Shown here: in pieces, positions 1-64,000 of the stretch
Layout of the letters: each line of letters starts with the position of its first letter
Numbering within the stretch: the stretch's first letter is position 1
Source: an uncultured Bacteroidales bacterium
GTDB lineage: Bacteria > Bacteroidota > Bacteroidia > Bacteroidales > Paludibacteraceae
DNA length: 64,000 nt
NCBI GenBank assembly: GCA_900316005.1
Contig: ONBH01000009.1
Span: forward strand, 1 to 64,000
Direction: 5' to 3'
The notes under the pieces: model-generated
What the model saw: the letters and a program-made list of their open reading frames with translations, nothing else
Databases searched by the model: none
What the model was told of the DNA's origin: nothing
Translations under genes and position numbers: made by a program

Positions 1-713
1 GCTACAGAGGCATCCAAGGTGACATTCAACTTACCCTCTGCGCCTTTCTTGGTCGTAATAATAATCACACCATTTGCCGCGCGCGATCCATATATAGAAG
101 CAGATGCTGCATCTTTGAGGACCTGGATAGACTCTATATCGTTGGGGTTAAGCTCATGCATTCCCGAAGTCGTGGGAACACCGTCAATGACGTAAAGAGG
201 ATCATTGGAAGAATTCAAAGATCCTGTACCGCGGATACGGACTGTCGCCGTTCCGGAGGGGTTACCATCCGCAGAGATATTCATGCCCGGCACCTTTCCT
301 TGAAGGGCTTTCATCGGGTTGTTTTCCTGCTGTTTCTCCAAGTCGGAGGCACTGATAGCGGTCACGGCACCGGTAAGGTCGGCCTTACGCTGGGTGGTAT
401 AACCGGTAACCACCACTTCTTCAAGCAACTCGCTGTCTTCAGCCAATTGGATTTGGAGGTTTTCTGCAGCAGCAATCGTCTGTGTAGCATAACCTACATA
501 GCTAATTTCCAGCGTTGCTCCTTCGGCTACCTCCAAAGAAAAGTTACCGTCAAAATCGGTAATTGTACCATTGGTGGTACCTTTTTCCAAGACACTGGCA
601 CCGATGATTGGCTCGCCTGTAGCCTTATCAATAACCACACCCGAAGCCGGATGGGCTATCACGGGCAACGCAAAGAGCACCATCAGTAACCATGTGAAAA
701 ATGTTTTTCTCAT
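1..713 (-). CDS. SusC/RagA-type TonB-linked outer-membrane transporter, N-terminal part (cut by window edge)
   Basis: Translating the minus strand from the ATG at 713 gives a signal peptide (MRKTFFTWLLMVLFALPVIA), then a carboxypeptidase-D regulatory-like domain (about residues 24-100, with GEPIIGASV and TDFDGNFSL), then the SusC signature EEVVVTGY and the start of the plug (VRIRGTGS, PLYVIDGVP, ASIYGSRAANGVIIITTKKG). This is the standard start of a SusC protein, which imports oligosaccharides across the outer membrane with a SusD partner. About 237 codons are present; the barrel lies beyond position 1. It begins 18 bp after the fructokinase stop, so it is probably the fourth gene of the fructan operon, and the imported sugar is inferred to be fructo-oligosaccharide. 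A SusD gene would be expected just outside the window. Confidence 0.93.
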   Translation of the reverse strand, partial: MRKTFFTWLLMVLFALPVIAHPASGVVIDKATGEPIIGASVLEKGTTNGTITDFDGNFSLEVAEGATLEISYVGYATQTIAAAENLQIQLAEDSELLEEVVVTGYTTQRKADLTGAVTAISASDLEKQQENNPMKALQGKVPGMNISADGNPSGTATVRIRGTGSLNSSNDPLYVIDGVPTTSGMHELNPNDIESIQVLKDAASASIYGSRAANGVIIITTKKGAEGKLNVTLDASV

Positions 714-731
714 GATGTTTGTTATTTAGGA

Positions 732-1631
732 CTATTTTAAATTTTCAGGTAATTCGGGCATCGCACCGTTCTGCGTGCAGACGAAGGCGCTGACCTGTAC
801 GGCGTTCTCATGCGCCTCGCGAATGGATTTGCCCTGCAGCATGCGTGCTACAAACGTAGCCGTGAAGCTATCACCGGCGCCTACGGTATCAGCTACTACA
901 ACCTTAGGAGTCGATATGTAGCTCTCCTCGTCTTCGGTAAAGACGTACGAGCCAATAGCGCCACAGGTGAGGATAAGCATCTTCAGGTTGTATTTGGCAA
1001 TAAGGTCGCTACATACCAGACGTGTCTTCTCGGGGTCTTCTGCTATGAGTTTGCCGGGGGTGGTTGAAACACCCAGCAGCATAGTCGCCACTACATCCAG
1101 TTCCTCATCGTTAATCTTGAGCACGTTGGCACGGTTCAGCGACTCAGCTATAACCTCGGCGGTGTACCAACGCTGACGGAGGTTGATGTCAAACACCTTC
1201 ATCGCCGTGCGGGGAGCAGCGTCCAGGAAGGCATGAATGGTCCGGCGACTGATCTCGCTACGCTGCGCCAGCGAACCGAAGCAGATAGCCTCAGCGTTGC
1301 GGGCGATATCCAGCATCTCGTCCGTCAGGGGGATATTATCCCACGCTACACCCAGACAAATATCGTACTGCGGTATGCCCTTGTCGTCAAGGGTCACCTT
1401 TACTGTACCCGTGGGTTGCTCCACACGGGGTAGTACATAACGCAAATCGACCTTTTCAAAAGTTTCAACGATCTCTTCGCCCAACTCGTCATCACCGATG
1501 GCTGAGATAGCACATCCGTTCAGGCCGAATTGGCTTACATGGTACGCAAAATTAGCGGGAGCGCCTCCTAACTTGCGTCCTTCAGGCAGGCAGTCAAAGA
1601 GCGCCTCACCTATTCCTACTACATACTTCAT
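732..1631 (-). CDS. PfkB-family fructokinase
   Basis: A 299-residue ribokinase-family sugar kinase, expected to phosphorylate fructose in the cytoplasm with ATP. Visible marks are the N-terminal substrate motif GGAPANFA (about 22-29), the interior strand KVFDINLR, and the C-terminal anion-hole motif DTVGAGDSF, whose Asp is the catalytic base. Length is normal for the family. The gene lies between a sugar permease and susC, downstream of a GH32 hydrolase, so fructose released from fructans is the likely substrate. Fructose is therefore inferred from context; the sequence alone says only PfkB sugar kinase. It is separated from the permease gene by a 7-bp-period AT-rich array rather than a terminator, so co-transcription is likely. 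Confidence 0.92.
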   Translation of the reverse strand: MKYVVGIGEALFDCLPEGRKLGGAPANFAYHVSQFGLNGCAISAIGDDELGEEIVETFEKVDLRYVLPRVEQPTGTVKVTLDDKGIPQYDICLGVAWDNIPLTDEMLDIARNAEAICFGSLAQRSEISRRTIHAFLDAAPRTAMKVFDINLRQRWYTAEVIAESLNRANVLKINDEELDVVATMLLGVSTTPGKLIAEDPEKTRLVCSDLIAKYNLKMLILTCGAIGSYVFTEDEESYISTPKVVVADTVGAGDSFTATFVARMLQGKSIREAHENAVQVSAFVCTQNGAMPELPENLK

Positions 1632-1635
1632 ATGA

Positions 1636-1742
1636 GATTTAAGATTTAAGATTTAAAATTTAAAATTTAGGATTTAAAATTTAAGATTTAAAATTTAAGA
1701 TTTAAAATTTAGGATTTAAAATTTAAGATTTAAAATTTAGGA
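1636..1742. repeat. AT-rich array with 7-bp period
   Basis: About fifteen consecutive 7-mers, GATTTAA, AATTTAA and AATTTAG in mixed order, fill the space between the permease stop and the fructokinase start. It is the longest of the heptamer-period arrays in this window. It does not look like a CRISPR array: there are no spacers and the unit is far too short. Confidence 0.9.
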
Positions 1743-1749
1743 TGCCGAT

Positions 1750-2916
1750 TTACTTCTTAATTTTGAGCGTGTAGCCTGTCAGGTAGAGGGCACCGACAGC
1801 CATGACGAGCACAGCCCCTACCGTGCCAACAGCCTGACTGGCAAAGCCCATAAAGAGCGGGAAAATTGTACCGCCGAACAGACCCATGATCATCAGTCCG
1901 CTGACCTCATTTTGCTTATCGGGTTCTGCCTTTAGGGCCTCAGCAAAGATGATAGAGAAGATATTGGAGTTACCGAATCCCACCAGTGCGATGCCTGTGT
2001 AGAGCATAGCCTGACTCTGACCCATACCCATGAGAACCATAGCCGCAACAATCATCAGCGCTGAGATAGCAAAGAAAATCTTAGAGGGCACATAGCGCAG
2101 AATAAACGAGCCACTGAAACAGCCGATGGTACGGAAGATAAAATAGAGCGAGGTAGCAAAGGCTGCCTGATCCAGCGTCCAGCCCAGGCGTTCCATCAGC
2201 AGCTTCGGAGCCGTCGTGTTTGTGCCTACATCAATACCCACGTGGCACATGATACCGATGAAGCAAAGCAACACAAAGGGGTGACCTAACAGCTTGAAGC
2301 ACTCCGCAAAGCCGGAACTCTTGCCATCCAGGGGTTGCTCTTCAATCTTAGTAAGGTACAGGAACAACATAGCCAGCACCCCAATAACACCGTAGATAAC
2401 GAACACCACGCGCCAACTGAGGTCAAAGAGCTGAATAGCCCCTACGGCACCCCAAGTCATGATAATAGGAGCCATAAAAGAGGCTATCGCCTTCACAAAC
2501 TGGCCAAAAGTCAGCGTAGCAGCCAGTTTATCGCCGCTGATGAGGTTGGTAACCAAGGGGTTCAGACTGGTCTGCATGATAGCATTACCGATTCCTAACA
2601 ACGAGAAAGCTACCAACATCAGCCAGTACCCGTTACCAAACAGGGGTAGGATAAGTGATAACAGTGTTACCACCAGCGATACCAACACCGTGTTCTTGCG
2701 ACCGATACGGTTCATCAGCGCCGAAGTCGGCACCGAGAAAATCAGGAACCAGAAGAACACCAGACTGGGTATAAAGTACGTCTCTGCCTCCGTCAGGTGA
2801 AGGTCGGCCTGTACGTGATTACTGGCTGCACCCACCAAATCCACGAATCCCATCGTGAAGAAGGTCAGCATCACCGGCAAAAAAGCCAGTTTATTTACCT
2901 TATTGTCATTTGCCAT
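1750..2916 (-). CDS. MFS sugar permease (FucP-like), probable fructose transporter
   Basis: A 388-residue protein with about twelve hydrophobic segments. The MFS loop 2-3 motif is seen as NRIGRKNTVLVSL (about 69-81), and the pattern resembles the fucose/glucose/fructose proton symporters of the FucP family. It sits in the inner membrane and would bring in monosaccharide made by the upstream GH32 enzyme for the downstream fructokinase. It begins 28 bp after the GH32 stop, so the two are likely co-transcribed. The C-terminus (LKIKK) runs directly into the heptamer array. Fructose as substrate is inferred from neighbours; glucose or another hexose cannot be excluded. Confidence 0.88.
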   Translation of the reverse strand: MANDNKVNKLAFLPVMLTFFTMGFVDLVGAASNHVQADLHLTEAETYFIPSLVFFWFLIFSVPTSALMNRIGRKNTVLVSLVVTLLSLILPLFGNGYWLMLVAFSLLGIGNAIMQTSLNPLVTNLISGDKLAATLTFGQFVKAIASFMAPIIMTWGAVGAIQLFDLSWRVVFVIYGVIGVLAMLFLYLTKIEEQPLDGKSSGFAECFKLLGHPFVLLCFIGIMCHVGIDVGTNTTAPKLLMERLGWTLDQAAFATSLYFIFRTIGCFSGSFILRYVPSKIFFAISALMIVAAMVLMGMGQSQAMLYTGIALVGFGNSNIFSIIFAEALKAEPDKQNEVSGLMIMGLFGGTIFPLFMGFASQAVGTVGAVLVMAVGALYLTGYTLKIKK

Positions 2917-2944
2917 TTGCTTATTTATTTAGTTATTTAACAAT

Positions 2945-4393
2945 TTAGATATTTACATCATAGATGGTAGCATTTCCGCCTTCAACCTCGACCTTATTGT
3001 ACGGTTCGGAGGGGAAGACAAGGTTGGTCATAGCCCAATAGCCATTGGCATCGAAGGCTTCGATGGAACAATGGTCGATAAACAGAATCACGCGGTAGGT
3101 ATCCTGCTTGACGAACAGCGGCGTGGTGGTATGCGCAGCAAACTCGGTAGAGAACGAGCAGTCGCCCGAAGCCGTTCGGTCCATCGAGAACGTACGGCGG
3201 TGCACATCCAAATTCATCATTACTTTCTCACCCTTGTCATTGGATAAGGTAACCACGCTGGATTCCGTACCGCTCAGCGTCAATTCTACGATAGCCACAT
3301 CTGCAAGACGATGGGCCTTCGCTCCCTTCAGCGCCATAAACTCCGGCGAAGGAATTACGCGCACGCGATACGCGCCTGCGTCATCTGTATATAAGGAGAG
3401 CTCACGAGCAATGGTGTTCTGCGAACGGAAAGTCACAGTCGGTAGCACCTCGGCATACTGCCAGTTGGACATCCAACCTAAGGACACGATACGACCTTCG
3501 GGAGCATTATGCCAAGTAAAAGTGCTATAGTTATCCTTGCCGTAATCCAGCCATTTGGTCTCATCCGGTGTATCGGTGCATGTAAAGCAATGACCATTCC
3601 ACTCGCCTACGAAATACTGCGTAGCACTACCGCCGAACGGACCACCAGGGTTAATGGAAACCAAGAGAACGTATTTTTCAGTAGCCATTTGCGATTGAGC
3701 ATCGGTCACCTGTAATTTCAAAAGTTCAGGGCATTCCCAAACGCCACCGTGCGCACCAAGACCGGTTCCAAATGATGACTCATAATCCCACGACTTGAGG
3801 TCAGCCGAAGAATAGAAACGAATCTCCTGCTGGCAAGCAAGAGTCATAATCCATTTGCCGGCCAGTTCGTCCCATGTTACTTTCGGATCGCGAAAATCAG
3901 CTATATTGCCTTTCAATACCGGGTTGCCGGCATACTTGGTAAAGGTCATACCTCCATCCAAACTATAGGCGATAGACTGATGCTGACCACATACCTCCGA
4001 CTGTGTGAAAATAGCTACGATAGCATTCTCGCCAAACCCGGCGGTATTGTGACGGTCAATAACGATAGAACCGGAGAAAATGGTCCCAATAGAGTCCGGC
4101 TCAAGGGCTATCGGGTGCTGCTCCCAATGAACAAGATCCGAAGAAGTAGCATGCGCCCAGTGCATCGGTCCCCAAGTGGTACCAAAGGGGTTATGTTGGT
4201 AATAGAGATGCCAAAGTTGAGAAGCTTCGTCGTAGAACATACCGTTCGGGTCATTCATCCAAAACTGCGCCGGTGAATGATGATAGACCGAACGGAAGGG
4301 TTCGTCTGTTTGGTGAACAAGAGTGGCTTTCGGCTGACAAGCAGTCAGAACCAAGAGCGTCATAGAGAGCAACGTGATGGTGATTTGTTTCAT
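2945..4393 (-). CDS. GH32 fructan hydrolase (levanase/inulinase/invertase type), lipoprotein
   Basis: A glycoside hydrolase family 32 enzyme cleaving beta-fructosides. The three family residues are in place: nucleophile Asp in WMNDPNG (about residue 46), the transition-state Asp in FRDPKV (about 167), and the acid/base Glu in WECPEL (about 219). A C-terminal beta-sandwich follows. The ATG at 4393 is preferred to a TTG 9 nt upstream because it gives a clean lipoprotein signal ending in VLTAC, with Cys about residue 19. It is therefore exported and lipid-anchored. It has its own promoter (4435-4466) and starts the operon permease - fructokinase - susC. Linkage specificity (levan, inulin or sucrose) cannot be read from the sequence. 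Confidence 0.95.
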   Translation of the reverse strand: MKQITITLLSMTLLVLTACQPKATLVHQTDEPFRSVYHHSPAQFWMNDPNGMFYDEASQLWHLYYQHNPFGTTWGPMHWAHATSSDLVHWEQHPIALEPDSIGTIFSGSIVIDRHNTAGFGENAIVAIFTQSEVCGQHQSIAYSLDGGMTFTKYAGNPVLKGNIADFRDPKVTWDELAGKWIMTLACQQEIRFYSSADLKSWDYESSFGTGLGAHGGVWECPELLKLQVTDAQSQMATEKYVLLVSINPGGPFGGSATQYFVGEWNGHCFTCTDTPDETKWLDYGKDNYSTFTWHNAPEGRIVSLGWMSNWQYAEVLPTVTFRSQNTIARELSLYTDDAGAYRVRVIPSPEFMALKGAKAHRLADVAIVELTLSGTESSVVTLSNDKGEKVMMNLDVHRRTFSMDRTASGDCSFSTEFAAHTTTPLFVKQDTYRVILFIDHCSIEAFDANGYWAMTNLVFPSEPYNKVEVEGGNATIYDVNI

Positions 4394-4434
4394 GGTATGC
4401 AACTATTTTAGCGTTTGTTTTTCGAATTACGCTG

Positions 4435-4466
4435 CAAAAGTACTGCTTTACACGCATATGTACAAA
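4435..4466 (-). promoter_or_regulatory. Promoter of the GH32 operon
   Basis: On the minus strand, TTTG (4463-4466), a 20-nt spacer (TACATATGCGTGTAAAGCAG) and TACTTTTG (4435-4442) match the Bacteroidetes -33/-7 consensus. The start codon is about 40 bp downstream. Confidence 0.8.
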
Positions 4467-4545
4467 TATAAATGTTGCAAAATATGCCACTCACGTTGCG
4501 CTGCAACATTTGAGACATATTTTGCAACATTTTTGGTAGTAAAAA

Positions 4546-6027
4546 TTAACGTGCACTGGGCAGCTTGCCGAAGTAGTCCTTGTAGCACTTGGTGAAATAA
4601 CCGGGCGAGGAGAAGCACAACTGCATGGCTACCTGTTGTACCGTCATATCAGTCGTACGGAGTAGTTCGTCAGCCCGAATGAGGCGTCGCTCGCGGATGT
4701 AGTCTAAGGGGCCCTTACCGGTAATGGCTTTCACGCGGCGAAATATCTGCGTGCGACTCAGTGCCAACTGGCTACCCAGAAACTCAACATTAAGATTCGG
4801 GTCTGTCAAGTGATCCTCTACAATCTGCTTCATCCGCTCACCAAACGCCACATCGCGCTGATTGAGTTGGATAGCCTCCTGAACTTCCTCGAGCTGGGGT
4901 AATATCTCGCGTTTGATTTCCTTCTTGATGTTGCGCTGCGAATAAATCAGGAACCCCAAGGCAAGGAAGAAGAATATACCGACAAGCACCAGCGACACGA
5001 TGAGAATAGTTCTGCCGCTTTGTATCTGCTGCCAACGCGACTCCGATTGCAGTTGCACGATATGCAGCGTCTCTAAGTCGTGCAGGCGTGCGCGGTATTG
5101 GGCTAACATCGGATTGGCGATACCGGCATCAATAAGCAGTGTTTCCAGGATGGTATCGCGCACAAAGGGCTCGTTGGCCAGGATACGTGCAGCCGTCTCA
5201 ATAATCATATCGCCGCGCGATGGGTATGCAGCCGTACATTCGATTGTACCATTGACGATAGCCTGCAGGCCTACCACAATGCCATCAACGCCCATAATGG
5301 GTACACTACCCTCGGGATAAGCGTCGCAGTCACGCACCGCCTCGGCGGAACCGATAGCCATCAGGTCGTTCTGCGCCACGATGATATCTACATCAGGATG
5401 CGTACAGAGATAGGCCGTTACCGCCCGATAAGCATCGTCTTTCATCCAACTGCCCATCACCGAGTCTATCACAGGCATCATCTCTTGTTCGGCGTACGTC
5501 TGCAGTTGGGCCATCATCCCTCGGTGGCGAAGAATGGTCGGGGCAGAGTTGGGCAGACCCGTTACCTCCAACACGTGTATCGGACGCTGCATGGCACGCT
5601 GTTTCTGCAGAATCCAATCAGCCATCAGTTCACCTACTCGCACATTGTCACCACCGACGAAGGCAGTCCATTCGTCGCCCGACACACGCCGGTCTGCAAC
5701 GATGACCGGTATGCCCGCCTGATACGCACGGCTGACGGCTGGTTTGACCTCCTCCGTTTCATTGGGGGATACGATGAGCAAATCCACGTGCTCGCTGATG
5801 AAGCTGTCAATCTGGGCGCACTGCAACTCATTGCTGCCATAGGCAATGCGCGTGTGCAACGTCATATCGGGATAAAGCAGCAACTCGCGGCTCATCTCGC
5901 TATTCATCTTCTCACGCCAGGCATCATCCAGACACTGGCTCACAGCGATATGATACTTATGCTGAGGACAAGAACAACCGGCTAAAAGAAGCGGCAAAAA
6001 TAGCAATATAAACACTATCTTACGCAT
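4546..6027 (-). CDS. Membrane-spanning sugar sensor: periplasmic-binding domain - TM - AraC DNA-binding domain
   Basis: The start is placed at the ATG at 6027, giving 493 residues with a lipoprotein-like signal (LLLAGC); an open stretch further upstream overlaps the promoter. Order: type 1 periplasmic-binding domain of LacI/ribose-binding type (about 20-300, with LIVSPNETEE, GIPVIVADRR and IIVAQNDLMAIG); a single transmembrane helix (about 339-362); a short coiled-coil-like linker; and an AraC-family double HTH (about 395-493, with LSRTQIFRRVKAITG and CFSSPGYFTKCYKDYFG). The expected role is sensing a sugar outside the membrane and activating the adjacent fructan operon. It has no histidine kinase or receiver domain, unlike the hybrid two-component systems that usually run Bacteroides fructan loci. 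Fructose as ligand is inferred. Confidence 0.9.
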   Translation of the reverse strand: MRKIVFILLFLPLLLAGCSCPQHKYHIAVSQCLDDAWREKMNSEMSRELLLYPDMTLHTRIAYGSNELQCAQIDSFISEHVDLLIVSPNETEEVKPAVSRAYQAGIPVIVADRRVSGDEWTAFVGGDNVRVGELMADWILQKQRAMQRPIHVLEVTGLPNSAPTILRHRGMMAQLQTYAEQEMMPVIDSVMGSWMKDDAYRAVTAYLCTHPDVDIIVAQNDLMAIGSAEAVRDCDAYPEGSVPIMGVDGIVVGLQAIVNGTIECTAAYPSRGDMIIETAARILANEPFVRDTILETLLIDAGIANPMLAQYRARLHDLETLHIVQLQSESRWQQIQSGRTILIVSLVLVGIFFFLALGFLIYSQRNIKKEIKREILPQLEEVQEAIQLNQRDVAFGERMKQIVEDHLTDPNLNVEFLGSQLALSRTQIFRRVKAITGKGPLDYIRERRLIRADELLRTTDMTVQQVAMQLCFSSPGYFTKCYKDYFGKLPSAR

Positions 6028-6046
6028 ATTTCCGTCATTTTGCGCG

Positions 6047-6078
6047 CAAAGATACAACTTTTCTTTGACATATGCAAA
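6047..6078 (-). promoter_or_regulatory. Promoter of the PBP-AraC regulator
   Basis: Minus strand TTTG (6075-6078), 20-nt spacer CATATGTCAAAGAAAAGTTG, TATCTTTG (6047-6054). The start codon at 6027 follows closely, which supports the chosen start. Confidence 0.85.
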
Positions 6079-6152
6079 TAAAAATGCATAAATAGCAGAC
6101 ATTTATGCATTTTTTAACTTATTTGTTAATAAAAGAGTCCTATCCAAAGGCA

Positions 6153-6845
6153 CTAAGCGCGGTCTAACCCAATCATCTGCGTGAGGCGGTCATAGGCGAC
6201 ACGCTGCATCTTGATACAGAAGAAAATGAGAAATACAAACCCAAGACCTCCGATCAGCGGGTTCACCATACTACTCATTGCCAATGAATCATAGATGCCA
6301 TGCGCCAAAACAGGCACCAAGAGGATAGAAATAGCCGTTGTAGTATCATGACGCACAAAATGATACATTGAATAGTAGTACCCCATAAATACCGCAAAAG
6401 CATAATGCCCCGGTACTGCCATGAGGGCACGGGTAACTGCTACCGAAACCCAGGCCTCTTCATGATTGAGGACATAACCTACATTTTCTACCGCAGCGAA
6501 GCCCAGACTGACACATACGGCATAAACGATACCATCAAAGTGCTCGTCGAAATAGGGATTGCGACGCAGCACCAGCCATAGGGCGATGAGTTTAAGCGTC
6601 TCCTCGGGCACGGCAGCGCAGAGGAAAGCATTGAGCGTGGTGCCAATGATGGTAGTGGGTTCCTCGCCGTTGAAGAGCAAGGTGCCCATGAAGCTCTCCC
6701 AGAAAACTGCCGGTATGCAGATGAGCGCACCGAATATGACGGCCTTTAACAACTGGCGGAATGGCTCCTTTGTCGCATCTTTGTGCCATACAAAGAGGAG
6801 AAGCAGAATGGGCGGCAACAAGGCCGCAAGATACTTAATTGCCAT
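6153..6845 (-). CDS. PrsW-family intramembrane protease homologue
   Basis: About 230 residues with seven or eight hydrophobic segments. The PrsW glutamate motif is seen as PEETLKL (about 80-86), followed by AVENVGYVL, a conserved GHYAFAV and a late histidine in VLAHGIYD. PrsW in Bacillus starts regulated proteolysis of an anti-sigma factor; here the substrate is unknown and no sigma/anti-sigma pair is adjacent. The ATG at 6845 is preferred to a TTG two codons upstream. A promoter with a slightly altered -33 element (TTCG) lies upstream. Confidence 0.85.
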   Translation of the reverse strand: MAIKYLAALLPPILLLLFVWHKDATKEPFRQLLKAVIFGALICIPAVFWESFMGTLLFNGEEPTTIIGTTLNAFLCAAVPEETLKLIALWLVLRRNPYFDEHFDGIVYAVCVSLGFAAVENVGYVLNHEEAWVSVAVTRALMAVPGHYAFAVFMGYYYSMYHFVRHDTTTAISILLVPVLAHGIYDSLAMSSMVNPLIGGLGFVFLIFFCIKMQRVAYDRLTQMIGLDRA

Positions 6846-6920
6846 ATACAATTGGATGATTCATACAGTTTATTCTATTTTATGCTGCTGCATTCTACGC
6901 GCATTCTTCAAATGCGAGTG

Positions 6921-6952
6921 CAAAATTACTACTTTTTTTCCATATGGACGAA
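6921..6952 (-). promoter_or_regulatory. Promoter of the PrsW-like gene
   Basis: Minus strand TTCG (6949-6952, one change from TTTG), 20-nt spacer TCCATATGGAAAAAAAGTAG, TAATTTTG (6921-6928). Confidence 0.65.
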
Positions 6953-7000
6953 TATTTTGCGAAGCTTTTTTATATTTTCGGCTAAAAATGCTGATTTTAG

Positions 7001-7032
7001 TTTGTTCATGTCATTTTTTTGTTGTAATTTTG
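7001..7032 (+). promoter_or_regulatory. Promoter of the CPBP protease gene
   Basis: TTTG (7001-7004), 20-nt spacer TTCATGTCATTTTTTTGTTG, TAATTTTG (7025-7032). The start codon at 7094 follows after about 55 nt of leader. Confidence 0.82.
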
Positions 7033-7093
7033 CAGTCCAAATAGCAAATTAGAATATAACAATATATAGAATAGACATTTAAATCTTCAGCAC

Positions 7094-7999
7094 ATGCGAC
7101 GCGAACGATCTGCCTTTTTTATTCTCTTCGTCTGGGTGCTGCTCATGGCATTGGGCACTACGATAGCCTATTTTCTATGGACTATATTACCCGATCGAAA
7201 TGCTGTGAGTAGCCTGAAAGCCCTGCAAGCCATGCAGGTGCTCTTCCTCTTCATCTTACCCGCCCTGGCTGTAGCATGGATTTTTCAAGAGAAACCCGCC
7301 CAATGGCTGGGTCTAACCACCTTTCCCGCACCGAAAGTATGGCTCTATGCCTTCCTACTGATGCTCGTCATGGTGCCCGGCATCAATCTGCTATCGTATT
7401 GGAATCAGCAGTTAAGCCTACCCGCCTGCCTCAGCGGCGTGGAGGAACAGATGAAGTTGCTGGAGGAAAAGAGTGCCGAATTACTTCGCCAATTTATGAA
7501 CACAACCTCCTTCGCAGGCTTTTTGGTCAATTTGGGTCTTATGGCTCTACTGCCGGCTATAGGCGAAGAACTGACCTTCCGCGGCGTACTGCTGCATACC
7601 CTCACTACGAGAACCCAGAACCGAGAACCCAGAACCGAGAACCCAGAACCTCACCTCGCCATTTGGGTAACGGCGATTATCTTCTCGTTCGTGCATTTTC
7701 AGTTCTACGGTTTCGTACCGCGCATGCTGATGGGAGCCCTGCTCGGTTATATGCTCTGCTGGACAGGCAGTCTGTGGATAGCGATGCTGATGCACTTTAC
7801 GAACAATGCCATCGTGACCATACTATACTTCATCTGCCTACGCGGGGGATATGACACCGCTACGCTGGATGCGATTGGCAGCGGGGATACCCTCTGGTTG
7901 GGCATCCTTAGTATTATCGTATCGGTAATCGGGATTTATCTGTTCCGGCGCTCCCTGACAATGAGCAACGCCTCTTCACGCACATCGTCGGGCAGCTGA
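7094..7999 (+). CDS. CPBP-family intramembrane metalloprotease (Abi/CAAX-protease type)
   Basis: A 301-residue polytopic protein carrying the three CPBP motifs: EELTFRG (about 157-163, Glu-Glu...Arg), FVHFQFYG (about 199-206) and HFTNNAI (about 234-240). Family members process prenylated or bacteriocin precursors or act in immunity; the substrate here is unknown. Between the first two motifs the protein contains TRTQNREPRTENPEPH, encoded by six 7-bp repeats (7609-7650). Because 42 nt is 14 codons the frame survives, and the segment probably sits in a loop. The gene ends 64 bp inside the convergent gene on the other strand. Confidence 0.88.
   Translation: MRRERSAFFILFVWVLLMALGTTIAYFLWTILPDRNAVSSLKALQAMQVLFLFILPALAVAWIFQEKPAQWLGLTTFPAPKVWLYAFLLMLVMVPGINLLSYWNQQLSLPACLSGVEEQMKLLEEKSAELLRQFMNTTSFAGFLVNLGLMALLPAIGEELTFRGVLLHTLTTRTQNREPRTENPEPHLAIWVTAIIFSFVHFQFYGFVPRMLMGALLGYMLCWTGSLWIAMLMHFTNNAIVTILYFICLRGGYDTATLDAIGSGDTLWLGILSIIVSVIGIYLFRRSLTMSNASSRTSSGS
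7609..7650. repeat. In-frame heptamer array inside the CPBP gene
   Basis: Alternating GAGAACC and CAGAACC, six perfect units (42 bp). It is the same 7-bp periodicity as the intergenic arrays but with an unrelated unit, here read as protein. Confidence 0.9.
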
Positions 8000-8361
8000 A
8001 TGCCACGTAGCTGCATGCTGCGCACCCAGCCTGTCACATCATTCTCTTGTAGGGTGTGGAAGACCTCGCGAATCTGGTCTGCCTCTTTGTCGGTATAACT
8101 ATTCGCATCTATTCCGGCAAGTTTATCCAACTCCTCATCGTCGTAATAGACGACCTCGGCATTGGTCTGCAGCAGGGTCTCACGTTCGCATACCAAGTGC
8201 TGACCGCAGCACTCCCCTTCGAGATTCTGCCGTTCACGTTCCTTGGCCTCCTGTTCCGCCTTGAGACGCGCCTCCTCGTCGCGACTTTCGCGACGTGCCC
8301 TAACCTCAAAGAGTATCAAGATCAGAAGTCCTAATCCGACAAATAACGCTAACTCAACCAC
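7936..8361 (-). CDS. Small membrane-anchored conserved protein with CC-x2-H-x2-CE motif
   Basis: A 141-residue protein with one N-terminal transmembrane helix (about 3-20), a charged coiled-coil stretch (about 21-48), then GECCGQHLVCERETL and a YYDDEELDKL motif. Similar small proteins recur in Bacteroidales, where I recall them being labelled 'phospholipase' without obvious support; I do not assign an activity. The Cys/His cluster could bind metal. It lies 46 bp downstream of parE on the same strand, with a heptamer array between, and may be co-transcribed with it. Its 3' end overlaps the convergent CPBP gene by 64 bp. Confidence 0.75.
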   Translation of the reverse strand: MVELALFVGLGLLILILFEVRARRESRDEEARLKAEQEAKERERQNLEGECCGQHLVCERETLLQTNAEVVYYDDEELDKLAGIDANSYTDKEADQIREVFHTLQENDVTGWVRSMQLRGIQLPDDVREEALLIVRERRNR

Positions 8362-8363
8362 AA

Positions 8364-8398
8364 ATTAATGAATAATGATTAATGAATAATGAATATTG
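8364..8398. repeat. Heptamer array (ATTAATG / AATAATG)
   Basis: Five 7-mers, ATTAATG, AATAATG, ATTAATG, AATAATG, AATATTG, fill the gap between parE and the next gene. Confidence 0.85.
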
Positions 8399-8407
8399 CC
8401 GGGGGGA

Positions 8408-10282
8408 TTAGCTTACTTCATCTTCCTCGATGACGAGGTTGTTAATGATGAAGTTCTGGCGTTCCATGGTGTTCTTGCCCATATAGTATGCCAATAGGTC
8501 TTTGACGGCATCTTCCTTGCGCAGCGTGACTTGGTCGAGGCGAATCTCCTGCCCGATAAAGCCCTTGAACTCGTCGGGTGATATCTCACCCAGGCCTTTG
8601 AATCGGGTAATCTCAGGGCTCTTGAGCTCCTTGAGCGCTTTGAGGCGTTCGTCTTCGCTATAGCAATAACGTATCTCCTGCTTGTTCTTCACGCGGAAAA
8701 GCGGAGTCTGGAGGATATAGACGTGGCCTTTTTTCACCAGGTCGGGGAAGAACTGAAGGAAGAACGTGAGCATCAGTAGGCGGATGTGCATACCGTCAAC
8801 ATCGGCATCGGTGGCGATGATGACTTTGTTGTAGCGCAACTCATCGAGTCCGTCCTCTATATTGAGCGCCGACTGCAGGCAGGCGAACTCTTCATTCTCA
8901 TAGACAACCTGCTTGGTTAGTCCGTAGCAGTTAAGCGGCTTACCGCGCAGCGAGAACACCGCCTGGGTGCGTACGTCGCGGCTTTTGGTGATACTGCCGG
9001 AGGCGGAGAGACCCTCGGTGATGAAGAGCGAACTCTCCTGACGCAGGTCATCATCGCTTTCCTTGGATGAACGAACTGGTTTCGGATCGTTGTAATGCAC
9101 CTGGCAGTCACGCAGCTTAGGGTTATTGAGCAAGTTCTTCTTGGCGCGCTCGCGTGCTACCTTCGAGACAGCTGCAATGGCTTTGCGTTCCTTCTCGCTG
9201 TCCTGAATCTTCTGCAGCATGATATCAGCTGTCTCGGGATTCTTATGGAGGTAGTTATCGAGCTGCTGCTTCACGAAGTCGTTGACGAACTTATTGACGC
9301 TAATACCGCCGGTGGGCGACATATCCTTAGAGCCCAACTTCACCTTGGTCTGCGACTCAAAGACGGGTTCCTCTACATTGATAGCTATCGCTCCCACGAC
9401 GCCGTTGCGGATATCCACCAGTTCCTGGTTCTTATTGAAGAACTCCTTGATGGTACGACCGATGGCTTCTTTGTAGGCCTGCTGGTGCGTACCGCCCTGT
9501 ATGGTGTGTTGGCCGTTGACGAAAGAGAAATATTCGTCGTTATTTTGGTTGGTATGCGTCAGGGCTATCTCAATATCTTCGCCCTTGAGGTGAATAATCG
9601 GATAGAGAGGATCGACGGTCATATTCTCCGTCAGTAGGTCCAACAGACCGTTCTTAGAGGCGAACTTGCGGCCGTTATAGACCAGAGTCAGCCCTGTATT
9701 GAGGTAGGCGTAGTTGCGGAGCATGGTCTCCACATAGTCGTCACGGAACTGGTAGTTTTCAAACAGCCCCTTCGAGCCATCGGGGCGGAACTCGATGATT
9801 GTACCCCGTTTCTCCGGCCCGTTGTATTCCTGCACGTCGCTGTCGTTGACGATGCGCCCTTGGCTGAACACGACGCGGCGAGTCTTGCCATCACGGAATG
9901 ACTGCACCACGAATTCTTCTGAGACAGCATTGACAGCCTTCAGACCGACGCCGTTCAGGCCGACAGACTTCTTGAAGGCCTTGGTATCATACTTACCGCC
10001 GGTATTGAGCATGGAGACAGCCTCGACCATCTTACCCAGGGGTATGCCGCGTCCGTAGTCACGCACACGCACACGACCGTCACCGATGTTGACCTCGATG
10101 ACCTTACCCTCGCCCATGCGGTACTCATCAATACTATTGTCGATAGTCTCCTTGATGAGGACATAGATACCATCGTCGGAGTGACTACCGTCACCCAACT
10201 TACCGATGTACATACCCGGACGGCGCCGGATATGATCCATGTCATCCAGATGGATTATATTCTCCTCAGAATAGTCTGCCAT
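8408..10282 (-). CDS. parE: DNA topoisomerase IV subunit B
   Basis: A 624-residue type IIA topoisomerase ATPase subunit. GHKL ATPase motifs: ETIDNSIDE (about 44-52), VRDYGRGIP and GVGLKAVNA. The TOPRIM domain starts at [10 protein letters not shown] and carries the metal-binding DADVDG (about 488-493). The C-terminal part matches the GyrB/ParE family. The short length, without the large GyrB insertions, and the EGLSASG form of the TOPRIM Glu motif favour ParE over GyrB. Its partner parC is not in the window. It begins 15 bp after the stop of the small lipoprotein gene and is probably transcribed from that gene's promoter. Confidence 0.93.
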
Positions 10283-10297
10283 ACCTTTCTTGAGCGG

Positions 10298-10807
10298 CTA
10301 CTCGGCTACCGTAAATGCAGGCACATAGGGTTCGGCATACGTGCCTTGCTGGCCGTCGTTGACAAAGGGGAAAGATTCGCCATTGAAGATATTGGTGTAG
10401 TAGCCCGACCAATAGCGCAAGGTCACATTACCCTCTACGCCATTGATGAACAAGAAGAACAAACCGTCATCTTCCGGAGAAACCACCCCGATACAATCAC
10501 CGTTTTCGGTGAACGCGCCCAGCAGGTCATCGTTCGTCAGGCGGAAGTCCTGGGCGAGCTCGGGATACTGATTGAGCAAGTCAACCTTGACGATGGACGT
10601 CATCGACGAGGTATAGTCATACGCGTCGCTCACCGTCCAGGTGGTAGGACGGCTAATGTTCCCCTTCAGGGTTTCCTCCACCTGCGGGGTTGGTGTGGGA
10701 GTAGGATCATCGGGTTGGTTCTGATTCTTGGAACATGCCGAACAGATAATCATGATGGCTGCACAAAGCGAGCCGATTGCATAAGCAAAAACATTTTTGC
10801 GTTTCAT
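10298..10807 (-). CDS. Lipoprotein sharing a domain with the adjacent giant secreted protein
   Basis: A 169-residue lipoprotein: signal peptide ending ICSAC (Cys about 25), a Pro/Thr linker (DDPTPTPTP), then one beta-rich domain (about 55-165). The domain pattern is 'SMT...DLLGAFTENGDCIGV...LFFLFINGVEGNVTLRYW...FPFV'. The giant protein has the same pattern at about 2795-2890 (SMTLRGQV, DELDRVAVFCEGQMVG, SFVYLTIYG, LSFKLW). This is a visible sequence similarity, not a named family. Function is unknown; a surface or periplasmic lipoprotein is likely. It has its own promoter and precedes parE closely. Confidence 0.8.
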   Translation of the reverse strand: MKRKNVFAYAIGSLCAAIMIICSACSKNQNQPDDPTPTPTPQVEETLKGNISRPTTWTVSDAYDYTSSMTSIVKVDLLNQYPELAQDFRLTNDDLLGAFTENGDCIGVVSPEDDGLFFLFINGVEGNVTLRYWSGYYTNIFNGESFPFVNDGQQGTYAEPYVPAFTVAE

Positions 10808-10808
10808 A

Positions 10809-10850
10809 TTGTTTGTCGTTTGTCGTTAGTCGTTTGTCGTTGGTCGTTTG
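10809..10850. repeat. Heptamer array (TCGTTTG type)
   Basis: Six 7-mers, mostly TCGTTTG with TCGTTAG and TCGTTGG variants, directly upstream of the small lipoprotein start. Shorter relatives occur at 22811-22831 and about 23380-23394. Confidence 0.88.
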
Positions 10851-10853
10851 AGC

Positions 10854-10890
10854 AATCCCTTAGGCTCCTTTCAAAGGGGTAGAAGGATTC
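10854..10890. repeat. Palindromic interspersed element (CCTTTCAAAGG core)
   Basis: AATCCC...CTCCTTTCAAAGGGG...GGATTC forms a nested inverted repeat. The same design occurs at 54160-54189 and 63294-63325. It lies within the leader of the small lipoprotein gene. Confidence 0.65.
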
Positions 10891-10910
10891 TTGATTACAT
10901 AATTAGCGTA

Positions 10911-10942
10911 CAAAAGTACTGCTTTTTTTTGATATATGCAAA
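10911..10942 (-). promoter_or_regulatory. Promoter of the small lipoprotein - parE unit
   Basis: Minus strand TTTG (10939-10942), 20-nt spacer CATATATCAAAAAAAAGCAG, TACTTTTG (10911-10918). It lies between the terminator of the giant gene and the lipoprotein. Confidence 0.82.
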
Positions 10943-10950
10943 TAAAATTA

Positions 10951-10980
10951 GAAAAATCGCCCCCAAGAGGGCGATTTTTC
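10951..10980 (-). terminator. Intrinsic terminator of the giant gene
   Basis: GAAAAATCGCCC (10951-10962) pairs with GGGCGATTTTTC (10969-10980). The GC core and T-tract lie 8 bp beyond the giant gene's stop. Confidence 0.88.
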
Positions 10981-10987
10981 TTGTAGC

Positions 10988-13900
10988 CTACAGCTTTTTG
11001 CCGGTCAGATCGAAGCGCTCGCCATCACGAATGATGATGATGTGGCCGTCCTCGAATACCTTGTACACACCGGTATTGTCCATGGGCATCAGCACCACAG
11101 GCGATTCGATGGAACCGGCGTGGGCGTCGGGGGCATAGAGAACCTCTCCGCGAGCCTCACCACAGGGAGAGGGAGTCAGGATGGTGCCGTCCTCCGTCTC
11201 GAAGCGCAAGGTGCCGGAACGGTCGGATTGGATGGTGAGGAAATATAACCCCTCTCCGGCTCTTCCCTCAAGGGAGAGAGGAGTGGCCACGCCGACGAGT
11301 TCATCGCCGATATAGGCGCGAAGGGTGGTGTATGTTTGTTCTCCATTTTCGATGCGGGCAATCATTGTCATGTTGGATGCCGCAGCGGGGTTGGAGAAGG
11401 CATTTTCCATCGGTGTCGGGTTATCGGTTTCCGATGCCCGGTTGGCACGCAGCGGAGCCGAGGTCTTGGCCTTCTTAACATACTTCATCGTCACGTAGCC
11501 GTCACCCAAGCGGCGGAAGAGGTATCCCTGACCCGGACGGAGCGTCTGCAGCGAGCCCTCCCACTTGCCGTTCTCGGTGAAGACGGCGAACTGGGTGCGC
11601 GACTTGATGAGGTCGCCCACGGTGGCCTTGTCGTAGTAGTCGGCCAGGGCGTCGCGCGTGGACGCGGGTTCGCTGAGCAGGTAGGCGATGGCGTTCCAGC
11701 CCTTGCAGATGGTCAGCGTGCGCTGGTCGTCGGTGAGCGCCTTGCCCTCGACGGTGGTATTGAAGCCATCACGCGTGCGCATCATGTACATGTTCTTGTA
11801 GTTGACGGACGTGAGTTTACCCCTCCATGCCACGGTGTCGGGCGTGACGGTCAGTTCGGCGAACGACTGTCCGGAGGGCGACTTGATGAGGTCACCTTCG
11901 CTGAAGCCCGACTCGATGGGGAAGAGGTAATCCAGCTTATCGCTGATGGGACGGATGTACATGGATACCCAGTTCCAACCCTCCAAGAGGCTGAGTTGCT
12001 GTATCTCGCCGGCCGAGGTAGATAGGCGGATGGGCTCCTCGGGCGAGATGCCGCTGAGGGCATTGGCCTGGAATTTCTGCTTGACGGAAGGCATCAGGTT
12101 GTAAATCTTACCCGTGGATGCCTGCCAGAGCTTGAAGCTGAGCGGCTTGCCGTTCATCTCGGAGGTGCCGTAGATGGTCAGGTAAACGAAGCTGGTGCTG
12201 GTCTGGTTGGCAAAAGTGTTGTTGGCCAGGCCCACCATCTGTCCTTCGCAGAAGACAGCCACGCGGTCCAGCTCGTCGCTATCGAAGTGGCCGGCGCCGT
12301 ACTCGCTCTCGATGTACACCTGTCCGCGCAGCGTCATGCTGTTGGAATAGAGGTCTGTATTGATAGAACTGTCATCCCACGGGCAGACGGCCTCTACGGT
12401 GTACTCGATATAGACGGGTTCGCTCAGGCCGTTCTCGTCGGTGAGGTAGACGATGTCGGTGTAGAAGCCGACGGGCATCTCGAAGTCCGGGCAGAAGTAG
12501 ATGGGCTTGGACTCCATCGGGTCAATGGAACCATACTCGGGTTCGGCCGTCAGCCAGTCGGGCAGCGACTCAATCTTGAACTGATGGCGTTTGCCGGTGG
12601 TATTGATGATGAGGTCCTGGTTGCAGTAGTAGTTGCCGGGCTGGTTGGTCATGTCGCCATAGCGTACCCAGTACTCCTGCTTGTTCAGGTTCCAACGCAG
12701 GGCGCTGCGGTCCACGAAGGCCGTCCACGAAACGGGCGAGGGCATGGGGTTGCCGTGCAGGTCCTCCACATCGCGCACGGTGATGTAGATGCTCTGCTTG
12801 TTCACCTCGCTGTCCTGCATGCGCAGGTTGATGAGCAACTCCTCCTGGTTGAAGGTCCAGCCGAAGTTGAGTTTGCTGAGTAGTCCCTTGTCGCTGGTGG
12901 GCGCATAATCGACCTTGTCGGCATGGGAAGCGGCGTTGGCCGTCAGTACCAGCGGCACGACTTTGTCGAGAACCTGTCCGGTGGTGCGGTCGCGGAACTC
13001 ACGGCGGTCGTTCACGCTAAAGAACTGCTCCAATATGCCGTTGGCGTTGAGGCGCTGTTCCTCGAAGGGCAGATAGCCCATCAGACCCATCTCGTCGCCC
13101 ACGGGCGAAGCGTTGTAGTAGTCCTGCACCATGGATGCGGGCAGCGACTGCTCGAATACCGCCAGTTCGTCCACATTACCCTCGAAGCCTTGGCCGCCCA
13201 GGTACATCGCGCCGCTGACGGCAGCGAACTTGGTGGCGCCGGCGGTGTTGGTAATCTGTCCGTCGATAAATACGGCTGCCGTATTGTACGAACGATTGAT
13301 GGACAGCGCAAAATGGTGCCATTCGCCATCGTTCAGGCCGTCACCTACCTGCCACTGGTTGGCCGCGCTATGCAGCATGAGTTTGCCGTTTTCGAAGGCA
13401 AGGAGCGTACCGGTAGCGGTGCTGTCGGTGGCGAACCAACCGGCACGGAAGAGCGGGGCATCGGCAGACAGGGTCTTGAACCAGAACATCAGGGTCTCGT
13501 CGTAGTTCGCAGAGCGGGCCAAGAGGTTGCCTGCCAGCTCGACGGAGTCGTTCTGCAGCTTCAGCGAGATACCTTTCTGCAGTTTCCAGGTAGTACCCGA
13601 GAGGTAGAGGTTGGCGCCGTTGGCTTTGTCAATCATGACGTCGCCCTTACCCTCGTTCATGCGGTAGTAGGCCAGCAGTTCGCGTTCGTAGCCGGTCAGG
13701 TAGTGGCCGTTGGTGGCGGCTATCTCGTCCAGGGTGAGGGCCTTGGTCCAGAGGCGTGCCTCCAGCATGTCGCCGGTGTAGCCCAGACCGTAGATAAGGG
13801 GCGACGATGCGCTCAGCACCGTCTCGTCGGGCAGCGGACCCGTAGCGGGGTCGGTCACCTCGGTGGTACCGGTATAGAAGCGGACGGTCTTGGTATCGTT

Positions 13901-16900
13901 GTCAAAGGCCATGATGACGCGGGTGAACTCCAGCATGGGGGACTCCAGCTGACGCGAGGTGATGCGTTCCTGGCCCACCTGGGTAAAGAGGCGGTTGTCG
14001 GCCGTCTTACCGAACAGCAGGTTGACGCCCTCCACCACGGAATAGGAGAAGAAGGTCTCCTCATTATAGGGGTTGGCGGGGCGTACCAGCATATCCAGCG
14101 AGAACGACTTGCCCGTAAGCGAACGGCTGATCTCGGTGTGGGCATAGGAGTCGGCCGTGCCGTTGAAGTGGATGGCCGTTCCGGCGGTGATGCCGGTCTC
14201 GTTGGTGACGCCCTTGAGCTGGAAGTTGTTATCCTCGTCCAGGTAGTTGCCGGCGATGGGTTCCGAGAAGCGGAGCTTCAGGTTATCGCCGATGCCGAGG
14301 ATGGCGTTGGCGGGTTCCGCCTCGCCGAACAGGACGGGCGGACGGGTGTCCTTCACACCGCTGATGACGGGCGACGCCTTGCTTACAAAGCCCGAACCGA
14401 AGCGGCAGAACGATACTGCGCGCAGGTCGTATTCCTGCTCCATGGGGTCACGCTCGCCGTAGAAACGGAAGGGCTGGATGCGGCCGTTCTCTATCATGGC
14501 CTTGTTGCCGGTGGCCAGGTTGTAGAGGCTGTCGTCGGCGTAGAACGAGCACAGGTTCACCCACATCTCGTCGCTCTCCTTTGTGAGCTTGTACTGGAAC
14601 TCGATGTGGTCGAAGTTCTTGTGGTGGATATTGAATCCGTCGATGTCAACGGGCAGATAGTAGCCCACCGAGTCGTGCTGCGAGAGGGTGTTCATCACCC
14701 AGTTTGGGCGCGGCGAGGCGATGTTGACGGGGCTGGACTCGGGCAGGAAGTGTACGCTGAAGTTCAGGAACGCATAGGTCTTCATACAGTCGCCTACGTT
14801 GAAGTACAGCGACAGGTTTTCGTAGTCATCCACTTCGCCGCGTTCTACCTCCATCACCTGACTGATCACTTGTCCGGGCAGCAGGAAGTAATTCAATCCC
14901 TGCGAGAGCGGTGCGCCGTTGATATACACTTTCGCACCATGCGGGTTGCTGTCGCCGGTGAGCGAGAGTGAGAAACCGGTACCGGTGGACGGGAAGCCGA
15001 ACTGTACCTGACCTTCGTTCTTGAGCTCCAGATGGAACACGGCGCGCTGGTTGGACGGCACATTGCTGACCTCGTAGCGGTCGATGCTCATCTCCGGCAC
15101 GGCGATCGCCATGGTGGGGTTGTTGATAATGGTTCCCTTGTTGTAGAACTTGGTCTTCTCCTCCTTCTCATGGATACAGTAGGTAGCACCCGCCTCGGTA
15201 AAGAACACGTACGAGCCGAATACATCCCGGTTCTCGTCGTAATCCACGTTATCCATCACAACAGCCGTCTTTTTGCGCCAGAGGCTGTCCTGCGGAGCAC
15301 GATAGACGCTGACGGTGATGTCGCCCTGGTCATCGGGCGCGAGGGTGAAACCACACGATTTCTTGTTCGTCTGGTCCGTATTGGTGCGACTGCTGGAATT
15401 GAAACTGATGACCGGTTCCCATTTCATCTTGAATTTGGAGGTATTGGACACGGTTCCCAATTCCAGTTCGTTGTCGTCCTGGTCTTTCTTGGCCTTCAGT
15501 TGGTTCAGGGCCTCGGATACCGCAGTACCGAACACTTGGTCATCGCCGAAGAAGTCACCTAGGTTCTGGAACGTCTTCATAAGCATCTGTTGGCCCATCT
15601 GCGTAGCATATTTCTCGCCTTCGCCGGCAAACATATCGCCTTGCGGTGCCTCGTTGTAGTTGGCCGTAGCAGCGTAGTTGTCGGTGTGCGAGAGGGTATT
15701 GCCGAACGACACGCTGTACGTACCCACGTGCTGACCCGACTGGCGGGCGATTACTTTCTCGCGTTCGTTCAGTACAATCATACCCAACCAGTCAACAATG
15801 GTGTTGTCCAGCGCAGCGATACGGTCGGGATAGACCTTGGTGCTGCCCGTGGGCAGGAAGATGCGGTAGGAGCCGCGCGCCAAGGTGTCCTGCAGGCTGA
15901 CGGCGGTAGTGGAGTCGATGTACCAATATACCGGCTCGTTCATGGCATCCGCTGCCGCTTGTGCGGCTGTTGAGTCCGGGAAGCGCATCAGCAGGCTCTG
16001 GCGCTGCAGGGCCAGTTGCGGGATGACGGTCTCCAGAATGTAGTACTGCGAGTAGGCAAAGGTGTTCGAAACCACCGAACCCATCACCACTTTCTCACCG
16101 GTCACCAGATAGAACGGACGGCCGTCGGCACCTATGCCGCTGGCATGCACGTGTATCGTGCCCGCCTGGATGGCCGGCTGGCGTGCCTGGTAGAGCGAGT
16201 CGTTGATGATGGCTACCGACTTGGCCTTACCCGTCAGCTGACTCATCGTAGCGCCTACGAACACGTCGGCATTCGAACCGATGCCGGTCTTGTTTTTCTT
16301 GCTCGATGTGCTGATTCGTTCGCTCGTGGTGAACTGATAGGTGTATTTGTAACCCCACGACCATTCGTGTACGATAGGCACGGTGAAGGAGAACTGCTTG
16401 CTATTGGTGAAGTTGGCGCCGTAGTACGAACCTGCTCCTTCGGGTGCGGTAACGGTACCGATATCGTGGGACACGTTCAGTCCCCAGGTGGGTGTCAGGT
16501 TCACACCGGCTTTCCAGTCGTAACTCTCGTTGTAGGAATAGGTATAGGTGGTACCGTTCTCTATCCATGCCGAACTGCCGTTGCCACCCGGGTCGCGCAC
16601 GATATCCAGCAGGGTGACACCGGCTTCGGTTGCGGTCAGCTCGTTGCCTTGTGCTATATCGCCCAACACATAGGCGCGGAAGGCGTCGGTCTCCACCGTG
16701 TTACCCTCGTATTCCAGTGCAACGCTCACGGTTGACAGTGCATCCTCGCCGTAGGTCTGTGTCTGGATATGGTCGACGGTCAGCCATACGTTGCGGTTCT
16801 TGCCCTGTTGGTTCAGCTCGTAGGTGGTGTGGTTGGTAGAGTTGTGCATGCCGTTGCGCACCGTCACGGAGCCGCCGCGCTGCGGCACGCGGTCCAAGCG

Positions 16901-19900
16901 CTGCGTGGGGTCGTTGTTGTAGTAGTAGTCCTCGTAGGCCTGCGCCTCAAACTGGTAGCGGCGGTTGTAGTAGAAGAGGGGGTAACCCATCGTGTAGTTC
17001 ACCGTGCCGTCCTCCTGCTTGGTATATAAGGGCACTTTCTCCTTGATGTTGGGGTTGATGCTGTTGGCATCGATGCTCTGTTCGCCGTAGCCGTCCTGCT
17101 CCAGGCCGTACAGCATTTGCGTGAGGTGCACCTTGACGGGCGTACGGTAGATGCGGTCGTAGACGGCGTTGTAGTGCACGCTGTCACCCTCGCGCACCAC
17201 GTCGTAGGACTGCAGCGGCGCGTTGGTCAGATCGAAGTTCTCGTTGCCGGCGCCGGCTGTGAACAGCGTGGCGTAGCCTTGAGCCGAAGCCTGTATCACC
17301 TTGTACTTCACGGGGAAGAGATCCACCTGGTACTCACCCGTCTGTGGGTCGGGATGGATGGTGATGCGCTTCTTCTCAATGAGCATGTTGGTCGTTCCGA
17401 CGATGCGAGGCTGACTAGTTGAACTAGTCCACACCTCGTGGGCGATGGTCTGCTGAATTGTATCACGAGATAGGTCATTCGGGTCGTGCACAAAGTGGGC
17501 CACATTGTCGCCCTCCAGCTGCAGCACGAGCTGCACGTTGTCGCCTATATTGTTGGTACCCAAGCCGAAAGCCTCGGGCAGGTCACGCTGGTCGATACCG
17601 CCGGCTACACGGCCGACGAGGCGCACCTTGGTCATGTCGTAGAACCGCACGCCATCCAGCGCCTTGGTCAGGGCAAAGGTGTCGGTTCCCTCCTCCACAT
17701 GCAGGATGCCCTCGCCCTCGAAGGTATGGCCGGGCTTGAAGATACGCAGCGTGTAGGGCTGGCCCTTGGTGAGCGTCAGCTCGAAGTTTCCGTCCGTGCC
17801 GGTCTGCAAGGGCGTGCCGCTGCGCAGCAGCGTGTCGCCGTTCAGCGTGAACATGGCGCCCGCTACGGGAATGGTGGACAGCTTGTACAGCGCACGGCCG
17901 GTCAGGCGCGCCGTGGAGGTGTTCATAAAGCTGACACCCGTGGTAACGGCGTTGTCGGCCGAGAGGGTGACGCTGGCGCTTTGCGCGCTCGTATAATTAT
18001 AACTGAATAGCGCGTACGTGTGCGCGGGCACGACGGCGTACTGGGTACTAGCGCCTATATCGTAGCTGAGGCTGTCGAACAGGAATGTTCCATCCGAGCC
18101 TGTCGTCATGGTCTTGACGGTGGTGCCGTCCGGTCCTTCCAGTGCTACCGCCACACCCGCCATACCGCTGTTGTCCGGCATGAGGATGTTACCGCTTATC
18201 TCGCCGTAGGGCGAACGCCAGCCTTCGGCAGAGGCGCTGTTGTCAGAAGTCTTACCGTTGCAGTAGTAGTGCGCTGTGACAACGTACTCGTAGTGCTGAT
18301 TCGGTACGGCGGTCTCATCGAAGAACGAGTTGTCCTGACCGGTATAGATGGTATCTGCCGCAGCATCGCTGTTCTTCGCGACGCGCGTCAGCGAATAGCT
18401 ATCTACCGCTACGGACGAGGGCACCCAACTCAGCAGTACACCACGTTTCTGCTGCCCGACGGCTGCACCCTGGCTGGCAGTAAACGAGGTGATGGTTGCC
18501 GCCTCGTCGAAATAGAGGCTCGGGCCATGGATGGCTACCGGCTTTAGGAAATCAGTATTAAGCACTTGCAGGTCGCTGCTCGTCTGGTCAATGCGCACGG
18601 CATAGTTGATATGTGCGCAGGCAGTGTTTGCCACATCGGTAAAGCTTGCCATCCACGAGCCGTCCGCCAAACGGCGAATACTATCCTGCGGGATAATAAT
18701 CTCGCTGGTATAGCCCGTCTCCTGAATGGTACGCTGCAGCACCAACTTAGCCGTACGGTCCCACATACAGCGGCCGGAGGCATCCAATTGGTACTTAGCG
18801 TTTAGTCTATTGTATAAGTCCTCCTTAGCATTATCCAACCTTGAATCTATTTCAGGTGGCACTATTTTATTATATACAAAGCTATACAGACCATTAGAAT
18901 AAAATCTACTTGGTGCATATCCTTCTATTCGCACAGAGCCGCTGGTTGATATTAATAATTTTTGCCAAAAATATGCTGATCCGGCTCTTCCCTCCATGAT
19001 GCTATTAGCAGGAAACGTATATTCTCCGGGAGGCATATGTGTCCAGTCCTGTATAATCGAACCATCATCAGCATCCTTTATGCGTAGTTCTAAAATTGAT
19101 GTATCCATGACAGCTGTACTACAGTCCACACAAGGATTATAGGAAAGATTTATAGTCACATCCATGAGAACATGTTTTATAGAACAGTTATAGGTGCACA
19201 ACTCTCTCGGTATCAACGGAGTTGATGCCACCGGAGAATTGTCAAGATGAATATTGAAATGCACCTTGCGGTTGGTCTCGTATTCGGGATCCAAGGTATA
19301 ATCCGCCTGCACGCTATCCAGCGGAGCGAGGAAGTTGTGCTTTTCCAACGTATCCTTTTGCGAGAAATTCTCAACCCATCCCCAAATGGACGAGGAAGCA
19401 CGACGCACACGGTAATAAACAGGGATTGAGGGCTTACGATACTCATCGCTGTAAATAGATATGTCGAGACGAGCTAAAAAATTACCATTGTCATCTTTAA
19501 GTATATAATCTTCATCTGCTACGCTATATCTGCTAATAGTGGTGTCCAACTTTAATGCATTGCCCGACCACGTATCACGGCTTTTATCCACATACTGATA
19601 AATACCCGTCGAATCGCTGCGGGTCATCGGGAGAACAGCTAACTGCTTTGCATCCGAGAAGTCAGGCTGCGTGGCACGTTGCACCTCGAAGTAGTCACCG
19701 TCCACCAGGTCTCTCAGAGTCGGGTTCTTGATACGCCACTCCAATACATTGTTACCGGTATAGGTGCCCGTGGCATCCAGCTCTTCCGTCACCGTTAAGT
19801 CGTAAATGCGGTGGTAGGGTTTGATATCCTGCTTGGTCGTCACCTGCGTACTTATGACCTCTTGCGGTTTCTTTGTACGAATCACTTTGAATGTAGCGAA

Positions 19901-20728
19901 GAATTCCTGCACCGTGTCGGAAGTAGTGGCAATGATGTTGCCCGAACGTTCTTCGGCGAGGACCACCTCATTCGACTGCGATGTGGTGTACTCCTTGGGG
20001 TCGTAGAACACCGTATAAGGCACTGCCGCGCTGCCGTAGCCGGTCGGACCCAGCTCGTTCACAGCGTAGAAGTAGGGCGTGAACAGTTGTGCCTGTATGA
20101 TATTCTGACCACCCGACAGGCCGGAGGCAAGATGCCAGTCTTTGACATACTGCCTGTCGTTCGGCGAATAGAAACGGCACAAGTTAACATGCACGCCTAC
20201 GTCTATCGTCCGCTCTGCCAGCGCCTCTTGCGGATACCAGTCCATCTCCAGCCACGTTACATTGTCGTCGTCATTGTCCGACTCTTCGTTCTTGGTGACA
20301 AAATACGAGTGCCATTGGCCGTCGTCAGCCACCACGCTGCGTTTGCCGCCGTGGATGTTGGTAATCTCGATAATACCATGGCCGCTGACCATCTTGATCT
20401 TGGCGGTACCGTACGAATAACTGTCGTACTCATCCGCCAGATCTTTACCCGAAGAAATGTAGCAGATGGCTACATCTTTCTGGGGATTCACACCTTTCAG
20501 GTCGTAATAGATGTACGAATTCCACGAGCCTTCCTTCGTGCTGACAAAATAGCTGTAGCCCGCTTCACTCTCCGAGAAAAGAGGTATCTTGAAGTGAATC
20601 TTGTCCACTCCGGACGCGTACGCCGAGTAGTGTTTCGACTTTTCCAGGAAGTCATTCGCCCGGGCCTTCTGCGGCACTGCCAGCAGAGCGCATAGCGCGG
20701 CAATCAGTAGTAAAGATTTCCGTTTCAT
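10988..20728 (-). CDS. Giant secreted multidomain protein (FN3, carboxypeptidase-regulatory, LamG-like domains)
   Basis: A 3246-residue protein with a signal peptide (MKRKSLLLIAALCALLAVP). Approximate order: N-terminal beta-rich region; FN3-like domain at 745-835 (LLSWVPSSVAVDSYSL); carboxypeptidase-regulatory-like folds at 840-1010 (AGVAVALEGPDG, TGRALYKL); long unassigned middle; Big_5-like domain near 2130-2175 (LKLRFSEPI); two concanavalin/LamG-like domains at 2195-2365 and 2400-2545 (DGEWHHFALSINRS, FIDGQI); domain shared with the neighbouring lipoprotein near 2795-2890; a repeated 'GWNWVSMYI/GWNAIAYLL' region at 2915-3080; and a C-terminal tail IIIIRDGERFDLTGKKL. That tail resembles type IX secretion sorting ends in Bacteroidales, which is an inference. 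A surface adhesin or binding role is likely, ligand unknown. Two palindromic elements near the 3' end are translated in frame. Confidence 0.92.
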   Translation of the reverse strand: MKRKSLLLIAALCALLAVPQKARANDFLEKSKHYSAYASGVDKIHFKIPLFSESEAGYSYFVSTKEGSWNSYIYYDLKGVNPQKDVAICYISSGKDLADEYDSYSYGTAKIKMVSGHGIIEITNIHGGKRSVVADDGQWHSYFVTKNEESDNDDDNVTWLEMDWYPQEALAERTIDVGVHVNLCRFYSPNDRQYVKDWHLASGLSGGQNIIQAQLFTPYFYAVNELGPTGYGSAAVPYTVFYDPKEYTTSQSNEVVLAEERSGNIIATTSDTVQEFFATFKVIRTKKPQEVISTQVTTKQDIKPYHRIYDLTVTEELDATGTYTGNNVLEWRIKNPTLRDLVDGDYFEVQRATQPDFSDAKQLAVLPMTRSDSTGIYQYVDKSRDTWSGNALKLDTTISRYSVADEDYILKDDNGNFLARLDISIYSDEYRKPSIPVYYRVRRASSSIWGWVENFSQKDTLEKHNFLAPLDSVQADYTLDPEYETNRKVHFNIHLDNSPVASTPLIPRELCTYNCSIKHVLMDVTINLSYNPCVDCSTAVMDTSILELRIKDADDGSIIQDWTHMPPGEYTFPANSIMEGRAGSAYFWQKLLISTSGSVRIEGYAPSRFYSNGLYSFVYNKIVPPEIDSRLDNAKEDLYNRLNAKYQLDASGRCMWDRTAKLVLQRTIQETGYTSEIIIPQDSIRRLADGSWMASFTDVANTACAHINYAVRIDQTSSDLQVLNTDFLKPVAIHGPSLYFDEAATITSFTASQGAAVGQQKRGVLLSWVPSSVAVDSYSLTRVAKNSDAAADTIYTGQDNSFFDETAVPNQHYEYVVTAHYYCNGKTSDNSASAEGWRSPYGEISGNILMPDNSGMAGVAVALEGPDGTTVKTMTTGSDGTFLFDSLSYDIGASTQYAVVPAHTYALFSYNYTSAQSASVTLSADNAVTTGVSFMNTSTARLTGRALYKLSTIPVAGAMFTLNGDTLLRSGTPLQTGTDGNFELTLTKGQPYTLRIFKPGHTFEGEGILHVEEGTDTFALTKALDGVRFYDMTKVRLVGRVAGGIDQRDLPEAFGLGTNNIGDNVQLVLQLEGDNVAHFVHDPNDLSRDTIQQTIAHEVWTSSTSQPRIVGTTNMLIEKKRITIHPDPQTGEYQVDLFPVKYKVIQASAQGYATLFTAGAGNENFDLTNAPLQSYDVVREGDSVHYNAVYDRIYRTPVKVHLTQMLYGLEQDGYGEQSIDANSINPNIKEKVPLYTKQEDGTVNYTMGYPLFYYNRRYQFEAQAYEDYYYNNDPTQRLDRVPQRGGSVTVRNGMHNSTNHTTYELNQQGKNRNVWLTVDHIQTQTYGEDALSTVSVALEYEGNTVETDAFRAYVLGDIAQGNELTATEAGVTLLDIVRDPGGNGSSAWIENGTTYTYSYNESYDWKAGVNLTPTWGLNVSHDIGTVTAPEGAGSYYGANFTNSKQFSFTVPIVHEWSWGYKYTYQFTTSERISTSSKKNKTGIGSNADVFVGATMSQLTGKAKSVAIINDSLYQARQPAIQAGTIHVHASGIGADGRPFYLVTGEKVVMGSVVSNTFAYSQYYILETVIPQLALQRQSLLMRFPDSTAAQAAADAMNEPVYWYIDSTTAVSLQDTLARGSYRIFLPTGSTKVYPDRIAALDNTIVDWLGMIVLNEREKVIARQSGQHVGTYSVSFGNTLSHTDNYAATANYNEAPQGDMFAGEGEKYATQMGQQMLMKTFQNLGDFFGDDQVFGTAVSEALNQLKAKKDQDDNELELGTVSNTSKFKMKWEPVISFNSSSRTNTDQTNKKSCGFTLAPDDQGDITVSVYRAPQDSLWRKKTAVVMDNVDYDENRDVFGSYVFFTEAGATYCIHEKEEKTKFYNKGTIINNPTMAIAVPEMSIDRYEVSNVPSNQRAVFHLELKNEGQVQFGFPSTGTGFSLSLTGDSNPHGAKVYINGAPLSQGLNYFLLPGQVISQVMEVERGEVDDYENLSLYFNVGDCMKTYAFLNFSVHFLPESSPVNIASPRPNWVMNTLSQHDSVGYYLPVDIDGFNIHHKNFDHIEFQYKLTKESDEMWVNLCSFYADDSLYNLATGNKAMIENGRIQPFRFYGERDPMEQEYDLRAVSFCRFGSGFVSKASPVISGVKDTRPPVLFGEAEPANAILGIGDNLKLRFSEPIAGNYLDEDNNFQLKGVTNETGITAGTAIHFNGTADSYAHTEISRSLTGKSFSLDMLVRPANPYNEETFFSYSVVEGVNLLFGKTADNRLFTQVGQERITSRQLESPMLEFTRVIMAFDNDTKTVRFYTGTTEVTDPATGPLPDETVLSASSPLIYGLGYTGDMLEARLWTKALTLDEIAATNGHYLTGYERELLAYYRMNEGKGDVMIDKANGANLYLSGTTWKLQKGISLKLQNDSVELAGNLLARSANYDETLMFWFKTLSADAPLFRAGWFATDSTATGTLLAFENGKLMLHSAANQWQVGDGLNDGEWHHFALSINRSYNTAAVFIDGQITNTAGATKFAAVSGAMYLGGQGFEGNVDELAVFEQSLPASMVQDYYNASPVGDEMGLMGYLPFEEQRLNANGILEQFFSVNDRREFRDRTTGQVLDKVVPLVLTANAASHADKVDYAPTSDKGLLSKLNFGWTFNQEELLINLRMQDSEVNKQSIYITVRDVEDLHGNPMPSPVSWTAFVDRSALRWNLNKQEYWVRYGDMTNQPGNYYCNQDLIINTTGKRHQFKIESLPDWLTAEPEYGSIDPMESKPIYFCPDFEMPVGFYTDIVYLTDENGLSEPVYIEYTVEAVCPWDDSSINTDLYSNSMTLRGQVYIESEYGAGHFDSDELDRVAVFCEGQMVGLANNTFANQTSTSFVYLTIYGTSEMNGKPLSFKLWQASTGKIYNLMPSVKQKFQANALSGISPEEPIRLSTSAGEIQQLSLLEGWNWVSMYIRPISDKLDYLFPIESGFSEGDLIKSPSGQSFAELTVTPDTVAWRGKLTSVNYKNMYMMRTRDGFNTTVEGKALTDDQRTLTICKGWNAIAYLLSEPASTRDALADYYDKATVGDLIKSRTQFAVFTENGKWEGSLQTLRPGQGYLFRRLGDGYVTMKYVKKAKTSAPLRANRASETDNPTPMENAFSNPAAASNMTMIARIENGEQTYTTLRAYIGDELVGVATPLSLEGRAGEGLYFLTIQSDRSGTLRFETEDGTILTPSPCGEARGEVLYAPDAHAGSIESPVVLMPMDNTGVYKVFEDGHIIIIRDGERFDLTGKKL
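11140..11290. repeat. Pair of in-frame palindromic elements in the giant gene
   Basis: Two related elements about 95 bp apart (about 11140-11178 and 11248-11288) each have CCTCTCC at one end and GGGAGAG at the other. They encode the parallel peptides TPSPCGEARGEVLYA and TPLSLEGRAGEGLYF. These look like dispersed GC-rich palindromes captured within a reading frame. Confidence 0.7.
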
Positions 20729-20743
20729 ATAGGGTGTTATTTT

Positions 20744-20778
20744 AAATTTTAGATTGTAGATTTTAGATTGTAGATTTT
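20744..20778. repeat. Heptamer array (AGATTGT / AGATTTT)
   Basis: AAATTTT followed by alternating AGATTGT and AGATTTT (five units), ending 2 bp before the stop codon of the 50-residue secreted peptide gene and leading to the giant gene start. Confidence 0.85.
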
Positions 20779-20779
20779 A

Positions 20780-20932
20780 CTACCCCATCAAATCGACAGA
20801 CATGACATAGAGTAGGAAGTACTGCCCGGATTGTGTATGCTGCCCAGCGGCATCCGGTGTCGTATCCCATGCCTTTGCGCCCATCGCCATCAGCAGCACA
20901 CAAAAAATGATGGTCAAAAATTTAGAGTTCAT
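20780..20932 (-). CDS. Small secreted peptide, 50 residues
   Basis: The minus-strand ATG at 20932 opens a 50-codon frame ending in TAG (20780-20782). It has a convincing signal peptide (MNSKFLTIIFCVLLMAMGAKA) and a short mature part (WDTTPDAAGQHTQSGQYFLL then YVMSVDLMG). It lies between the pyrophosphatase and the giant gene on the same strand. From about 15 nt before the ATG to codon 9, its DNA matches the start of the pyrophosphatase gene in 36 of 43 positions. That supports the start but also allows a duplicated leader that is not functional by itself. Function is unknown; it could also be a truncated gene. Confidence 0.55.
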   Translation of the reverse strand: MNSKFLTIIFCVLLMAMGAKAWDTTPDAAGQHTQSGQYFLLYVMSVDLMG

Positions 20933-21004
20933 TTTCGTCAAAAATTACCAAAAATTATCCAACAATTATTGCGATGGATAAGTTCGTCAACAATATTACC
21001 TGCG

Positions 21005-22078
21005 TCATTGCTGCCCCGACTTCCACTGCTTGATACCTTCCGTGATGGGCGGTACGACCTCTACCTTGCGGATGGACAGGTACTTGGTTACGATGCAGTC
21101 GTCCGGCGTGGCGGTGGTGTGAAAACCGTACTCCGCCACTTGCTTGGCACCCTCGCCGCAGAACGGCAGGTGGGTGACATCGGCATCGCGGTCGCCGATC
21201 ATCAGGAACAGCATATCCAGTCCTCGCTGCTCACGTGCGGCAGGCATGAGAGCCCGCATACGGGCGCACATATCCTCCACTCCGGCTACCTTGCCGGCAA
21301 ACACGCTGCCTATACCTACCTTCACACCCTCTATCTCATATTCCTTGAAGTCGGAGTAGAGGATCTCGATGTCGGTCATCCCCTCATACGAGACGCGTGC
21401 ATCACGCGCGGCGGCGTAGTAGGCTCCGATATCCGTTATGTCGGATAGCTCTAACAGCTTGCCGAACAGGCGGCGGTCGATGTCGGTGGTGGTGACTGCG
21501 CTCAGGCTGTCGGTGTCGGACAGCAGTCCCGTGAGCAGCAGCCGTGCGTCCGTCGCGGTGGGTTGCATACCAAGCTGCTCGTACATCGTAGCGATCACCG
21601 AGCAGGTCGAACCGATAGGCATAGCGTAGTAGAACACCGGACGCGATGTGGTAACCGATCCTGTGCCGTGGTGGTCGATGACCTGCAGGATGTTCGCTGA
21701 TGGCATACCGTTCACCGATTGCGCAAACTCGCTATGATCCACCATGATCATGTTCAGCCCTGTGGCGTCATCGAGTACTGCCGGCGCAGCTATGCCGGCC
21801 TGCTTCAGTGCATACAGCGGCTCGCAAACCACCTTGCCCGCCACACGCGCCTTGGCGTTGATACCCAGCCGTTGCAGCAGCGACGCATAAGCGATAGCGG
21901 ACATCACGGCGTCGCAGTCGGGACTCTTGTGCCCCACTACCAGCACGCTGTCGCCGTAGTTCATGCTCGTCAGCACCTCGCGCAGCGCTGTCGGCTGTTC
22001 CGGTTCGTTGGTCTGCTTGCAGCCGGCTGCGAACAGCAGCATGGCGCACGAGACGATGGCCAAAAATTTAGTTCTCAT
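21005..22078 (-). CDS. Lipoprotein family II (DHH) inorganic pyrophosphatase-like protein
   Basis: About 357 residues. The DHH/DHHA2 motifs of manganese-dependent pyrophosphatases are all visible: GHKSPDCDAV (about 47), VDHSEF (about 113), VIDHHG (about 133), LLSDTDSLSAVTTTD (about 187), and the C-terminal active-site strand IRKVEVVPP, equivalent to the SRKKQVVPP of this family. The N-terminus (ATG at 22078; the upstream TTG is not needed) is a lipoprotein signal ending FAAGC. The enzyme would therefore act outside the cytoplasm, unusual for a family normally found inside. The signal-coding region is nearly duplicated in front of the 50-residue peptide gene downstream. PPi hydrolysis is inferred from motifs; another phosphoester substrate is possible. 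Confidence 0.85.
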   Translation of the reverse strand: MRTKFLAIVSCAMLLFAAGCKQTNEPEQPTALREVLTSMNYGDSVLVVGHKSPDCDAVMSAIAYASLLQRLGINAKARVAGKVVCEPLYALKQAGIAAPAVLDDATGLNMIMVDHSEFAQSVNGMPSANILQVIDHHGTGSVTTSRPVFYYAMPIGSTCSVIATMYEQLGMQPTATDARLLLTGLLSDTDSLSAVTTTDIDRRLFGKLLELSDITDIGAYYAAARDARVSYEGMTDIEILYSDFKEYEIEGVKVGIGSVFAGKVAGVEDMCARMRALMPAAREQRGLDMLFLMIGDRDADVTHLPFCGEGAKQVAEYGFHTTATPDDCIVTKYLSIRKVEVVPPITEGIKQWKSGQQ

Positions 22079-22198
22079 TTCAGTCAAATATTACCAATAT
22101 ATACCAATATTACGATGATCAAGATTCAGTCAAAAAAGTCCAAAAAAGATTCAAAAAAGAAATAATTTGGGGAACATTTTGGGTCTTTTTTGACTTAA

Positions 22199-22804
22199 CT
22201 ATTCTTTCACCGTGATCACCAGCGACATATCGCAATTTTTCAGGATCTCCACCATCTTGTCCTCATCAAAGGCGATGCACCCGCCGGTGTAGCCCTTGGT
22301 GCCCTTCACGTGCACGAAGATCGCACTGCCCTTCGGATAGATGCACTCCTTGTTGAAATCCGTCTCTATGCCGTAGTTGTACTGCGGCTGGTAGGAGTAC
22401 ATCTCCTCGCCCTTGCACGGATGGTGCACCACGGCAGTGTCAATGATCGTGTTGTAGTACTCGCAGTCCTCGTCGCAGGCAAACGTTGAGGGCGTGATAT
22501 CTTTATACGGCATCTTGGTGCCCGGGTTCGGCTTGATACCGAACGCCGACAACGGCCGCAGCGTGCCCGTAGGCGTCTTGGCGTCACCCTCACCGGTCTT
22601 GCCGATACCGTTCTTGCCGATAAACACATCGGTCACAAACAGCACCTTGCCGTCAACAGTCAGACGTGCCTTGGCTGAGCTGCCTTGTACATCATATACC
22701 TCCAGCAGTTGGCTGTTAGCGGTGTTCTTGTCCTTACACGAAGTAAAACTTGCGCCGCATAGAATCAGGATGGCGGCCAGCATCCATTGCTTGCTTGATT
22801 TCAT
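22199..22804 (-). CDS. L,D-transpeptidase-like (YkuD) lipoprotein
   Basis: About 201 residues starting at the ATG at 22804, with a lipoprotein signal (ASFTSC, Cys about 23). The catalytic YkuD motif is HVKGTKGYTGGCIAF (His about 164, Cys about 175), and GKTGEGDAKTPTG near residue 70 is typical of the fold's N-terminal strand. Such enzymes crosslink peptidoglycan or attach proteins to it; some homologues have other roles. The spacing and short length match the stand-alone YkuD group in Bacteroidetes. It has its own promoter and heptamer repeats in the leader, and is followed after about 120 bp by the pyrophosphatase gene. Confidence 0.88.
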   Translation of the reverse strand: MKSSKQWMLAAILILCGASFTSCKDKNTANSQLLEVYDVQGSSAKARLTVDGKVLFVTDVFIGKNGIGKTGEGDAKTPTGTLRPLSAFGIKPNPGTKMPYKDITPSTFACDEDCEYYNTIIDTAVVHHPCKGEEMYSYQPQYNYGIETDFNKECIYPKGSAIFVHVKGTKGYTGGCIAFDEDKMVEILKNCDMSLVITVKE

Positions 22805-22810
22805 ATTTTG

Positions 22811-22831
22811 TCGTTTGTCGTTTGTCGTTAG
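22811..22831. repeat. Short heptamer array (TCGTTTG type)
   Basis: TCGTTTG, TCGTTTG, TCGTTAG between the L,D-transpeptidase start codon and its promoter. Confidence 0.75.
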
Positions 22832-22840
22832 ATTAGCGTG

Positions 22841-22872
22841 CAAAGGTACGACTTTTTTTTGAATTATGCAAA
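22841..22872 (-). promoter_or_regulatory. Promoter of the L,D-transpeptidase gene
   Basis: Minus strand TTTG (22869-22872), 20-nt spacer CATAATTCAAAAAAAAGTCG, TACCTTTG (22841-22848). Confidence 0.85.
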
Positions 22873-22874
22873 TT

Positions 22875-22950
22875 ATTTTACAAAAATATGAAGTATGTTT
22901 AATATTTTTGAAGTATTTTACAAAAACATGAAGTATATTTAATATTTTGG
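22875..22950. repeat. Two 40-bp tandem repeats between divergent promoters
   Basis: Copy 1 begins CAAAAATATGAAGTAT at 22881 and copy 2 CAAAAACATGAAGTAT at 22921, both continuing to TTTAATATTTT. The exact 40-bp offset and the position between two divergent promoters suggest operator-like sites or a local duplication. Confidence 0.7.
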
Positions 22951-22958
22951 TCGAACAT

Positions 22959-22990
22959 TTTGGCTATTTCAAGATTTTGTAGTACTTTTG
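22959..22990 (+). promoter_or_regulatory. Orphan plus-strand promoter
   Basis: TTTG (22959-22962), 20-nt spacer GCTATTTCAAGATTTTGTAG, TACTTTTG (22983-22990). No open frame of credible size follows before the terminator at 23351. Confidence 0.72.
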
Positions 22991-23202
22991 TGCGCTGAAA
23001 CGACAAATAATTATTTGTTCTAGCTCACGATGGATATTCCTATTTTAGTGCAAATTAGTACAAAAATACGGATAAGGCGCTTATAAAATCGCAATTTAGT
23101 GCAGATTTGCACAAAGATGCGGATAAATATTTGCAAGAAGGATTGTCGAAATAACAAAAATACGGCTATATAGATGCCTGATAGAGTCCTTACATTAGCC
23201 AT

Positions 23203-23246
23203 GACTGTCGGTTGACTGTCGGCTGACCGTCGGTTGACCGTCGGGA
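23203..23246. repeat. Four 11-bp tandem repeats
   Basis: GACTGTCGGTT, GACTGTCGGCT, GACCGTCGGTT, GACCGTCGGGA in direct succession; the only short array here with an 11-bp rather than 7-bp unit. Confidence 0.85.
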
Positions 23247-23350
23247 TTTGATGTTATATGACTGGATAAAGGTATTGATTTTTGCGGATATATGCAAAGT
23301 CCGTATAAAGTCCTTTTGACAATAATGCCACATACAATGAAAATATGCAA

Positions 23351-23379
23351 AAAAAAATCGCTTTCGGAGCGATTTTTTT
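23351..23379. terminator. Bidirectional stem-loop terminator
   Basis: AAATCGCT and AGCGATTT flank the loop TTCGG, with A-tract and T-tract on either side. It can end the Fic transcript from the minus strand and the orphan plus-strand transcript. Confidence 0.8.
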
Positions 23380-23447
23380 GTCGTTGGTCGTTGGTCTTTA
23401 GATAAAGCCGATGCATTTTTCTGTGGAGTATAGCGGACTCGAAGGGA

Positions 23448-23458
23448 GGGGGGGGGGG
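23448..23458. repeat. Poly-G tract
   Basis: Eleven consecutive G (preceded by GGGA) about 16 bp beyond the Fic stop codon. Tracts of this length slip during replication, but it lies in the 3' untranslated region. Confidence 0.8.
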
Positions 23459-23474
23459 AGATGAGCTAATACCC

Positions 23475-24578
23475 CTACTCTTTTATAATTTCCCAATAGC
23501 CATTACGTTTCCCGTTGCGGCGGATTAGAATACCTTTCTCTACAAGATTTACTGTTATTGTTTTAATTGTTCGTTCAGATTTGCCAATTTGAGCAGCAAT
23601 TTGTTTTTGAGTGATGGATGGATTCTTTTGCACTAAAAGTAGTACAGCAGCTTCTTCCAAAGTGCAATTTCTGCACTTAGAAAGCGGATTTTCTATACCA
23701 TTTGCACTTTGAATTGCACTTTGGTCTTTATCCGGTGTTCCTTTCCAATCCAAGTGCATTTCGCGGTTCAGGAGAAGATGGTTCTCGCCCAAGAGCAAAT
23801 TACGGAAGAACCGCTCAAGGTATATCGGGCTATATTCAACGCCTTGCGGTACATTTTTATAATTCGCGCGTACGAGTGCGTTGCGGAAGTACCAGGAGTT
23901 CTCCGCAAACAGATCATTATTTACACGAAAGCCGAGTGTATGCAGATATTTGATTATAAATACTGCGGTTGTACGTGTGTTTCCTTCTCCGAACGGGTGT
24001 ATCTGCCAAATGTCTCTACAAAACAATGTAAGATGACTAATTGCTTCTGCTAAAGAGACAGACGAATAGTCAAATTCTTTTTCTCGTCCAAAATCGTAAT
24101 CAAGCGTCTCGCGAACAGTGTCTGCGCTAGCATAATAGACCGTCTCTCCGCGGAGTACCCACTCTTTCTTTGTAATATTATAATCACGAATCTTACCAGC
24201 GAACTTATAAATTCCTTGAAAGAGATGACGATGAATAGCTATCAATTGCGCAGGGCTAAAGGTAAAGGTCTTTTGAGAAAGAAGTTCCGCAATACGCTCA
24301 GATACCTTATCGGCTTCTTGTGTATCCTCCGCGTCTTCTGTATTTCGTGCATCTTCGGTTTTGTAGTAATTATCAATAAGCGATTTGACATCCTTCAACG
24401 TGATATCACCCTCGATATGTTGTCGAGCAACATCTCGCAAATATTCGGATGTCTCCAGTCCATCCACCTGCTGCAAGCCGATAGCGGTACGCCAGATTTG
24501 CGCACGCTCTTTCTTGTCGGGTTCTCCTTGACGGATATATTCCTCGAAATCGGGTGTATATGTCGGTAATTCTTTCAT
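23475..24578 (-). CDS. Fic-family protein with VbhA-like N-terminal domain and winged-helix C-terminus
   Basis: A 367-residue predicted AMP-transferase or relative. The N-terminal part (about 10-70, from YIRQGEP to DVKSLIDNYY) resembles the VbhA-type antitoxin segment fused to Fic proteins. The Fic core carries HPFGEGNTRT (about 194-203), where the usual HPFxxGNGR has Thr in place of the second Gly. In the inhibitory-helix region the Glu-Gly is kept (ARQHIEGD), but the Ser/Thr four residues earlier is Arg. The C-terminal region (about 305-367) looks like a winged helix (SITQKQIAAQIGKSERTIK). A low-complexity TEDA-rich linker has 9-bp-like periodicity. Own promoter upstream, terminator downstream; cellular target unknown. 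Confidence 0.87.
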   Translation of the reverse strand: MKELPTYTPDFEEYIRQGEPDKKERAQIWRTAIGLQQVDGLETSEYLRDVARQHIEGDITLKDVKSLIDNYYKTEDARNTEDAEDTQEADKVSERIAELLSQKTFTFSPAQLIAIHRHLFQGIYKFAGKIRDYNITKKEWVLRGETVYYASADTVRETLDYDFGREKEFDYSSVSLAEAISHLTLFCRDIWQIHPFGEGNTRTTAVFIIKYLHTLGFRVNNDLFAENSWYFRNALVRANYKNVPQGVEYSPIYLERFFRNLLLGENHLLLNREMHLDWKGTPDKDQSAIQSANGIENPLSKCRNCTLEEAAVLLLVQKNPSITQKQIAAQIGKSERTIKTITVNLVEKGILIRRNGKRNGYWEIIKE

Positions 24579-24594
24579 AAACCCTTTGCGCCTG

Positions 24595-24626
24595 CAAAGG
24601 TACTACTTTTTTTTGACATATGCAAA
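24595..24626 (-). promoter_or_regulatory. Promoter of the Fic gene
   Basis: Minus strand TTTG (24623-24626), 20-nt spacer CATATGTCAAAAAAAAGTAG, TACCTTTG (24595-24602). It is the closest match to the window's consensus. The -33 element overlaps the end of the preceding terminator. Confidence 0.88.
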
Positions 24627-24655
24627 AAAATCTGCAATCTGGATGCAGATTTTTG
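24624..24655 (-). terminator. Terminator of the repeat-protein gene
   Basis: AAAAATCTGCA and TGCAGATTTTT pair around a short loop, 5 bp after the stop of the gene ending at 24660; it overlaps the Fic promoter's -33 box. Confidence 0.75.
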
Positions 24656-24659
24656 GATT

Positions 24660-25274
24660 TTAGTCGATATAGGTCACATACGAGCCGCGGATGCATTTCC
24701 AGCGGCCGTCGTTCAGGAGTATGACAGAATCGCCATAGACGCCATCCATCTTGTCGCCATCGGCATCGACGGCGTACCAGTAACGGCCTTGCTTAATCAG
24801 GAAACAGCCGTTTCGGAACATTAGCGGAGCCTCCTCCGAATAGCATTCCACCTTACGACCGGAACAATGGTAGATATCCCAATAACCCGAACTGCGTTGC
24901 AGCGTGACATAGCCGAAAGGAAAATAATAAATGTCCCTCCCGTAGATGCCATCCACCAGATCGCCGTCCTCGTCGGCGATATACCAGGTATTGCCTCGCC
25001 GAACGCGGTAATAGCCGTTGTAGAGCAGGTTGATCTCATCGCCATACAGGATGGAACTGCCGCCGCGATAGATATAGATCCGGCTACCGGAAGTCTTGAC
25101 GTAGCAACCGTTCCAGAGGTCCTGATAGTTGTCCTCGCAGGAGACCGATTTGCGGGTAGTAACTTCGTATCCGGTGTCTTCGAACCAGAGGTCATACTTA
25201 TCTGACACGACATACTGCGCCTGCATCGTGAGGCAGGCCGACAGGGCTACTATGAATGAATAGATACGTCTCAT
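24660..25274 (-). CDS. Secreted protein with WG-like beta repeats
   Basis: Starting at the ATG at 25274 gives 204 residues with signal peptide MRRIYSFIVALSACLTMQAQ. The mature part is made of roughly 33-residue repeats: compare NGYYRVRRGNTWYIADEDGD and NGCFLIKQGRYWYAVDADGD, each followed by a (V/M)DGxYG turn. The pattern resembles WG/KWG beta repeats, which often mediate binding in exported proteins; no catalytic motif is seen. The gene follows the decayed DUF456 fragment and may be transcribed from the promoter left at 25479. Confidence 0.8.
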   Translation of the reverse strand: MRRIYSFIVALSACLTMQAQYVVSDKYDLWFEDTGYEVTTRKSVSCEDNYQDLWNGCYVKTSGSRIYIYRGGSSILYGDEINLLYNGYYRVRRGNTWYIADEDGDLVDGIYGRDIYYFPFGYVTLQRSSGYWDIYHCSGRKVECYSEEAPLMFRNGCFLIKQGRYWYAVDADGDKMDGVYGDSVILLNDGRWKCIRGSYVTYID

Positions 25275-25293
25275 ACCTATTCCCTTACAATTA

Positions 25294-25475
25294 TCATGCC
25301 ACGAGCGCCTGAATAAGGGCAACTGTCATCAGACCGCAGGCGATGAGTTTGAGGATCGTACCGAAGAGGATGCCTACAAAACTTCCCCATCCAGCCCGGA
25401 GAGCTTCGCTAAAATGCTTTCCGCTGATGAGTTCGCCGAGGACCGAACGCGCTCGAGAACCGAAAACCGTTTCGG
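25294..25475 (-). pseudogene. Remnant of a DUF456-family membrane protein (C-terminal part)
   Basis: About 60 codons ending at 25294 (GELISGKHFSEALRAGWGSFVGILFGTILKL and onward) match the C-terminal end of DUF456 membrane proteins, normally about 160 residues. No start codon lies in the conserved part. The frame can only be opened by running into the HU terminator, which cannot be original coding sequence. A promoter-like -7 box lies just upstream. I read this as a 5'-deleted gene. Confidence 0.6.
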
Positions 25476-25478
25476 CTG

Positions 25479-25512
25479 CAAAGATACAACAAAAGATGAT
25501 ATAGAAAACAAA
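25479..25512 (-). promoter_or_regulatory. Weak promoter candidate before the DUF456 remnant
   Basis: Minus strand TATCTTTG (25479-25486) with TTTG at 25509-25512; the spacer is 22 nt instead of the 20 nt seen elsewhere. It could now serve the WG-repeat gene. Confidence 0.45.
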
Positions 25513-25543
25513 ACGGATTACCCGATTGGGCAACCCGTTTTGT
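25509..25543 (-). terminator. Terminator of the HU gene
   Basis: AAAACGGATTACCC and GGGCAACCCGTTTT can form a 14-bp stem (two G-U pairs in the RNA) followed by T-rich sequence, 18 bp after the HU stop. Confidence 0.85.
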
Positions 25544-25560
25544 TTGCTTCATGAAGCAAT

Positions 25561-25824
25561 TTAGAAAGCCAGGCTTTTGCCGGGTTTGATCTTCACTTGC
25601 TTGCGAGCAGGCAGTTCAACCGTCTCACCGGTGCGGGGATTGCGAGCCTTGCGTGCAGCTTTCTCCACAACGCTAATGGTGGCAAAACCTGCCAGTTGCA
25701 TACCTTCACCTCTCTTGATAGCCTCGGTGGTGGCTTCGATAGCTGCGTTGATAACTTCAGCTACAACTTTCTTGGAAACATTAGCCTTTGCGGCAACTGC
25801 TTCAACCAAAGTGTTTTTGTTCAT
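25561..25824 (-). CDS. HU-type DNA-binding protein
   Basis: An 87-residue histone-like protein with the full HU fold. Helices at the N-terminus begin MNKNTLVEAVAAKANVSKK, and the DNA-binding arm with GFATISV...KARNPRTGE lies at about 46-70, ending KIKPGKSLAF. It bends and compacts DNA as a dimer. Length and arm sequence are typical; whether it is the main chromosomal HU or one of several paralogues cannot be said. Own promoter and terminator make it a single-gene unit. Confidence 0.95.
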   Translation of the reverse strand: MNKNTLVEAVAAKANVSKKVVAEVINAAIEATTEAIKRGEGMQLAGFATISVVEKAARKARNPRTGETVELPARKQVKIKPGKSLAF

Positions 25825-25911
25825 ACGATTAGTTTTTTGTTATTTATACTTTCTTTATACTATTTTATCTTATTTCTCCCAAACAATTTCACTACCTCTA
25901 TTTTCGGGCTG

Positions 25912-25943
25912 CAAAGTTACAGATTTTTTTTGATATATGCAAG
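25912..25943 (-). promoter_or_regulatory. Promoter of the HU gene
   Basis: Minus strand CTTG (25940-25943, variant -33), 20-nt spacer CATATATCAAAAAAAATCTG, TAACTTTG (25912-25919). The leader of about 90 nt to the HU start shows nothing else notable. Confidence 0.75.
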
Positions 25944-26031
25944 CAAAAACACGAAGAAACATCATTTTTTTTACGAATTAGCACATTTTTAGGACAGAAT
26001 TGATATAAAATACAACTTTTGGGCGGTTTTT

Positions 26032-26063
26032 TTTGCGTATATGAAAAAAAAAGAGTAATTTTG
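26032..26063 (+). promoter_or_regulatory. Promoter of the outer-membrane barrel gene
   Basis: TTTG (26032-26035), 20-nt spacer CGTATATGAAAAAAAAAGAG, TAATTTTG (26056-26063). It fixes the start of the next gene downstream of about 26068. Confidence 0.82.
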
Positions 26064-26084
26064 CAGGCGGAAATGAGAATGTCA

Positions 26085-26885
26085 ATGAAGCATAAATATA
26101 TAATAAGGTGTCTTGCGAGCGTGGTGGCAGCATGTTTTGTGCTATGCGGGCCGATCTATGCGCAGAGCAACAGTAGTACGAAGCGTCCGGATTTGCAGAC
26201 GGCAGAGGGTGATATCTTCGACCCGACGCGTGAGCAGAAACAGACCGAGGTGTACGAGTTCGCTGTGCACTATCGCCTGACGGGCGGTTACCTGCAGCAA
26301 AATCACCGTTCGCTACGAGCCAACTACCCCAACATGTACCTGCATGGCGGGCAGATAGGTGTCACCTTTGATTTTCTGCTTCCCCTGCATTTCAGCATGC
26401 AGACGGGTCTGCTCTACAGTCTGACCTACGGCACGCGTGAGGAACACTGGGCACAGATTGATGCCGCTGATATCTACGGCAGCACCAATTACCTGAAACA
26501 CCGCGTCTATGAGCACAACTTGACTATTCCCATTCGGGCTTACTACACCATTCCGCTGATAAAGAAGTTCAACATGTTCTTCTTCGGTGGCCCGCAGCTG
26601 CAGATTGGTCTATCCGCATGGGATAAGACGGATAACAAGCTGACCCCGATGACGGAGCAATGGTTCCGCACGAACGGCAAAGAAGTGGATGCACACGACC
26701 TATATAGCAACGAGCTCAATCGCGTGAATATACAGATGGGTGTGGGCGGCGGATTTGAGTGGGATGCCTATCGCCTGGAGGCCGGATATGATTTCGGGCT
26801 CAATAACCGTGTGCGGCGCAAGAGTACGTCAGACCAACACATGTGGGAATGGAGTTGGTTTGTGCGCTTTGCGTATCGGTTCTAA
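26085..26885 (+). CDS. Outer-membrane beta-barrel protein
   Basis: The ATG at 26085 (MKHKY) is preferred to in-frame ATGs at 26073 and 26079, because it leaves a short leader after the promoter and begins a normal signal peptide cut near ...CGPIYAQ. The 266-residue product has alternating amphipathic strands (GGQIGVTFDFLLPLHFSMQTGLLYS, split here as GGQIGVTFDF and SMQTGLLYS) and ends in an aromatic residue (FVRFAYRF), typical of barrels inserted by the BAM complex. It fits the outer-membrane protein beta-barrel/PorT-like group. Ligand is unknown. It precedes the TPP-riboswitch receptor, but that gene has its own control element. Confidence 0.8.
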   Translation: MKHKYIIRCLASVVAACFVLCGPIYAQSNSSTKRPDLQTAEGDIFDPTREQKQTEVYEFAVHYRLTGGYLQQNHRSLRANYPNMYLHGGQIGVTFDFLLPLHFSMQTGLLYSLTYGTREEHWAQIDAADIYGSTNYLKHRVYEHNLTIPIRAYYTIPLIKKFNMFFFGGPQLQIGLSAWDKTDNKLTPMTEQWFRTNGKEVDAHDLYSNELNRVNIQMGVGGGFEWDAYRLEAGYDFGLNNRVRRKSTSDQHMWEWSWFVRFAYRF

Positions 26886-26927
26886 TTCGAACCCAAAACC
26901 GAAACCGAAAAAATAATAACATAGTTC

Positions 26928-26999
26928 CAGATTTAGGGGTGCTGCTTCGCGGCTGAGAATATACCCTCTGAACCTGAACAGATAATGCTGTTAAGGGAA
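26928..26999 (+). promoter_or_regulatory. TPP (thiamine pyrophosphate) riboswitch
   Basis: The THI-box is clear: GGGGTGCTGC...GGCTGAGA, then ACCCTCTGAACCTGAACAGA, TAATGCTGTTAAGGGA. These give the closing P1 stem, the pyrimidine-sensing CUGAGA and the pyrophosphate-sensing GAACCUGA ... GAUAAUGC parts. It ends directly at the start codon of the TonB receptor, so binding of TPP probably blocks translation. Confidence 0.93.
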
Positions 27000-29219
27000 A
27001 TGAAAACATCTAACAATTGCTCCATGTTCGGAGCTCAAACTGCTGTTCAGACAGCACGAAGAAAGAAATCGGCACGATTCGCTGCCGCAGTTTTAACCGT
27101 ATGCCTTGCACCCTGGGGGATGCTACGTGCGCAAGAAGACACGCTGACCATCGAGATGAAGACGCTGGATGTCATCGAGGTTAGTGCACCCGTCATTCAG
27201 GTCGCTAACAACCGCGAGGAGACCAAGCGCGAGGAACTGAATGCCCACAACGCCGGACAGAACCTACCCTACCTATTGCAGACGATGCCGTCGATGGTAG
27301 TGACTTCGGACGATGGCTTGGGTATCGGCTATACCTATTTCCACGTGCGCGGTACCGACCAGACGCGTATCAACGTGACGCTCAATGAGGTGCCACTCAA
27401 TGATGCCGAGAGTCAGTCACTCTTCTGGGTCAACCTGACCGACATGTCGAGCGGTACGAGCAGCCTGCAGCTACAACGCGGCGTCGGAACCAGCGCCAAC
27501 GGCGGTAGTAGTTTCGGCGCAAGCGTCAACCTCCGCACCTTCGACACGCAGGTGCTCCAGAGTCCGCATCCCGGACCTGTTCGGGCGGAGCTGGATTTCA
27601 ACGGCGGTATGTACAACACCTTCCGCGAGATGGTAAAAGCCGACGTCTATCTGGGTGACAAACAGTCGAAAAAAGGCCTATGGCATATAGGCGGACGTTT
27701 TTCAAAGGTCAACTCCGACGGTTACATCGAGCGGGCTAAGTCAGACCTGCTGAGTTACCAAGGTGAGGTCGGCTGGCAGAACCAAAAGACGGCTGTGATG
27801 CTGACGGCCTTCGGCGGCAAAGAGAAGACCTACATGGCGTGGTACGGCATTGATGCCGATATGCTCAAAATCAACCGCCGCTACAACCCTGCGGGCGAGT
27901 ATATTGACGCGAAAGGAAACACCGCCTACTACGATAACCAGACCGACAACTACCAGCAACACCACGTTCATCTGCATGTCGGGCATCGCTTCAACAACCA
28001 TTGGTCACTATCCGCCACAGGGCATTATACCTTCGGAACCGGCTATTTTGAGATGTACGACCAGTGGACTATGGGCGGCATTGTGCAACGCGGACTGCGC
28101 AACCATTTCTACGGCGGGATTCTCAGCACCAAATACATCCACGAGAAAGCCGACCTGCAGATTGGCGTAGCGCTCAACCGCTACCAGGGCCTGCAATACG
28201 GCAATATAGACCCGCTCTTTGTCGGCAAGAACTTCACCCGATACATGGAGGGCTACGGCAATAAGATTGACGGCAACGTCTATGCCAAAGCCAACTGGCG
28301 TGTATTGCACCGCGCCAAGGAGAAGCTAACGCTATACGGCGACCTGCAATACCGCTTGGTGGATTACCGCATATGGGGCGACAACGAGGAGGCTACGATG
28401 CCCGGAATACCTGTAGCAGCCGATTGGCATAAGACCTGGCACTTCTTCAACCCCAAAGCCGGCCTTACCTATCTCAACGCGGGCCACTGCCTCTCGGCTA
28501 CCTTTGCCATGGCGCACCGCGAACCGACGCGCAATAACTTTGTGACCAACACCGCGCCCCAAGACCCGCTCCCGGAACGACTCTATGACTACGAGTTAGG
28601 CTACACCTACAGCGGCGCAGGCCTGCTAAAAAGCGGCTACGCGATGCCGTGGACGATCGGACTGAACCTGTATTTCATGGACTACGACAATCAGCTCATC
28701 ACCACCGGCGATGTGACCAGCGTGGGTTACCTGATTACCACCAACGTGAAGAAATCCTATCGTACAGGCGTGGAATTCCAGTTCGGCGTGGAATGGACCA
28801 AGTGGTTCGGCTGGCACGGCAACCTGACCTGGAGCCGCAATAAATGGAAAGATAGCAGCGCATGGCGTACCATCTCCTTCTCGCCCGACTGGACAGCCTC
28901 CAACAGCTTCCGCTTCCATGCTGCCGGCTTCACGGGCGACATCCAGACACAGGTCGTCAGTCAGCAATACTTGGGCAATATGGAGGACACGAAAGCCATG
29001 CTGAAAGCCTACACGGTAACCAATGTGCAACTCAGCTACCTACTGCCGCTACACAAATCCAAGCACGCACGCTACCTGCCTGACATCACGCTAAAATGCC
29101 AGCTTAACAATATCTTTGACACCAAATACGAGAGTAACGGTGGTACCGACGGTACCTACGTATGGTATTTCCCGCAGGCGGGCATCAACGTACACGGCGG
29201 TTTTGTTGTACGTTGGTAA
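27000..29219 (+). CDS. TonB-dependent receptor, probable thiamine uptake
   Basis: The ATG at 27000 is chosen; the ATG at 26985 lies in the riboswitch core. About 739 residues: signal peptide ending GMLRAQ, TonB-box-like region (TLDVIEVSAPV), plug (about 75-190, with FHVRGTDQTRINVTLNEVP), then a 22-strand-type barrel ending in NVHGGFVVRW. It lacks the SusC N-terminal regulatory domain, as expected for a vitamin or metal receptor. The TPP riboswitch makes thiamine or a precursor the likely cargo, consistent with the riboswitch-linked outer-membrane receptors predicted for Bacteroides. Its last 35 bp overlap a convergent gene. Confidence 0.92.
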   Translation: MKTSNNCSMFGAQTAVQTARRKKSARFAAAVLTVCLAPWGMLRAQEDTLTIEMKTLDVIEVSAPVIQVANNREETKREELNAHNAGQNLPYLLQTMPSMVVTSDDGLGIGYTYFHVRGTDQTRINVTLNEVPLNDAESQSLFWVNLTDMSSGTSSLQLQRGVGTSANGGSSFGASVNLRTFDTQVLQSPHPGPVRAELDFNGGMYNTFREMVKADVYLGDKQSKKGLWHIGGRFSKVNSDGYIERAKSDLLSYQGEVGWQNQKTAVMLTAFGGKEKTYMAWYGIDADMLKINRRYNPAGEYIDAKGNTAYYDNQTDNYQQHHVHLHVGHRFNNHWSLSATGHYTFGTGYFEMYDQWTMGGIVQRGLRNHFYGGILSTKYIHEKADLQIGVALNRYQGLQYGNIDPLFVGKNFTRYMEGYGNKIDGNVYAKANWRVLHRAKEKLTLYGDLQYRLVDYRIWGDNEEATMPGIPVAADWHKTWHFFNPKAGLTYLNAGHCLSATFAMAHREPTRNNFVTNTAPQDPLPERLYDYELGYTYSGAGLLKSGYAMPWTIGLNLYFMDYDNQLITTGDVTSVGYLITTNVKKSYRTGVEFQFGVEWTKWFGWHGNLTWSRNKWKDSSAWRTISFSPDWTASNSFRFHAAGFTGDIQTQVVSQQYLGNMEDTKAMLKAYTVTNVQLSYLLPLHKSKHARYLPDITLKCQLNNIFDTKYESNGGTDGTYVWYFPQAGINVHGGFVVRW

Positions 29220-29646
29220 CAACGAATATCACGATTAAGATAAGCAGTATCGGAACCATCGTCCAGAGGTCCGACATACGAAAGAATGGGTACCAGGAAA
29301 GGGGTATCCATTCTTGCCATATGGCTAAAGCAGCATATATCGCCACAACCAATAGAGCCATCAGCGAGCCCGAAAAAGTACGACCGTCCAAGGCGCGGCG
29401 ACGGAGCAAAAACAAGTACTCGAAGGGCAGCAAAAATAGCAGCGAAGGTAACCACCATGAGGCTACACCGCCTAATAGAGAGGCTATGAATGCCTCTTCG
29501 GGGGCAGAATCCTGATGCTTCTCGACCGAGAACAATACACGAATCGCCAACGCAATTAACACCGCCGGTATCAGCCCGATCAGTAGTGCGTGACGACCAT
29601 CAGCGGGTACCAACAAGACGGCTACAAGGTACAAGCCCCCTGCCAA
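29185..29646 (-). CDS. Hypothetical polytopic membrane protein
   Basis: About 153 residues with four or five hydrophobic helices, including GLYLVAVLLV, LIGLIPAVLIALAIRVLF, SLMALLVVAIYAALAI and MVPILLILIVIFVVTNV. No ATG is available; the frame begins at a TTG, and the open frame upstream could start at an ATT about 30 bases earlier, so the N-terminus is uncertain or the gene is 5'-truncated. It overlaps the convergent TonB receptor by 35 bp. No family is recognised. Confidence 0.55.
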   Translation of the reverse strand: MAGGLYLVAVLLVPADGRHALLIGLIPAVLIALAIRVLFSVEKHQDSAPEEAFIASLLGGVASWWLPSLLFLLPFEYLFLLRRRALDGRTFSGSLMALLVVAIYAALAIWQEWIPLSWYPFFRMSDLWTMVPILLILIVIFVVTNVQQNRRVR

Positions 29647-29736
29647 CAGCGGTAGGGCTATTGGCAGGGACTTGATAATATTTTCCTTATAGGTAGTTCT
29701 CGTAGTTTATGTTTTACGTAATTTGTGTAGGTTGCA

Positions 29737-31818
29737 TTAGTCGATGAAACCTTTGCGGCGGAGCAGATACTGCGGGTCAGCTTCCTTACCGCGGAACTCA
29801 AGGTACAGATCCTGTGCATCACGCGTACCACCCTGCTCTAAGAGATGACGGAAAGCCTTAGCCGTAGTCGGATTGAAGATATTACCGGTCTCCTTGAAGG
29901 CCGCAAACGCGTCGGCATCCAGCACAGCCGACCAGGTGTAGCTGTAGTAGCCCGCCTCATAGCCCGTGGTGAAGATGTGGTTGTAGAACGTTGAGCGGTA
30001 GCGCACGATGATTTCGGGAATCATGTGCATCTTCTCCATCGAAGAGGCCTCAAAAGCATTCGGTTCAAGCCCTTCGGCAGTCGTCAGCTCGTGATAATCC
30101 ATATCCAGTATCGAGGCGCTGAGCAGCTCGGTCTCTACGAATCCCTGGTTGAATTTAGAGGCGGCATTAATCTTTTCGATCAACTCAGCGGGGATGACTT
30201 CGCCCGTCTCGTAATGCAGGGCATAGGTCTTGAGCACCTCGGGCTCGTAGCAGTAGTTCTCCATAAACTGCGAGGGCAACTCAACGAAGTCGCGCGGCGT
30301 ATTGGTGCCGCTCAGGCTGCGGTAGTGAGCCTTCGAGAGCAGTCCGTGCAGAGCGTGACCGAACTCGTGGAAGAGCGTTTCTACATCGTCCATCGACAGC
30401 AGCGAGGGATTGCCCTGCGTGGGCTTATTGAAGTTACCCACATTGATGATGACCGGACGATGGTCCACGCCGTTGGCATCGATATACTGCGATGAGATGT
30501 TGTTCATCCATGCACCCGGACGTTTGCCCGCACGGGGGAAATAGTCGGTATAGAGGTAACCTACCAGGCTTCCGTCCTTCTCCGTCACGCGGAACACTTC
30601 CACTTCGGGGTTATAAACCGGCATATCGTACACCTGCTCGAACTTAATGCCATAGAGCTTGGTAGCCACGCCAAAAGCGCCGCGGCGTACGTTCGAGAGC
30701 TCAAAGTAAGGCTTGATAGCTTCTTCATCAAGCGCATATTTCTCCTGACGGAGTTTCTCGGCATAATACCACCAATCCCAGGGCATGAGTTTCTCGCCGG
30801 GCATATCGCGGTCCATCATCTCCTGCAGGGCAGCAGCTTCACGCTTGGCAGCCGCGAGGCTGGGCTCCCATACGCTAAGCAGGAAGGCATCTACGGTCTT
30901 GGCGTTGTGCGCCATGCAGTCTTGCAGGATGTAATCGGCGGGGTTGTCATAGCCGAAGAGTTTGGCTTTCTCGATACGCAGAGCCATCGTGCGGCAGATG
31001 ATGGCCTTGTTGTCATACTTGTTGTCGCGGTTGCCGCGGGTGGTATAGGCCATCAAGAGTTGCTCACGCAGGGCGCGGTTCTCGCAGTACTGCAGCACGG
31101 GGGTGAAGCTGGTACGCTTGGGCGTGAAGAGCCATGCTTCGGGGCGACCGGCAGCTGTAGCCTCTTCCTTAGCAGCCGACTTGGCGCTCTCAGGAAGACC
31201 CTTCAGCTCGTTCTCATCGGTCACGAAGATCTGAATGGAGTTGGTCTCGTTCACCACGTTCTGACCAAATTTGAGGGACAACATTGCCAGTTCCTGGTTG
31301 ATCTCTTTCAGTCTTTCCTTGTCGGCCTCCGGCAGGTTGGCACCGTTCTGGTCAAAACGCTTGTAGGTCTCGGTCAGGAGGCGCATGTCTTCGGCATTCA
31401 GACCCAGTTCTTCGCGCTGGTCATACACGGCTTTCACACGCTGGAACAGACCTTCGTTGAGGATAATACCGTCGCTCAGTTCGGAGAGCATCGGTTGAAT
31501 CTGTTCGGCAAGGGCATCCATCTGGTCGTTACCGTCGGCTTCCAGTACGTTGAAGAAGATGGCCGAGATGCTATCCAGGCGCATACCGCTGCGGTCAAGG
31601 GCTACCAGCGTATTCTCAAAGGTCGGAGCCTCGGGGTTGGATACGATGGCGTCTATCTCCGCCTTGTTCTCTGCTATCGCCGCCTCAAAGGTGGGCAGAT
31701 AGGTGTCAATGTTCATTTGGTCAAAGGCCGGTACCTGATACGTGGTCTTGACGCTTTGCTGTTTGCTGCAGGCTATCATACTTAATGCTGCAAATGTTAG
31801 AATAAGTACTCGTTTCAT
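29737..31818 (-). CDS. dcp: M3-family oligopeptidase (dipeptidyl carboxypeptidase type), lipoprotein
   Basis: A 693-residue zinc metallopeptidase of the thimet/Dcp family. The active-site helix is TLFHEFGHALHGLLS (HExxH at about 478), followed by the third-ligand segment DFVELPSQFMENY. A lipoprotein signal ends SMIAC (Cys about 17), so the enzyme is exported and would trim oligopeptides in the periplasm. Full family length. It lies 22 bp before the start of the AsmA gene's stop region on the same strand, so it may belong to that transcript. Confidence 0.92.
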   Translation of the reverse strand: MKRVLILTFAALSMIACSKQQSVKTTYQVPAFDQMNIDTYLPTFEAAIAENKAEIDAIVSNPEAPTFENTLVALDRSGMRLDSISAIFFNVLEADGNDQMDALAEQIQPMLSELSDGIILNEGLFQRVKAVYDQREELGLNAEDMRLLTETYKRFDQNGANLPEADKERLKEINQELAMLSLKFGQNVVNETNSIQIFVTDENELKGLPESAKSAAKEEATAAGRPEAWLFTPKRTSFTPVLQYCENRALREQLLMAYTTRGNRDNKYDNKAIICRTMALRIEKAKLFGYDNPADYILQDCMAHNAKTVDAFLLSVWEPSLAAAKREAAALQEMMDRDMPGEKLMPWDWWYYAEKLRQEKYALDEEAIKPYFELSNVRRGAFGVATKLYGIKFEQVYDMPVYNPEVEVFRVTEKDGSLVGYLYTDYFPRAGKRPGAWMNNISSQYIDANGVDHRPVIINVGNFNKPTQGNPSLLSMDDVETLFHEFGHALHGLLSKAHYRSLSGTNTPRDFVELPSQFMENYCYEPEVLKTYALHYETGEVIPAELIEKINAASKFNQGFVETELLSASILDMDYHELTTAEGLEPNAFEASSMEKMHMIPEIIVRYRSTFYNHIFTTGYEAGYYSYTWSAVLDADAFAAFKETGNIFNPTTAKAFRHLLEQGGTRDAQDLYLEFRGKEADPQYLLRRKGFID

Positions 31819-31839
31819 GGAGTAGTGATTTAATGGTTA

Positions 31840-34800
31840 TTATTGTGGGTTTTCTGTTGTTTGTTCATCAGCTTGCGGTTTCACGTTGCGCCGCATCGAC
31901 TCGCGAATCAACGCGCGCAGTTCTGCCGACTGCGTATCCACCTTGCCGTGGAAGAGAGGCTTGAAATCCTTGGCATAGCGGCAGGGAGCAAGACGTATAT
32001 CAAGGTCATCGAATGTACCGCCCACATCCACACCCAAGTAGATAGGCGACAGTACATTGATATGATAATCAAACGTCATATCCAGATTATGCCGTCCGCC
32101 GAGCGCCACCATGTAGTTATCCATCGACACGCAGAAGGGGTAGATATCCACCTCTTTCTTGTACAGCGTTATCTCCGCCGATAGGCTGTCCACCTTGTTC
32201 TCGGTCTTCTTCGAGAACATCAGCAACTTGGCTATCTGCGAGAACGTCTCGCTATCCAGCACCACCAGGTCTTTGCCGAAGATGGAGCAAGCACCACGCA
32301 GCGTGGAGGGCTTGATGGAATAGTCTTGCTTCATGTAGGTCTCGGCTGCCAGGTGGAACTCCGCTTCGCCGCGGAAGGACTTCAGCATGGGCAGCATCGT
32401 GTCAATCTGCGGAATCATGCTGATGAGCTCCTCAATATTGACATCCAGCATATGGTAGTCAAGGCCCACATACAGATGGTTCATACGCGGCGTACGGTAC
32501 ATAGCGGTCAGCTGCATCTTGGCGGCTTTGCATACGAAACCCATTTCCTCTAACACCAGGGTTCCGTCCTTAACATAGAGTTTTCCGCCCATGTTACGAA
32601 CACGCTGATTGAATACATCTGCCTCATAGATATGCGTATTGAGAGCGAGGTCCACCGAGGTCGGAACCAAGAATGGTTCCGTTATTTGCGCAGGTTCATC
32701 AGTTTCCGTAGTTTGCGTTGTCTGCGTAGTTTGCGTTGTCTGCGCCGGTTCTTCTTCACTACCGCTATCGGCTGAGAAGAGAGCCATCAACTCGTTGATA
32801 TCCGTATATTGCGACGTGAAGTTCAACTCACCCGTCAGCACTCCCTTGTGCTGCATCCATTGACCCATATTGGTCACCTCGCCCACCAGCGCGAAGTCGG
32901 AGTTACCAATGTGGAACTGCGAGGTCTCAATCGTGAAGCGACGGTTGGAGTAGTCAAAGGTAATCTGCGGAATACTAATCTCACGGTCGAAATAAGCGGT
33001 GCGAATGAGTGCGGTGTGCAAATCTACGCCTATCTTCGGATTGAGTTGCAGCAGAATATTCTGTCCCCTGGGGTTATAACGCGAAGCGGCTTTTACATCG
33101 ATGCGTTCAGTCTCGGCATGGATAGTCTGACCATAGTCAGCCCGGAGGACATCAGCTCCGATAGACGCGCGGAACGAGGGAAGAGCTTTTTCCGCCTTGG
33201 TATCATACTCCACATAAGCAGAGACGGCCGGCGCACGGAGGTAAGCGTGTATCGTATCGTAGTCCGCCAGCAGTTCTCCTTTTGACTCCACGTACGCAGA
33301 CGCGTAAATCTTGGGGTCATTGGAAAGCATGTTGCCGGTCTCAAGGGTGATGGTCGAAGCCGCCAAATTAGCCTGCATAGCCGGTGACATACGGAACTGC
33401 AACGCCTCGGTTTGTATATCGGCTTTGAGCCAACGGAGCATCGGCACAGCCTGGTCGGTATTGGGCAGCGTAAACTTAAGAGCGGTTGTGCCCGGCAAGA
33501 CAGCCTCCATACTGTCAGTATGATAACTAAGGTCTGTCAGGGTTAGATTGCCCGTGATAAGTCCTTTCTCCAAGCGCATCGCCGTCAGGTCTTCCAGACG
33601 CATCTTCAGACCAATCGTTCCTTTCGTACGCCCATCTACAACCATCGTCTTGGGCAGGAAATAGGCTACATCTTTCAGGTTCACATCCGCATTGGCTTGG
33701 ATATCCAGGAACATATCGCCCATCAAGTGGTCCACCTGACCCGTTGCGCCTAACTTCGTGTCACGCGTCTTGGCACTCAGGCTCCGAATGCGGGCCGACG
33801 AGGCGTTACCGTCATTGAGGTCCAGGTGCGCCGAGAGATCAGCCTCTACATCGCGTAGCGTATATGGCAGCGGTTTGTACTTACCCTGCGCGTTCTTGAG
33901 AACGACGTCAGCATCCACCACCGGCAGAATGCCGTCTTTGACCATTCCTTTGGCATGCGCCGTAAGACGTATAAGGCCGTCGAAGCTAAGGTCCTTCAAC
34001 CCCTCGGTAAACTTAGCGGGCACCAGGCTCAGCAGCGGTTGAATACCCCACTCGCCTGTAGCAAGACGCATATCAACCGTCATCTCCGGCTTCAGAGCCG
34101 CAGCGCCGTCCAGCTGGAACCCAAACTCATTAAGCGCCAGTTTTGCCTCGCGCAATGTGACAGCCATGTTATTGAGGTCCAGAGCCATCGGTAAATCCAG
34201 ATTGAGAGCCAGGTGCTCGGCATACTGCGTACCCTGCATCGCAAGGGTTACATCCGGCGCAGCAAGGCGAATGCGCATATCATCCCAGCTACCCGCTTGC
34301 GCACGAATGGACATATTGCTAAGCACAGCATCGATGGTATCTTTCTCGTCCAGGAAAGTCAACTTGTTGGCGGAGAACGAAAGACCCTTTATCTCCAGCG
34401 TCTCAAAGGGCAATTGGAAGGCCGAGGTATCCGCTTCAGTACTATCGGAGGTTCGGAAAACCGAGAAGTTATTCTCGCCCAAGGCGTTGATATACACGCA
34501 AGCCTGCATATCTTCCAGACGCAGTTCATTGACTATCAGCGCCTTGTCGTTCAGGAATGCCGTCACGTTCACACGGGCGATAACTTGTGGCGCATACAGC
34601 AACGTGTCACTCGGGGCACCCTCCATGGGGTTGATGAGGCATAGTGTACCCGTCTTCAGGCCAAACTCCGGAAAGGTGGAGAAAAAGGTCAACTCCACAT
34701 CGCCTATCTCATGCTCGCACAGGATATATTCCTTGGCTAAATCCCGCACGATAGGCGTGAGGCGTTTGGGCGTAAAGACCCACCACACAGCCACCGCCGC

Positions 34801-34866
34801 AGCGATGATGACAACCGCGATGAGGCTCGCGAGGGTTATGGCTACTATTTTCAGAAAACGTTTCAT
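31840..34866 (-). CDS. AsmA-family protein
   Basis: A 1008-residue protein with a single N-terminal membrane anchor (FLKIVAITLASLIAVVIIAA) and a long beta-rich periplasmic region. The AsmA-type start is VRDLAKEYILCEHEIGDVEL...TFPEFGL, and the AsmA_2-like C-terminus is near 830-960. Such proteins are bridge-like lipid transporters between inner and outer membranes. A TTQ-rich linker (about 700-715) is encoded by 9-bp repeats at 32708-32744. Its start overlaps the stop of the small lipoprotein gene by 4 bp, so translation is coupled. Confidence 0.87.
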   Translation of the reverse strand: MKRFLKIVAITLASLIAVVIIAAAVAVWWVFTPKRLTPIVRDLAKEYILCEHEIGDVELTFFSTFPEFGLKTGTLCLINPMEGAPSDTLLYAPQVIARVNVTAFLNDKALIVNELRLEDMQACVYINALGENNFSVFRTSDSTEADTSAFQLPFETLEIKGLSFSANKLTFLDEKDTIDAVLSNMSIRAQAGSWDDMRIRLAAPDVTLAMQGTQYAEHLALNLDLPMALDLNNMAVTLREAKLALNEFGFQLDGAAALKPEMTVDMRLATGEWGIQPLLSLVPAKFTEGLKDLSFDGLIRLTAHAKGMVKDGILPVVDADVVLKNAQGKYKPLPYTLRDVEADLSAHLDLNDGNASSARIRSLSAKTRDTKLGATGQVDHLMGDMFLDIQANADVNLKDVAYFLPKTMVVDGRTKGTIGLKMRLEDLTAMRLEKGLITGNLTLTDLSYHTDSMEAVLPGTTALKFTLPNTDQAVPMLRWLKADIQTEALQFRMSPAMQANLAASTITLETGNMLSNDPKIYASAYVESKGELLADYDTIHAYLRAPAVSAYVEYDTKAEKALPSFRASIGADVLRADYGQTIHAETERIDVKAASRYNPRGQNILLQLNPKIGVDLHTALIRTAYFDREISIPQITFDYSNRRFTIETSQFHIGNSDFALVGEVTNMGQWMQHKGVLTGELNFTSQYTDINELMALFSADSGSEEEPAQTTQTTQTTQTTETDEPAQITEPFLVPTSVDLALNTHIYEADVFNQRVRNMGGKLYVKDGTLVLEEMGFVCKAAKMQLTAMYRTPRMNHLYVGLDYHMLDVNIEELISMIPQIDTMLPMLKSFRGEAEFHLAAETYMKQDYSIKPSTLRGACSIFGKDLVVLDSETFSQIAKLLMFSKKTENKVDSLSAEITLYKKEVDIYPFCVSMDNYMVALGGRHNLDMTFDYHINVLSPIYLGVDVGGTFDDLDIRLAPCRYAKDFKPLFHGKVDTQSAELRALIRESMRRNVKPQADEQTTENPQ

Positions 34867-35294
34867 TTGGTCAAAACCACTTTGTTAAACGAATGCTGAC
34901 GTTTGTACTTGTCGGTATATTTCAATTCCGTAGAATTCAGCACATTGACCGTATAGATTTCCTTGAACTCCGCCCCTTTGTTGGACATGAGGATAATTTC
35001 CGTCAGCTCGGCCTGTTGCAGCATCCACTTGAACCAGCCGTTGCCGTGATAAGAGCTGGGATTCCACATATCGCTTTCCTCGGTCTCGTCTGCCTCATCC
35101 CACTCGTAGCCGTAGAGGTAGTCACCGTCAATGGTGTCTTTCTCGGCACTCAGGAAACAAACATACTCTTGTGTCCCCACGGCCTGCCAGGTGCCGTAGA
35201 GGTCGCTTTTCTGAAAGTTGTCAACGGTCTGTTGGCACGATGCCAATACCATTACCACTCCGCACAGGAGTGCCCATTTCAAAGACTTCTTCAT
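34863..35294 (-). CDS. Small lipoprotein, lipocalin-like
   Basis: A 143-residue lipoprotein (signal ending VLASC, Cys about 20). The mature start DLYGTWQAVGTQEYV resembles lipocalin-like domains of Bacteroidales, followed by beta strands up to YKRQHSFNKVVLTK. Ligand unknown. It overlaps the AsmA gene by ATGA (4 bp) and follows ileS by 18 bp, so ileS - lipoprotein - AsmA read as one unit. Confidence 0.78.
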   Translation of the reverse strand: MKKSLKWALLCGVVMVLASCQQTVDNFQKSDLYGTWQAVGTQEYVCFLSAEKDTIDGDYLYGYEWDEADETEESDMWNPSSYHGNGWFKWMLQQAELTEIILMSNKGAEFKEIYTVNVLNSTELKYTDKYKRQHSFNKVVLTK

Positions 35295-35300
35295 CGCTAT

Positions 35301-35335
35301 AATTCTTAATTCTTAATTTTTAATTTTTAATTTAA
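35301..35335. repeat. Heptamer array overlapping the ileS stop codon
   Basis: AATTCTT, AATTCTT, AATTTTT, AATTTTT, AATTTAA. On the minus strand it encodes the last residues of IleS (KIKLKIKN) and its stop, then runs to the next gene. Confidence 0.87.
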
Positions 35336-38300
35336 TCTTGTACGCGCTCATCTCCACCTCTTCCGCCTCCGTCATTTCCGCCGCAGGTGTCAGGGTAACT
35401 GCGGTTGCCAATACCTGCGAAGCAATATACTCGCCACAATTCCGAACAGCTTCGCGCACTTCATCGCGGTCCTCAATCTGCACAGCGATGCGGTCGGTTA
35501 TCTCCAGACCGGAAGACTTACGCAGGTTCTGAATACGGTTCACCAGTTCGCGGGCGATACCCTCCTGAATGAGGGCGTCAGACAGTTCGATATCCAGGGC
35601 AATGGTCAACTGGCCTTCGTTCATCACCAGCCAGCCCGGCATATCTTCCGTAGCAATCTCCACATCCTCAGGAACCAATTGATAATTGACAGTTGATAAT
35701 TGATATTCGCCGGCGGACTCCATCTGCGCAATCTGGTCCTGGCTCATAGCCGTGATCTCAGCCGCAGCGGCTTTCATCTGTCCGCCAAGTTTCTTACCCA
35801 GAACCTTAAAGTTGGGTTTGATGCGCTTCACCAGTCTCACCTCGCTCTCTTCGGCGAGCACAACCTCCAGTTCCTTGACGTTCACCTCGCTGCGGATAAG
35901 TTCTGCCACATGCAGCAGGGCAGCCTTAGTATCTTGGTCTTGCACAGGAATAACGGCTTTCTGCAGGGGCTGACGGACGTTCTTCTCGGCGCGTTTGCGC
36001 AGGCTCAGAATCATCGAAGTAGCCTGTTGTGCCAGGGCCATCTGACGCTCAAGGGTCTTGTCGATGGCATCAGCGTTGGCTACCGGCCATTGGCTCAGGT
36101 GCACGCTCTGTTCGCCTTGCTCGCCGGCAGCACCCGTCAGGTCACGATAGAGGCGGTCGGCGTAGAACGGAGCATTGGGTGCCATCAGTTGGGCTACGGT
36201 CTTGAGGCATGTATAGAGCGTCAGGTAAGCCGCCTGTTTGTCGGCATTCATCTCGCCGCCCCAGAAACGCTTGCGGTTCAGGCGAACATACCAGTTACTG
36301 AGGTCATCCTGCACAAAATCCGAGATGAGTCGGCCTGCCTTCGTAGGCTCGTAAGCCTCGTAGTTAGCAGTCACCTCCTGTACCAGGCTGTTCAGCTTCG
36401 ACAACACCCATTTATCTATCTCCTGATATTCCGGCTGAATCGGATTCTCCGGATTCCATCCATCCACATTGGCATAGAGGGCGAAGAAACCATAAGTATT
36501 ATACAACGTTCCGAAGAACTTACGGCGTATCTCGTCCACGCCTTCGGGGTCGAACTTCAGGTTCTCCCACGGACTCGAGTTGGTAAGCATGTACCAACGC
36601 ACGGCATCCGCGCCATACTGCTCGAGCGCACCAAACGGATCAACCGCGTTACCCAGGCGTTTCGACATCTTAGCACCCTTCTTATCCAGCACCAGACCAT
36701 TCGAGATGACATTGCGATAGGCTACCGTGCCCTCGATCATCGTATGGATGGCATGCAGCGTAAAGAACCAACCGCGCGTCTGGTCCACACCCTCCGAGAT
36801 GAAGTCAGCCGTACGCGGGGCATCGGCGTTCTCAAAGGGATAGTGATTCTGCGCATAGGGCATCGCACCCGAGTCAAACCATACATCGATGAGGTCCAAC
36901 TCGCGCTTCATCGGTTTGCCGCTGGGCGAAACCAATATGATGCTATCTACATAAGGACGATGCAGGTCGATAATCGACGGGTCGTAATTCGCCTTGCTGT
37001 AGTCGCCCACCTTGTGTTTCGGCCAGGGATTAGCCTGCATAAAGCCCGCCTTCACGGATTTCTCAATCTCTTCAAACAGTTCGGCTATCGAACCGATGCA
37101 GATCTCCTCCTGCCCATCCTCCGTACGCCAAATCGGCAACGGAGTACCCCAGTAACGCGAACGGGACAGATTCCAGTCGTTCAGGTTCTCCAGCCATTTG
37201 CCAAAACGTCCCGTTCCGGTCGATTCGGGTTGCCAATTGATGGTGTTATTCAGGCTAATCATCTCCTCGCGCGCTTGCGTCGAACGGATAAACCACGAGT
37301 CAAGCGGGTAGTAGATAATCGGCGTATCGGTTCGCCAGCAATGCGGATACGAGTGAACGTGCTTCTCGATTTTGAAGACATTCCCCTGTTGTTTCATATA
37401 TACACACAGGCGCACGTCTATATTCTCGGCCTTCTGGGCTTTCAGTTCGTCGTAGTGATTGCCTTCCCAGAAGTTCTCCTTGTCGTAGCCGTTCTTGACA
37501 TATTGTCCTGCCCAGGGGGTGTAGAGTTCGCTATTGAGATACCCCTGCACGAAGCGTTCATCCAGTTCATCTACCAGCCAGTACTTACCCGTGAAGTCCA
37601 CCATCGGACGCGTCTCACGGTTCTTGGTCACCATATAGAGAGCAGGCACGCCGGCGGCCTCAGCCACCTTCTTATCGTCTGCACCAAAGGTCGGAGCAAT
37701 ATGCACGATACCCGTACCATCTTCCGTTGTCACATAGTCGCCGCCGATGACGCGGAAGGCATCCGCCGTGCGGTCGATAATAGTATCGGTATCCTTGTTG
37801 TAGTCCACGGGCTTCACCCACGGGAAGAGCTGCTCGTAACGCATACCGATTAGGTCTGCACCTTTCATGCGGGCGAGTACTTCGGGCGCTTCGCCAAGCT
37901 CTTTCTGATACGCACCCAGACGTGCCTCTGCCAGGATATAAACATCCTTCGGCTCCGGGCAGTCCTCTGTAGGCGTCTGACGGACAGCCACGTAGTCTAT
38001 CTTCGGACCCACGCACAAGGCGGTATTGCTGGGCAAGGTCCACGGCGTCGTTGTCCACGCCAGGAAATAGGCGTTTCCATCTGTAATTAGGTCTGTATTC
38101 TGTATTCTGTCAGCGAAGCGGTCTAAGAGCGAAGCGGTCTTGATGACAAACCTCGCCGTACATGTCGTATCCTTCTCGTCGCGGTAACCGCCGGGTTGGT
38201 TCAGCTCGTGGCTACTCAGACCCGTACCTGCCATCGGCGAGTAAGGCTGAATAGTATAGCCCTTATAGAGATACCCCTTCTTGTAGAGCTCCTTCAGCAG

Positions 38301-38786
38301 GTACCACAAGGTCTCGATATACTTGTTATCATACGTGATATAGGGGTCTTTCATATCCACCCAGTAGCCCATCTGCTTGGTCAAAGCCTCCCATTCGGCA
38401 GTATATTTCATGACCTCTGTACGGCAGGCGGCGTTGTATTCGTCCACGCTGATTTTCTTGCCTATATCTTCTTTTTTGATGCCCAATTTCTCCTCCACGC
38501 CTAACTCCACAGGCAGGCCGTGGGTGTCCCAGCCGGCTTTACGGCGTACCTGGAAGCCCTGCATCGTCTTGAAGCGGCAGAAGGTATCTTTGATGGTACG
38601 TGCCAACACATGGTGAATACCGGGTTTGCCGTTCGCCGAAGGCGGACCCTCGAAGAATAGGAACGGACGATGGCCCTCACGGGTCGTGATACTTTGTTCG
38701 AACAGGTGTTCCTGCTCCCATAGTTTGAGCACCTCGTTGCTCACCTCAGGCAGGTTCAGTTGTTTGTACTCGTTGAAATGTTTCAT
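35313..38786 (-). CDS. ileS: Isoleucyl-tRNA synthetase
   Basis: An 1157-residue class I synthetase charging tRNA-Ile. The HIGH-type motif is HHVL (about 57-60), the editing domain carries AWTTTPWTLPSNTAL, and the KMSKR loop is at about 707 (KGAKMSKRLGNAVDP). Anticodon-binding and long C-terminal regions follow, as in Bacteroidetes enzymes. Three parts appear to come from repeat insertion: ASLLDRFADRIQNTD near 225, YQLSTVNYQLV near 1030, and the lysine-rich C-terminus. All keep the frame. Own promoter at 38853. Confidence 0.95.
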   Translation of the reverse strand: MKHFNEYKQLNLPEVSNEVLKLWEQEHLFEQSITTREGHRPFLFFEGPPSANGKPGIHHVLARTIKDTFCRFKTMQGFQVRRKAGWDTHGLPVELGVEEKLGIKKEDIGKKISVDEYNAACRTEVMKYTAEWEALTKQMGYWVDMKDPYITYDNKYIETLWYLLKELYKKGYLYKGYTIQPYSPMAGTGLSSHELNQPGGYRDEKDTTCTARFVIKTASLLDRFADRIQNTDLITDGNAYFLAWTTTPWTLPSNTALCVGPKIDYVAVRQTPTEDCPEPKDVYILAEARLGAYQKELGEAPEVLARMKGADLIGMRYEQLFPWVKPVDYNKDTDTIIDRTADAFRVIGGDYVTTEDGTGIVHIAPTFGADDKKVAEAAGVPALYMVTKNRETRPMVDFTGKYWLVDELDERFVQGYLNSELYTPWAGQYVKNGYDKENFWEGNHYDELKAQKAENIDVRLCVYMKQQGNVFKIEKHVHSYPHCWRTDTPIIYYPLDSWFIRSTQAREEMISLNNTINWQPESTGTGRFGKWLENLNDWNLSRSRYWGTPLPIWRTEDGQEEICIGSIAELFEEIEKSVKAGFMQANPWPKHKVGDYSKANYDPSIIDLHRPYVDSIILVSPSGKPMKRELDLIDVWFDSGAMPYAQNHYPFENADAPRTADFISEGVDQTRGWFFTLHAIHTMIEGTVAYRNVISNGLVLDKKGAKMSKRLGNAVDPFGALEQYGADAVRWYMLTNSSPWENLKFDPEGVDEIRRKFFGTLYNTYGFFALYANVDGWNPENPIQPEYQEIDKWVLSKLNSLVQEVTANYEAYEPTKAGRLISDFVQDDLSNWYVRLNRKRFWGGEMNADKQAAYLTLYTCLKTVAQLMAPNAPFYADRLYRDLTGAAGEQGEQSVHLSQWPVANADAIDKTLERQMALAQQATSMILSLRKRAEKNVRQPLQKAVIPVQDQDTKAALLHVAELIRSEVNVKELEVVLAEESEVRLVKRIKPNFKVLGKKLGGQMKAAAAEITAMSQDQIAQMESAGEYQLSTVNYQLVPEDVEIATEDMPGWLVMNEGQLTIALDIELSDALIQEGIARELVNRIQNLRKSSGLEITDRIAVQIEDRDEVREAVRNCGEYIASQVLATAVTLTPAAEMTEAEEVEMSAYKIKLKIKN
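35681..35708. repeat. In-frame heptamer array inside ileS (1)
   Basis: GATAATT, GACAGTT, GATAATT, GATATTC: four 7-mers read as YQLSTVNYQL in the C-terminal region of IleS. Confidence 0.8.
38092..38140. repeat. In-frame heptamer-derived repeat inside ileS (2)
   Basis: TCTGTAT, TCTGTAT, TCTGTCA followed by GCGAAGCGGTC twice at about 17-bp spacing. It encodes a 15-residue insertion before the conserved AWTTTPWT of the editing domain. Confidence 0.72.
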
Positions 38787-38852
38787 TATCTATTATTAGT
38801 CTATTACGTTCAATTTTATGCGACATAAAGCCCATTTTGCCAAATTAGCCTG

Positions 38853-38884
38853 CAAAAGTACGAAAAAAAAATGAGATACGCAAA
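38853..38884 (-). promoter_or_regulatory. Promoter of ileS
   Basis: Minus strand TTTG (38881-38884), 20-nt spacer CGTATCTCATTTTTTTTTCG, TACTTTTG (38853-38860). Confidence 0.83.
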
Positions 38885-38989
38885 TTTTTTTGATGAATAA
38901 TGATTAATAAATTCAGAATATCTGCATTTTTTGCTCAAAATAGAGTATTTACTCTATATTTTAGCGCGGATGAGAGTACTGATTCCATC

Positions 38990-39032
38990 GGAATTGGTTC
39001 GAGATTTCATCGAGGTTTCCTCGAGAACGGCT
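38990..39032. repeat. Interspersed element, copy 1
   Basis: On the minus strand CCGTTCTCGAGG, a 12-nt extra segment, then TCGAACCAATTCC. It matches 48870-48903 and resembles 63385-63402. The 357-bp gap between ileS and the A2M gene otherwise holds their divergent promoters and the hairpin-like AGAGTATTTACTCT (38943-38956). Confidence 0.5.
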
Positions 39033-39086
39033 CGGTGAAGTCGGAGAAACTTTTTTGCATCAATTTTGCATTATTTCGCTCAAAAA

Positions 39087-39118
39087 CTTGCATATATCCC
39101 CAAAAAGTTGTATCTTTG
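39087..39118 (+). promoter_or_regulatory. Promoter of the A2M-like gene
   Basis: CTTG (39087-39090), 20-nt spacer CATATATCCCCAAAAAGTTG, TATCTTTG (39111-39118). It excludes the upstream ATG at 39066 as a start. Confidence 0.83.
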
Positions 39119-39143
39119 CAGCGTATTTGAGAACAGTCGCCTT

Positions 39144-42100
39144 ATGAAACGATTTACTTTACTTATAATAAGTCTCTTTCCCCTGTTGGCTGTATGTGCA
39201 GAAGACCTGGATATCCGTTCGCTCCATCATCTGTCGAATACGATGGAGCACAAGGAGTTTGTCGAAATGGCCATCACGCATGACTCCCTCACGCGCTCGA
39301 TCACTACCGCACAATGGTATGAGGAACTGAACCTTGTCTCTTCTGACACGCTCAGCATGCAGTTCATGCCTACACTGTACGACATCATCGCCGATGAATA
39401 CTGTTCCCGCCGTTTGCCGAACCGTGACTCGGTCGTTACCGCATGGCTGGCTTTTCACGAGCAGGATGCGTCTGTTCTGCCACGCCTGTATATACAGCTT
39501 AACAGACTCAATATTGTGTTCGGCAACAAACTGTTGGATATGTATGACTCGCTACCGGAAAGTTGGGAACGGGGATATGTCCTGACACATCTGCGGGGAT
39601 ATAAAAACCAACAATACTACCGCTATGTATGCGGGTATCTGGCTTCGTTTCCGGACTCACCCTTTGCCCCTGATATCCTCTACCGTAAACATCGATGTGA
39701 ACAGATAGACGTTGATTACTCGTATCCTTCGCTGCTTTCCACGGCTGACTCCCTGACCATCTCCTATAGCAACACCAATGCCCATGAGATCATTTTTGAA
39801 CTCTACCGCCTGCCGGAAAAGAAACCCAAGAACGATAGGGTCAGTGTAGCGCTGATAAAAGTTGATTCGCTCCGTGTCACCACAGATCAATCGCTGATTT
39901 TTCAGCAGCAGGAGCAGCAATGCAAGATGAAACCGCAACCTTTCGGCACCTATTTTGTATATGCGCGGGTGCCCGAAGATACGTTGCAGACACCGGTGGA
40001 TAACCTCTCTTATTCGCGCATGTATTACCGCTCCCTGACGGTGAGTAACTTGCGGAGCGTGCTGATGCAGGAAGGACGGATTGGAAAATCCAAATCATGG
40101 GCTGTCGTTACGGACATCCTTACAGGGCGACCGCTTCGTCACGTGAAAGTCAAACCCTTCAAACAACTGGCGCGCTACACCAATAAAAACGGGGAAGCAA
40201 AGATTTCAAAACGCAGGTCATATTCCCGTTTCTGCCGACTGTCGCTTGGTGAGGATAAGTATCACCAAACCTATTTGTCTGATATATATGATCCGTATGG
40301 GAAAAATCATACGGATCTCATCGCACTCCCCAACGCCACCATCTTCCGTCCCGGCGACACGCTGCACATCGCTTTTATAGGGCAGAAAAGACATAAGTTC
40401 CAGACGGGGCTGGCCAAAAACATACCATTGCTCGTGTCGGTCAGAGGAATAGGATGGGGGCCGAAAGACACCACTGTCTATCTGAACGAGGAAGCTCTTG
40501 CGACGATGGATCTGCCGTTCGCGGATGACATGCGGCGTGGATCCTATACGATCATTGCACGCATGAAAGATGTTCCGGCCGATGTCTTATCTGTCCGGTT
40601 GGAGGACTATCGTCTGCCCTCTTTCTCCGTCGCTTTCGATGACTCCTGCCGCACGATGAAACGTGGATCTCTGACGCCCGTCACCGGCAAAGCCATGCAG
40701 TCCAACGGTACGCCGCTGGTGGGCGCAAAAGTGGTGGCAAACGTGGATTTCGGCAGATACTATCATAATTCGCCGCGTCCGTTGGACACCGTCATGACAG
40801 ATATGGACGGATCGTTCCGCATTCTTGTTCCGGAGGAGATGGTTGCTACTTACGCCGTTTTTGACCAGATGTTCGTCCGTGCATTTGTCACTTCCTGTGA
40901 CGGCGAGACGCAAGAGACACAAATCCTTGTCGCTATCGGAGGGGAGGTCCCTTCCCGCCCGAAACCCGTGCTGGTTGCCGGTGTGCCGCAGGACTCTTTG
41001 TTATGGTTGCCGGCAGATAGTTTGACGGTTGTCGGCAGAGAGGCCACTATCCGTCTCGGAGTGCCACGCGCCTCATGGGTCTATTGTGTCACATCATCGC
41101 GCGATAAACTTCTTTCGCGCCAATGGCAGCTCCTTATGCCCGGTATGCACGCTTATACCTTCACACTGCCCGATAAGACCGACGAATACCTCGATGTGCG
41201 GTTCTTGACCTGTTGCGAAGACGGCACGTTCTTCGAAAGACATCGTCATCTGAAAGGCATCAACCGGACGGAACTGCATATAGTGCCCCTCACCATGCGT
41301 GATTACCTCACTCCGGATGCGCGTGAGACGTGGACTTTCCGTCTGACCGACGCGCAAGGAAATCCGATGCAAGGAAACATGGTGTTGAATATGACGGACA
41401 AAGCCTTGGAGCCCATTCAGTCATCCTTGTGGCAAAACCCGTATATGCTGAAATGGGAAGAGCCTTTTACCGCGTTTCGGAAACCGAGTTATTATCCCCG
41501 GTCACACAACTACCTCTCGCATGTTCCGTCGATAGGGAAAGGCGTGTATTTCCTGTCACCGGTGTTGTTTGAACCGTATCGCGTGGACTCTGCACAGTTG
41601 ATGGTTGTCATCGGCAAGGTGGTGGATGTCCGGGGAGAACCGGTTGTCGGTGCCGTCATCTCGGAACAAGGCACCCAACGGGGGACCATTAGCGACTATG
41701 ACGGTTATTTCAGTCTGGCGGTCGGTCCTGATGCCGTAATCGAGTGTTCGTTCGTAGGCATGAAGGCGGTTTCTTGCCAACCGTATAGTAACATGCAGAT
41801 TGTCCTGGAGGATGATCTGGAGGCACTCAGTGAAGTAATTACTACAGGCTATGGAGGCTTGTACGGAGCGCGAATTCGCGGTGTCGGCTCTATAAAAGAG
41901 GTGGAAACACTCGGTATTGCCGAGGAAGAAGAGGAAGATGTGGCTTACTGTGTGGTGGATGGCGGTTCTGCTCCTTCCGATCCGGTTGCTATGCCTGTTC
42001 TCCGCAGGGGAGACACGCGTCTGGCGCTGTATTTGCCCGCTCTGCAAACCGATACGGAGGGTGAAGTGCATGTGCATTTTGTTACACCGCCCGACAATAC

Positions 42101-44009
42101 CGAATGGATCATGCAAGCGATAGCTTGGACCAAAGACGGCGTTTCGGACTATATGACTCGTAACCTGATGGCACGTCGCACGCTTATGCTCCGCCTCCAG
42201 ATGCCGCGCTTTATGCGTCAGGGCGACAGGCTCTCTCTGCCCTGCATCATCAGCAACACGGCAGATACCACCCGTCACACGCAAGTTATCTTGCAGATAC
42301 GCGATGTCGTCACCGACTCGCTGCTGGCAACCTTTACCGAAGATCTATCCGTCGCTCCTTCCGCTTCCGAGACGCTATTCTTCCCCTATACAGCCTCCTT
42401 CGCACATGACATCATCGTGCGTGCCGTAGTTCGGGATGCCGACGGCACTTCCGACGGCGAACAACGCCGCTTAGCCGTGCTGCCGATTGTAGAACCCGTC
42501 TCGGAAAGCATGCCGTTCTATCTGCATGCGGACGACAGTCTGCTCACGCTCACCCTGCCGACACCGCCCCATGCCTCCAACCGCCTTGTCACGCTCATAC
42601 GCTGCAACGATCCTTTGGCATACATAGCCGCCCAACTGCCGCAGGTCATCGACTCGTCGGCGGTCACGGCAACCGAACTGATTCATAACTACTACGCTCT
42701 CGCGCTGCGTAACAAACTCGCCAAAGACCATCCGGCTGTCGCACCCGTGGATATCTCGTCGCTCCCTACCAAACTGCTTGCGTACCGACGCGCCAACGGT
42801 GCCTTCTCATGGCTTAAGAACAACCGTAGTACCGCTTCCTATTACCTCACCCTGCGTATCCTTGCTCTCTTAGGCGAACTGCAAGAAGCCGACGCTTTGG
42901 ATCAACAATTGTCGTACGCCAAAAGCCAAGCCGTCAGGTATATCGACAAGGAAATCGTTCTACGGGAGAAATGGTATCGCGAGGCGCATCATGACTCCCT
43001 ACCCGACTACGCGGACTACGCGCTATATGCCTGTGTTAGAGCGAGGTTTAGTGAGGATTTTACAGATGATTCCAAGCGGATTTATACCGCCACGCTCGAT
43101 TCCCTATATGCGCATATCAGCAGCTCCGAACTTACCTCATGGCCGCTTCTCGCTCTTACCTTCGAGCGTGCAGGACAACACGATCGTGCGCTCACGCTTA
43201 TCAACGGACTACGCCGGTATGCTACCATCGATCATGACCACGGCATGTACTGGAACAACCTGCCGGATCGCTGGTGGTGGTACAGGCAGGTGGATCTGCA
43301 GGCCTCGTTCCTGCTCGCTTTCGCGCGTATCGACCCGCAGACGCAGGAACTGGATGCCCTCCGTCAATGGATTATCCTCAACAACCGCACTACCGATTGG
43401 GGACAATCGTCGCTCAATGCCTATGTCACCTACGCGCTGATGAACGGCATGCCATCCGTTCAGGCACAAGAGGATGCCGCACTGGAGACACTTGTTCTGC
43501 CGGACACCACCACCCGTTATACCATCCGTCATACCACCGGTACACCGGCATGGGGTGCCATCATGACCTCCTTCGATGCTCCGGCTGACCAATTACACGC
43601 ATTCGCCACCAAGGCGGTCCAAATAGAACGCCGTTTCGAACGCTCCGACTCCACTGTAGCAACTTCCGTACCTCTCGCTAAAGGCGAAAAAATCCGTGTC
43701 TTCCTTACCATCACAACCGATCGCGAGATGGACAACCTCATCCTCACCGATCATCGCGCCGCACTCCTGGAACCTATAGGCGTTTCTGCATATAGCTGGA
43801 CGAATAACGCCTTCTATTACCGGGATATCCGCAACACCGAAGAGCGTTTCTACATCGAGCACCTCAGCCGTGGAACTGCCGTCCTCTCCTACGAGTGCTA
43901 CGTTACGGCTTCCGGCACTACCCTTGCCGGTCTGGCTTCCATCGTCTCCGAAATCGCTCCGGAATTTGTAGCCCATACTACTACGGATTTACTTAAAACA
44001 AAAAAATAG
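39144..44009 (+). CDS. Alpha-2-macroglobulin-like exported protein with embedded SusC-type N-terminal module
   Basis: About 1621 residues from the ATG at 39144, with signal peptide MKRFTLLIISLFPLLAVCAE. Macroglobulin (MG) beta domains lie at about 200-600, including the MG2-type segment IFRPGDTLHIAFIGQKR. The A2M domain is near 950-1100 (NLMARRTLMLRLQMPRFMRQ) and an alpha-helical toroid-like region follows to the C-terminus. No CxEQ thioester is seen. At about 819-909 it carries a module like the N-terminus of SusC: GEPVVGAVI, SDYDGYFSL and the ending EVITTGYGG. Bacterial A2M proteins trap proteases in the envelope; the SusC-like insert suggests contact with the TonB or surface system. That is inference. 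Confidence 0.88.
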   Translation: MKRFTLLIISLFPLLAVCAEDLDIRSLHHLSNTMEHKEFVEMAITHDSLTRSITTAQWYEELNLVSSDTLSMQFMPTLYDIIADEYCSRRLPNRDSVVTAWLAFHEQDASVLPRLYIQLNRLNIVFGNKLLDMYDSLPESWERGYVLTHLRGYKNQQYYRYVCGYLASFPDSPFAPDILYRKHRCEQIDVDYSYPSLLSTADSLTISYSNTNAHEIIFELYRLPEKKPKNDRVSVALIKVDSLRVTTDQSLIFQQQEQQCKMKPQPFGTYFVYARVPEDTLQTPVDNLSYSRMYYRSLTVSNLRSVLMQEGRIGKSKSWAVVTDILTGRPLRHVKVKPFKQLARYTNKNGEAKISKRRSYSRFCRLSLGEDKYHQTYLSDIYDPYGKNHTDLIALPNATIFRPGDTLHIAFIGQKRHKFQTGLAKNIPLLVSVRGIGWGPKDTTVYLNEEALATMDLPFADDMRRGSYTIIARMKDVPADVLSVRLEDYRLPSFSVAFDDSCRTMKRGSLTPVTGKAMQSNGTPLVGAKVVANVDFGRYYHNSPRPLDTVMTDMDGSFRILVPEEMVATYAVFDQMFVRAFVTSCDGETQETQILVAIGGEVPSRPKPVLVAGVPQDSLLWLPADSLTVVGREATIRLGVPRASWVYCVTSSRDKLLSRQWQLLMPGMHAYTFTLPDKTDEYLDVRFLTCCEDGTFFERHRHLKGINRTELHIVPLTMRDYLTPDARETWTFRLTDAQGNPMQGNMVLNMTDKALEPIQSSLWQNPYMLKWEEPFTAFRKPSYYPRSHNYLSHVPSIGKGVYFLSPVLFEPYRVDSAQLMVVIGKVVDVRGEPVVGAVISEQGTQRGTISDYDGYFSLAVGPDAVIECSFVGMKAVSCQPYSNMQIVLEDDLEALSEVITTGYGGLYGARIRGVGSIKEVETLGIAEEEEEDVAYCVVDGGSAPSDPVAMPVLRRGDTRLALYLPALQTDTEGEVHVHFVTPPDNTEWIMQAIAWTKDGVSDYMTRNLMARRTLMLRLQMPRFMRQGDRLSLPCIISNTADTTRHTQVILQIRDVVTDSLLATFTEDLSVAPSASETLFFPYTASFAHDIIVRAVVRDADGTSDGEQRRLAVLPIVEPVSESMPFYLHADDSLLTLTLPTPPHASNRLVTLIRCNDPLAYIAAQLPQVIDSSAVTATELIHNYYALALRNKLAKDHPAVAPVDISSLPTKLLAYRRANGAFSWLKNNRSTASYYLTLRILALLGELQEADALDQQLSYAKSQAVRYIDKEIVLREKWYREAHHDSLPDYADYALYACVRARFSEDFTDDSKRIYTATLDSLYAHISSSELTSWPLLALTFERAGQHDRALTLINGLRRYATIDHDHGMYWNNLPDRWWWYRQVDLQASFLLAFARIDPQTQELDALRQWIILNNRTTDWGQSSLNAYVTYALMNGMPSVQAQEDAALETLVLPDTTTRYTIRHTTGTPAWGAIMTSFDAPADQLHAFATKAVQIERRFERSDSTVATSVPLAKGEKIRVFLTITTDREMDNLILTDHRAALLEPIGVSAYSWTNNAFYYRDIRNTEERFYIEHLSRGTAVLSYECYVTASGTTLAGLASIVSEIAPEFVAHTTTDLLKTKK

Positions 44010-44013
44010 AACA

Positions 44014-44514
44014 ATGAAACACCTTCGAAATATTATCGGCTATGTGCTTGGCGGATTGCTCTTTGTAGCATTGCTGCCGACTATTATGTGGCTGGCATCG
44101 GGCATGCCGGCGTTGGAACATATCGGCGCCTTGCGCGCTTCGTGTACGGGCTTACTGATTGTTGGCGGTTTGGCGCTGAGCGTGTGGACGATTGTATGCA
44201 TGAAACGCCGCGGTAAAGGCAATCCGATGGATGCTTTCGATCATGAGATAGGTACGCGCACGCAACACCTGATGACCGACGGACCTTATCGCATCAACCG
44301 CAATCCGATGCTTACCGGCACGCTCCTCTATTTGGCGGGCTTTATTGTTTGGCTCTGGACGTGGCAGGCATTGCTCGTGTGGCTGCTGTTCTTTGCCATC
44401 ATGTTCGTACAAGTCCTGACGGAAGAGAAACGCCTCCGCCGCGATTTCGGCGATGAATATGCAGCCTTTTGCCGCCGTACCGGTCGTTTCCTGCCATTCA
44501 CTTTCAACAAATAA
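44014..44514 (+). CDS. Isoprenylcysteine methyltransferase-like (ICMT/PEMT fold) membrane protein
   Basis: A 166-residue integral membrane protein with four or five helices and the signature GPYRINRNPMLTGTLLYLAG (about 90-109) and EEKRLRRDFGDEYAAF (about 138-153). These mark the SAM-binding C-terminus of the isoprenylcysteine carboxyl methyltransferase / phospholipid methyltransferase fold. The bacterial substrate is unknown. It begins 4 bp after the A2M-like gene's stop and so is likely co-transcribed with it. Confidence 0.85.
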   Translation: MKHLRNIIGYVLGGLLFVALLPTIMWLASGMPALEHIGALRASCTGLLIVGGLALSVWTIVCMKRRGKGNPMDAFDHEIGTRTQHLMTDGPYRINRNPMLTGTLLYLAGFIVWLWTWQALLVWLLFFAIMFVQVLTEEKRLRRDFGDEYAAFCRRTGRFLPFTFNK

Positions 44515-44597
44515 CCGCCTCAACCTGATACAATTTTGCACATTTCCTTGCCAAATCTGTAAAAAACACAGATTGTTTGCATTTTTTCTCTCAAAAA

Positions 44598-44629
44598 CTT
44601 GCCGGTATCGGCAAAAATTAGTACCTTTG
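44598..44629 (+). promoter_or_regulatory. Promoter of the HTH-Fic gene
   Basis: CTTG (44598-44601), 20-nt spacer CCGGTATCGGCAAAAATTAG, TACCTTTG (44622-44629). Confidence 0.8.
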
Positions 44630-44659
44630 CAGCGGAATTTGAATACATAGTTTGCCGAT

Positions 44660-45541
44660 ATGGAATATATATCCGTTATTCAGTTTGCCGAGAAGTACGG
44701 CATTAGCGAACGTACCGCACGTAACTATTGTGCGGAAGGAAAGATAGATGGTGCCTTTCTGACAGGCAAAACATGGAATATTCCCGCGGATGCTGAGTTG
44801 CCCAAGAAAGGTAAGAAGAAACTCTCTGAGCTCCTTACCCGTCTTCGCGAAGAAAAAGAGTCAAAACTCAAAGGGGGTATCTACCATCGTACGCAGATTG
44901 ACCTTACCTACAACTCCAATCATATCGAAGGCAACAAACTGACCAAGGAACAGACACGCTATATCTTCGAGACCAATACGCTCGGCATCACGACCGAAAA
45001 CACCTCCGTCGATGATATCATGGAAACGGTGAACCACTTCCGCTGTATCGATTATGTTATCGACCACGCGACGGATAAAATAACCGAGGCACATATCAAA
45101 GCACTTCACGCTATCCTCAAAACCAATACTTCAGACAGCCGTAAGGATTGGTTTGCTGTAGGCGACTACAAACGCCTTGCCAACGAAGTAGGCGAACAAG
45201 AGACGGTTGCACCAAAGGATGTTCATCGCCACATGAAAACTCTGCTCTCGGACTATAACGCACTCAAACAAGTGACCTTCGATGACATTCTGGATTTCCA
45301 CGTGCGTTTTGAGCGCATCCATCCGTTCCAGGACGGTAACGGCCGTGTTGGGCGACTGCTTCTCTTCTGGCAATGTTTGCAAAACGCCCAAGTGCCGTTT
45401 ATCATTACCGAAGAATTACGCCTCTTCTACTACCGCGGCCTCCAAAACTGGGGCGATACCAACGGCTACCTACGTGATACCTGCCTCACCGCACAAGACC
45501 ATTACAAAGCTTTGTTGGACTATTTCAAAATAACATATTAA
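44660..45541 (+). CDS. Fic-family protein with N-terminal helix-turn-helix
   Basis: 293 residues. An N-terminal excisionase/MerR-like HTH (about 1-50, FAEKYGISERTARNYCAEGKI) precedes a Fic domain. The inhibitory helix SNHIEGN (about 85-91) is complete, and the catalytic loop HPFQDGNGRVGR (about 219-230) has all canonical residues. It is therefore a self-inhibited class II-type AMP-transferase, in contrast to the other Fic protein in this window. The HTH suggests DNA binding or autoregulation. Its gene is followed 5 bp later by the SanA-like gene. Confidence 0.92.
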   Translation: MEYISVIQFAEKYGISERTARNYCAEGKIDGAFLTGKTWNIPADAELPKKGKKKLSELLTRLREEKESKLKGGIYHRTQIDLTYNSNHIEGNKLTKEQTRYIFETNTLGITTENTSVDDIMETVNHFRCIDYVIDHATDKITEAHIKALHAILKTNTSDSRKDWFAVGDYKRLANEVGEQETVAPKDVHRHMKTLLSDYNALKQVTFDDILDFHVRFERIHPFQDGNGRVGRLLLFWQCLQNAQVPFIITEELRLFYYRGLQNWGDTNGYLRDTCLTAQDHYKALLDYFKITY

Positions 45542-45546
45542 CCCCT

Positions 45547-46182
45547 ATGAAACGCCTCACCCGCATCCTCCTCGCCCTGTTCTTCGTCCTGACGATAGGT
45601 ATTATCTGTTCCAACCGGGCTGTTATCCGTACCGCTACAGACAGGATGTACGATGACGTTTCTGCCATTCCGTACAATCGCGTCGGCGTGCTTCTCGGTA
45701 CAAGTCCCAAAGGCAGAAGAGGCAATCCGAATCCATTCTATATCAACCGCATCCAAGCCTGCGCGGCATTGTACAATGCTGGCAAGATTGAGCGTATTCT
45801 GGTCAGCGGCGACAATTCGCGTCACACCTACGACGAACCGACTTGTATCCAACAAGACTTGCTTGCTGCGGGCATACCGGATAGCGTCATCTATCTCGAC
45901 TATGCCGGATTTCGTACGTATGACTCTATGGTTCGTGCCAAAGAAGTCTTCGGACTCACATCCTTTACCATCATCTCGCAGCCCTTCCACAACGAGCGCG
46001 CCCTGTATATCGCTACCCGCAAAGGCCTCGACGTTGTGGCGTTCAATGCACCCGATGTGCAATTACACCGCTGGCAAATCCGTATGACCGTTCGCGAATG
46101 GCTCGCCCGAACCAAAGCCGTTCTGGATATCTATACCGGCAAACAACCTCACTTCCTCGGTGAACCGATTACAATAGAATAA
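45547..46182 (+). CDS. SanA/YdcF-like DUF218 membrane protein
   Basis: 211 residues with an N-terminal membrane anchor (ILLALFFVLTIGIICSN). The DUF218 motifs are GVLLGTSP (about 48-55), NRIQACAALYNAGKIERILVSGD (in two parts, NRIQACAALYNAG and IERILVSGD) and FTIISQPFHNERALYIA. It resembles SanA, linked in enterobacteria to envelope barrier function at high temperature. Biochemical activity is unknown. Probably co-transcribed with the HTH-Fic gene. Confidence 0.87.
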   Translation: MKRLTRILLALFFVLTIGIICSNRAVIRTATDRMYDDVSAIPYNRVGVLLGTSPKGRRGNPNPFYINRIQACAALYNAGKIERILVSGDNSRHTYDEPTCIQQDLLAAGIPDSVIYLDYAGFRTYDSMVRAKEVFGLTSFTIISQPFHNERALYIATRKGLDVVAFNAPDVQLHRWQIRMTVREWLARTKAVLDIYTGKQPHFLGEPITIE

Positions 46183-46265
46183 AATGCCGTTTAACCCCGA
46201 TATCTGCAAATAATACAGTAATAATCGTTTCGAAGTAAAGAAAAATCACATTTTTTGCCCAAAAA

Positions 46266-46297
46266 CTTGCATATATTCCAAAAATGTTGTAATTTTG
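46266..46297 (+). promoter_or_regulatory. Promoter of the AbiE-like toxin-antitoxin operon
   Basis: CTTG (46266-46269), 20-nt spacer CATATATTCCAAAAATGTTG, TAATTTTG (46290-46297). It excludes the upstream ATG at 46255 as a start. Confidence 0.83.
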
Positions 46298-46323
46298 CAG
46301 CGTTTTTGGAACAAATCACACAA

Positions 46324-46941
46324 ATGACATACACCCGGTTCTATAATCAATGGCATTCGTTGGGCTGTTTTTCTATCCACCAAGTGCATGCTATCATACC
46401 GACTTTCAATCGGTCTAACTTGCATCAATGGCAACGCGCCGGCTACATCGTGCCGCTTCGTCAAGGCTGGTATGCTTTTGCCGATTACGTGCAGCAGCCC
46501 GATTATGCTCGGTTTATCGCCGGTAAGATTTGCGCGCCTTCGTATATCAGCCTGCACACCGCGCTGTCGTTCTACGGCATTATCCCGGAAGCGGTCGTGG
46601 AGATAACGAGCGTAACAACGCAAAAGACCTGCCGCTACGAAAATGCCTTCGGGCAATTTAGTTACCAAACAGTCCGTCCACGCTTGTTCTGGGGCTTCGA
46701 GCCGAAGACTATGCGAGACACTAAGCAGTATATGATGGCTACGCCGGAGAAAGCCATTATTGACCTGCTCTACCTCTATCCGCAGTATTCCACGCTCGAC
46801 GAGATGCACGAACTGCGTTTCGACGAAGACTGGATGCGAGACGAACTGAACAAGGAACGACTATTAGAATACTTAGAACGCATCAACAGCCCTATCCTAA
46901 ACAAGCGAATACATTTATTGCTAAAAGCCTACGACTTATGA
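46324..46941 (+). CDS. AbiEi-like antitoxin (type IV toxin-antitoxin)
   Basis: 205 residues from the ATG at 46324. The N-terminal winged-helix-like part (HQVHAIIPTFNRSNLHQWQR, then GYIVPLRQGWYAFADY) is typical of AbiEi/transcriptional regulator antitoxins. The C-terminal part has YISLHTALSFYGIIPE and the ATPEKAIIDLLYLYP motif. It would repress its own promoter and counteract the nucleotidyltransferase toxin encoded next. The stop overlaps the toxin start by 4 bp (ATGA). Confidence 0.88.
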   Translation: MTYTRFYNQWHSLGCFSIHQVHAIIPTFNRSNLHQWQRAGYIVPLRQGWYAFADYVQQPDYARFIAGKICAPSYISLHTALSFYGIIPEAVVEITSVTTQKTCRYENAFGQFSYQTVRPRLFWGFEPKTMRDTKQYMMATPEKAIIDLLYLYPQYSTLDEMHELRFDEDWMRDELNKERLLEYLERINSPILNKRIHLLLKAYDL

Positions 46942-47705
46942 TTGATATGGAATATATACGCGGTTTCTACCCGCCGTACATAGCGCAGAATGCCAATTTC
47001 CAGAAGCATATGCTCAAGGAATACGTGGAATTGTTGGCGTTGGAGTGGATCGCCCGTTCGCCTTACGCTGCGAAGCTAATCTTCATCGGCGGCACCAACT
47101 TGCGGCTGATTCAAGGCATTGACCGCTTCTCCGAGGACTTGGATTTTGACTGCAAAGGCCTCAGCGAAGATGAGTTCCGGCAGATGTCCGATGAGTTAGT
47201 CAAGTACCTACAACTGCAAGGTCTAAATGCAGAACTCCGCAACAAAGAGAACGCTCATCTTACTGCTTTCCGTAGTAACGTTTATTTCCCTGAATTGCTC
47301 TTTGACCTCCAACTGACCGGACATCGTGAGGAACGTTTCCTGATGAAAATCGAGGCGCAAGATCAAGGCATCGACTATCCACGCGAAATGGCTATCGTGC
47401 AGCGTAACGGCTTCTCGTTCCCTGTGCCTGTGCCGCCGCTCAGCGTACTTCTCTCCATGAAGCTCTGCGCACTACTCACACGCCAGAAAGGTCGTGACTT
47501 TTACGATGTGCTCTTCCTCATGCAACGCACAGAACCCGACTACGCTTTCCTCCAACAGCAAAAAGGCATCGCCAACCGAGAGCAACTATCTGCTGCTTTG
47601 CAAGAAACGCTTTCCAAAACAGACCTGAAGATGAAACAACGCGACTTCGAACACCTCCTCTTCGATGCGCATAAAAGTGAAACAATATTGAGATTTTTAG
47701 CATAA
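46938..47705 (+). CDS. AbiEii-like nucleotidyltransferase toxin
   Basis: 255 residues with the nucleotidyltransferase signature FIGGTNLRLIQGIDRFSEDL and DFD (about 49-72), giving the GGT/S...R and D-x-D metal site, and the later KLCALLTRQKGRDFYDV (about 175-191) typical of AbiEii/AbiGii. Toxins of this group transfer nucleotides to RNA targets such as tRNA and can act in phage defence. Translation is coupled to the antitoxin gene; an alternative ATG three codons in cannot be excluded. Confidence 0.9.
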   Translation: MIDMEYIRGFYPPYIAQNANFQKHMLKEYVELLALEWIARSPYAAKLIFIGGTNLRLIQGIDRFSEDLDFDCKGLSEDEFRQMSDELVKYLQLQGLNAELRNKENAHLTAFRSNVYFPELLFDLQLTGHREERFLMKIEAQDQGIDYPREMAIVQRNGFSFPVPVPPLSVLLSMKLCALLTRQKGRDFYDVLFLMQRTEPDYAFLQQQKGIANREQLSAALQETLSKTDLKMKQRDFEHLLFDAHKSETILRFLA

Positions 47706-47707
47706 CG

Positions 47708-48073
47708 ATGGATATTTTTCGAAATATAGTATTGGTGGGTATCGGCAGTTTTGTGGGCGGCGCCTTGCGTTATGGACTCTCGTTGTTATTTCGCACCGAT
47801 TTAGCCTTCCCGTGGCCGACTTTTGCAGTAAATATGGTCGGTTGCCTGCTCATCGGTCTGTTAATCGGTTGGAGCTGTCGTCTCTCGCAAGATTGGACGT
47901 TGCTGTTGATGGTTGGTTTGTGCGGCGGCTTCACGACATTTTCTACCTTTTCGAAAGAAAGTCTCCTCCTCCTGCAAAATAATGCCTATGCTATATTTAT
48001 CCTGTATATCCTCGGAAGCGTTCTCTTAGGCATCAGCCTCGTTGCCCTGGGTTGGTGGATAACTAAATCCTGA
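47708..48073 (+). CDS. crcB: Fluoride channel CrcB/Fluc
   Basis: 121 residues, four transmembrane helices, with the family marks GALRYGLS, FPWPTFAVNMVGCLLIGLL (around 29-47) and GFCGG-like GLCGGFTTFSTFSKE (about 76-90). Fluc channels export fluoride as antiparallel dimers. The gene starts 2 bp after the toxin gene's stop, so it is likely transcribed with the toxin-antitoxin pair. No fluoride riboswitch is visible upstream, unlike many crcB genes. Confidence 0.93.
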   Translation: MDIFRNIVLVGIGSFVGGALRYGLSLLFRTDLAFPWPTFAVNMVGCLLIGLLIGWSCRLSQDWTLLLMVGLCGGFTTFSTFSKESLLLLQNNAYAIFILYILGSVLLGISLVALGWWITKS

Positions 48074-48104
48074 TTCCTGATTTGACAGATAATAATAGAA
48101 TAAT

Positions 48105-48752
48105 ATGAAACACTACACAAGAAAAGAAATCTATAGCGATATTAGAGACCCCCAGCCGCAATATATCTTCTTGGAGGGCAACTTTTGGGAATATGTGCGT
48201 TTCTATCTGATCGCTGCGCTTTCTATGCCGTGGTACGGATACATCGTGATTGTTGCAGTCCTTGCAGGTATAGTAATTATAGGCGACTGGATTGTTGCAC
48301 TTATTGCCTGTGGACTTTTCATACTTATCATATTCGGGCAAGCACTATATTCGGCTTCCAACATCCGCAAACTGGTTGATATTGGAGCGTGCGTCGGCTT
48401 TGATGCGGATGGCGTAGGATATTGGGTGCCGACGGGTGAACAGGACGAGGACGGAAATGACACCATGAAGTTTGCGGTAGGAAGCCCTTGGTATGAGCTC
48501 AATGAATTTCTGGTATTTGATTCTTTCATGGCATTCCGTTTTGTGAAAACCAGCGAGTTAGGGCTCGTTTTTGTTCCTCTGAATCCGGAAGAAGACAACA
48601 ATGATAAACTGGAAAATATTCTTGCTTTCTGGAAACAGAGGGCTCATGAAAAACCTGTCGGTCAAAAAGACCGCCGCTTGATTTGGTTTATTATTTTTAT
48701 CGCTTTATGTGCATTGAAGTTTATTCTCAAATACCTCAAAGAGGTATATTAA
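48105..48752 (+). CDS. Hypothetical membrane protein
   Basis: 215 residues: two adjacent hydrophobic helices (about 40-80: YGYIVIVAVLAGIVIIGDW and ALIACGLFILIIFGQAL), a soluble domain (about 85-185) with acidic stretches, and a C-terminal helix (about 194-209). The layout resembles YcxB-like proteins, but I do not recognise a family with confidence. It lies 31 bp after crcB. Confidence 0.7.
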   Translation: MKHYTRKEIYSDIRDPQPQYIFLEGNFWEYVRFYLIAALSMPWYGYIVIVAVLAGIVIIGDWIVALIACGLFILIIFGQALYSASNIRKLVDIGACVGFDADGVGYWVPTGEQDEDGNDTMKFAVGSPWYELNEFLVFDSFMAFRFVKTSELGLVFVPLNPEEDNNDKLENILAFWKQRAHEKPVGQKDRRLIWFIIFIALCALKFILKYLKEVY

Positions 48753-48754
48753 CC

Positions 48755-48791
48755 CTATGAATCGCCTCACTTTTATAATCTTTTGCCAATG
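48755..48791 (+). other. Duplicate of a gene start (decayed)
   Basis: ATTAACCCTATGAATCGCCTCAC repeats, with one change and one missing base, the junction at the start of the SanA-like gene (positions about 45538-45560; compare TATGAAACGCCTCAC). Here the frame stops after 11 codons, so it looks like a leftover from a duplication. Confidence 0.4.
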
Positions 48792-48869
48792 AAAATTGCC
48801 TGCAAAAAGTTGTAAAAACATGCTCAAAAGCAGCACGCACGCCGGGAGTGAATCGAGAGCATTACGGAC

Positions 48870-48905
48870 CCGTTCCCGAGGTTTATCGAACCAATCTCGC
48901 ATCAT
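48870..48905. repeat. Interspersed element, copy 2
   Basis: CCGTTCCCGAGGTTTA then TCGAACCAATCTC. It matches the reverse complement of 38990-39032, with similarity continuing on both sides. Confidence 0.5.
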
Positions 48906-48915
48906 ACCCGTACCT

Positions 48916-48938
48916 ATAATATACTATAAGTATATTAT
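48916..48938. other. AT-rich perfect hairpin
   Basis: ATAATATACT and AGTATATTAT pair perfectly around a 3-nt loop. There is no GC core, so it is a weak terminator candidate; a protein-binding palindrome is possible. Confidence 0.5.
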
Positions 48939-48974
48939 CCCGTGAACTTGACTATTTTTACGTAAAAACCCGAC

Positions 48975-49325
48975 ATGAACTGCAAAATACACCCCATATT
49001 ATACAATTACTATCTCTGCCTCAAAGACACACTCGGAGCAGACATCGTTCATCGTCGCAAACGAACCGCTACCATGTCCATTGAAGTCATCTTCTATTGT
49101 GACGAATTAGTTGTGCCGACAGGTCGCCTGAACACCCTCCCTGAAGCCGAAAAATGGGGTTACTGGATTATCTGCAGGCAGCAAACCAAAAAGAAACATA
49201 CCGTCTATAAAGATCATCCTGTCTATCAACTCTATCTCTCGCCCGTTCATCCCAAGAAAAAATATGCAATCAGACCATACTTGGCATCCCGCCGAACACA
49301 ACTTAGCGAACCCATGATTGCCTAA
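48975..49325 (+). CDS. Hypothetical protein, doubtful
   Basis: An open frame of 116 codons starting MNCKIHPILYNYYLCLKDTL, basic and without membrane segments or recognised motifs. No promoter of the common type is visible upstream and it is isolated between repeats and the caspase promoter. It could be a real orphan or a chance frame; nothing on the opposite strand competes strongly. Confidence 0.4.
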   Translation: MNCKIHPILYNYYLCLKDTLGADIVHRRKRTATMSIEVIFYCDELVVPTGRLNTLPEAEKWGYWIICRQQTKKKHTVYKDHPVYQLYLSPVHPKKKYAIRPYLASRRTQLSEPMIA

Positions 49326-49389
49326 CAGTCTGCCAAATGACCTAAAATGAAGATATTCTTCATTCTTTCAGCATTATTCATCAAAAAAA

Positions 49390-49421
49390 TTTGCATATGT
49401 CATTTTTTTGTTGTACCTTTG
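49390..49421 (+). promoter_or_regulatory. Promoter of the caspase - CHAT operon
   Basis: TTTG (49390-49393), 20-nt spacer CATATGTCATTTTTTTGTTG, TACCTTTG (49414-49421). An unusually long leader of about 160 nt follows. It contains a hairpin GCACGC...GCGTGC (49421-49437), an AGGAGG followed by a 5-codon frame (49497-49528), and heptamer repeats. Confidence 0.87.
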
Positions 49422-49539
49422 CACGCAATTCGCGTGCCTCCGACTGATAATAGACGCGAAAAATCAAAAAAAATCATCCGTCGCGGTTACCTTTCAGGAG
49501 GCAAAAGACATGATAATTGAAAGTTGAGAAAAAAAGAAT

Positions 49540-49568
49540 AATCATTATTCATTAATCATTATTCATTA
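49540..49568. repeat. Heptamer array (ATTATTC / ATTAATC)
   Basis: ATTATTC, ATTAATC, ATTATTC with flanking partial units in the caspase leader. Confidence 0.8.
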
Positions 49569-49589
49569 AAACGACAAACGACTAAAGAT

Positions 49590-50453
49590 ATGAAACGCAA
49601 CATTACACTTCTGGTATTGGCACTTTGCTTCGTACTCCCGAGCATGCACGCCACAAAACGCGCCCTGGTTATAGGTGTAGGCGCTTACCCCGAGAGCACC
49701 GGCTGGAAAGCCATCAACGGCGATAAGGACATACCCGTGGTAACCGCCATGCTGAGCGATAACGGCTTTCAGCCGCAGGATATCGTGACCCTCAAGAACG
49801 AGCAAGCTACCTGCGCACGCATCACCAGCGAGATGAAGAACCTGGTGGCTAAATGCAAAGCCGGCGACTTCGTATTCATCCATTTCTCCGGTCACGGACA
49901 GCAGATTACCGACTTGGACGGCGATGAGGACGACGGCCTCGACGAGGCTTGGGTGCCTTACGATGCCTGCCTGACCTATCAAAAAGGCAAATACGAGGGA
50001 CAAAACCACCTCTTGGACGACCAACTGAACGTATGGCTTTCCGAAATGCGCAGCAAAGTGGGCGATAACGGTAAGATCGTTGTGGTAGCCGACGCCTGCC
50101 ATAGTGGTGGCAGCACACGCGCCGTAGGTGACGAAGAGGAAGAAGGCTGGGTTGCCCGCGGCACATCAGACACCTTTATCATTCCGGGTGCACACACCGC
50201 CTACACGGGCGCCTCACAGCAAGCCGGCGACTGGGTGCTCATCTCTGCCTGCAAGAGCAACGAGACCAACTACGAATACAAGGGTACCGGCAGTCTGACC
50301 TATGCCTTGTCGCAACTCAAAAGCGACCTCACCAACCTTACCAACAAACAGATCCGTATCAAAGCCAAAGGCATCATCTGCCAGATCATCCCCTTCAACC
50401 AGAACCCACAGATCGACTGCCCCGATACGCGAAAAGACGTAACGTTCTTCTAA
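49590..50453 (+). CDS. Exported caspase-family (C14) protease
   Basis: 287 residues with a signal peptide (MKRNITLLVLALCFVLPSMHA), then a caspase fold (about 24-265). It begins KRALVIGVGAYP, has the catalytic His in FIHFSGHGQQ (about 101) and the catalytic Cys in VVADACHSGGS (about 168), with DGDEDDGLDEAWVPYDA between them. The latter is an acidic stretch that could bind calcium as in metacaspases. Export of a caspase is notable. The C-terminus ends DTRKDVTFF without an anchor. First gene of an operon with a lipoprotein, a TPR-CHAT protease and a membrane-anchored small protein. Confidence 0.9.
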   Translation: MKRNITLLVLALCFVLPSMHATKRALVIGVGAYPESTGWKAINGDKDIPVVTAMLSDNGFQPQDIVTLKNEQATCARITSEMKNLVAKCKAGDFVFIHFSGHGQQITDLDGDEDDGLDEAWVPYDACLTYQKGKYEGQNHLLDDQLNVWLSEMRSKVGDNGKIVVVADACHSGGSTRAVGDEEEEGWVARGTSDTFIIPGAHTAYTGASQQAGDWVLISACKSNETNYEYKGTGSLTYALSQLKSDLTNLTNKQIRIKAKGIICQIIPFNQNPQIDCPDTRKDVTFF

Positions 50454-50457
50454 AAAA

Positions 50458-50521
50458 AATATTCATTATTCATTAATCAAAATATTCATTATTCATTAAT
50501 CATTAATCATTATTCATTAAC
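50458..50521. repeat. Heptamer array (ATTCATT / AATCATT)
   Basis: Mixed ATTCATT and AATCATT units with one interruption, between the caspase stop and the lipoprotein gene. Confidence 0.85.
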
Positions 50522-50553
50522 TCGTCAATATTAACTTAAAAAATCATAAAAAT

Positions 50554-51243
50554 ATGAAGAAGTCACTTGTATTGGCACTCGCTATCCTGAGTCTGGTAGC
50601 ATGCCAGAAATCAGCTCAACAAACCACGCAGGTTGCGCAGAACGGTAACTCCGCGCTGGTTATTCCCGCCGTTGACACCTGGGAGTTGGCACAAAATCTC
50701 GCTGTTTACGGCTACGTAAACAAATCGGCAACCGCACTTGTAGAGGCCGCTGACATCCTGGTGGGTGTGCCCGTCATCGTTTGCGAACGCGAGAAGAAGA
50801 ACCCCGTGGACCAAAAACCCGTTGGCAAACTCAATACCGTGGATCGTCTCCTGGCTGACGCTATCACCCTTTCGAACGACGATGCCCTGATGAGCCGTAT
50901 TGAGTCGGTCAAGAGCCGTGCAGCACTCATCTCGCAAATGGAAGGCACCCGTGGCGCCGTAGGCGGAGCTATGGTTTCCGATGAAATCATCTATGGCAAC
51001 AGCGACCAAGTTATCTACCAGGATTTCCAGGCTGACCAACCCGCTGTAGTTGTTGTGATGGGTATGGGCGAGCCCGACCTGGATGCCTTCATCTATGACG
51101 AAGACATGAACCTCGTAGCACAAGACTGCGGCTGCGACTACAACTGCCACATCAGCTGGGTTCCCACCTACACCGGTCGTTACTACATCCGCGTGGTGAA
51201 CAACGGCAACGAGTCAAAGGAGTTCACCTTGGCTACGAACTAA
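50554..51243 (+). CDS. Lipoprotein of the caspase operon, with C-terminal PPC-like domain
   Basis: 229 residues; lipoprotein signal ending SLVAC (Cys 17). A helical middle (about 40-140) is followed by a beta domain at the C-terminus. That domain has VVVVMGMGEPDLDAFIYDED, a four-Cys cluster-like DCGCDYNC, and W-x-P...TGRYYIRVVNNGN. The pattern resembles bacterial pre-peptidase C-terminal (PPC) domains, often found in exported protease systems. It may anchor or present one of the proteases, or be a substrate or regulator. Function is inferred from position only. Confidence 0.78.
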   Translation: MKKSLVLALAILSLVACQKSAQQTTQVAQNGNSALVIPAVDTWELAQNLAVYGYVNKSATALVEAADILVGVPVIVCEREKKNPVDQKPVGKLNTVDRLLADAITLSNDDALMSRIESVKSRAALISQMEGTRGAVGGAMVSDEIIYGNSDQVIYQDFQADQPAVVVVMGMGEPDLDAFIYDEDMNLVAQDCGCDYNCHISWVPTYTGRYYIRVVNNGNESKEFTLATN

Positions 51244-51305
51244 TTGTTCAGAATCTCCCCCGCCCACGCCTATGAGAGGAAGCGGAGCGAATGGTATTAG
51301 TCCGA

Positions 51306-54143
51306 ATGAAGAAAATATTTATCCTACTAACCCTGGGCTGGATGGCTATACTTACGGCATCCGCCCAGGGTTCGCCTGTCGAACAATTCAATCAGGCACA
51401 AGCCGAGGCTCTACAAGCTTCGGCTGCCGGCAATTATGAGCAAGCCCTGCAGCACTACAACACCTGCATCACGCTCATGAAGGCCAACTGGCCTACGCAT
51501 GCCTCCCTGCCGGTACTGATGAATAACGCAGCCATGATATATGGCGACTTGGGGCGCCACGACGAGGAGGAGAAAGTGCTCAAAGAAGCCCTCGCCGTAC
51601 TCGAATCCAACGGCCGGCAATCCGAAAGCGACTACGCCCTCATCCTCAACAACCTCTGCTCCATCTATTTCCAACGCGGCAAATACGAAGAGGCCATCCG
51701 CCTTACCAAAAACAGTCTGGAACTGCTGGCTAAGACCCTCGGCAAAGATACCGAAGCCTATGCCACCATGCTCAGCAACCTCAGCGCATTCTACCACAAT
51801 ACAGGTGACTATTCTGCCGAGGAGAAGTGCCTGAAGGAAGCCGTGCAGATTTACAAGAAGATAGGCGCTACCGGCGGGGATAAATATGCCTTAACACTCA
51901 GCAACTTAGGCGTTCTGAGCCGCACCTTAGGCAACGACAAACAGGCCGAGCAGTATTTCCTGCAAGCCGCAGATATCCAAAAGCAGATGCAGGACGGCAT
52001 GACAGCCGACTATGCCACCACGCTCAATAACTTAGGCGTGCTCTATATGGGGCAGAAACGCCACAAAGAGGCCGTCAAAGTGCTCTACGAAGCCATGCGC
52101 ATCCGCAAGGCGCTACAGGGCACCAATAATGCCGACTACGCCATGGTGCTAATGAATCTGGCGCAGGTATATGGGCAGCTAAGCCGGTACCGCGAACAGG
52201 AACAATGCCTACTGGAAGCCCTGCAGATACAGAAGAATACCATCGGCGAACAGCATCCCGACTATGCCGTGACCTTAGGAAATATCGGTTCGCTCTACGA
52301 ACGCCTGGGGCGCTACGATGAGGAGGAGAAATACCTCTTGGAAGCCTTGCGCGTGCGCAAAGCAACCTTAGGCGAACAACACCCCACCTATGCTGCGACA
52401 ATGACCAATCTCGGCGTCTTCTATGCCAACCGAGGCAAATATGCCAAAGCCGATAGTTACATCACCCGTAGCTCGGAATTAACACGCCAACAGTTTCTCT
52501 CCGCAGCTGATTACCTCTCCGAACGCCAGCGAAGTGACTATTGGTCGGCTATTCGCTACCCCTTCGAACGTATCTACCCCCTGTACGCACATCGGTATCG
52601 CCAGACCAAACCGGCGGTAACAGCGTTTGCGTACGACAACACGCTCTTCGTCAAAGGTCTGCTGCTCTCCACCAGTAATACCGTACAGCAAGCCATCCTC
52701 TCCAGCGGAGACCAACAACTCATCAGCAACTGGAAAGCCCTCATCGCCCTGCGACAAGAAATCCAACGCGCACAGACCGAGAGACCAGGCTCGGCTGAAC
52801 TGCAAGACATGTACCAACGCGAAGAAGAGATGGAGAAAAACCTTCTGGCAGGTAGCGCAGCCTACCGCGAGGTGGAGAAACACAAATCGGCAGACTGGCG
52901 CGAGGTTCAGAAACAGTTGGGCGACGACGATGTAGCCATCGAGTTTCTGCGTATCCCCTTCTCCAACGATACCATATGCTACTGCGCCCTCGTCCTGCAG
53001 AAGAAGAGTCGCTACCCCGAGATGATAGACCTCTGCCTCGAAAGCGACCTGATGGACCTCGTCCCCAAAGGGCAACCGTCTGCAGCCTACGACCCGGACT
53101 TCCTGGAGGACACACGCAACCTCAGTAACCTTATCTGGGGACATCTGCAGCCCTACATGAAGCAGGGCGGCAAAGTCTTCTTCTCGCCAGACGGCGCGCT
53201 CTACCAAGTAGCCATAGAATACCTGCCTATGGATGCCGAGCACACCTTTGCCGACGTCTATAACATGTACCGCCTATCCTCTACGCGCGAACTATGTTTT
53301 TACGCGCGTAGTACGCACTCGCGCATACGCATACAGGACGCCGTTCTCTATGGCGGACTGCAGTACGACCTCACCCGCGACGATATTACCCGCAGCAGTC
53401 AGTCCTTCCGTTCCGCCCAACCTACTTCCGCAAGCGATGACAACATCGGTCAACTGCTTAGCGACAGCACCCGCGGCGGTATATCCTATCTGGCAGGCAC
53501 ACTCAAGGAAGTAGAGGCCATACGCGCCATCCTCAACAACCCCGACGACCGCGTTTATATCGGCAAAGACGGCAACGAGGAGAGCTTCAAAGCCTTGTCG
53601 GGCCGCTGCCCGGGTCTGCTGCATATCGGTACACACGGTTTCTACCTGCCGCCCCGTAAGAACGAGAAGAGCGGCGGACTGCAGTTAGGCGACAGCGAGT
53701 CGCAGAACCGCATAGACTACTCCATGTCGCGTACAGGTCTGCTGATGGCGGGTTGCCAATTGGCTTGGAGCGGACAAAAAGTTCCCGAAGGCTCTGAAGA
53801 TGGCATTCTGACGGCCAAGGAGATAGCCGGCCTCGACCTCCGAACGGTGGACTGTGCAGTCCTCTCCGCCTGCGAGACCGGTAACGGCGACATCACCGGC
53901 GACGGCGTCGCCGGACTACAACGCGGCTTCAAACAGGCGGGGGTAAAGACCCTGATGATGTCACTTTGGCCCGTTAGCGATAGTGCTACCCAACTGCTGA
54001 TGACGGAGTTCTACCGCCGCTGGAAAAACGGTAGCTCCAAGCGCGAAGCGCTACGCCAGGCACAACACGTCGTACGCGAACGATTTGAAGAACCCGTCTA
54101 TTGGGCAGCCTTTATCCTATTGGATGCACTCGAAGAAGACTAA
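51306..54143 (+). CDS. Exported TPR-CHAT protease
   Basis: About 945 residues from the ATG at 51306; an ATG five codons earlier is less likely because it weakens the signal peptide (MKKIFILLTLGWMAILTASA). About eight kinesin-light-chain-type TPRs of 42 residues follow (about 30-395, e.g. YALTLSNLGVLSRTLGNDKQ). A helical linker comes next, then a CHAT caspase-like domain (about 640-940) with catalytic His in HIGTHGFY (about 776) and Cys in VLSACETGNGD (about 855), ending PVYWAAFILLDALEED. CHAT proteases with TPRs can be triggered by partner binding. Here the protein is exported. Its stop TAA originally overlapped the next gene's ATG. Confidence 0.92.
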   Translation: MKKIFILLTLGWMAILTASAQGSPVEQFNQAQAEALQASAAGNYEQALQHYNTCITLMKANWPTHASLPVLMNNAAMIYGDLGRHDEEEKVLKEALAVLESNGRQSESDYALILNNLCSIYFQRGKYEEAIRLTKNSLELLAKTLGKDTEAYATMLSNLSAFYHNTGDYSAEEKCLKEAVQIYKKIGATGGDKYALTLSNLGVLSRTLGNDKQAEQYFLQAADIQKQMQDGMTADYATTLNNLGVLYMGQKRHKEAVKVLYEAMRIRKALQGTNNADYAMVLMNLAQVYGQLSRYREQEQCLLEALQIQKNTIGEQHPDYAVTLGNIGSLYERLGRYDEEEKYLLEALRVRKATLGEQHPTYAATMTNLGVFYANRGKYAKADSYITRSSELTRQQFLSAADYLSERQRSDYWSAIRYPFERIYPLYAHRYRQTKPAVTAFAYDNTLFVKGLLLSTSNTVQQAILSSGDQQLISNWKALIALRQEIQRAQTERPGSAELQDMYQREEEMEKNLLAGSAAYREVEKHKSADWREVQKQLGDDDVAIEFLRIPFSNDTICYCALVLQKKSRYPEMIDLCLESDLMDLVPKGQPSAAYDPDFLEDTRNLSNLIWGHLQPYMKQGGKVFFSPDGALYQVAIEYLPMDAEHTFADVYNMYRLSSTRELCFYARSTHSRIRIQDAVLYGGLQYDLTRDDITRSSQSFRSAQPTSASDDNIGQLLSDSTRGGISYLAGTLKEVEAIRAILNNPDDRVYIGKDGNEESFKALSGRCPGLLHIGTHGFYLPPRKNEKSGGLQLGDSESQNRIDYSMSRTGLLMAGCQLAWSGQKVPEGSEDGILTAKEIAGLDLRTVDCAVLSACETGNGDITGDGVAGLQRGFKQAGVKTLMMSLWPVSDSATQLLMTEFYRRWKNGSSKREALRQAQHVVRERFEEPVYWAAFILLDALEED

Positions 54144-54205
54144 TGACCAACATCTCGTCACCCCCTTTGAAAGGGGGGCGGGGGGATTCAACTAATGACC
54201 AACAT
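54139..54205. mobile_element. Palindromic element flanked by 15-bp direct repeats
   Basis: ACTAATGACCAACAT occurs perfectly at 54139-54153 and 54191-54205. Between them lies a 37-bp element with core CCCCCTTTGAAAGGGGGG. The layout looks like insertion of a small palindrome with duplication of its target, splitting a TAATG stop/start junction. Encoded functions: none. Confidence 0.6.
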
Positions 54206-54572
54206 GAGAAAATTAATTCGTAGAATACTATTGCTCTGCATCCTGGGCTGGGTAGCATGGCATTACTGGGTACCGGAGGATTTCAAGCAAGACCTCAGGC
54301 AAGAAATACAATCCATTCACTCCGAGGCACGACAGAAAGCGGACGGTACGCGCAAGACTGTGCAACAGGAGATTGCCTCCATGCGCGAACACGATGCTAC
54401 CGAGGATATCAGCAATCACCCTACCGTCGAGACCGATAGTACTGCTCGCGACCTCAAACGCGAGGGCAAAGAAGATGTAAACATCCAATTCGAGGAAAAA
54501 GACACCTGGTACCTCAATAAGGAAGACCTGAAAGAGTACTACGAGTCTGCCAAACGAGCATTAAAGGAATAG
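54195..54572 (+). CDS. Small membrane-anchored protein of the caspase-CHAT operon
   Basis: 125 residues. The ATG at 54195 is favoured because it restores a TAATG junction with the CHAT gene once the inserted element is removed; the ATG at 54204 is an alternative. One N-terminal membrane helix (IRRILLLCILGWVAWHYW) is followed by a highly charged, mostly helical periplasmic part (DFKQDLRQEIQSIHSEARQK to the end). No family is recognised. It could tether or inhibit the CHAT protease, or form part of a complex; this is inferred from gene order. Confidence 0.75.
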   Translation: MTNMRKLIRRILLLCILGWVAWHYWVPEDFKQDLRQEIQSIHSEARQKADGTRKTVQQEIASMREHDATEDISNHPTVETDSTARDLKREGKEDVNIQFEEKDTWYLNKEDLKEYYESAKRALKE

Positions 54573-54599
54573 GTTAAAGGTTAAAGGTTAGAGGTAATT
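54572..54599. repeat. Heptamer array (GGTTAAA)
   Basis: GGTTAAA, GGTTAAA, GGTTAGA, GGTAATT in the 25 bp between two convergent stop codons. Confidence 0.8.
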
Positions 54600-56703
54600 A
54601 CCCCCGCATGGCTTGCAGCTTATTCTCCATCTCCAATAACTCATCACGCAACATGGCTGCGGTACTGAAGTCCAATTCCTTGGCGGCCGCAAGCATCTGC
54701 CGTCTTTTTTGTTCTGCAGCTTTATCCAATTGCTTGTAATCGTAGCGTTGCCAGTCGGCTTCTTTCCACGACTTGCGTATTGCTTCCTGCAGGCGTTTCT
54801 TCTCATCCTCCGCATTATGGTAGAGCGCAGCTAAGGGGTTATTGTCCATCGACTTCTTGACCGGCGTCGGTACAATACCATGCTCGCGGTTATATTCCTG
54901 TTGCTTTTGCCTACGGCGATTGGTCTCGTCGATGGTAAGTTGCATCGAGCGCGTTATACGGTCGCCGTACATGATGACCTTGCCCTCCACATGCCTGGCT
55001 GCTCGTCCAGCGGTCTGTGTCAGACTGCGATGGTCACGCAGGAAGCCTTCCTTATCGGCATCCAGAATGGCTACCAGGCTTACCTCGGGTAGATCCAATC
55101 CCTCACGCAGCAGGTTAACGCCCACCAATACGTCGTATAAGCCCTTGCGCAGGTCGGTCATAATCTGCACACGTTCGATGGTATCAATATCAGAATGGAT
55201 ATACGCCGAGCGGATGCCATATTTGCGCAGGTACTCATCCATCTCCTCCGCCATGCGTTTGGTAAGCGTGGTCACCAGCACACGTTGTTCCTTTTCCACG
55301 CGTTGTTGAATCTCCTCCATAAGGTCATCGACCTGGTTCTTGGTCGGACGCACCTCTATCTCGGGGTCCAACAGGCCGGTAGGCCGAATCAATTGATCCA
55401 CCACCACACCCTCACTCATCTGCAGCTCGTATTCCGCAGGCGTAGCGGATAGGAAGATGACATTCTTCCTGACATTACTATCCGGCGCCTCACCCTCTGC
55501 CGTCTCTGCAGCCCGCAGTCCGACCTTCTCCTCCCATTCCTCAAAGCGCAGAGGTCGGTTATCTTTGGCGGCAGGCAAGCGGAAACCGTAGTTTACCAGA
55601 TTCTCTTTACGCGAACGATCACCACCATACATGCCATGTATCTGCGGCATGGTAACGTGACTCTCGTCAACGATGACCAGCATATCGCCGCCGCCTTCCG
55701 GTCCGCCGGACATACCAAAATAATCCAGCAGGCAATATGGCGGCGTTCCTTCCGCTCGACCATCAAAATAACGGCTGTAGTTCTCTACGCCCGAGCAGTA
55801 TCCTAACTCCTGTATCATCTCCAGGTCGTATTTCACGCGTTCCTCAATACGCTTGGCATAGAGTGGCTCGCCTATCTCCTGAAAATGCAGTACTTGATTA
55901 GCCAAATCCAGTTTTATCTGTTCCATAGCCGTCTGTACACGATCAGACGAGGTGCAGAAGATAGTAGCCGGATAGATGTTTATATGATCAAATCGGTCGC
56001 GTTCGGATAGCGTCACGGGGTCTAATTGCAGAATCTCATCCACCTCATTGCCGAAGAACTCAATACGGATTATCTCATCGGCATACGCCAGGCAGACATC
56101 CACCGTATCGCCCTTCACGCGGAAACGTCCGCGGCTTAGTTCCATATCGTTACGCACATACTGCGCATCAACCAGCCCTTTCAGCAGGCTTTCTATGGTG
56201 CGGTTCTCACCCTTCATTACCGACAGACACGAGCACGAGAAATCCTGCGGGTTGCCTATTCCGTACAGGCAGCTTACCGACGACACCACGATTACATCCC
56301 TCCGCCCGCTCAATAGTGCAGCTGTCGCACTCAGACGCAGACGGTCGATCTCCTCGTTGATACTCAGGTCTTTCTCTATATAGGTATCGGTCGATGGGAT
56401 ATACGCCTCGGGCTGATAGTAGTCGTAGTAGGATACGAAATACTCCACGGCATTCTTCGGAAAGAATGCTTTCATCTCGGTATAGAGTTGCGCCGCCAGC
56501 GTCTTATTGTGGCTCAGAATCAGCGTCGGACGGTTCAGCTGCGCGATAACATTAGCTATTGTAAATGTCTTACCCGACCCCGTCACACCGAGTAGGGTCT
56601 GCGCAGGCATACCGGCTCTGACACCCTCTACGAGTTGACGTATAGCCTCGGGCTGGTCACCCGTGGGCTTGAAATCCGATGTTAGTACAAAATGATCCGT
56701 CAT
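54598..56703 (-). CDS. uvrB: Excinuclease ABC subunit B
   Basis: A 701-residue nucleotide-excision-repair helicase. Walker A LLGVTGSGKTFTIANV (about 38-53), the beta-hairpin region YYDYYQPEAYIPSTDTYIEK split as YYDYYQPEAYIP and STDTYIEK, DEAD-type VDESHVTMPQ, helicase motif VI QTAGRAARH, and the C-terminal UVR motif (AKELDFSTAAMLRDELLEME) that contacts UvrC. Full length and all motifs intact. Its start overlaps the tamB stop by 4 bp, so the two are translationally coupled. Confidence 0.97.
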   Translation of the reverse strand: MTDHFVLTSDFKPTGDQPEAIRQLVEGVRAGMPAQTLLGVTGSGKTFTIANVIAQLNRPTLILSHNKTLAAQLYTEMKAFFPKNAVEYFVSYYDYYQPEAYIPSTDTYIEKDLSINEEIDRLRLSATAALLSGRRDVIVVSSVSCLYGIGNPQDFSCSCLSVMKGENRTIESLLKGLVDAQYVRNDMELSRGRFRVKGDTVDVCLAYADEIIRIEFFGNEVDEILQLDPVTLSERDRFDHINIYPATIFCTSSDRVQTAMEQIKLDLANQVLHFQEIGEPLYAKRIEERVKYDLEMIQELGYCSGVENYSRYFDGRAEGTPPYCLLDYFGMSGGPEGGGDMLVIVDESHVTMPQIHGMYGGDRSRKENLVNYGFRLPAAKDNRPLRFEEWEEKVGLRAAETAEGEAPDSNVRKNVIFLSATPAEYELQMSEGVVVDQLIRPTGLLDPEIEVRPTKNQVDDLMEEIQQRVEKEQRVLVTTLTKRMAEEMDEYLRKYGIRSAYIHSDIDTIERVQIMTDLRKGLYDVLVGVNLLREGLDLPEVSLVAILDADKEGFLRDHRSLTQTAGRAARHVEGKVIMYGDRITRSMQLTIDETNRRRQKQQEYNREHGIVPTPVKKSMDNNPLAALYHNAEDEKKRLQEAIRKSWKEADWQRYDYKQLDKAAEQKRRQMLAAAKELDFSTAAMLRDELLEMENKLQAMRG

Positions 56704-59700
56704 GGTTTGTCTGGTGTTTCGGGTACGGGCGGTACCGAATCGGTCTTTACCGCCTGTATGCCCGATGTATTCTCTTTCTGCTTCTCGCGTGCCTTACGCG
56801 CCTTGCGCATCATGGCATGCTTGCGGGCATCACCCCAGTTGTAGTCGTGCCTGAAGATGAGTCCCACACCCTGCACGGTATTGGCTTCGCGTAGCGAATA
56901 CTTATCCACGGTATGCGTGAACGCCTTGGCACGCAGCTTGCCGCTCGGAATCAGTCCGTACTCCACATCCACATCGCCGAATACAGGCGAACGGGCGGAT
57001 ATATCATTGTAGCGGTAGCCGATATTACCATTGATGGTCAGGCGTTCCACGGGGTTGAGTTGGAACTGCGCCTCGTACTCCTGCGTGGCATTCGAGCCCT
57101 CACCGTCGGTACGGAAGTTGAAGCCCACGGTAAAGACATCTGTCAGGCGGCTAAGCCAGGCGTTGATTTGTCCCGTTACGGTGGACGATAGTAGCGAATA
57201 GGTTGCATTCAGTCCGGTACCGGTAGCATTCGTAGCCAAGTACTCCGGCGTGAAGAAGCGATTGAATACGAGCAGATAGATGACCTGTCGCATCAGCATC
57301 TCTTCGGTATTGATGGCTGCACGTACTTGTGCCTCGACCGACTCATCGGACTGTGGTAGCTCGATGGCGAAACGCAGGATCGGGTCGCTGAGTTTGCCGC
57401 TCAGCATCAACACACAGTTAACCGGTACCGACGAGCGGGAGGTAATCATCGCGGCCTCTTCGCCAAAGAGATCCTTGAGCGAAGCGGTCGTACGGTAACG
57501 CGCCGTCACATTCAGAATGGGTTCCTCCGGAGCGTTATTCCAGGTGATGGATGAGCCTTCGGCTATGACAAAGTCACGATGCACAATATTTCCTAACGAA
57601 TACGAGAACGTACCCGATAGCAGCGTATAGGTACCGATGAGCCGTATATCCTCATCGCCCGAGAAGGACAACTTCAGGTTACCCTCACCGCGACATACGA
57701 TACCATCCGACGAGTGATCCGACAGCAACAGATGCAGGCGAGCATCGGGTGTTGCCTCCATGGCCATATTGAGTGTTAACTTCGCACCACGCTTCACTAC
57801 TTTCTTCTGCTGCTGTTGGCGCCGGCTGCGATTGCTCACTACCACACGATTCGGTTCGGGAGTAACAAAACGAATAAAACCATTGTCCGACGCACTCGAA
57901 GCCGTTGCTATCGACAGGTAGAAATCTGTATTACGACGCGTGATGGCTGAGATATCAATCAGCACATTATCATCATCGCCGCTGATGTCAATACGGCCGG
58001 AAGCATAGGCCTTACCGTAGTACATGGTCTCGGGGTCGGGAGCCAGATTGATAGCCTGAATGTTATCTATAACACCCGTAATATGGAACTTAAAATCATT
58101 GAATCGGTCGTGCTCCAACATACCTGTCACCATACCTTCGTGTCCATCTTCATCACGGATGACTACATGCGGGAAACTGATATACGTCGTGTCCATTATC
58201 ACCGAGTCACTCAGATAATATCGCACACCCGTATAGGGTATGACGAGCGACGCATCCTTGGCCAACGCTTTGGCGGTTACCCATGTATCCATCTTGCGGC
58301 CAAAGACATGAATCTGACCAAACGCACGACCCTGTATCTGCTCAATCATGCCTTTCGTCCAGAAGTTAATCATCGCTATATTAGCCGAGTCGGTCGTGAT
58401 ATACAATTCCCAGTACTTCTCGCTGGGTATCACATTACCGTCCACGTGACCTACCAAGCGGTTATTCTCCACCAAATCGCCGTTGATGAGCACATGTTTA
58501 GTCTCGCGGTCTATGGTCGCCTGTGCCGCCAGTGCCCCCATATCCGTATGGTTCAGCACCGCATGCGGGATGTTCACATTCGCCTCAAAATAGGGGTCGG
58601 TAAAGAGCGAATAGAGCGTCATCCATCCCGTCACTTGACCTACTACCGATAGCGAACGGCTCACACCCACAAACTGCAGCAAGTAGTTCAACTCAATATT
58701 GCGGAGATCTATTCTGAGCGAGTCATCGTCTGACAGACCGGCAGTACCATTGGCGCGAATATGCTGATTGAGCGAATAGAGCGACACATTCTGCACACTC
58801 AGTTGGTGATGATAGGCATTATACTCCACATGCCCGTCGCCGATATACCAAGTCGTATCGTTCAGTTGGAACGTGGTAGGCAGCATGTGTACGTCAATAT
58901 GCGGTTTGCTCGCATAGCGTGTCAGATGGGTATGAATCCTAACTGCCGGTTCCACTTGATTGCCAAAGAACAGACCCAGCAGCAGCGAGTCGTTTCTCGC
59001 CTGAACCGACAGATGCATATCTACATCGCCTATCATCAGTTGCGTTGAATCGGGATTGATGGTATGCGAGCGTACCTTGAGCGATAGGTCTGCCTCGCCC
59101 GGCACATTGCTCACCGAGAAAGTCAGATCCTGGTACTCCGAATTGCCATTCTCCACCGACGGCACAAAAGCCTGCAGCCCGAAGGTTCCGTCCGTCTCGT
59201 GGATAAAGCCCTTGATAATCTGATTATCATTGATGATGACATTAGACAGCAGCACCACCTCCATGATGGGATCCAAGTCATGAAAATAAGCGTAGAAGTC
59301 CAGGTTGTTGGGTTCCTCATTCACTTCCGGCACAGGTTCCACAAACTCCGGCAACAAACTATGACCAAAGCCTTGCAACGTACGCCCTAAGGTACTCCAC
59401 CGCCACGAACCGCTCATACCGGCTGTCATTACATCCGACGAAATACGCACATTATCAAAGTCCGAACCTGTTTCAAACAACAGTTTGAACTGCTTCAAAT
59501 TGTAGTCCAGACCGTTAGCGGCAAAAAGCAACGAGTCGATGATCAGGTAGCCGTTCAGGCGGTCCACCGCCAGTTTCTCATCGCCATCGGTATTGAGCGA
59601 CAAATCTACCGTAAAACTGAGGTCCTGATGCTTGTACTTATCCTTGCTCAGTACGCCCATCTCCGCCAGTTTCATATGCTCTACTACCAGGCGCAAATTA

Positions 59701-60983
59701 TGGGCGGGATCTACCGACGAGAAATCCATAATTCCGCTAAAGTCGAAACTCAACGCCGGGTCACGCGCCACAATCTCACCCGTAAAAACACTATCCGCCA
59801 ACGAACCATCGATACGGATATTATGGTAGGTATAATGGTGCACATCTGCTGCTATGATTTTGGCACGCGTGGTGAGTTGCAGGGGCTCACCGCTTTGCCA
59901 TATACCGTTGGCATAGGCATTGAGGCTCACATAGCCCAACTCGCTGGTGCCCGCCATCCGCCCTACATTGAAGCGGCGTGTCTGCACCTCGCCGTTGAAG
60001 CAGAGCCGTCTGAAATCTTCGCTTACTTGCAAACCGCCGTTCGTTGTCACCGTGCCCAATCGTGTCCGGAAAGCGCCATGCAGCGTCAGGCTGTCCAGAC
60101 CTCCGTCCACCAGCCCTTGGTAATGCATCTCGCCCAATCGGGCTATCTCGCGTGGCAAGGTAATAGGTTGCATCGTCAGACCGGCTATCAGGTCTTGCAG
60201 CAACGAATGCGTTGCGTACAAGTCCTTCAGGTCGGCACGCAAACGCATCTTATCCTTCTCTAACGGGTGCCATATGGCCACATCGCCCGATAGTAACTGT
60301 TCGCCGCGGAAATGCACCAACAGGTCTTCGGCTACCACCGAGTCGCGCGAACCGCGAAAAGCGCCGTCGAAACTAATGTCTTTATTGAGCCAATCGGCTC
60401 GGAGACGCAGCCCTAACAATTCCGCCTCCAGCGTGTCGCTGCTCAGTTGCGGCAAGGCCATCCGTGCACTCATACGGCTCAACAGCACATCCGTTCCCGA
60501 TGATGCATGCCGGTAGCGAATACGTGCATCCGTCAGACGAATATCGTCAATATTGAGCGTGAAGGGAAACTCACGATGCACGGTATCCTCCTGCTGAAAG
60601 GCACGGATGAGGAAATCCAGATTCGTGCCCGTCGAGTCCTGCTTCAGATTGAAATACGGCCTATCAATATCCACCAACGGGAAGTCCAGCCTATTGTCTT
60701 GTATGGCTATAGGATTGAAGCGCACTTCTATTTGCGGCACATAGGCTAAGGTGTCACCCGTGCGGTCGCCTAAATAGATGTCGGTCAGCCTTAGACGGTT
60801 AAAGAAGGCTATATTCACCTCCCCAACGCTGACATCTGCCCCCAAGCCGTCTGACAGCACCTCGGTCATGTAGCCTACCAGGGCTGTCTGCACCTTACTG
60901 GAACGCAGCGACAGCCACAGACTGCCCACCGTCCCTACCAGGCACAGCAACAACACACCTACTATGACACCTACACGCTTCAA
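56700..60983 (-). CDS. tamB: TamB-like translocation/assembly protein (DUF490)
   Basis: A 1427-residue protein with an N-terminal signal anchor (VGVIVGVLLLCLVGTVGSLWL), an AsmA-like first part, a very long repetitive beta-taco region, and the conserved C-terminal TamB domain (about 1060-1390: LIGTYTLLSGTFSYSLGN, GSSITWNNAPEEPILNVTAR, VNCVLMLSGKLSDPILRFAI, each a block of 20 or fewer). TamB bridges inner and outer membranes, for lipid transport or barrel assembly. An unusual C-terminal tail of about 40 charged residues follows the barrel-contacting end. Confidence 0.9.
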   Translation of the reverse strand: MKRVGVIVGVLLLCLVGTVGSLWLSLRSSKVQTALVGYMTEVLSDGLGADVSVGEVNIAFFNRLRLTDIYLGDRTGDTLAYVPQIEVRFNPIAIQDNRLDFPLVDIDRPYFNLKQDSTGTNLDFLIRAFQQEDTVHREFPFTLNIDDIRLTDARIRYRHASSGTDVLLSRMSARMALPQLSSDTLEAELLGLRLRADWLNKDISFDGAFRGSRDSVVAEDLLVHFRGEQLLSGDVAIWHPLEKDKMRLRADLKDLYATHSLLQDLIAGLTMQPITLPREIARLGEMHYQGLVDGGLDSLTLHGAFRTRLGTVTTNGGLQVSEDFRRLCFNGEVQTRRFNVGRMAGTSELGYVSLNAYANGIWQSGEPLQLTTRAKIIAADVHHYTYHNIRIDGSLADSVFTGEIVARDPALSFDFSGIMDFSSVDPAHNLRLVVEHMKLAEMGVLSKDKYKHQDLSFTVDLSLNTDGDEKLAVDRLNGYLIIDSLLFAANGLDYNLKQFKLLFETGSDFDNVRISSDVMTAGMSGSWRWSTLGRTLQGFGHSLLPEFVEPVPEVNEEPNNLDFYAYFHDLDPIMEVVLLSNVIINDNQIIKGFIHETDGTFGLQAFVPSVENGNSEYQDLTFSVSNVPGEADLSLKVRSHTINPDSTQLMIGDVDMHLSVQARNDSLLLGLFFGNQVEPAVRIHTHLTRYASKPHIDVHMLPTTFQLNDTTWYIGDGHVEYNAYHHQLSVQNVSLYSLNQHIRANGTAGLSDDDSLRIDLRNIELNYLLQFVGVSRSLSVVGQVTGWMTLYSLFTDPYFEANVNIPHAVLNHTDMGALAAQATIDRETKHVLINGDLVENNRLVGHVDGNVIPSEKYWELYITTDSANIAMINFWTKGMIEQIQGRAFGQIHVFGRKMDTWVTAKALAKDASLVIPYTGVRYYLSDSVIMDTTYISFPHVVIRDEDGHEGMVTGMLEHDRFNDFKFHITGVIDNIQAINLAPDPETMYYGKAYASGRIDISGDDDNVLIDISAITRRNTDFYLSIATASSASDNGFIRFVTPEPNRVVVSNRSRRQQQQKKVVKRGAKLTLNMAMEATPDARLHLLLSDHSSDGIVCRGEGNLKLSFSGDEDIRLIGTYTLLSGTFSYSLGNIVHRDFVIAEGSSITWNNAPEEPILNVTARYRTTASLKDLFGEEAAMITSRSSVPVNCVLMLSGKLSDPILRFAIELPQSDESVEAQVRAAINTEEMLMRQVIYLLVFNRFFTPEYLATNATGTGLNATYSLLSSTVTGQINAWLSRLTDVFTVGFNFRTDGEGSNATQEYEAQFQLNPVERLTINGNIGYRYNDISARSPVFGDVDVEYGLIPSGKLRAKAFTHTVDKYSLREANTVQGVGLIFRHDYNWGDARKHAMMRKARKAREKQKENTSGIQAVKTDSVPPVPETPDKP

Positions 60984-61047
60984 TTAATTCTTAATTCTTA
61001 ATTCTTAATTTTAAATTTTAAATTTTAAATTTTAAATTTTAAATTTC
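60984..61047. repeat. Heptamer array overlapping the truA stop codon
   Basis: TTAATTC x3, TTAATTT, then TAAATTT x5-6. On the minus strand its beginning encodes the last residues of TruA (FKI) and the stop. Confidence 0.88.
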
Positions 61048-61802
61048 GGATATTCAATATCCGAAAGGAACAATCCTTCTGCGGGTGCCGACTGACCCGC
61101 TGCACAGCGGTTACGCGCATCCACTACCGCCTGAAAATCCTCCTCCGTCATCTTGCCGCGCCCTACGTCCAGCAACGTTCCGACTACCGCACGCACCATA
61201 TTTCTCAGGAAACGGTCGGCGCGTATGGTAAACACGTACGTGTATTCCAGTCCTTCATCCTCGGCAAGCCGCTGACTCCATTGGGCCTTGGTCACCGTAC
61301 AGATGGTCGTCTTGCTCGCCGCATGCGAGCGGCAGAACGACTGAAAATCATGCGTTCCTATCATTCGGGCGGCAGCACGGTTCATCGCCTCAAAATCCAA
61401 CGTATCCGTCACGCGGGCTGTACGGTCGCTCAGAAAAGGCTCTTTGCGCGTACTCAAAAAGTAACGGTATGTCCGACTTGTAGCCGAATACCGCGCATGG
61501 GCATCGGAACGCACCGGCCATACTTTCCGTACGGCTATCGACGCCGGCAACAGACCATTCAGCCTGTGGCACAACGTCCGACATACCTCGGCATCCCAAG
61601 CGGCGTCTTCGTCAAAATGCGCTACCATCTTCAGCGCATGAACACCCGCATCCGTCCTACCCGCAAAGGTCAGCGGTACCTCATGGCGCAATAGTGTGCG
61701 CATGGCTCCCTCCAACACCTCCTGCACCGTCACCCCGTTGGGCTGAATCTGCGAACCGTGAAAATCACTTCCGCGATACGAAAACTGAATGAAGTAACGC
61801 AT
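61032..61802 (-). CDS. truA: tRNA pseudouridine synthase A
   Basis: About 256 residues from the ATG at 61802. It modifies positions 38-40 of tRNA anticodon arms. The catalytic Asp is in FAGRTDAGVHALKMVAHF (about 48-65), with RYFIQFSYRGSDFHGSQIQP at the N-terminus and FLRNMVRAVVGTLLDVGRG (about 196-214) completing the fold. The start overlaps the end of the flippase gene by 38 bp, and an upstream alternative start would lengthen that overlap. The C-terminal residues KFKI come from the heptamer array. Confidence 0.95.
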   Translation of the reverse strand: MRYFIQFSYRGSDFHGSQIQPNGVTVQEVLEGAMRTLLRHEVPLTFAGRTDAGVHALKMVAHFDEDAAWDAEVCRTLCHRLNGLLPASIAVRKVWPVRSDAHARYSATSRTYRYFLSTRKEPFLSDRTARVTDTLDFEAMNRAAARMIGTHDFQSFCRSHAASKTTICTVTKAQWSQRLAEDEGLEYTYVFTIRADRFLRNMVRAVVGTLLDVGRGKMTEEDFQAVVDARNRCAAGQSAPAEGLFLSDIEYPKFKI

Positions 61803-63258
61803 TGATCTCCTCCGACATACGTGCTTTATATGCAATCACCATTCCCCCGCCGAGCAACACGACGGTTCGTACCACACTACTCAGCCAGATATTCATATCC
61901 GGCATCACCTTGAGCCATAACTCATTCAGCACAAATAACCCTACGGCCAGCGCCACCATGCCTATCTGCCGGCGGGCAAAAGGCGAAGTCCTCGTTGCCA
62001 GAACCACCGTTAGTACCACCAGCGTAAAATAGCCGAAATAGCATACCAACGTGCTCAACGCGGCACCATTCATACCCCAACGGGGAATAAAATACGTGTT
62101 CGACACAATCAACCCCACCGTCAGCAGGAACGAGAACAACAGCGAGAAAGCATAGTATCGCGAATAACTCAGCGTCGAGATCGTGATGTTGAACACCGCC
62201 ATCATCAGGTGCGCCAGCATCAGTATCAGTACCGTCAACCGCGCTGTGCCATAAACCTCCCCGTTGGGAATAACATGGTATATCAAATCCACATTCAGCC
62301 ACACCAACAGAAAGATAAAACTGCCCACCAACAATAGGTTGCTGCAACACTGCTGCATCAGGTGCGAACACTGGGCTCGGTCGTCCTGTTTCATCGCCGC
62401 CGCCAGTTGCGGCGCTGCGATGGCGGTCATGCTGCGATACGGTATGGATACCACCACCGCGATATTCGTGGCTATCTTAAAGATACCGGTGAACGAAAGC
62501 CCCATCTTCGCCGTGATGAAGAATGCCGACGCTATCGGCGCCATGCCGTTGGCGAGGGCCGTGAGCAGCAGCAACAGCGAATAGTGCACATACTGCTTCA
62601 CCACCGGTTTGTTCTCCCTGAGAAAAGACAAATCGGGTTTCAGTTCCAGGGGTTCCAATCGAAAGAGATAGACCAGGTTGATAAGCGAAGCCACGGCATA
62701 CACGCCGCATATCGATACCATGAACCCGTCTATCGACAGCACCCCAAAGGCATACAGCAGATAGATTATTAACAGACCGACCCGCACCCCTATCTCGCGC
62801 ACCGCACGAGGCACCACGATATGCATCAGCACATTGGCGTTCGTCTCAAAGATGCCCATATACAGCATGAAGAACGACAACGGCAGCAGCAAATAATAGT
62901 AGTGCACAAAGAGCGGAGACTTCTGCCCGAACCAGGCACCTATCGGTGTCCGGCACAGCCAAAACAGCAGACCGAAAAAGGCAAAACCCACCAGCGGCAC
63001 CACGATTGTCCAGAAGAAGAAACCGTGATGGCCTCTTTCATTCTTGAAATAGGGGAAGAAACGAATGATCGAATTGCTCGTTCCCAACTGCGCCAGACTG
63101 ATGAAGAACGTGGCGGCATCGATCATCGCGCCCACCAGTCCCACCTCTTCGGTCGTCAGGAACCGCGTCTGCACAAACAGGGTCGTCAAGGCACCTATCG
63201 CCACGCCCAGATACGTGACGATAGTGCCTTTGATACTCTGTTTTGCAATGACGCCCAT
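61765..63258 (-). CDS. Polysaccharide/oligosaccharide flippase (Wzx/MATE-like)
   Basis: 497 residues from the ATG at 63258 with about fourteen transmembrane helices. The start KGTIVTYLGVAIGALTTLFV then TRFLTTEEVGLVGAM is characteristic of polysaccharide biosynthesis/export flippases of the MOP superfamily. It would flip lipid-linked sugars across the inner membrane; the substrate is unknown and no glycosyltransferases are adjacent in the window. It shares 38 bp with truA downstream. Confidence 0.88.
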   Translation of the reverse strand: MGVIAKQSIKGTIVTYLGVAIGALTTLFVQTRFLTTEEVGLVGAMIDAATFFISLAQLGTSNSIIRFFPYFKNERGHHGFFFWTIVVPLVGFAFFGLLFWLCRTPIGAWFGQKSPLFVHYYYLLLPLSFFMLYMGIFETNANVLMHIVVPRAVREIGVRVGLLIIYLLYAFGVLSIDGFMVSICGVYAVASLINLVYLFRLEPLELKPDLSFLRENKPVVKQYVHYSLLLLLTALANGMAPIASAFFITAKMGLSFTGIFKIATNIAVVVSIPYRSMTAIAAPQLAAAMKQDDRAQCSHLMQQCCSNLLLVGSFIFLLVWLNVDLIYHVIPNGEVYGTARLTVLILMLAHLMMAVFNITISTLSYSRYYAFSLLFSFLLTVGLIVSNTYFIPRWGMNGAALSTLVCYFGYFTLVVLTVVLATRTSPFARRQIGMVALAVGLFVLNELWLKVMPDMNIWLSSVVRTVVLLGGGMVIAYKARMSEEINALLHSVFVSRK

Positions 63259-63262
63259 CAAT

Positions 63263-63297
63263 CTTAAATTTTAAATCTTAAATTTTAAATCTTAAAT
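63263..63297. repeat. Heptamer array (CTTAAAT / TTTAAAT)
   Basis: Five alternating CTTAAAT and TTTAAAT units, starting 5 bp upstream of the flippase start codon. Confidence 0.85.
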
Positions 63298-63437
63298 CCC
63301 CTTTAGGGGCCTAGGGGGCTTATCTTATTTCGTTTTCTGCTCGCCGCGACAGCGACGAGAAAATGTAATACCTGCCCTCCTCTAGCGGTTTATCGACCAA
63401 GCTTGGGCGATTTCGCCCCGCGCTTGCGCGGCCATAA
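63298..63437. other. Unassigned intergenic segment between two heptamer arrays
   Basis: 140 bp holding, in order: a palindromic element with CCCCTTTAGGGG (63299-63310), a stretch with GGTTTATCGACCAA (63388-63401) resembling interspersed element copies 1 and 2, and the hairpin CCGCGCTTGCGCGG (63418-63431). No open frame is credible. Confidence 0.5.
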
Positions 63438-63480
63438 TTTTAAATCTTAAATTTTAAATCTTAAATTTTCAATTCTCAAT
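63438..63480. repeat. Heptamer array overlapping the FKBP stop codon
   Basis: TTTAAAT / CTTAAAT units passing into TTTCAAT and TCTCAAT. The last units encode the C-terminus (SIEN) and stop of the FKBP gene. Confidence 0.82.
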
Positions 63481-64000
63481 TGAAATAAGTTCTACCTCAA
63501 ATATCAGCATGCTGTAGGGCGGGATCTGTTCGCCTGCACCGCGCTCGCCGTATGCGAGGTCATAGGGGATGAAGAAGCGGAACTTACTGCCCACCGGCAT
63601 CAGCTGCACACCTTCCGTCCAGCCTTTGATGACTTGGTTCAGACCAAACACAATCGGCTCGCCTCTTTCGTAGCTGCTGTCGAATACCGTTCCGTCCATC
63701 AGCGTACCGTGGTAGTGTACCTTCACGCGGTCGGTAGCACTCGGCTTCGGACCCTTGCCCATCGTCAGCACCTCGTATTGCAGACCGCTCTCGGTCACAT
63801 GAATACCTTCTTTCTGAGCATTCTCTTTCAGGAACGCCTCGCCCTGACCCTTCACGTCGCCATAACGCAGGCGATCCATCGTGGTCTGCAGGTATTCGTT
63901 GGCTTCGGGAGCCGACATCACTTCCTCAAAACGGGTCAAACCGTTTATCATGCCCTGCTGAATCAGCTTGAAATCAAAGTCGATGGTCTCAATACCCATG
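63469..64000 (-). CDS. FKBP-type peptidyl-prolyl isomerase (5' end beyond the window)
   Basis: At least 176 residues with a helical dimerisation part (about 1-65, FEEVMSAPEANEYLQTTMDR) followed by a complete FKBP domain: VKVHYHGTLMDGTVFDSSYE, VIKGWTEGVQLMPVGSKFRF, PYDLAYGERG and PYSMLIFEVELI. Active-site Tyr, Asp, Phe and Trp positions look conserved. It helps protein folding by proline isomerisation. No signal peptide is visible, but the true start may lie past position 64000, since related proteins have about 15-20 more residues before this point. Confidence 0.9.
   Translation of the reverse strand, partial: MGIETIDFDFKLIQQGMINGLTRFEEVMSAPEANEYLQTTMDRLRYGDVKGQGEAFLKENAQKEGIHVTESGLQYEVLTMGKGPKPSATDRVKVHYHGTLMDGTVFDSSYERGEPIVFGLNQVIKGWTEGVQLMPVGSKFRFFIPYDLAYGERGAGEQIPPYSMLIFEVELISIEN

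What the first reader, a model, noticed from the sequence alone, without database searches (positions are those of the whole stretch)
21005..22078. Family II pyrophosphatase predicted to be an exported lipoprotein
All DHH/DHHA2 active-site motifs are kept, but the protein begins with a strong lipoprotein signal (FAAGC). Soluble pyrophosphatases are cytoplasmic; an envelope-anchored one implies PPi or another phosphoanhydride outside the membrane, perhaps from wall or polysaccharide polymerisation.
Basis: partly seen in the sequence, partly recalled or inferred. Interest (0 to 1): 0.58.

Follow-up and report, generated by a model that had tools for sequence, protein, structure and literature searches.

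The report
Exported branch of family II pyrophosphatases
A rumen bacterium carries a pyrophosphate-splitting type of enzyme with a tag that should send it out of the cytoplasm, and related tagged enzymes in other bacteria form their own branch, which suggests an enzyme job outside the cell that has not been described.

Summary
Confirmed, and larger than first reported. ORF 22078-21005 (minus strand, 357 aa) is a full-length DHH/DHHA2 family II pyrophosphatase-type protein behind a convincing lipoprotein leader. Export is not a one-off: eight proteins from two other genera of the same family carry lipoprotein-type leaders, three clostridial relatives an N-terminal hydrophobic anchor, a Selenomonas plasmid protein a signal peptide. 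In a tree built without the leader these 13 are one branch (100/100), apart from 10 soluble and 13 CBS-type cytosolic enzymes. Core catalytic residues are kept, but the cytosolic signatures DHHR (23/23 cytosolic, 0/13 exported) and RKKQ (20/23, 0/13) are lost. No other recognised pyrophosphatase family was found in the window's 98% complete genome, but half of 61 congeners also lack the membrane type. A ~1.5-kb block with this gene is >99% identical in three genomes of the genus while the downstream gene is ~60-75%; its leader matches another lipoprotein gene in a fourth. Best reading: an extracytoplasmic PPi (or other phosphoanhydride) hydrolase. Substrate and exact location are unproven; a cell-wall source of PPi is not supported.

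The parts
21005..22078 (-). DHH/DHHA2 family II pyrophosphatase-type lipoprotein gene, 357 aa
22022..22078 (-). signal peptide, codons 1-19 (MRTKFLAIVSCAMLLFAAG), lipobox FAAG-C
22019..22021 (-). predicted lipid-modified cysteine, codon 20
21527..21946 (-). DHH domain, residues 45-184 (H50, D54, D56, D114, D135-H136-H137, D188)
21038..21400 (-). DHHA2 domain, residues 227-347 (K245, R337, K338)
22055..22097 (-). leader element around the start codon, repeated at 20909-20951; no other copy in the window at up to 3 mismatches
20780..20932 (-). 50-codon secreted-peptide ORF; its start resembles that of a 202-aa secreted protein in the matching locus of congener G1453 (L102), so probably a truncated remnant (by eye)
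20738..22223 (.). block over 99% identical in three genomes while the gene downstream is about 60-75% identical
22199..22804 (-). YkuD-domain (L,D-transpeptidase-like) lipoprotein gene upstream
10988..20728 (-). 3246-aa protein with laminin-G domains and a signal-like start, downstream on the same strand

Best explanation
The gene encodes a metal-dependent phosphoanhydride hydrolase of the family II pyrophosphatase type that is exported by Sec and anchored by lipid at its N-terminus, so that it acts in the periplasm or at the outer face rather than in the cytoplasm. It belongs to an extracytoplasmic branch of family II pyrophosphatases found here in Paludibacteraceae (lipoproteins), Clostridia (N-terminal anchor) and Selenomonas (signal peptide). 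It most likely splits PPi, or a small phosphoanhydride such as tripolyphosphate, released around the cell, giving Pi that can be taken up. Shown: domains, core active-site residues, leaders, one branch in the tree, and a near-identical block in three genomes. Inferred: export in the cell, PPi as substrate, Pi supply as benefit.
For: Both domains and fold; a profile of the branch scores solved family II PPases at E 1e-55 to 1e-71, against 5e-10 for yeast exopolyphosphatase and 1e-6 or weaker for other DHH enzymes. H50, D54, D56, D114, H136, H137, D188, K245, R337, K338 are all kept in the window protein. 13 of 13 branch members have a hydrophobic N-terminal segment (15-residue mean 1.6 or more) that the cytosolic ones lack at their likely starts. 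Tree without leader columns: exported branch 100/100 and in 100% of 200 bootstrap trees. Three kinds of leader in two phyla on one branch point to selection for export. Six of eight lipoprotein carriers of the other two genera also hold a membrane PPase. The lipoprotein leader and its upstream DNA are shared with another lipoprotein gene at the same place in G1453 (128 of 177 bases, E 7e-26), the match ending at about codon 29.
Against: No activity or localisation data exist. Signature positions of cytosolic enzymes are lost, so substrate or kinetics may differ. The NCBIfam equivalog cut-off is not reached. Rumen fluid is, from general knowledge, rich in phosphate, which weakens Pi scavenging as the benefit. 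The window leader lacks the acidic run of a Bacteroidetes surface-export signal (CKQTNEPEQ), so a periplasmic rather than surface location is as likely. The window's own genome lacks any other recognised PPase, so a cytosolic role cannot be ruled out from the genome alone. Codon 39 is an ATG that would give a cytosolic start.
Confidence: 0.68

Rival explanations
1. The exported branch has changed its substrate: it no longer serves PPi mainly but splits another external phosphoanhydride (short polyphosphate, nucleoside polyphosphate or a phosphorylated cofactor).
For: Arg after DHH is lost in 13 of 13 exported and kept in 23 of 23 cytosolic enzymes; RKKQ in 0 of 13 against 20 of 23; eight of 13 exported have DNH for DHH, changing a residue that is, by recall, a metal ligand in the B. 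subtilis enzyme.
Against: Fold and profile match PPases far better than exopolyphosphatase or nucleotide-acting DHH enzymes; the core substrate residues are kept.
Confidence: 0.25
2. The protein works in the cytoplasm: the true start is internal (codon 39) or the leader does not act, and it is this genome's housekeeping pyrophosphatase.
For: It is the only hit to any of three PPase families in G000; the ATG at codon 39 lies 11 codons before the first active-site histidine.
Against: The leader is shared with another lipoprotein gene; relatives without that Met also have leaders; in two other genera the signal codons are largely kept at the protein level with silent changes; 31 of 61 genus genomes lack the membrane PPase and 61 of 61 lack family I, so lacking a known PPase is usual in this genus.
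Confidence: 0.07

Closest known systems
Soluble family II inorganic pyrophosphatase (B. subtilis PpaC, PDB 1k23, 1wpm, 2iw4)
   Same: DHH and DHHA2 domains, fold, metal and substrate residues
   Different: 29% identity; leader and lipobox; DHHG for DHHR and IRKVE for SRKKQ
CBS-domain pyrophosphatases of Clostridia
   Same: same catalytic domains; nearest cytosolic group in the tree
   Different: carry an inserted part (frames of about 550-600 aa; identity as CBS type recalled, not domain-searched) and no leader
Selenomonas ruminantium pSRC7 WP_014431014.1 'DHH family phosphoesterase'
   Same: 34-35% identity, signal peptide, same branch
   Different: no lipobox; lies between a two-partner secretion transporter gene and a filamentous adhesin gene
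Yeast exopolyphosphatase (PDB 2qb6)
   Same: DHH superfamily; matches the model with TM 0.67/0.62
   Different: profile E 5.5e-10 against 1e-55 or better for PPases

Membership tests
Family II inorganic pyrophosphatase | DHH plus DHHA2 domains over the full length | tested here: met
   both over gathering cut-off
Family II inorganic pyrophosphatase | family II PPase fold | tested here: met
   TM 0.79/0.91 to 2iw4, rmsd 2.4
Family II inorganic pyrophosphatase | metal and substrate residues (B. subtilis H9, D13, D15, D75, H97, H98, D149, K205, R295, K296; roles recalled) | tested here: met
   all kept in the window protein; the H97 position is Asn in eight relatives
Family II inorganic pyrophosphatase | C-terminal SRKKQ signature (named in PMC11210485, passages) | tested here: not met
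   IRKVE; RK kept, KQ lost
Family II inorganic pyrophosphatase | NCBIfam PRK05427 equivalog cut-off | tested here: not met
   225 of 283 bits
Family II inorganic pyrophosphatase | PPi hydrolysis with Mn, Co or Mg | not testable with these tools
   needs purified protein
Family II inorganic pyrophosphatase | soluble and cytoplasmic | tested here: not met
   lipoprotein leader (prediction)
Bacterial lipoprotein | charged start, hydrophobic core, lipobox with Cys at 15-35 | tested here: met
   Cys20, rule recalled; no SignalP run
Surface-exposed Bacteroidetes lipoprotein | acidic export signal after the Cys (K-(D/E)2 or SDDDD, PMC5080379 passages) | tested here: inconclusive
   window CKQTNEPEQ lacks it; relatives CEDEND, CEEDDE, CEKEDD, CEKDDD are acidic

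The most novel reading that the evidence does not exclude
There is a separate extracytoplasmic lineage of family II pyrophosphatases, spread between Bacteroidota and Bacillota of gut and rumen by horizontal transfer and refitted with host leaders on arrival, whose active site has been retuned for a phosphoanhydride found outside cells.
Probability: 0.4. Interest if true: 0.72.

Novelty: new variant of a known kind. Interest (0 to 1): 0.57.

Why it matters
Soluble pyrophosphatases are treated as cytoplasmic enzymes that pull biosynthesis forward. A branch that is consistently exported means that PPi or a like compound is worth splitting outside some anaerobes, and gives a set of proteins with shared residue changes on which substrate and location can be tested directly. 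It also bears on how bacteria without any recognised cytosolic or membrane pyrophosphatase handle PPi.

Tried and rejected
Artefact of start choice: rejected, leaders recur in relatives and the window leader matches another lipoprotein gene. Chance lipobox: unlikely; the rule is crude, and L021 (CTSC) fails it while clostridial L046 passes it in what looks like an anchor. Common Bacteroidota trait: rejected; 1 of 393 Bacteroidales genomes at E 1e-20 with the profile, which was the window's own, and 10 of 200 in the family by DHHA2, 9 over the cut-off (the tenth, G400, 705-aa frame, was not taken further). In the phylum sample 16 of 395 matched, 15 of them weakly (E 1e-7 to 7e-4), and these 15 were not examined. 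Phage origin: the first IMG/VR scan gave no relative; the profile scan gave one at 27% identity, not examined; 15 phage records match, the eight listed ones at 29-31% from residue 45 on. Enterobacterial plasmid DHHA2 proteins, three of the four read beside eno and crcB genes: cytosolic type, used as controls. Conserved gene neighbourhood as a clue to function: none found across the branch. Wall link through YkuD: left open, local to one genus. Cytosolic HAD-type PPase in G000: not tested, no suitable query.

Rows dropped: 53 of 394 clostridial-order genomes matched; 3 were exported type; of 27 other loci fetched (L047-L073) a pattern filter recovered 24 and 13 of these went into the tree; the 10 soluble rows come from plasmid records only. 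The three near-identical proteins L018-L020 and the identical-bodied pair L023/L024 count as separate rows in the k-of-13 figures.

Literature: ten searches, none showing an exported family II pyrophosphatase; six phrases such as 'periplasmic pyrophosphatase' and 'secreted pyrophosphatase' gave 0 papers. The library holds open-licence papers only. Seen: passages of PMC11210485, PMC7226116, PMC5080379, PMC10987575; search listings with abstract starts for the rest. PMC11210485 has 0 uses of 'secreted' and 'lipoprotein'.

Full report
What is there. The ORF at 22078-21005 on the minus strand encodes 357 aa: MRTKFLAIVSCAMLLFAAGC, a short linker, then a DHH domain (45-184) and a DHHA2 domain (227-347). 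Sequence and fold place it with family II inorganic pyrophosphatases: solved PPases are the best matches (2eb0, E 2.8e-39), and an AlphaFold2 model made from two sequences (window and L029; pLDDT 76.9, pTM 0.74) matches the B. subtilis enzyme at TM 0.79/0.91. It stays below the NCBIfam equivalog cut-off, 225 of 283 bits.

The leader is unlikely to be chance. A PROSITE-style lipobox rule (recalled) passes 6 of 46 main ORFs and 0 of 114 spurious ORFs of the window, and 881 of 100,000 shuffles of this N-terminus. SignalP was not available.

The organism. The near-identical gene is held in records titled 'uncultured Bacteroidales bacterium' (L027) and 'Paludibacteraceae bacterium isolate RGIG10178 Yak_Rumen' (L028). 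The window lies in G000, 2.27 Mb in 56 contigs, 98.3% complete. The family name Paludibacteraceae for the window's own genome rests on these records.

Export runs through relatives. In 200 genomes of the family, DHHA2 was found in 10, in 9 over the cut-off: the window's genome and eight genomes of two other genera. All eight of those proteins begin with a lipoprotein-type leader followed by an acidic run: CEDEND, CEEDDE, CEKEDD or CEKDDD; seven pass the rule and L021 (CTSC) does not. A rumen clostridial MAG (L029, 38% identity) and two further clostridial genomes (L045, L046) have a charged start and a long hydrophobic segment, read as a signal anchor. Selenomonas ruminantium plasmid pSRC7 encodes a relative with a signal peptide. 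In the clostridial order 53 of 394 genomes matched at E 1e-20; three matches stood apart at E 1e-113 or better and the rest were at 3e-58 or weaker, mostly in frames of 540-700 aa, read here as CBS-type enzymes.

One branch. A tree of 36 rows with the leader removed (rows cut six residues before the first motif; 13 exported, 13 CBS-type, 10 soluble) put the exported ones on one side of a branch with support 100/100 and in 100% of 200 bootstrap trees. The root is not inferred, the soluble set is small and from plasmid records, and the Selenomonas row is about as close in identity to some cytosolic enzymes (35-37%). Within the branch the window protein joins the clostridial rows weakly (87/70) and not the other Paludibacteraceae, so it may have come by transfer.

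Active site. H50, D54, D56, D114, H136, H137, D188, K245, R337 and K338 line up with the catalytic residues of B. subtilis PPase (roles recalled). Other motif positions differ by group: Arg follows DHH in 23 of 23 cytosolic and 0 of 13 exported rows; RKKQ occurs in 20 of 23 and 0 of 13. The eight other Paludibacteraceae rows read DNH for DHH. These are shared changes of unknown effect.

Other pyrophosphatases. G000 has no hit to membrane PPase PF03030 or family I PF00719, and this gene is its only DHHA2 hit. In the genus, PF03030 was found in 30 of 61 genomes (9 of 26 good-quality ones) and PF00719 in 0 of 61. Of the eight other carriers, six have PF03030, one as a partial match. So the exported enzyme is often present beside a membrane PPase, and lack of a recognised PPase is common in the genus. 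What clears cytosolic PPi in such genomes remains open.

Recent movement. In L027 and L028 the stretch matching window 22223-20738 is over 99% identical (5 differences in 1486 bases for each, summed from the table), while the gene downstream is mostly about 45-80% identical per 100 columns (BLAST pieces 69-76%) and the YkuD gene upstream 76-100%. L027 and L028 are the same contigs as in G1442 and G602 (lengths 182,778 and 6,523). In G1453 the place after the YkuD gene holds a 190-aa protein with an LD-carboxypeptidase C-terminal domain whose upstream DNA, signal and linker match those of the window gene (128 of 177 bases, E 7e-26), the match ending at about codon 29. The simplest reading is that a phosphatase core was joined to a resident lipoprotein leader and then spread among species; direction is not shown.

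Neighbours. YkuD-domain lipoprotein gene upstream, a 50-codon secreted peptide and a 3246-aa laminin-G protein downstream. The Selenomonas gene lies between a TpsB-like gene and a filamentous adhesin gene. Other relatives have unrelated neighbours, such as rng-like and rpe-like genes in one genus (named by eye). No neighbourhood is shared across the branch.

How it most likely works. Exported through Sec, lipid-anchored, folded outside the cytoplasm with two divalent metals, it splits PPi or a small phosphoanhydride to Pi. Export in vivo, substrate and benefit are inferred. Wall polymerisation as the PPi source is not supported by any result here. Relatives with acidic runs resemble the published surface-export signal (PMC5080379, passages); the window leader does not clearly.

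Novelty. Ten literature searches gave no description of an exported family II pyrophosphatase; a 2024 review of microbial pyrophosphatases uses neither 'secreted' nor 'lipoprotein' (PMC11210485, passages). The fold is known; the exported branch appears to be a new variant.

Noticed in passing
window 20738-22223; L027, L028: Block over 99% identical in three genomes of the genus while the downstream giant gene is far more diverged: recent transfer or recombination.
   Followed up: partly
G000 and genus: About half of the genus has no recognised pyrophosphatase of family I or membrane type; how cytosolic PPi is cleared is unknown.
   Followed up: partly
L102 13816-14388: Congener gene with the same lipoprotein leader joined to an LD-carboxypeptidase C-terminal part, apparently shortened; leader swapping between lipoprotein genes.
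   Followed up: partly
L018-L025: Eight of eight exported relatives in two genera have DNH in place of DHH, changing a residue recalled as a metal ligand.
   Followed up: partly
L032 (pSRC7): Secreted DHH/DHHA2 protein gene lies between a TpsB-like transporter gene and a filamentous adhesin gene.
   Followed up: no
L083-L085: Enterobacterial plasmid clusters of a DHHA2 protein with universal stress protein, enolase and crcB fluoride exporter genes, read as fluoride resistance.
   Followed up: no
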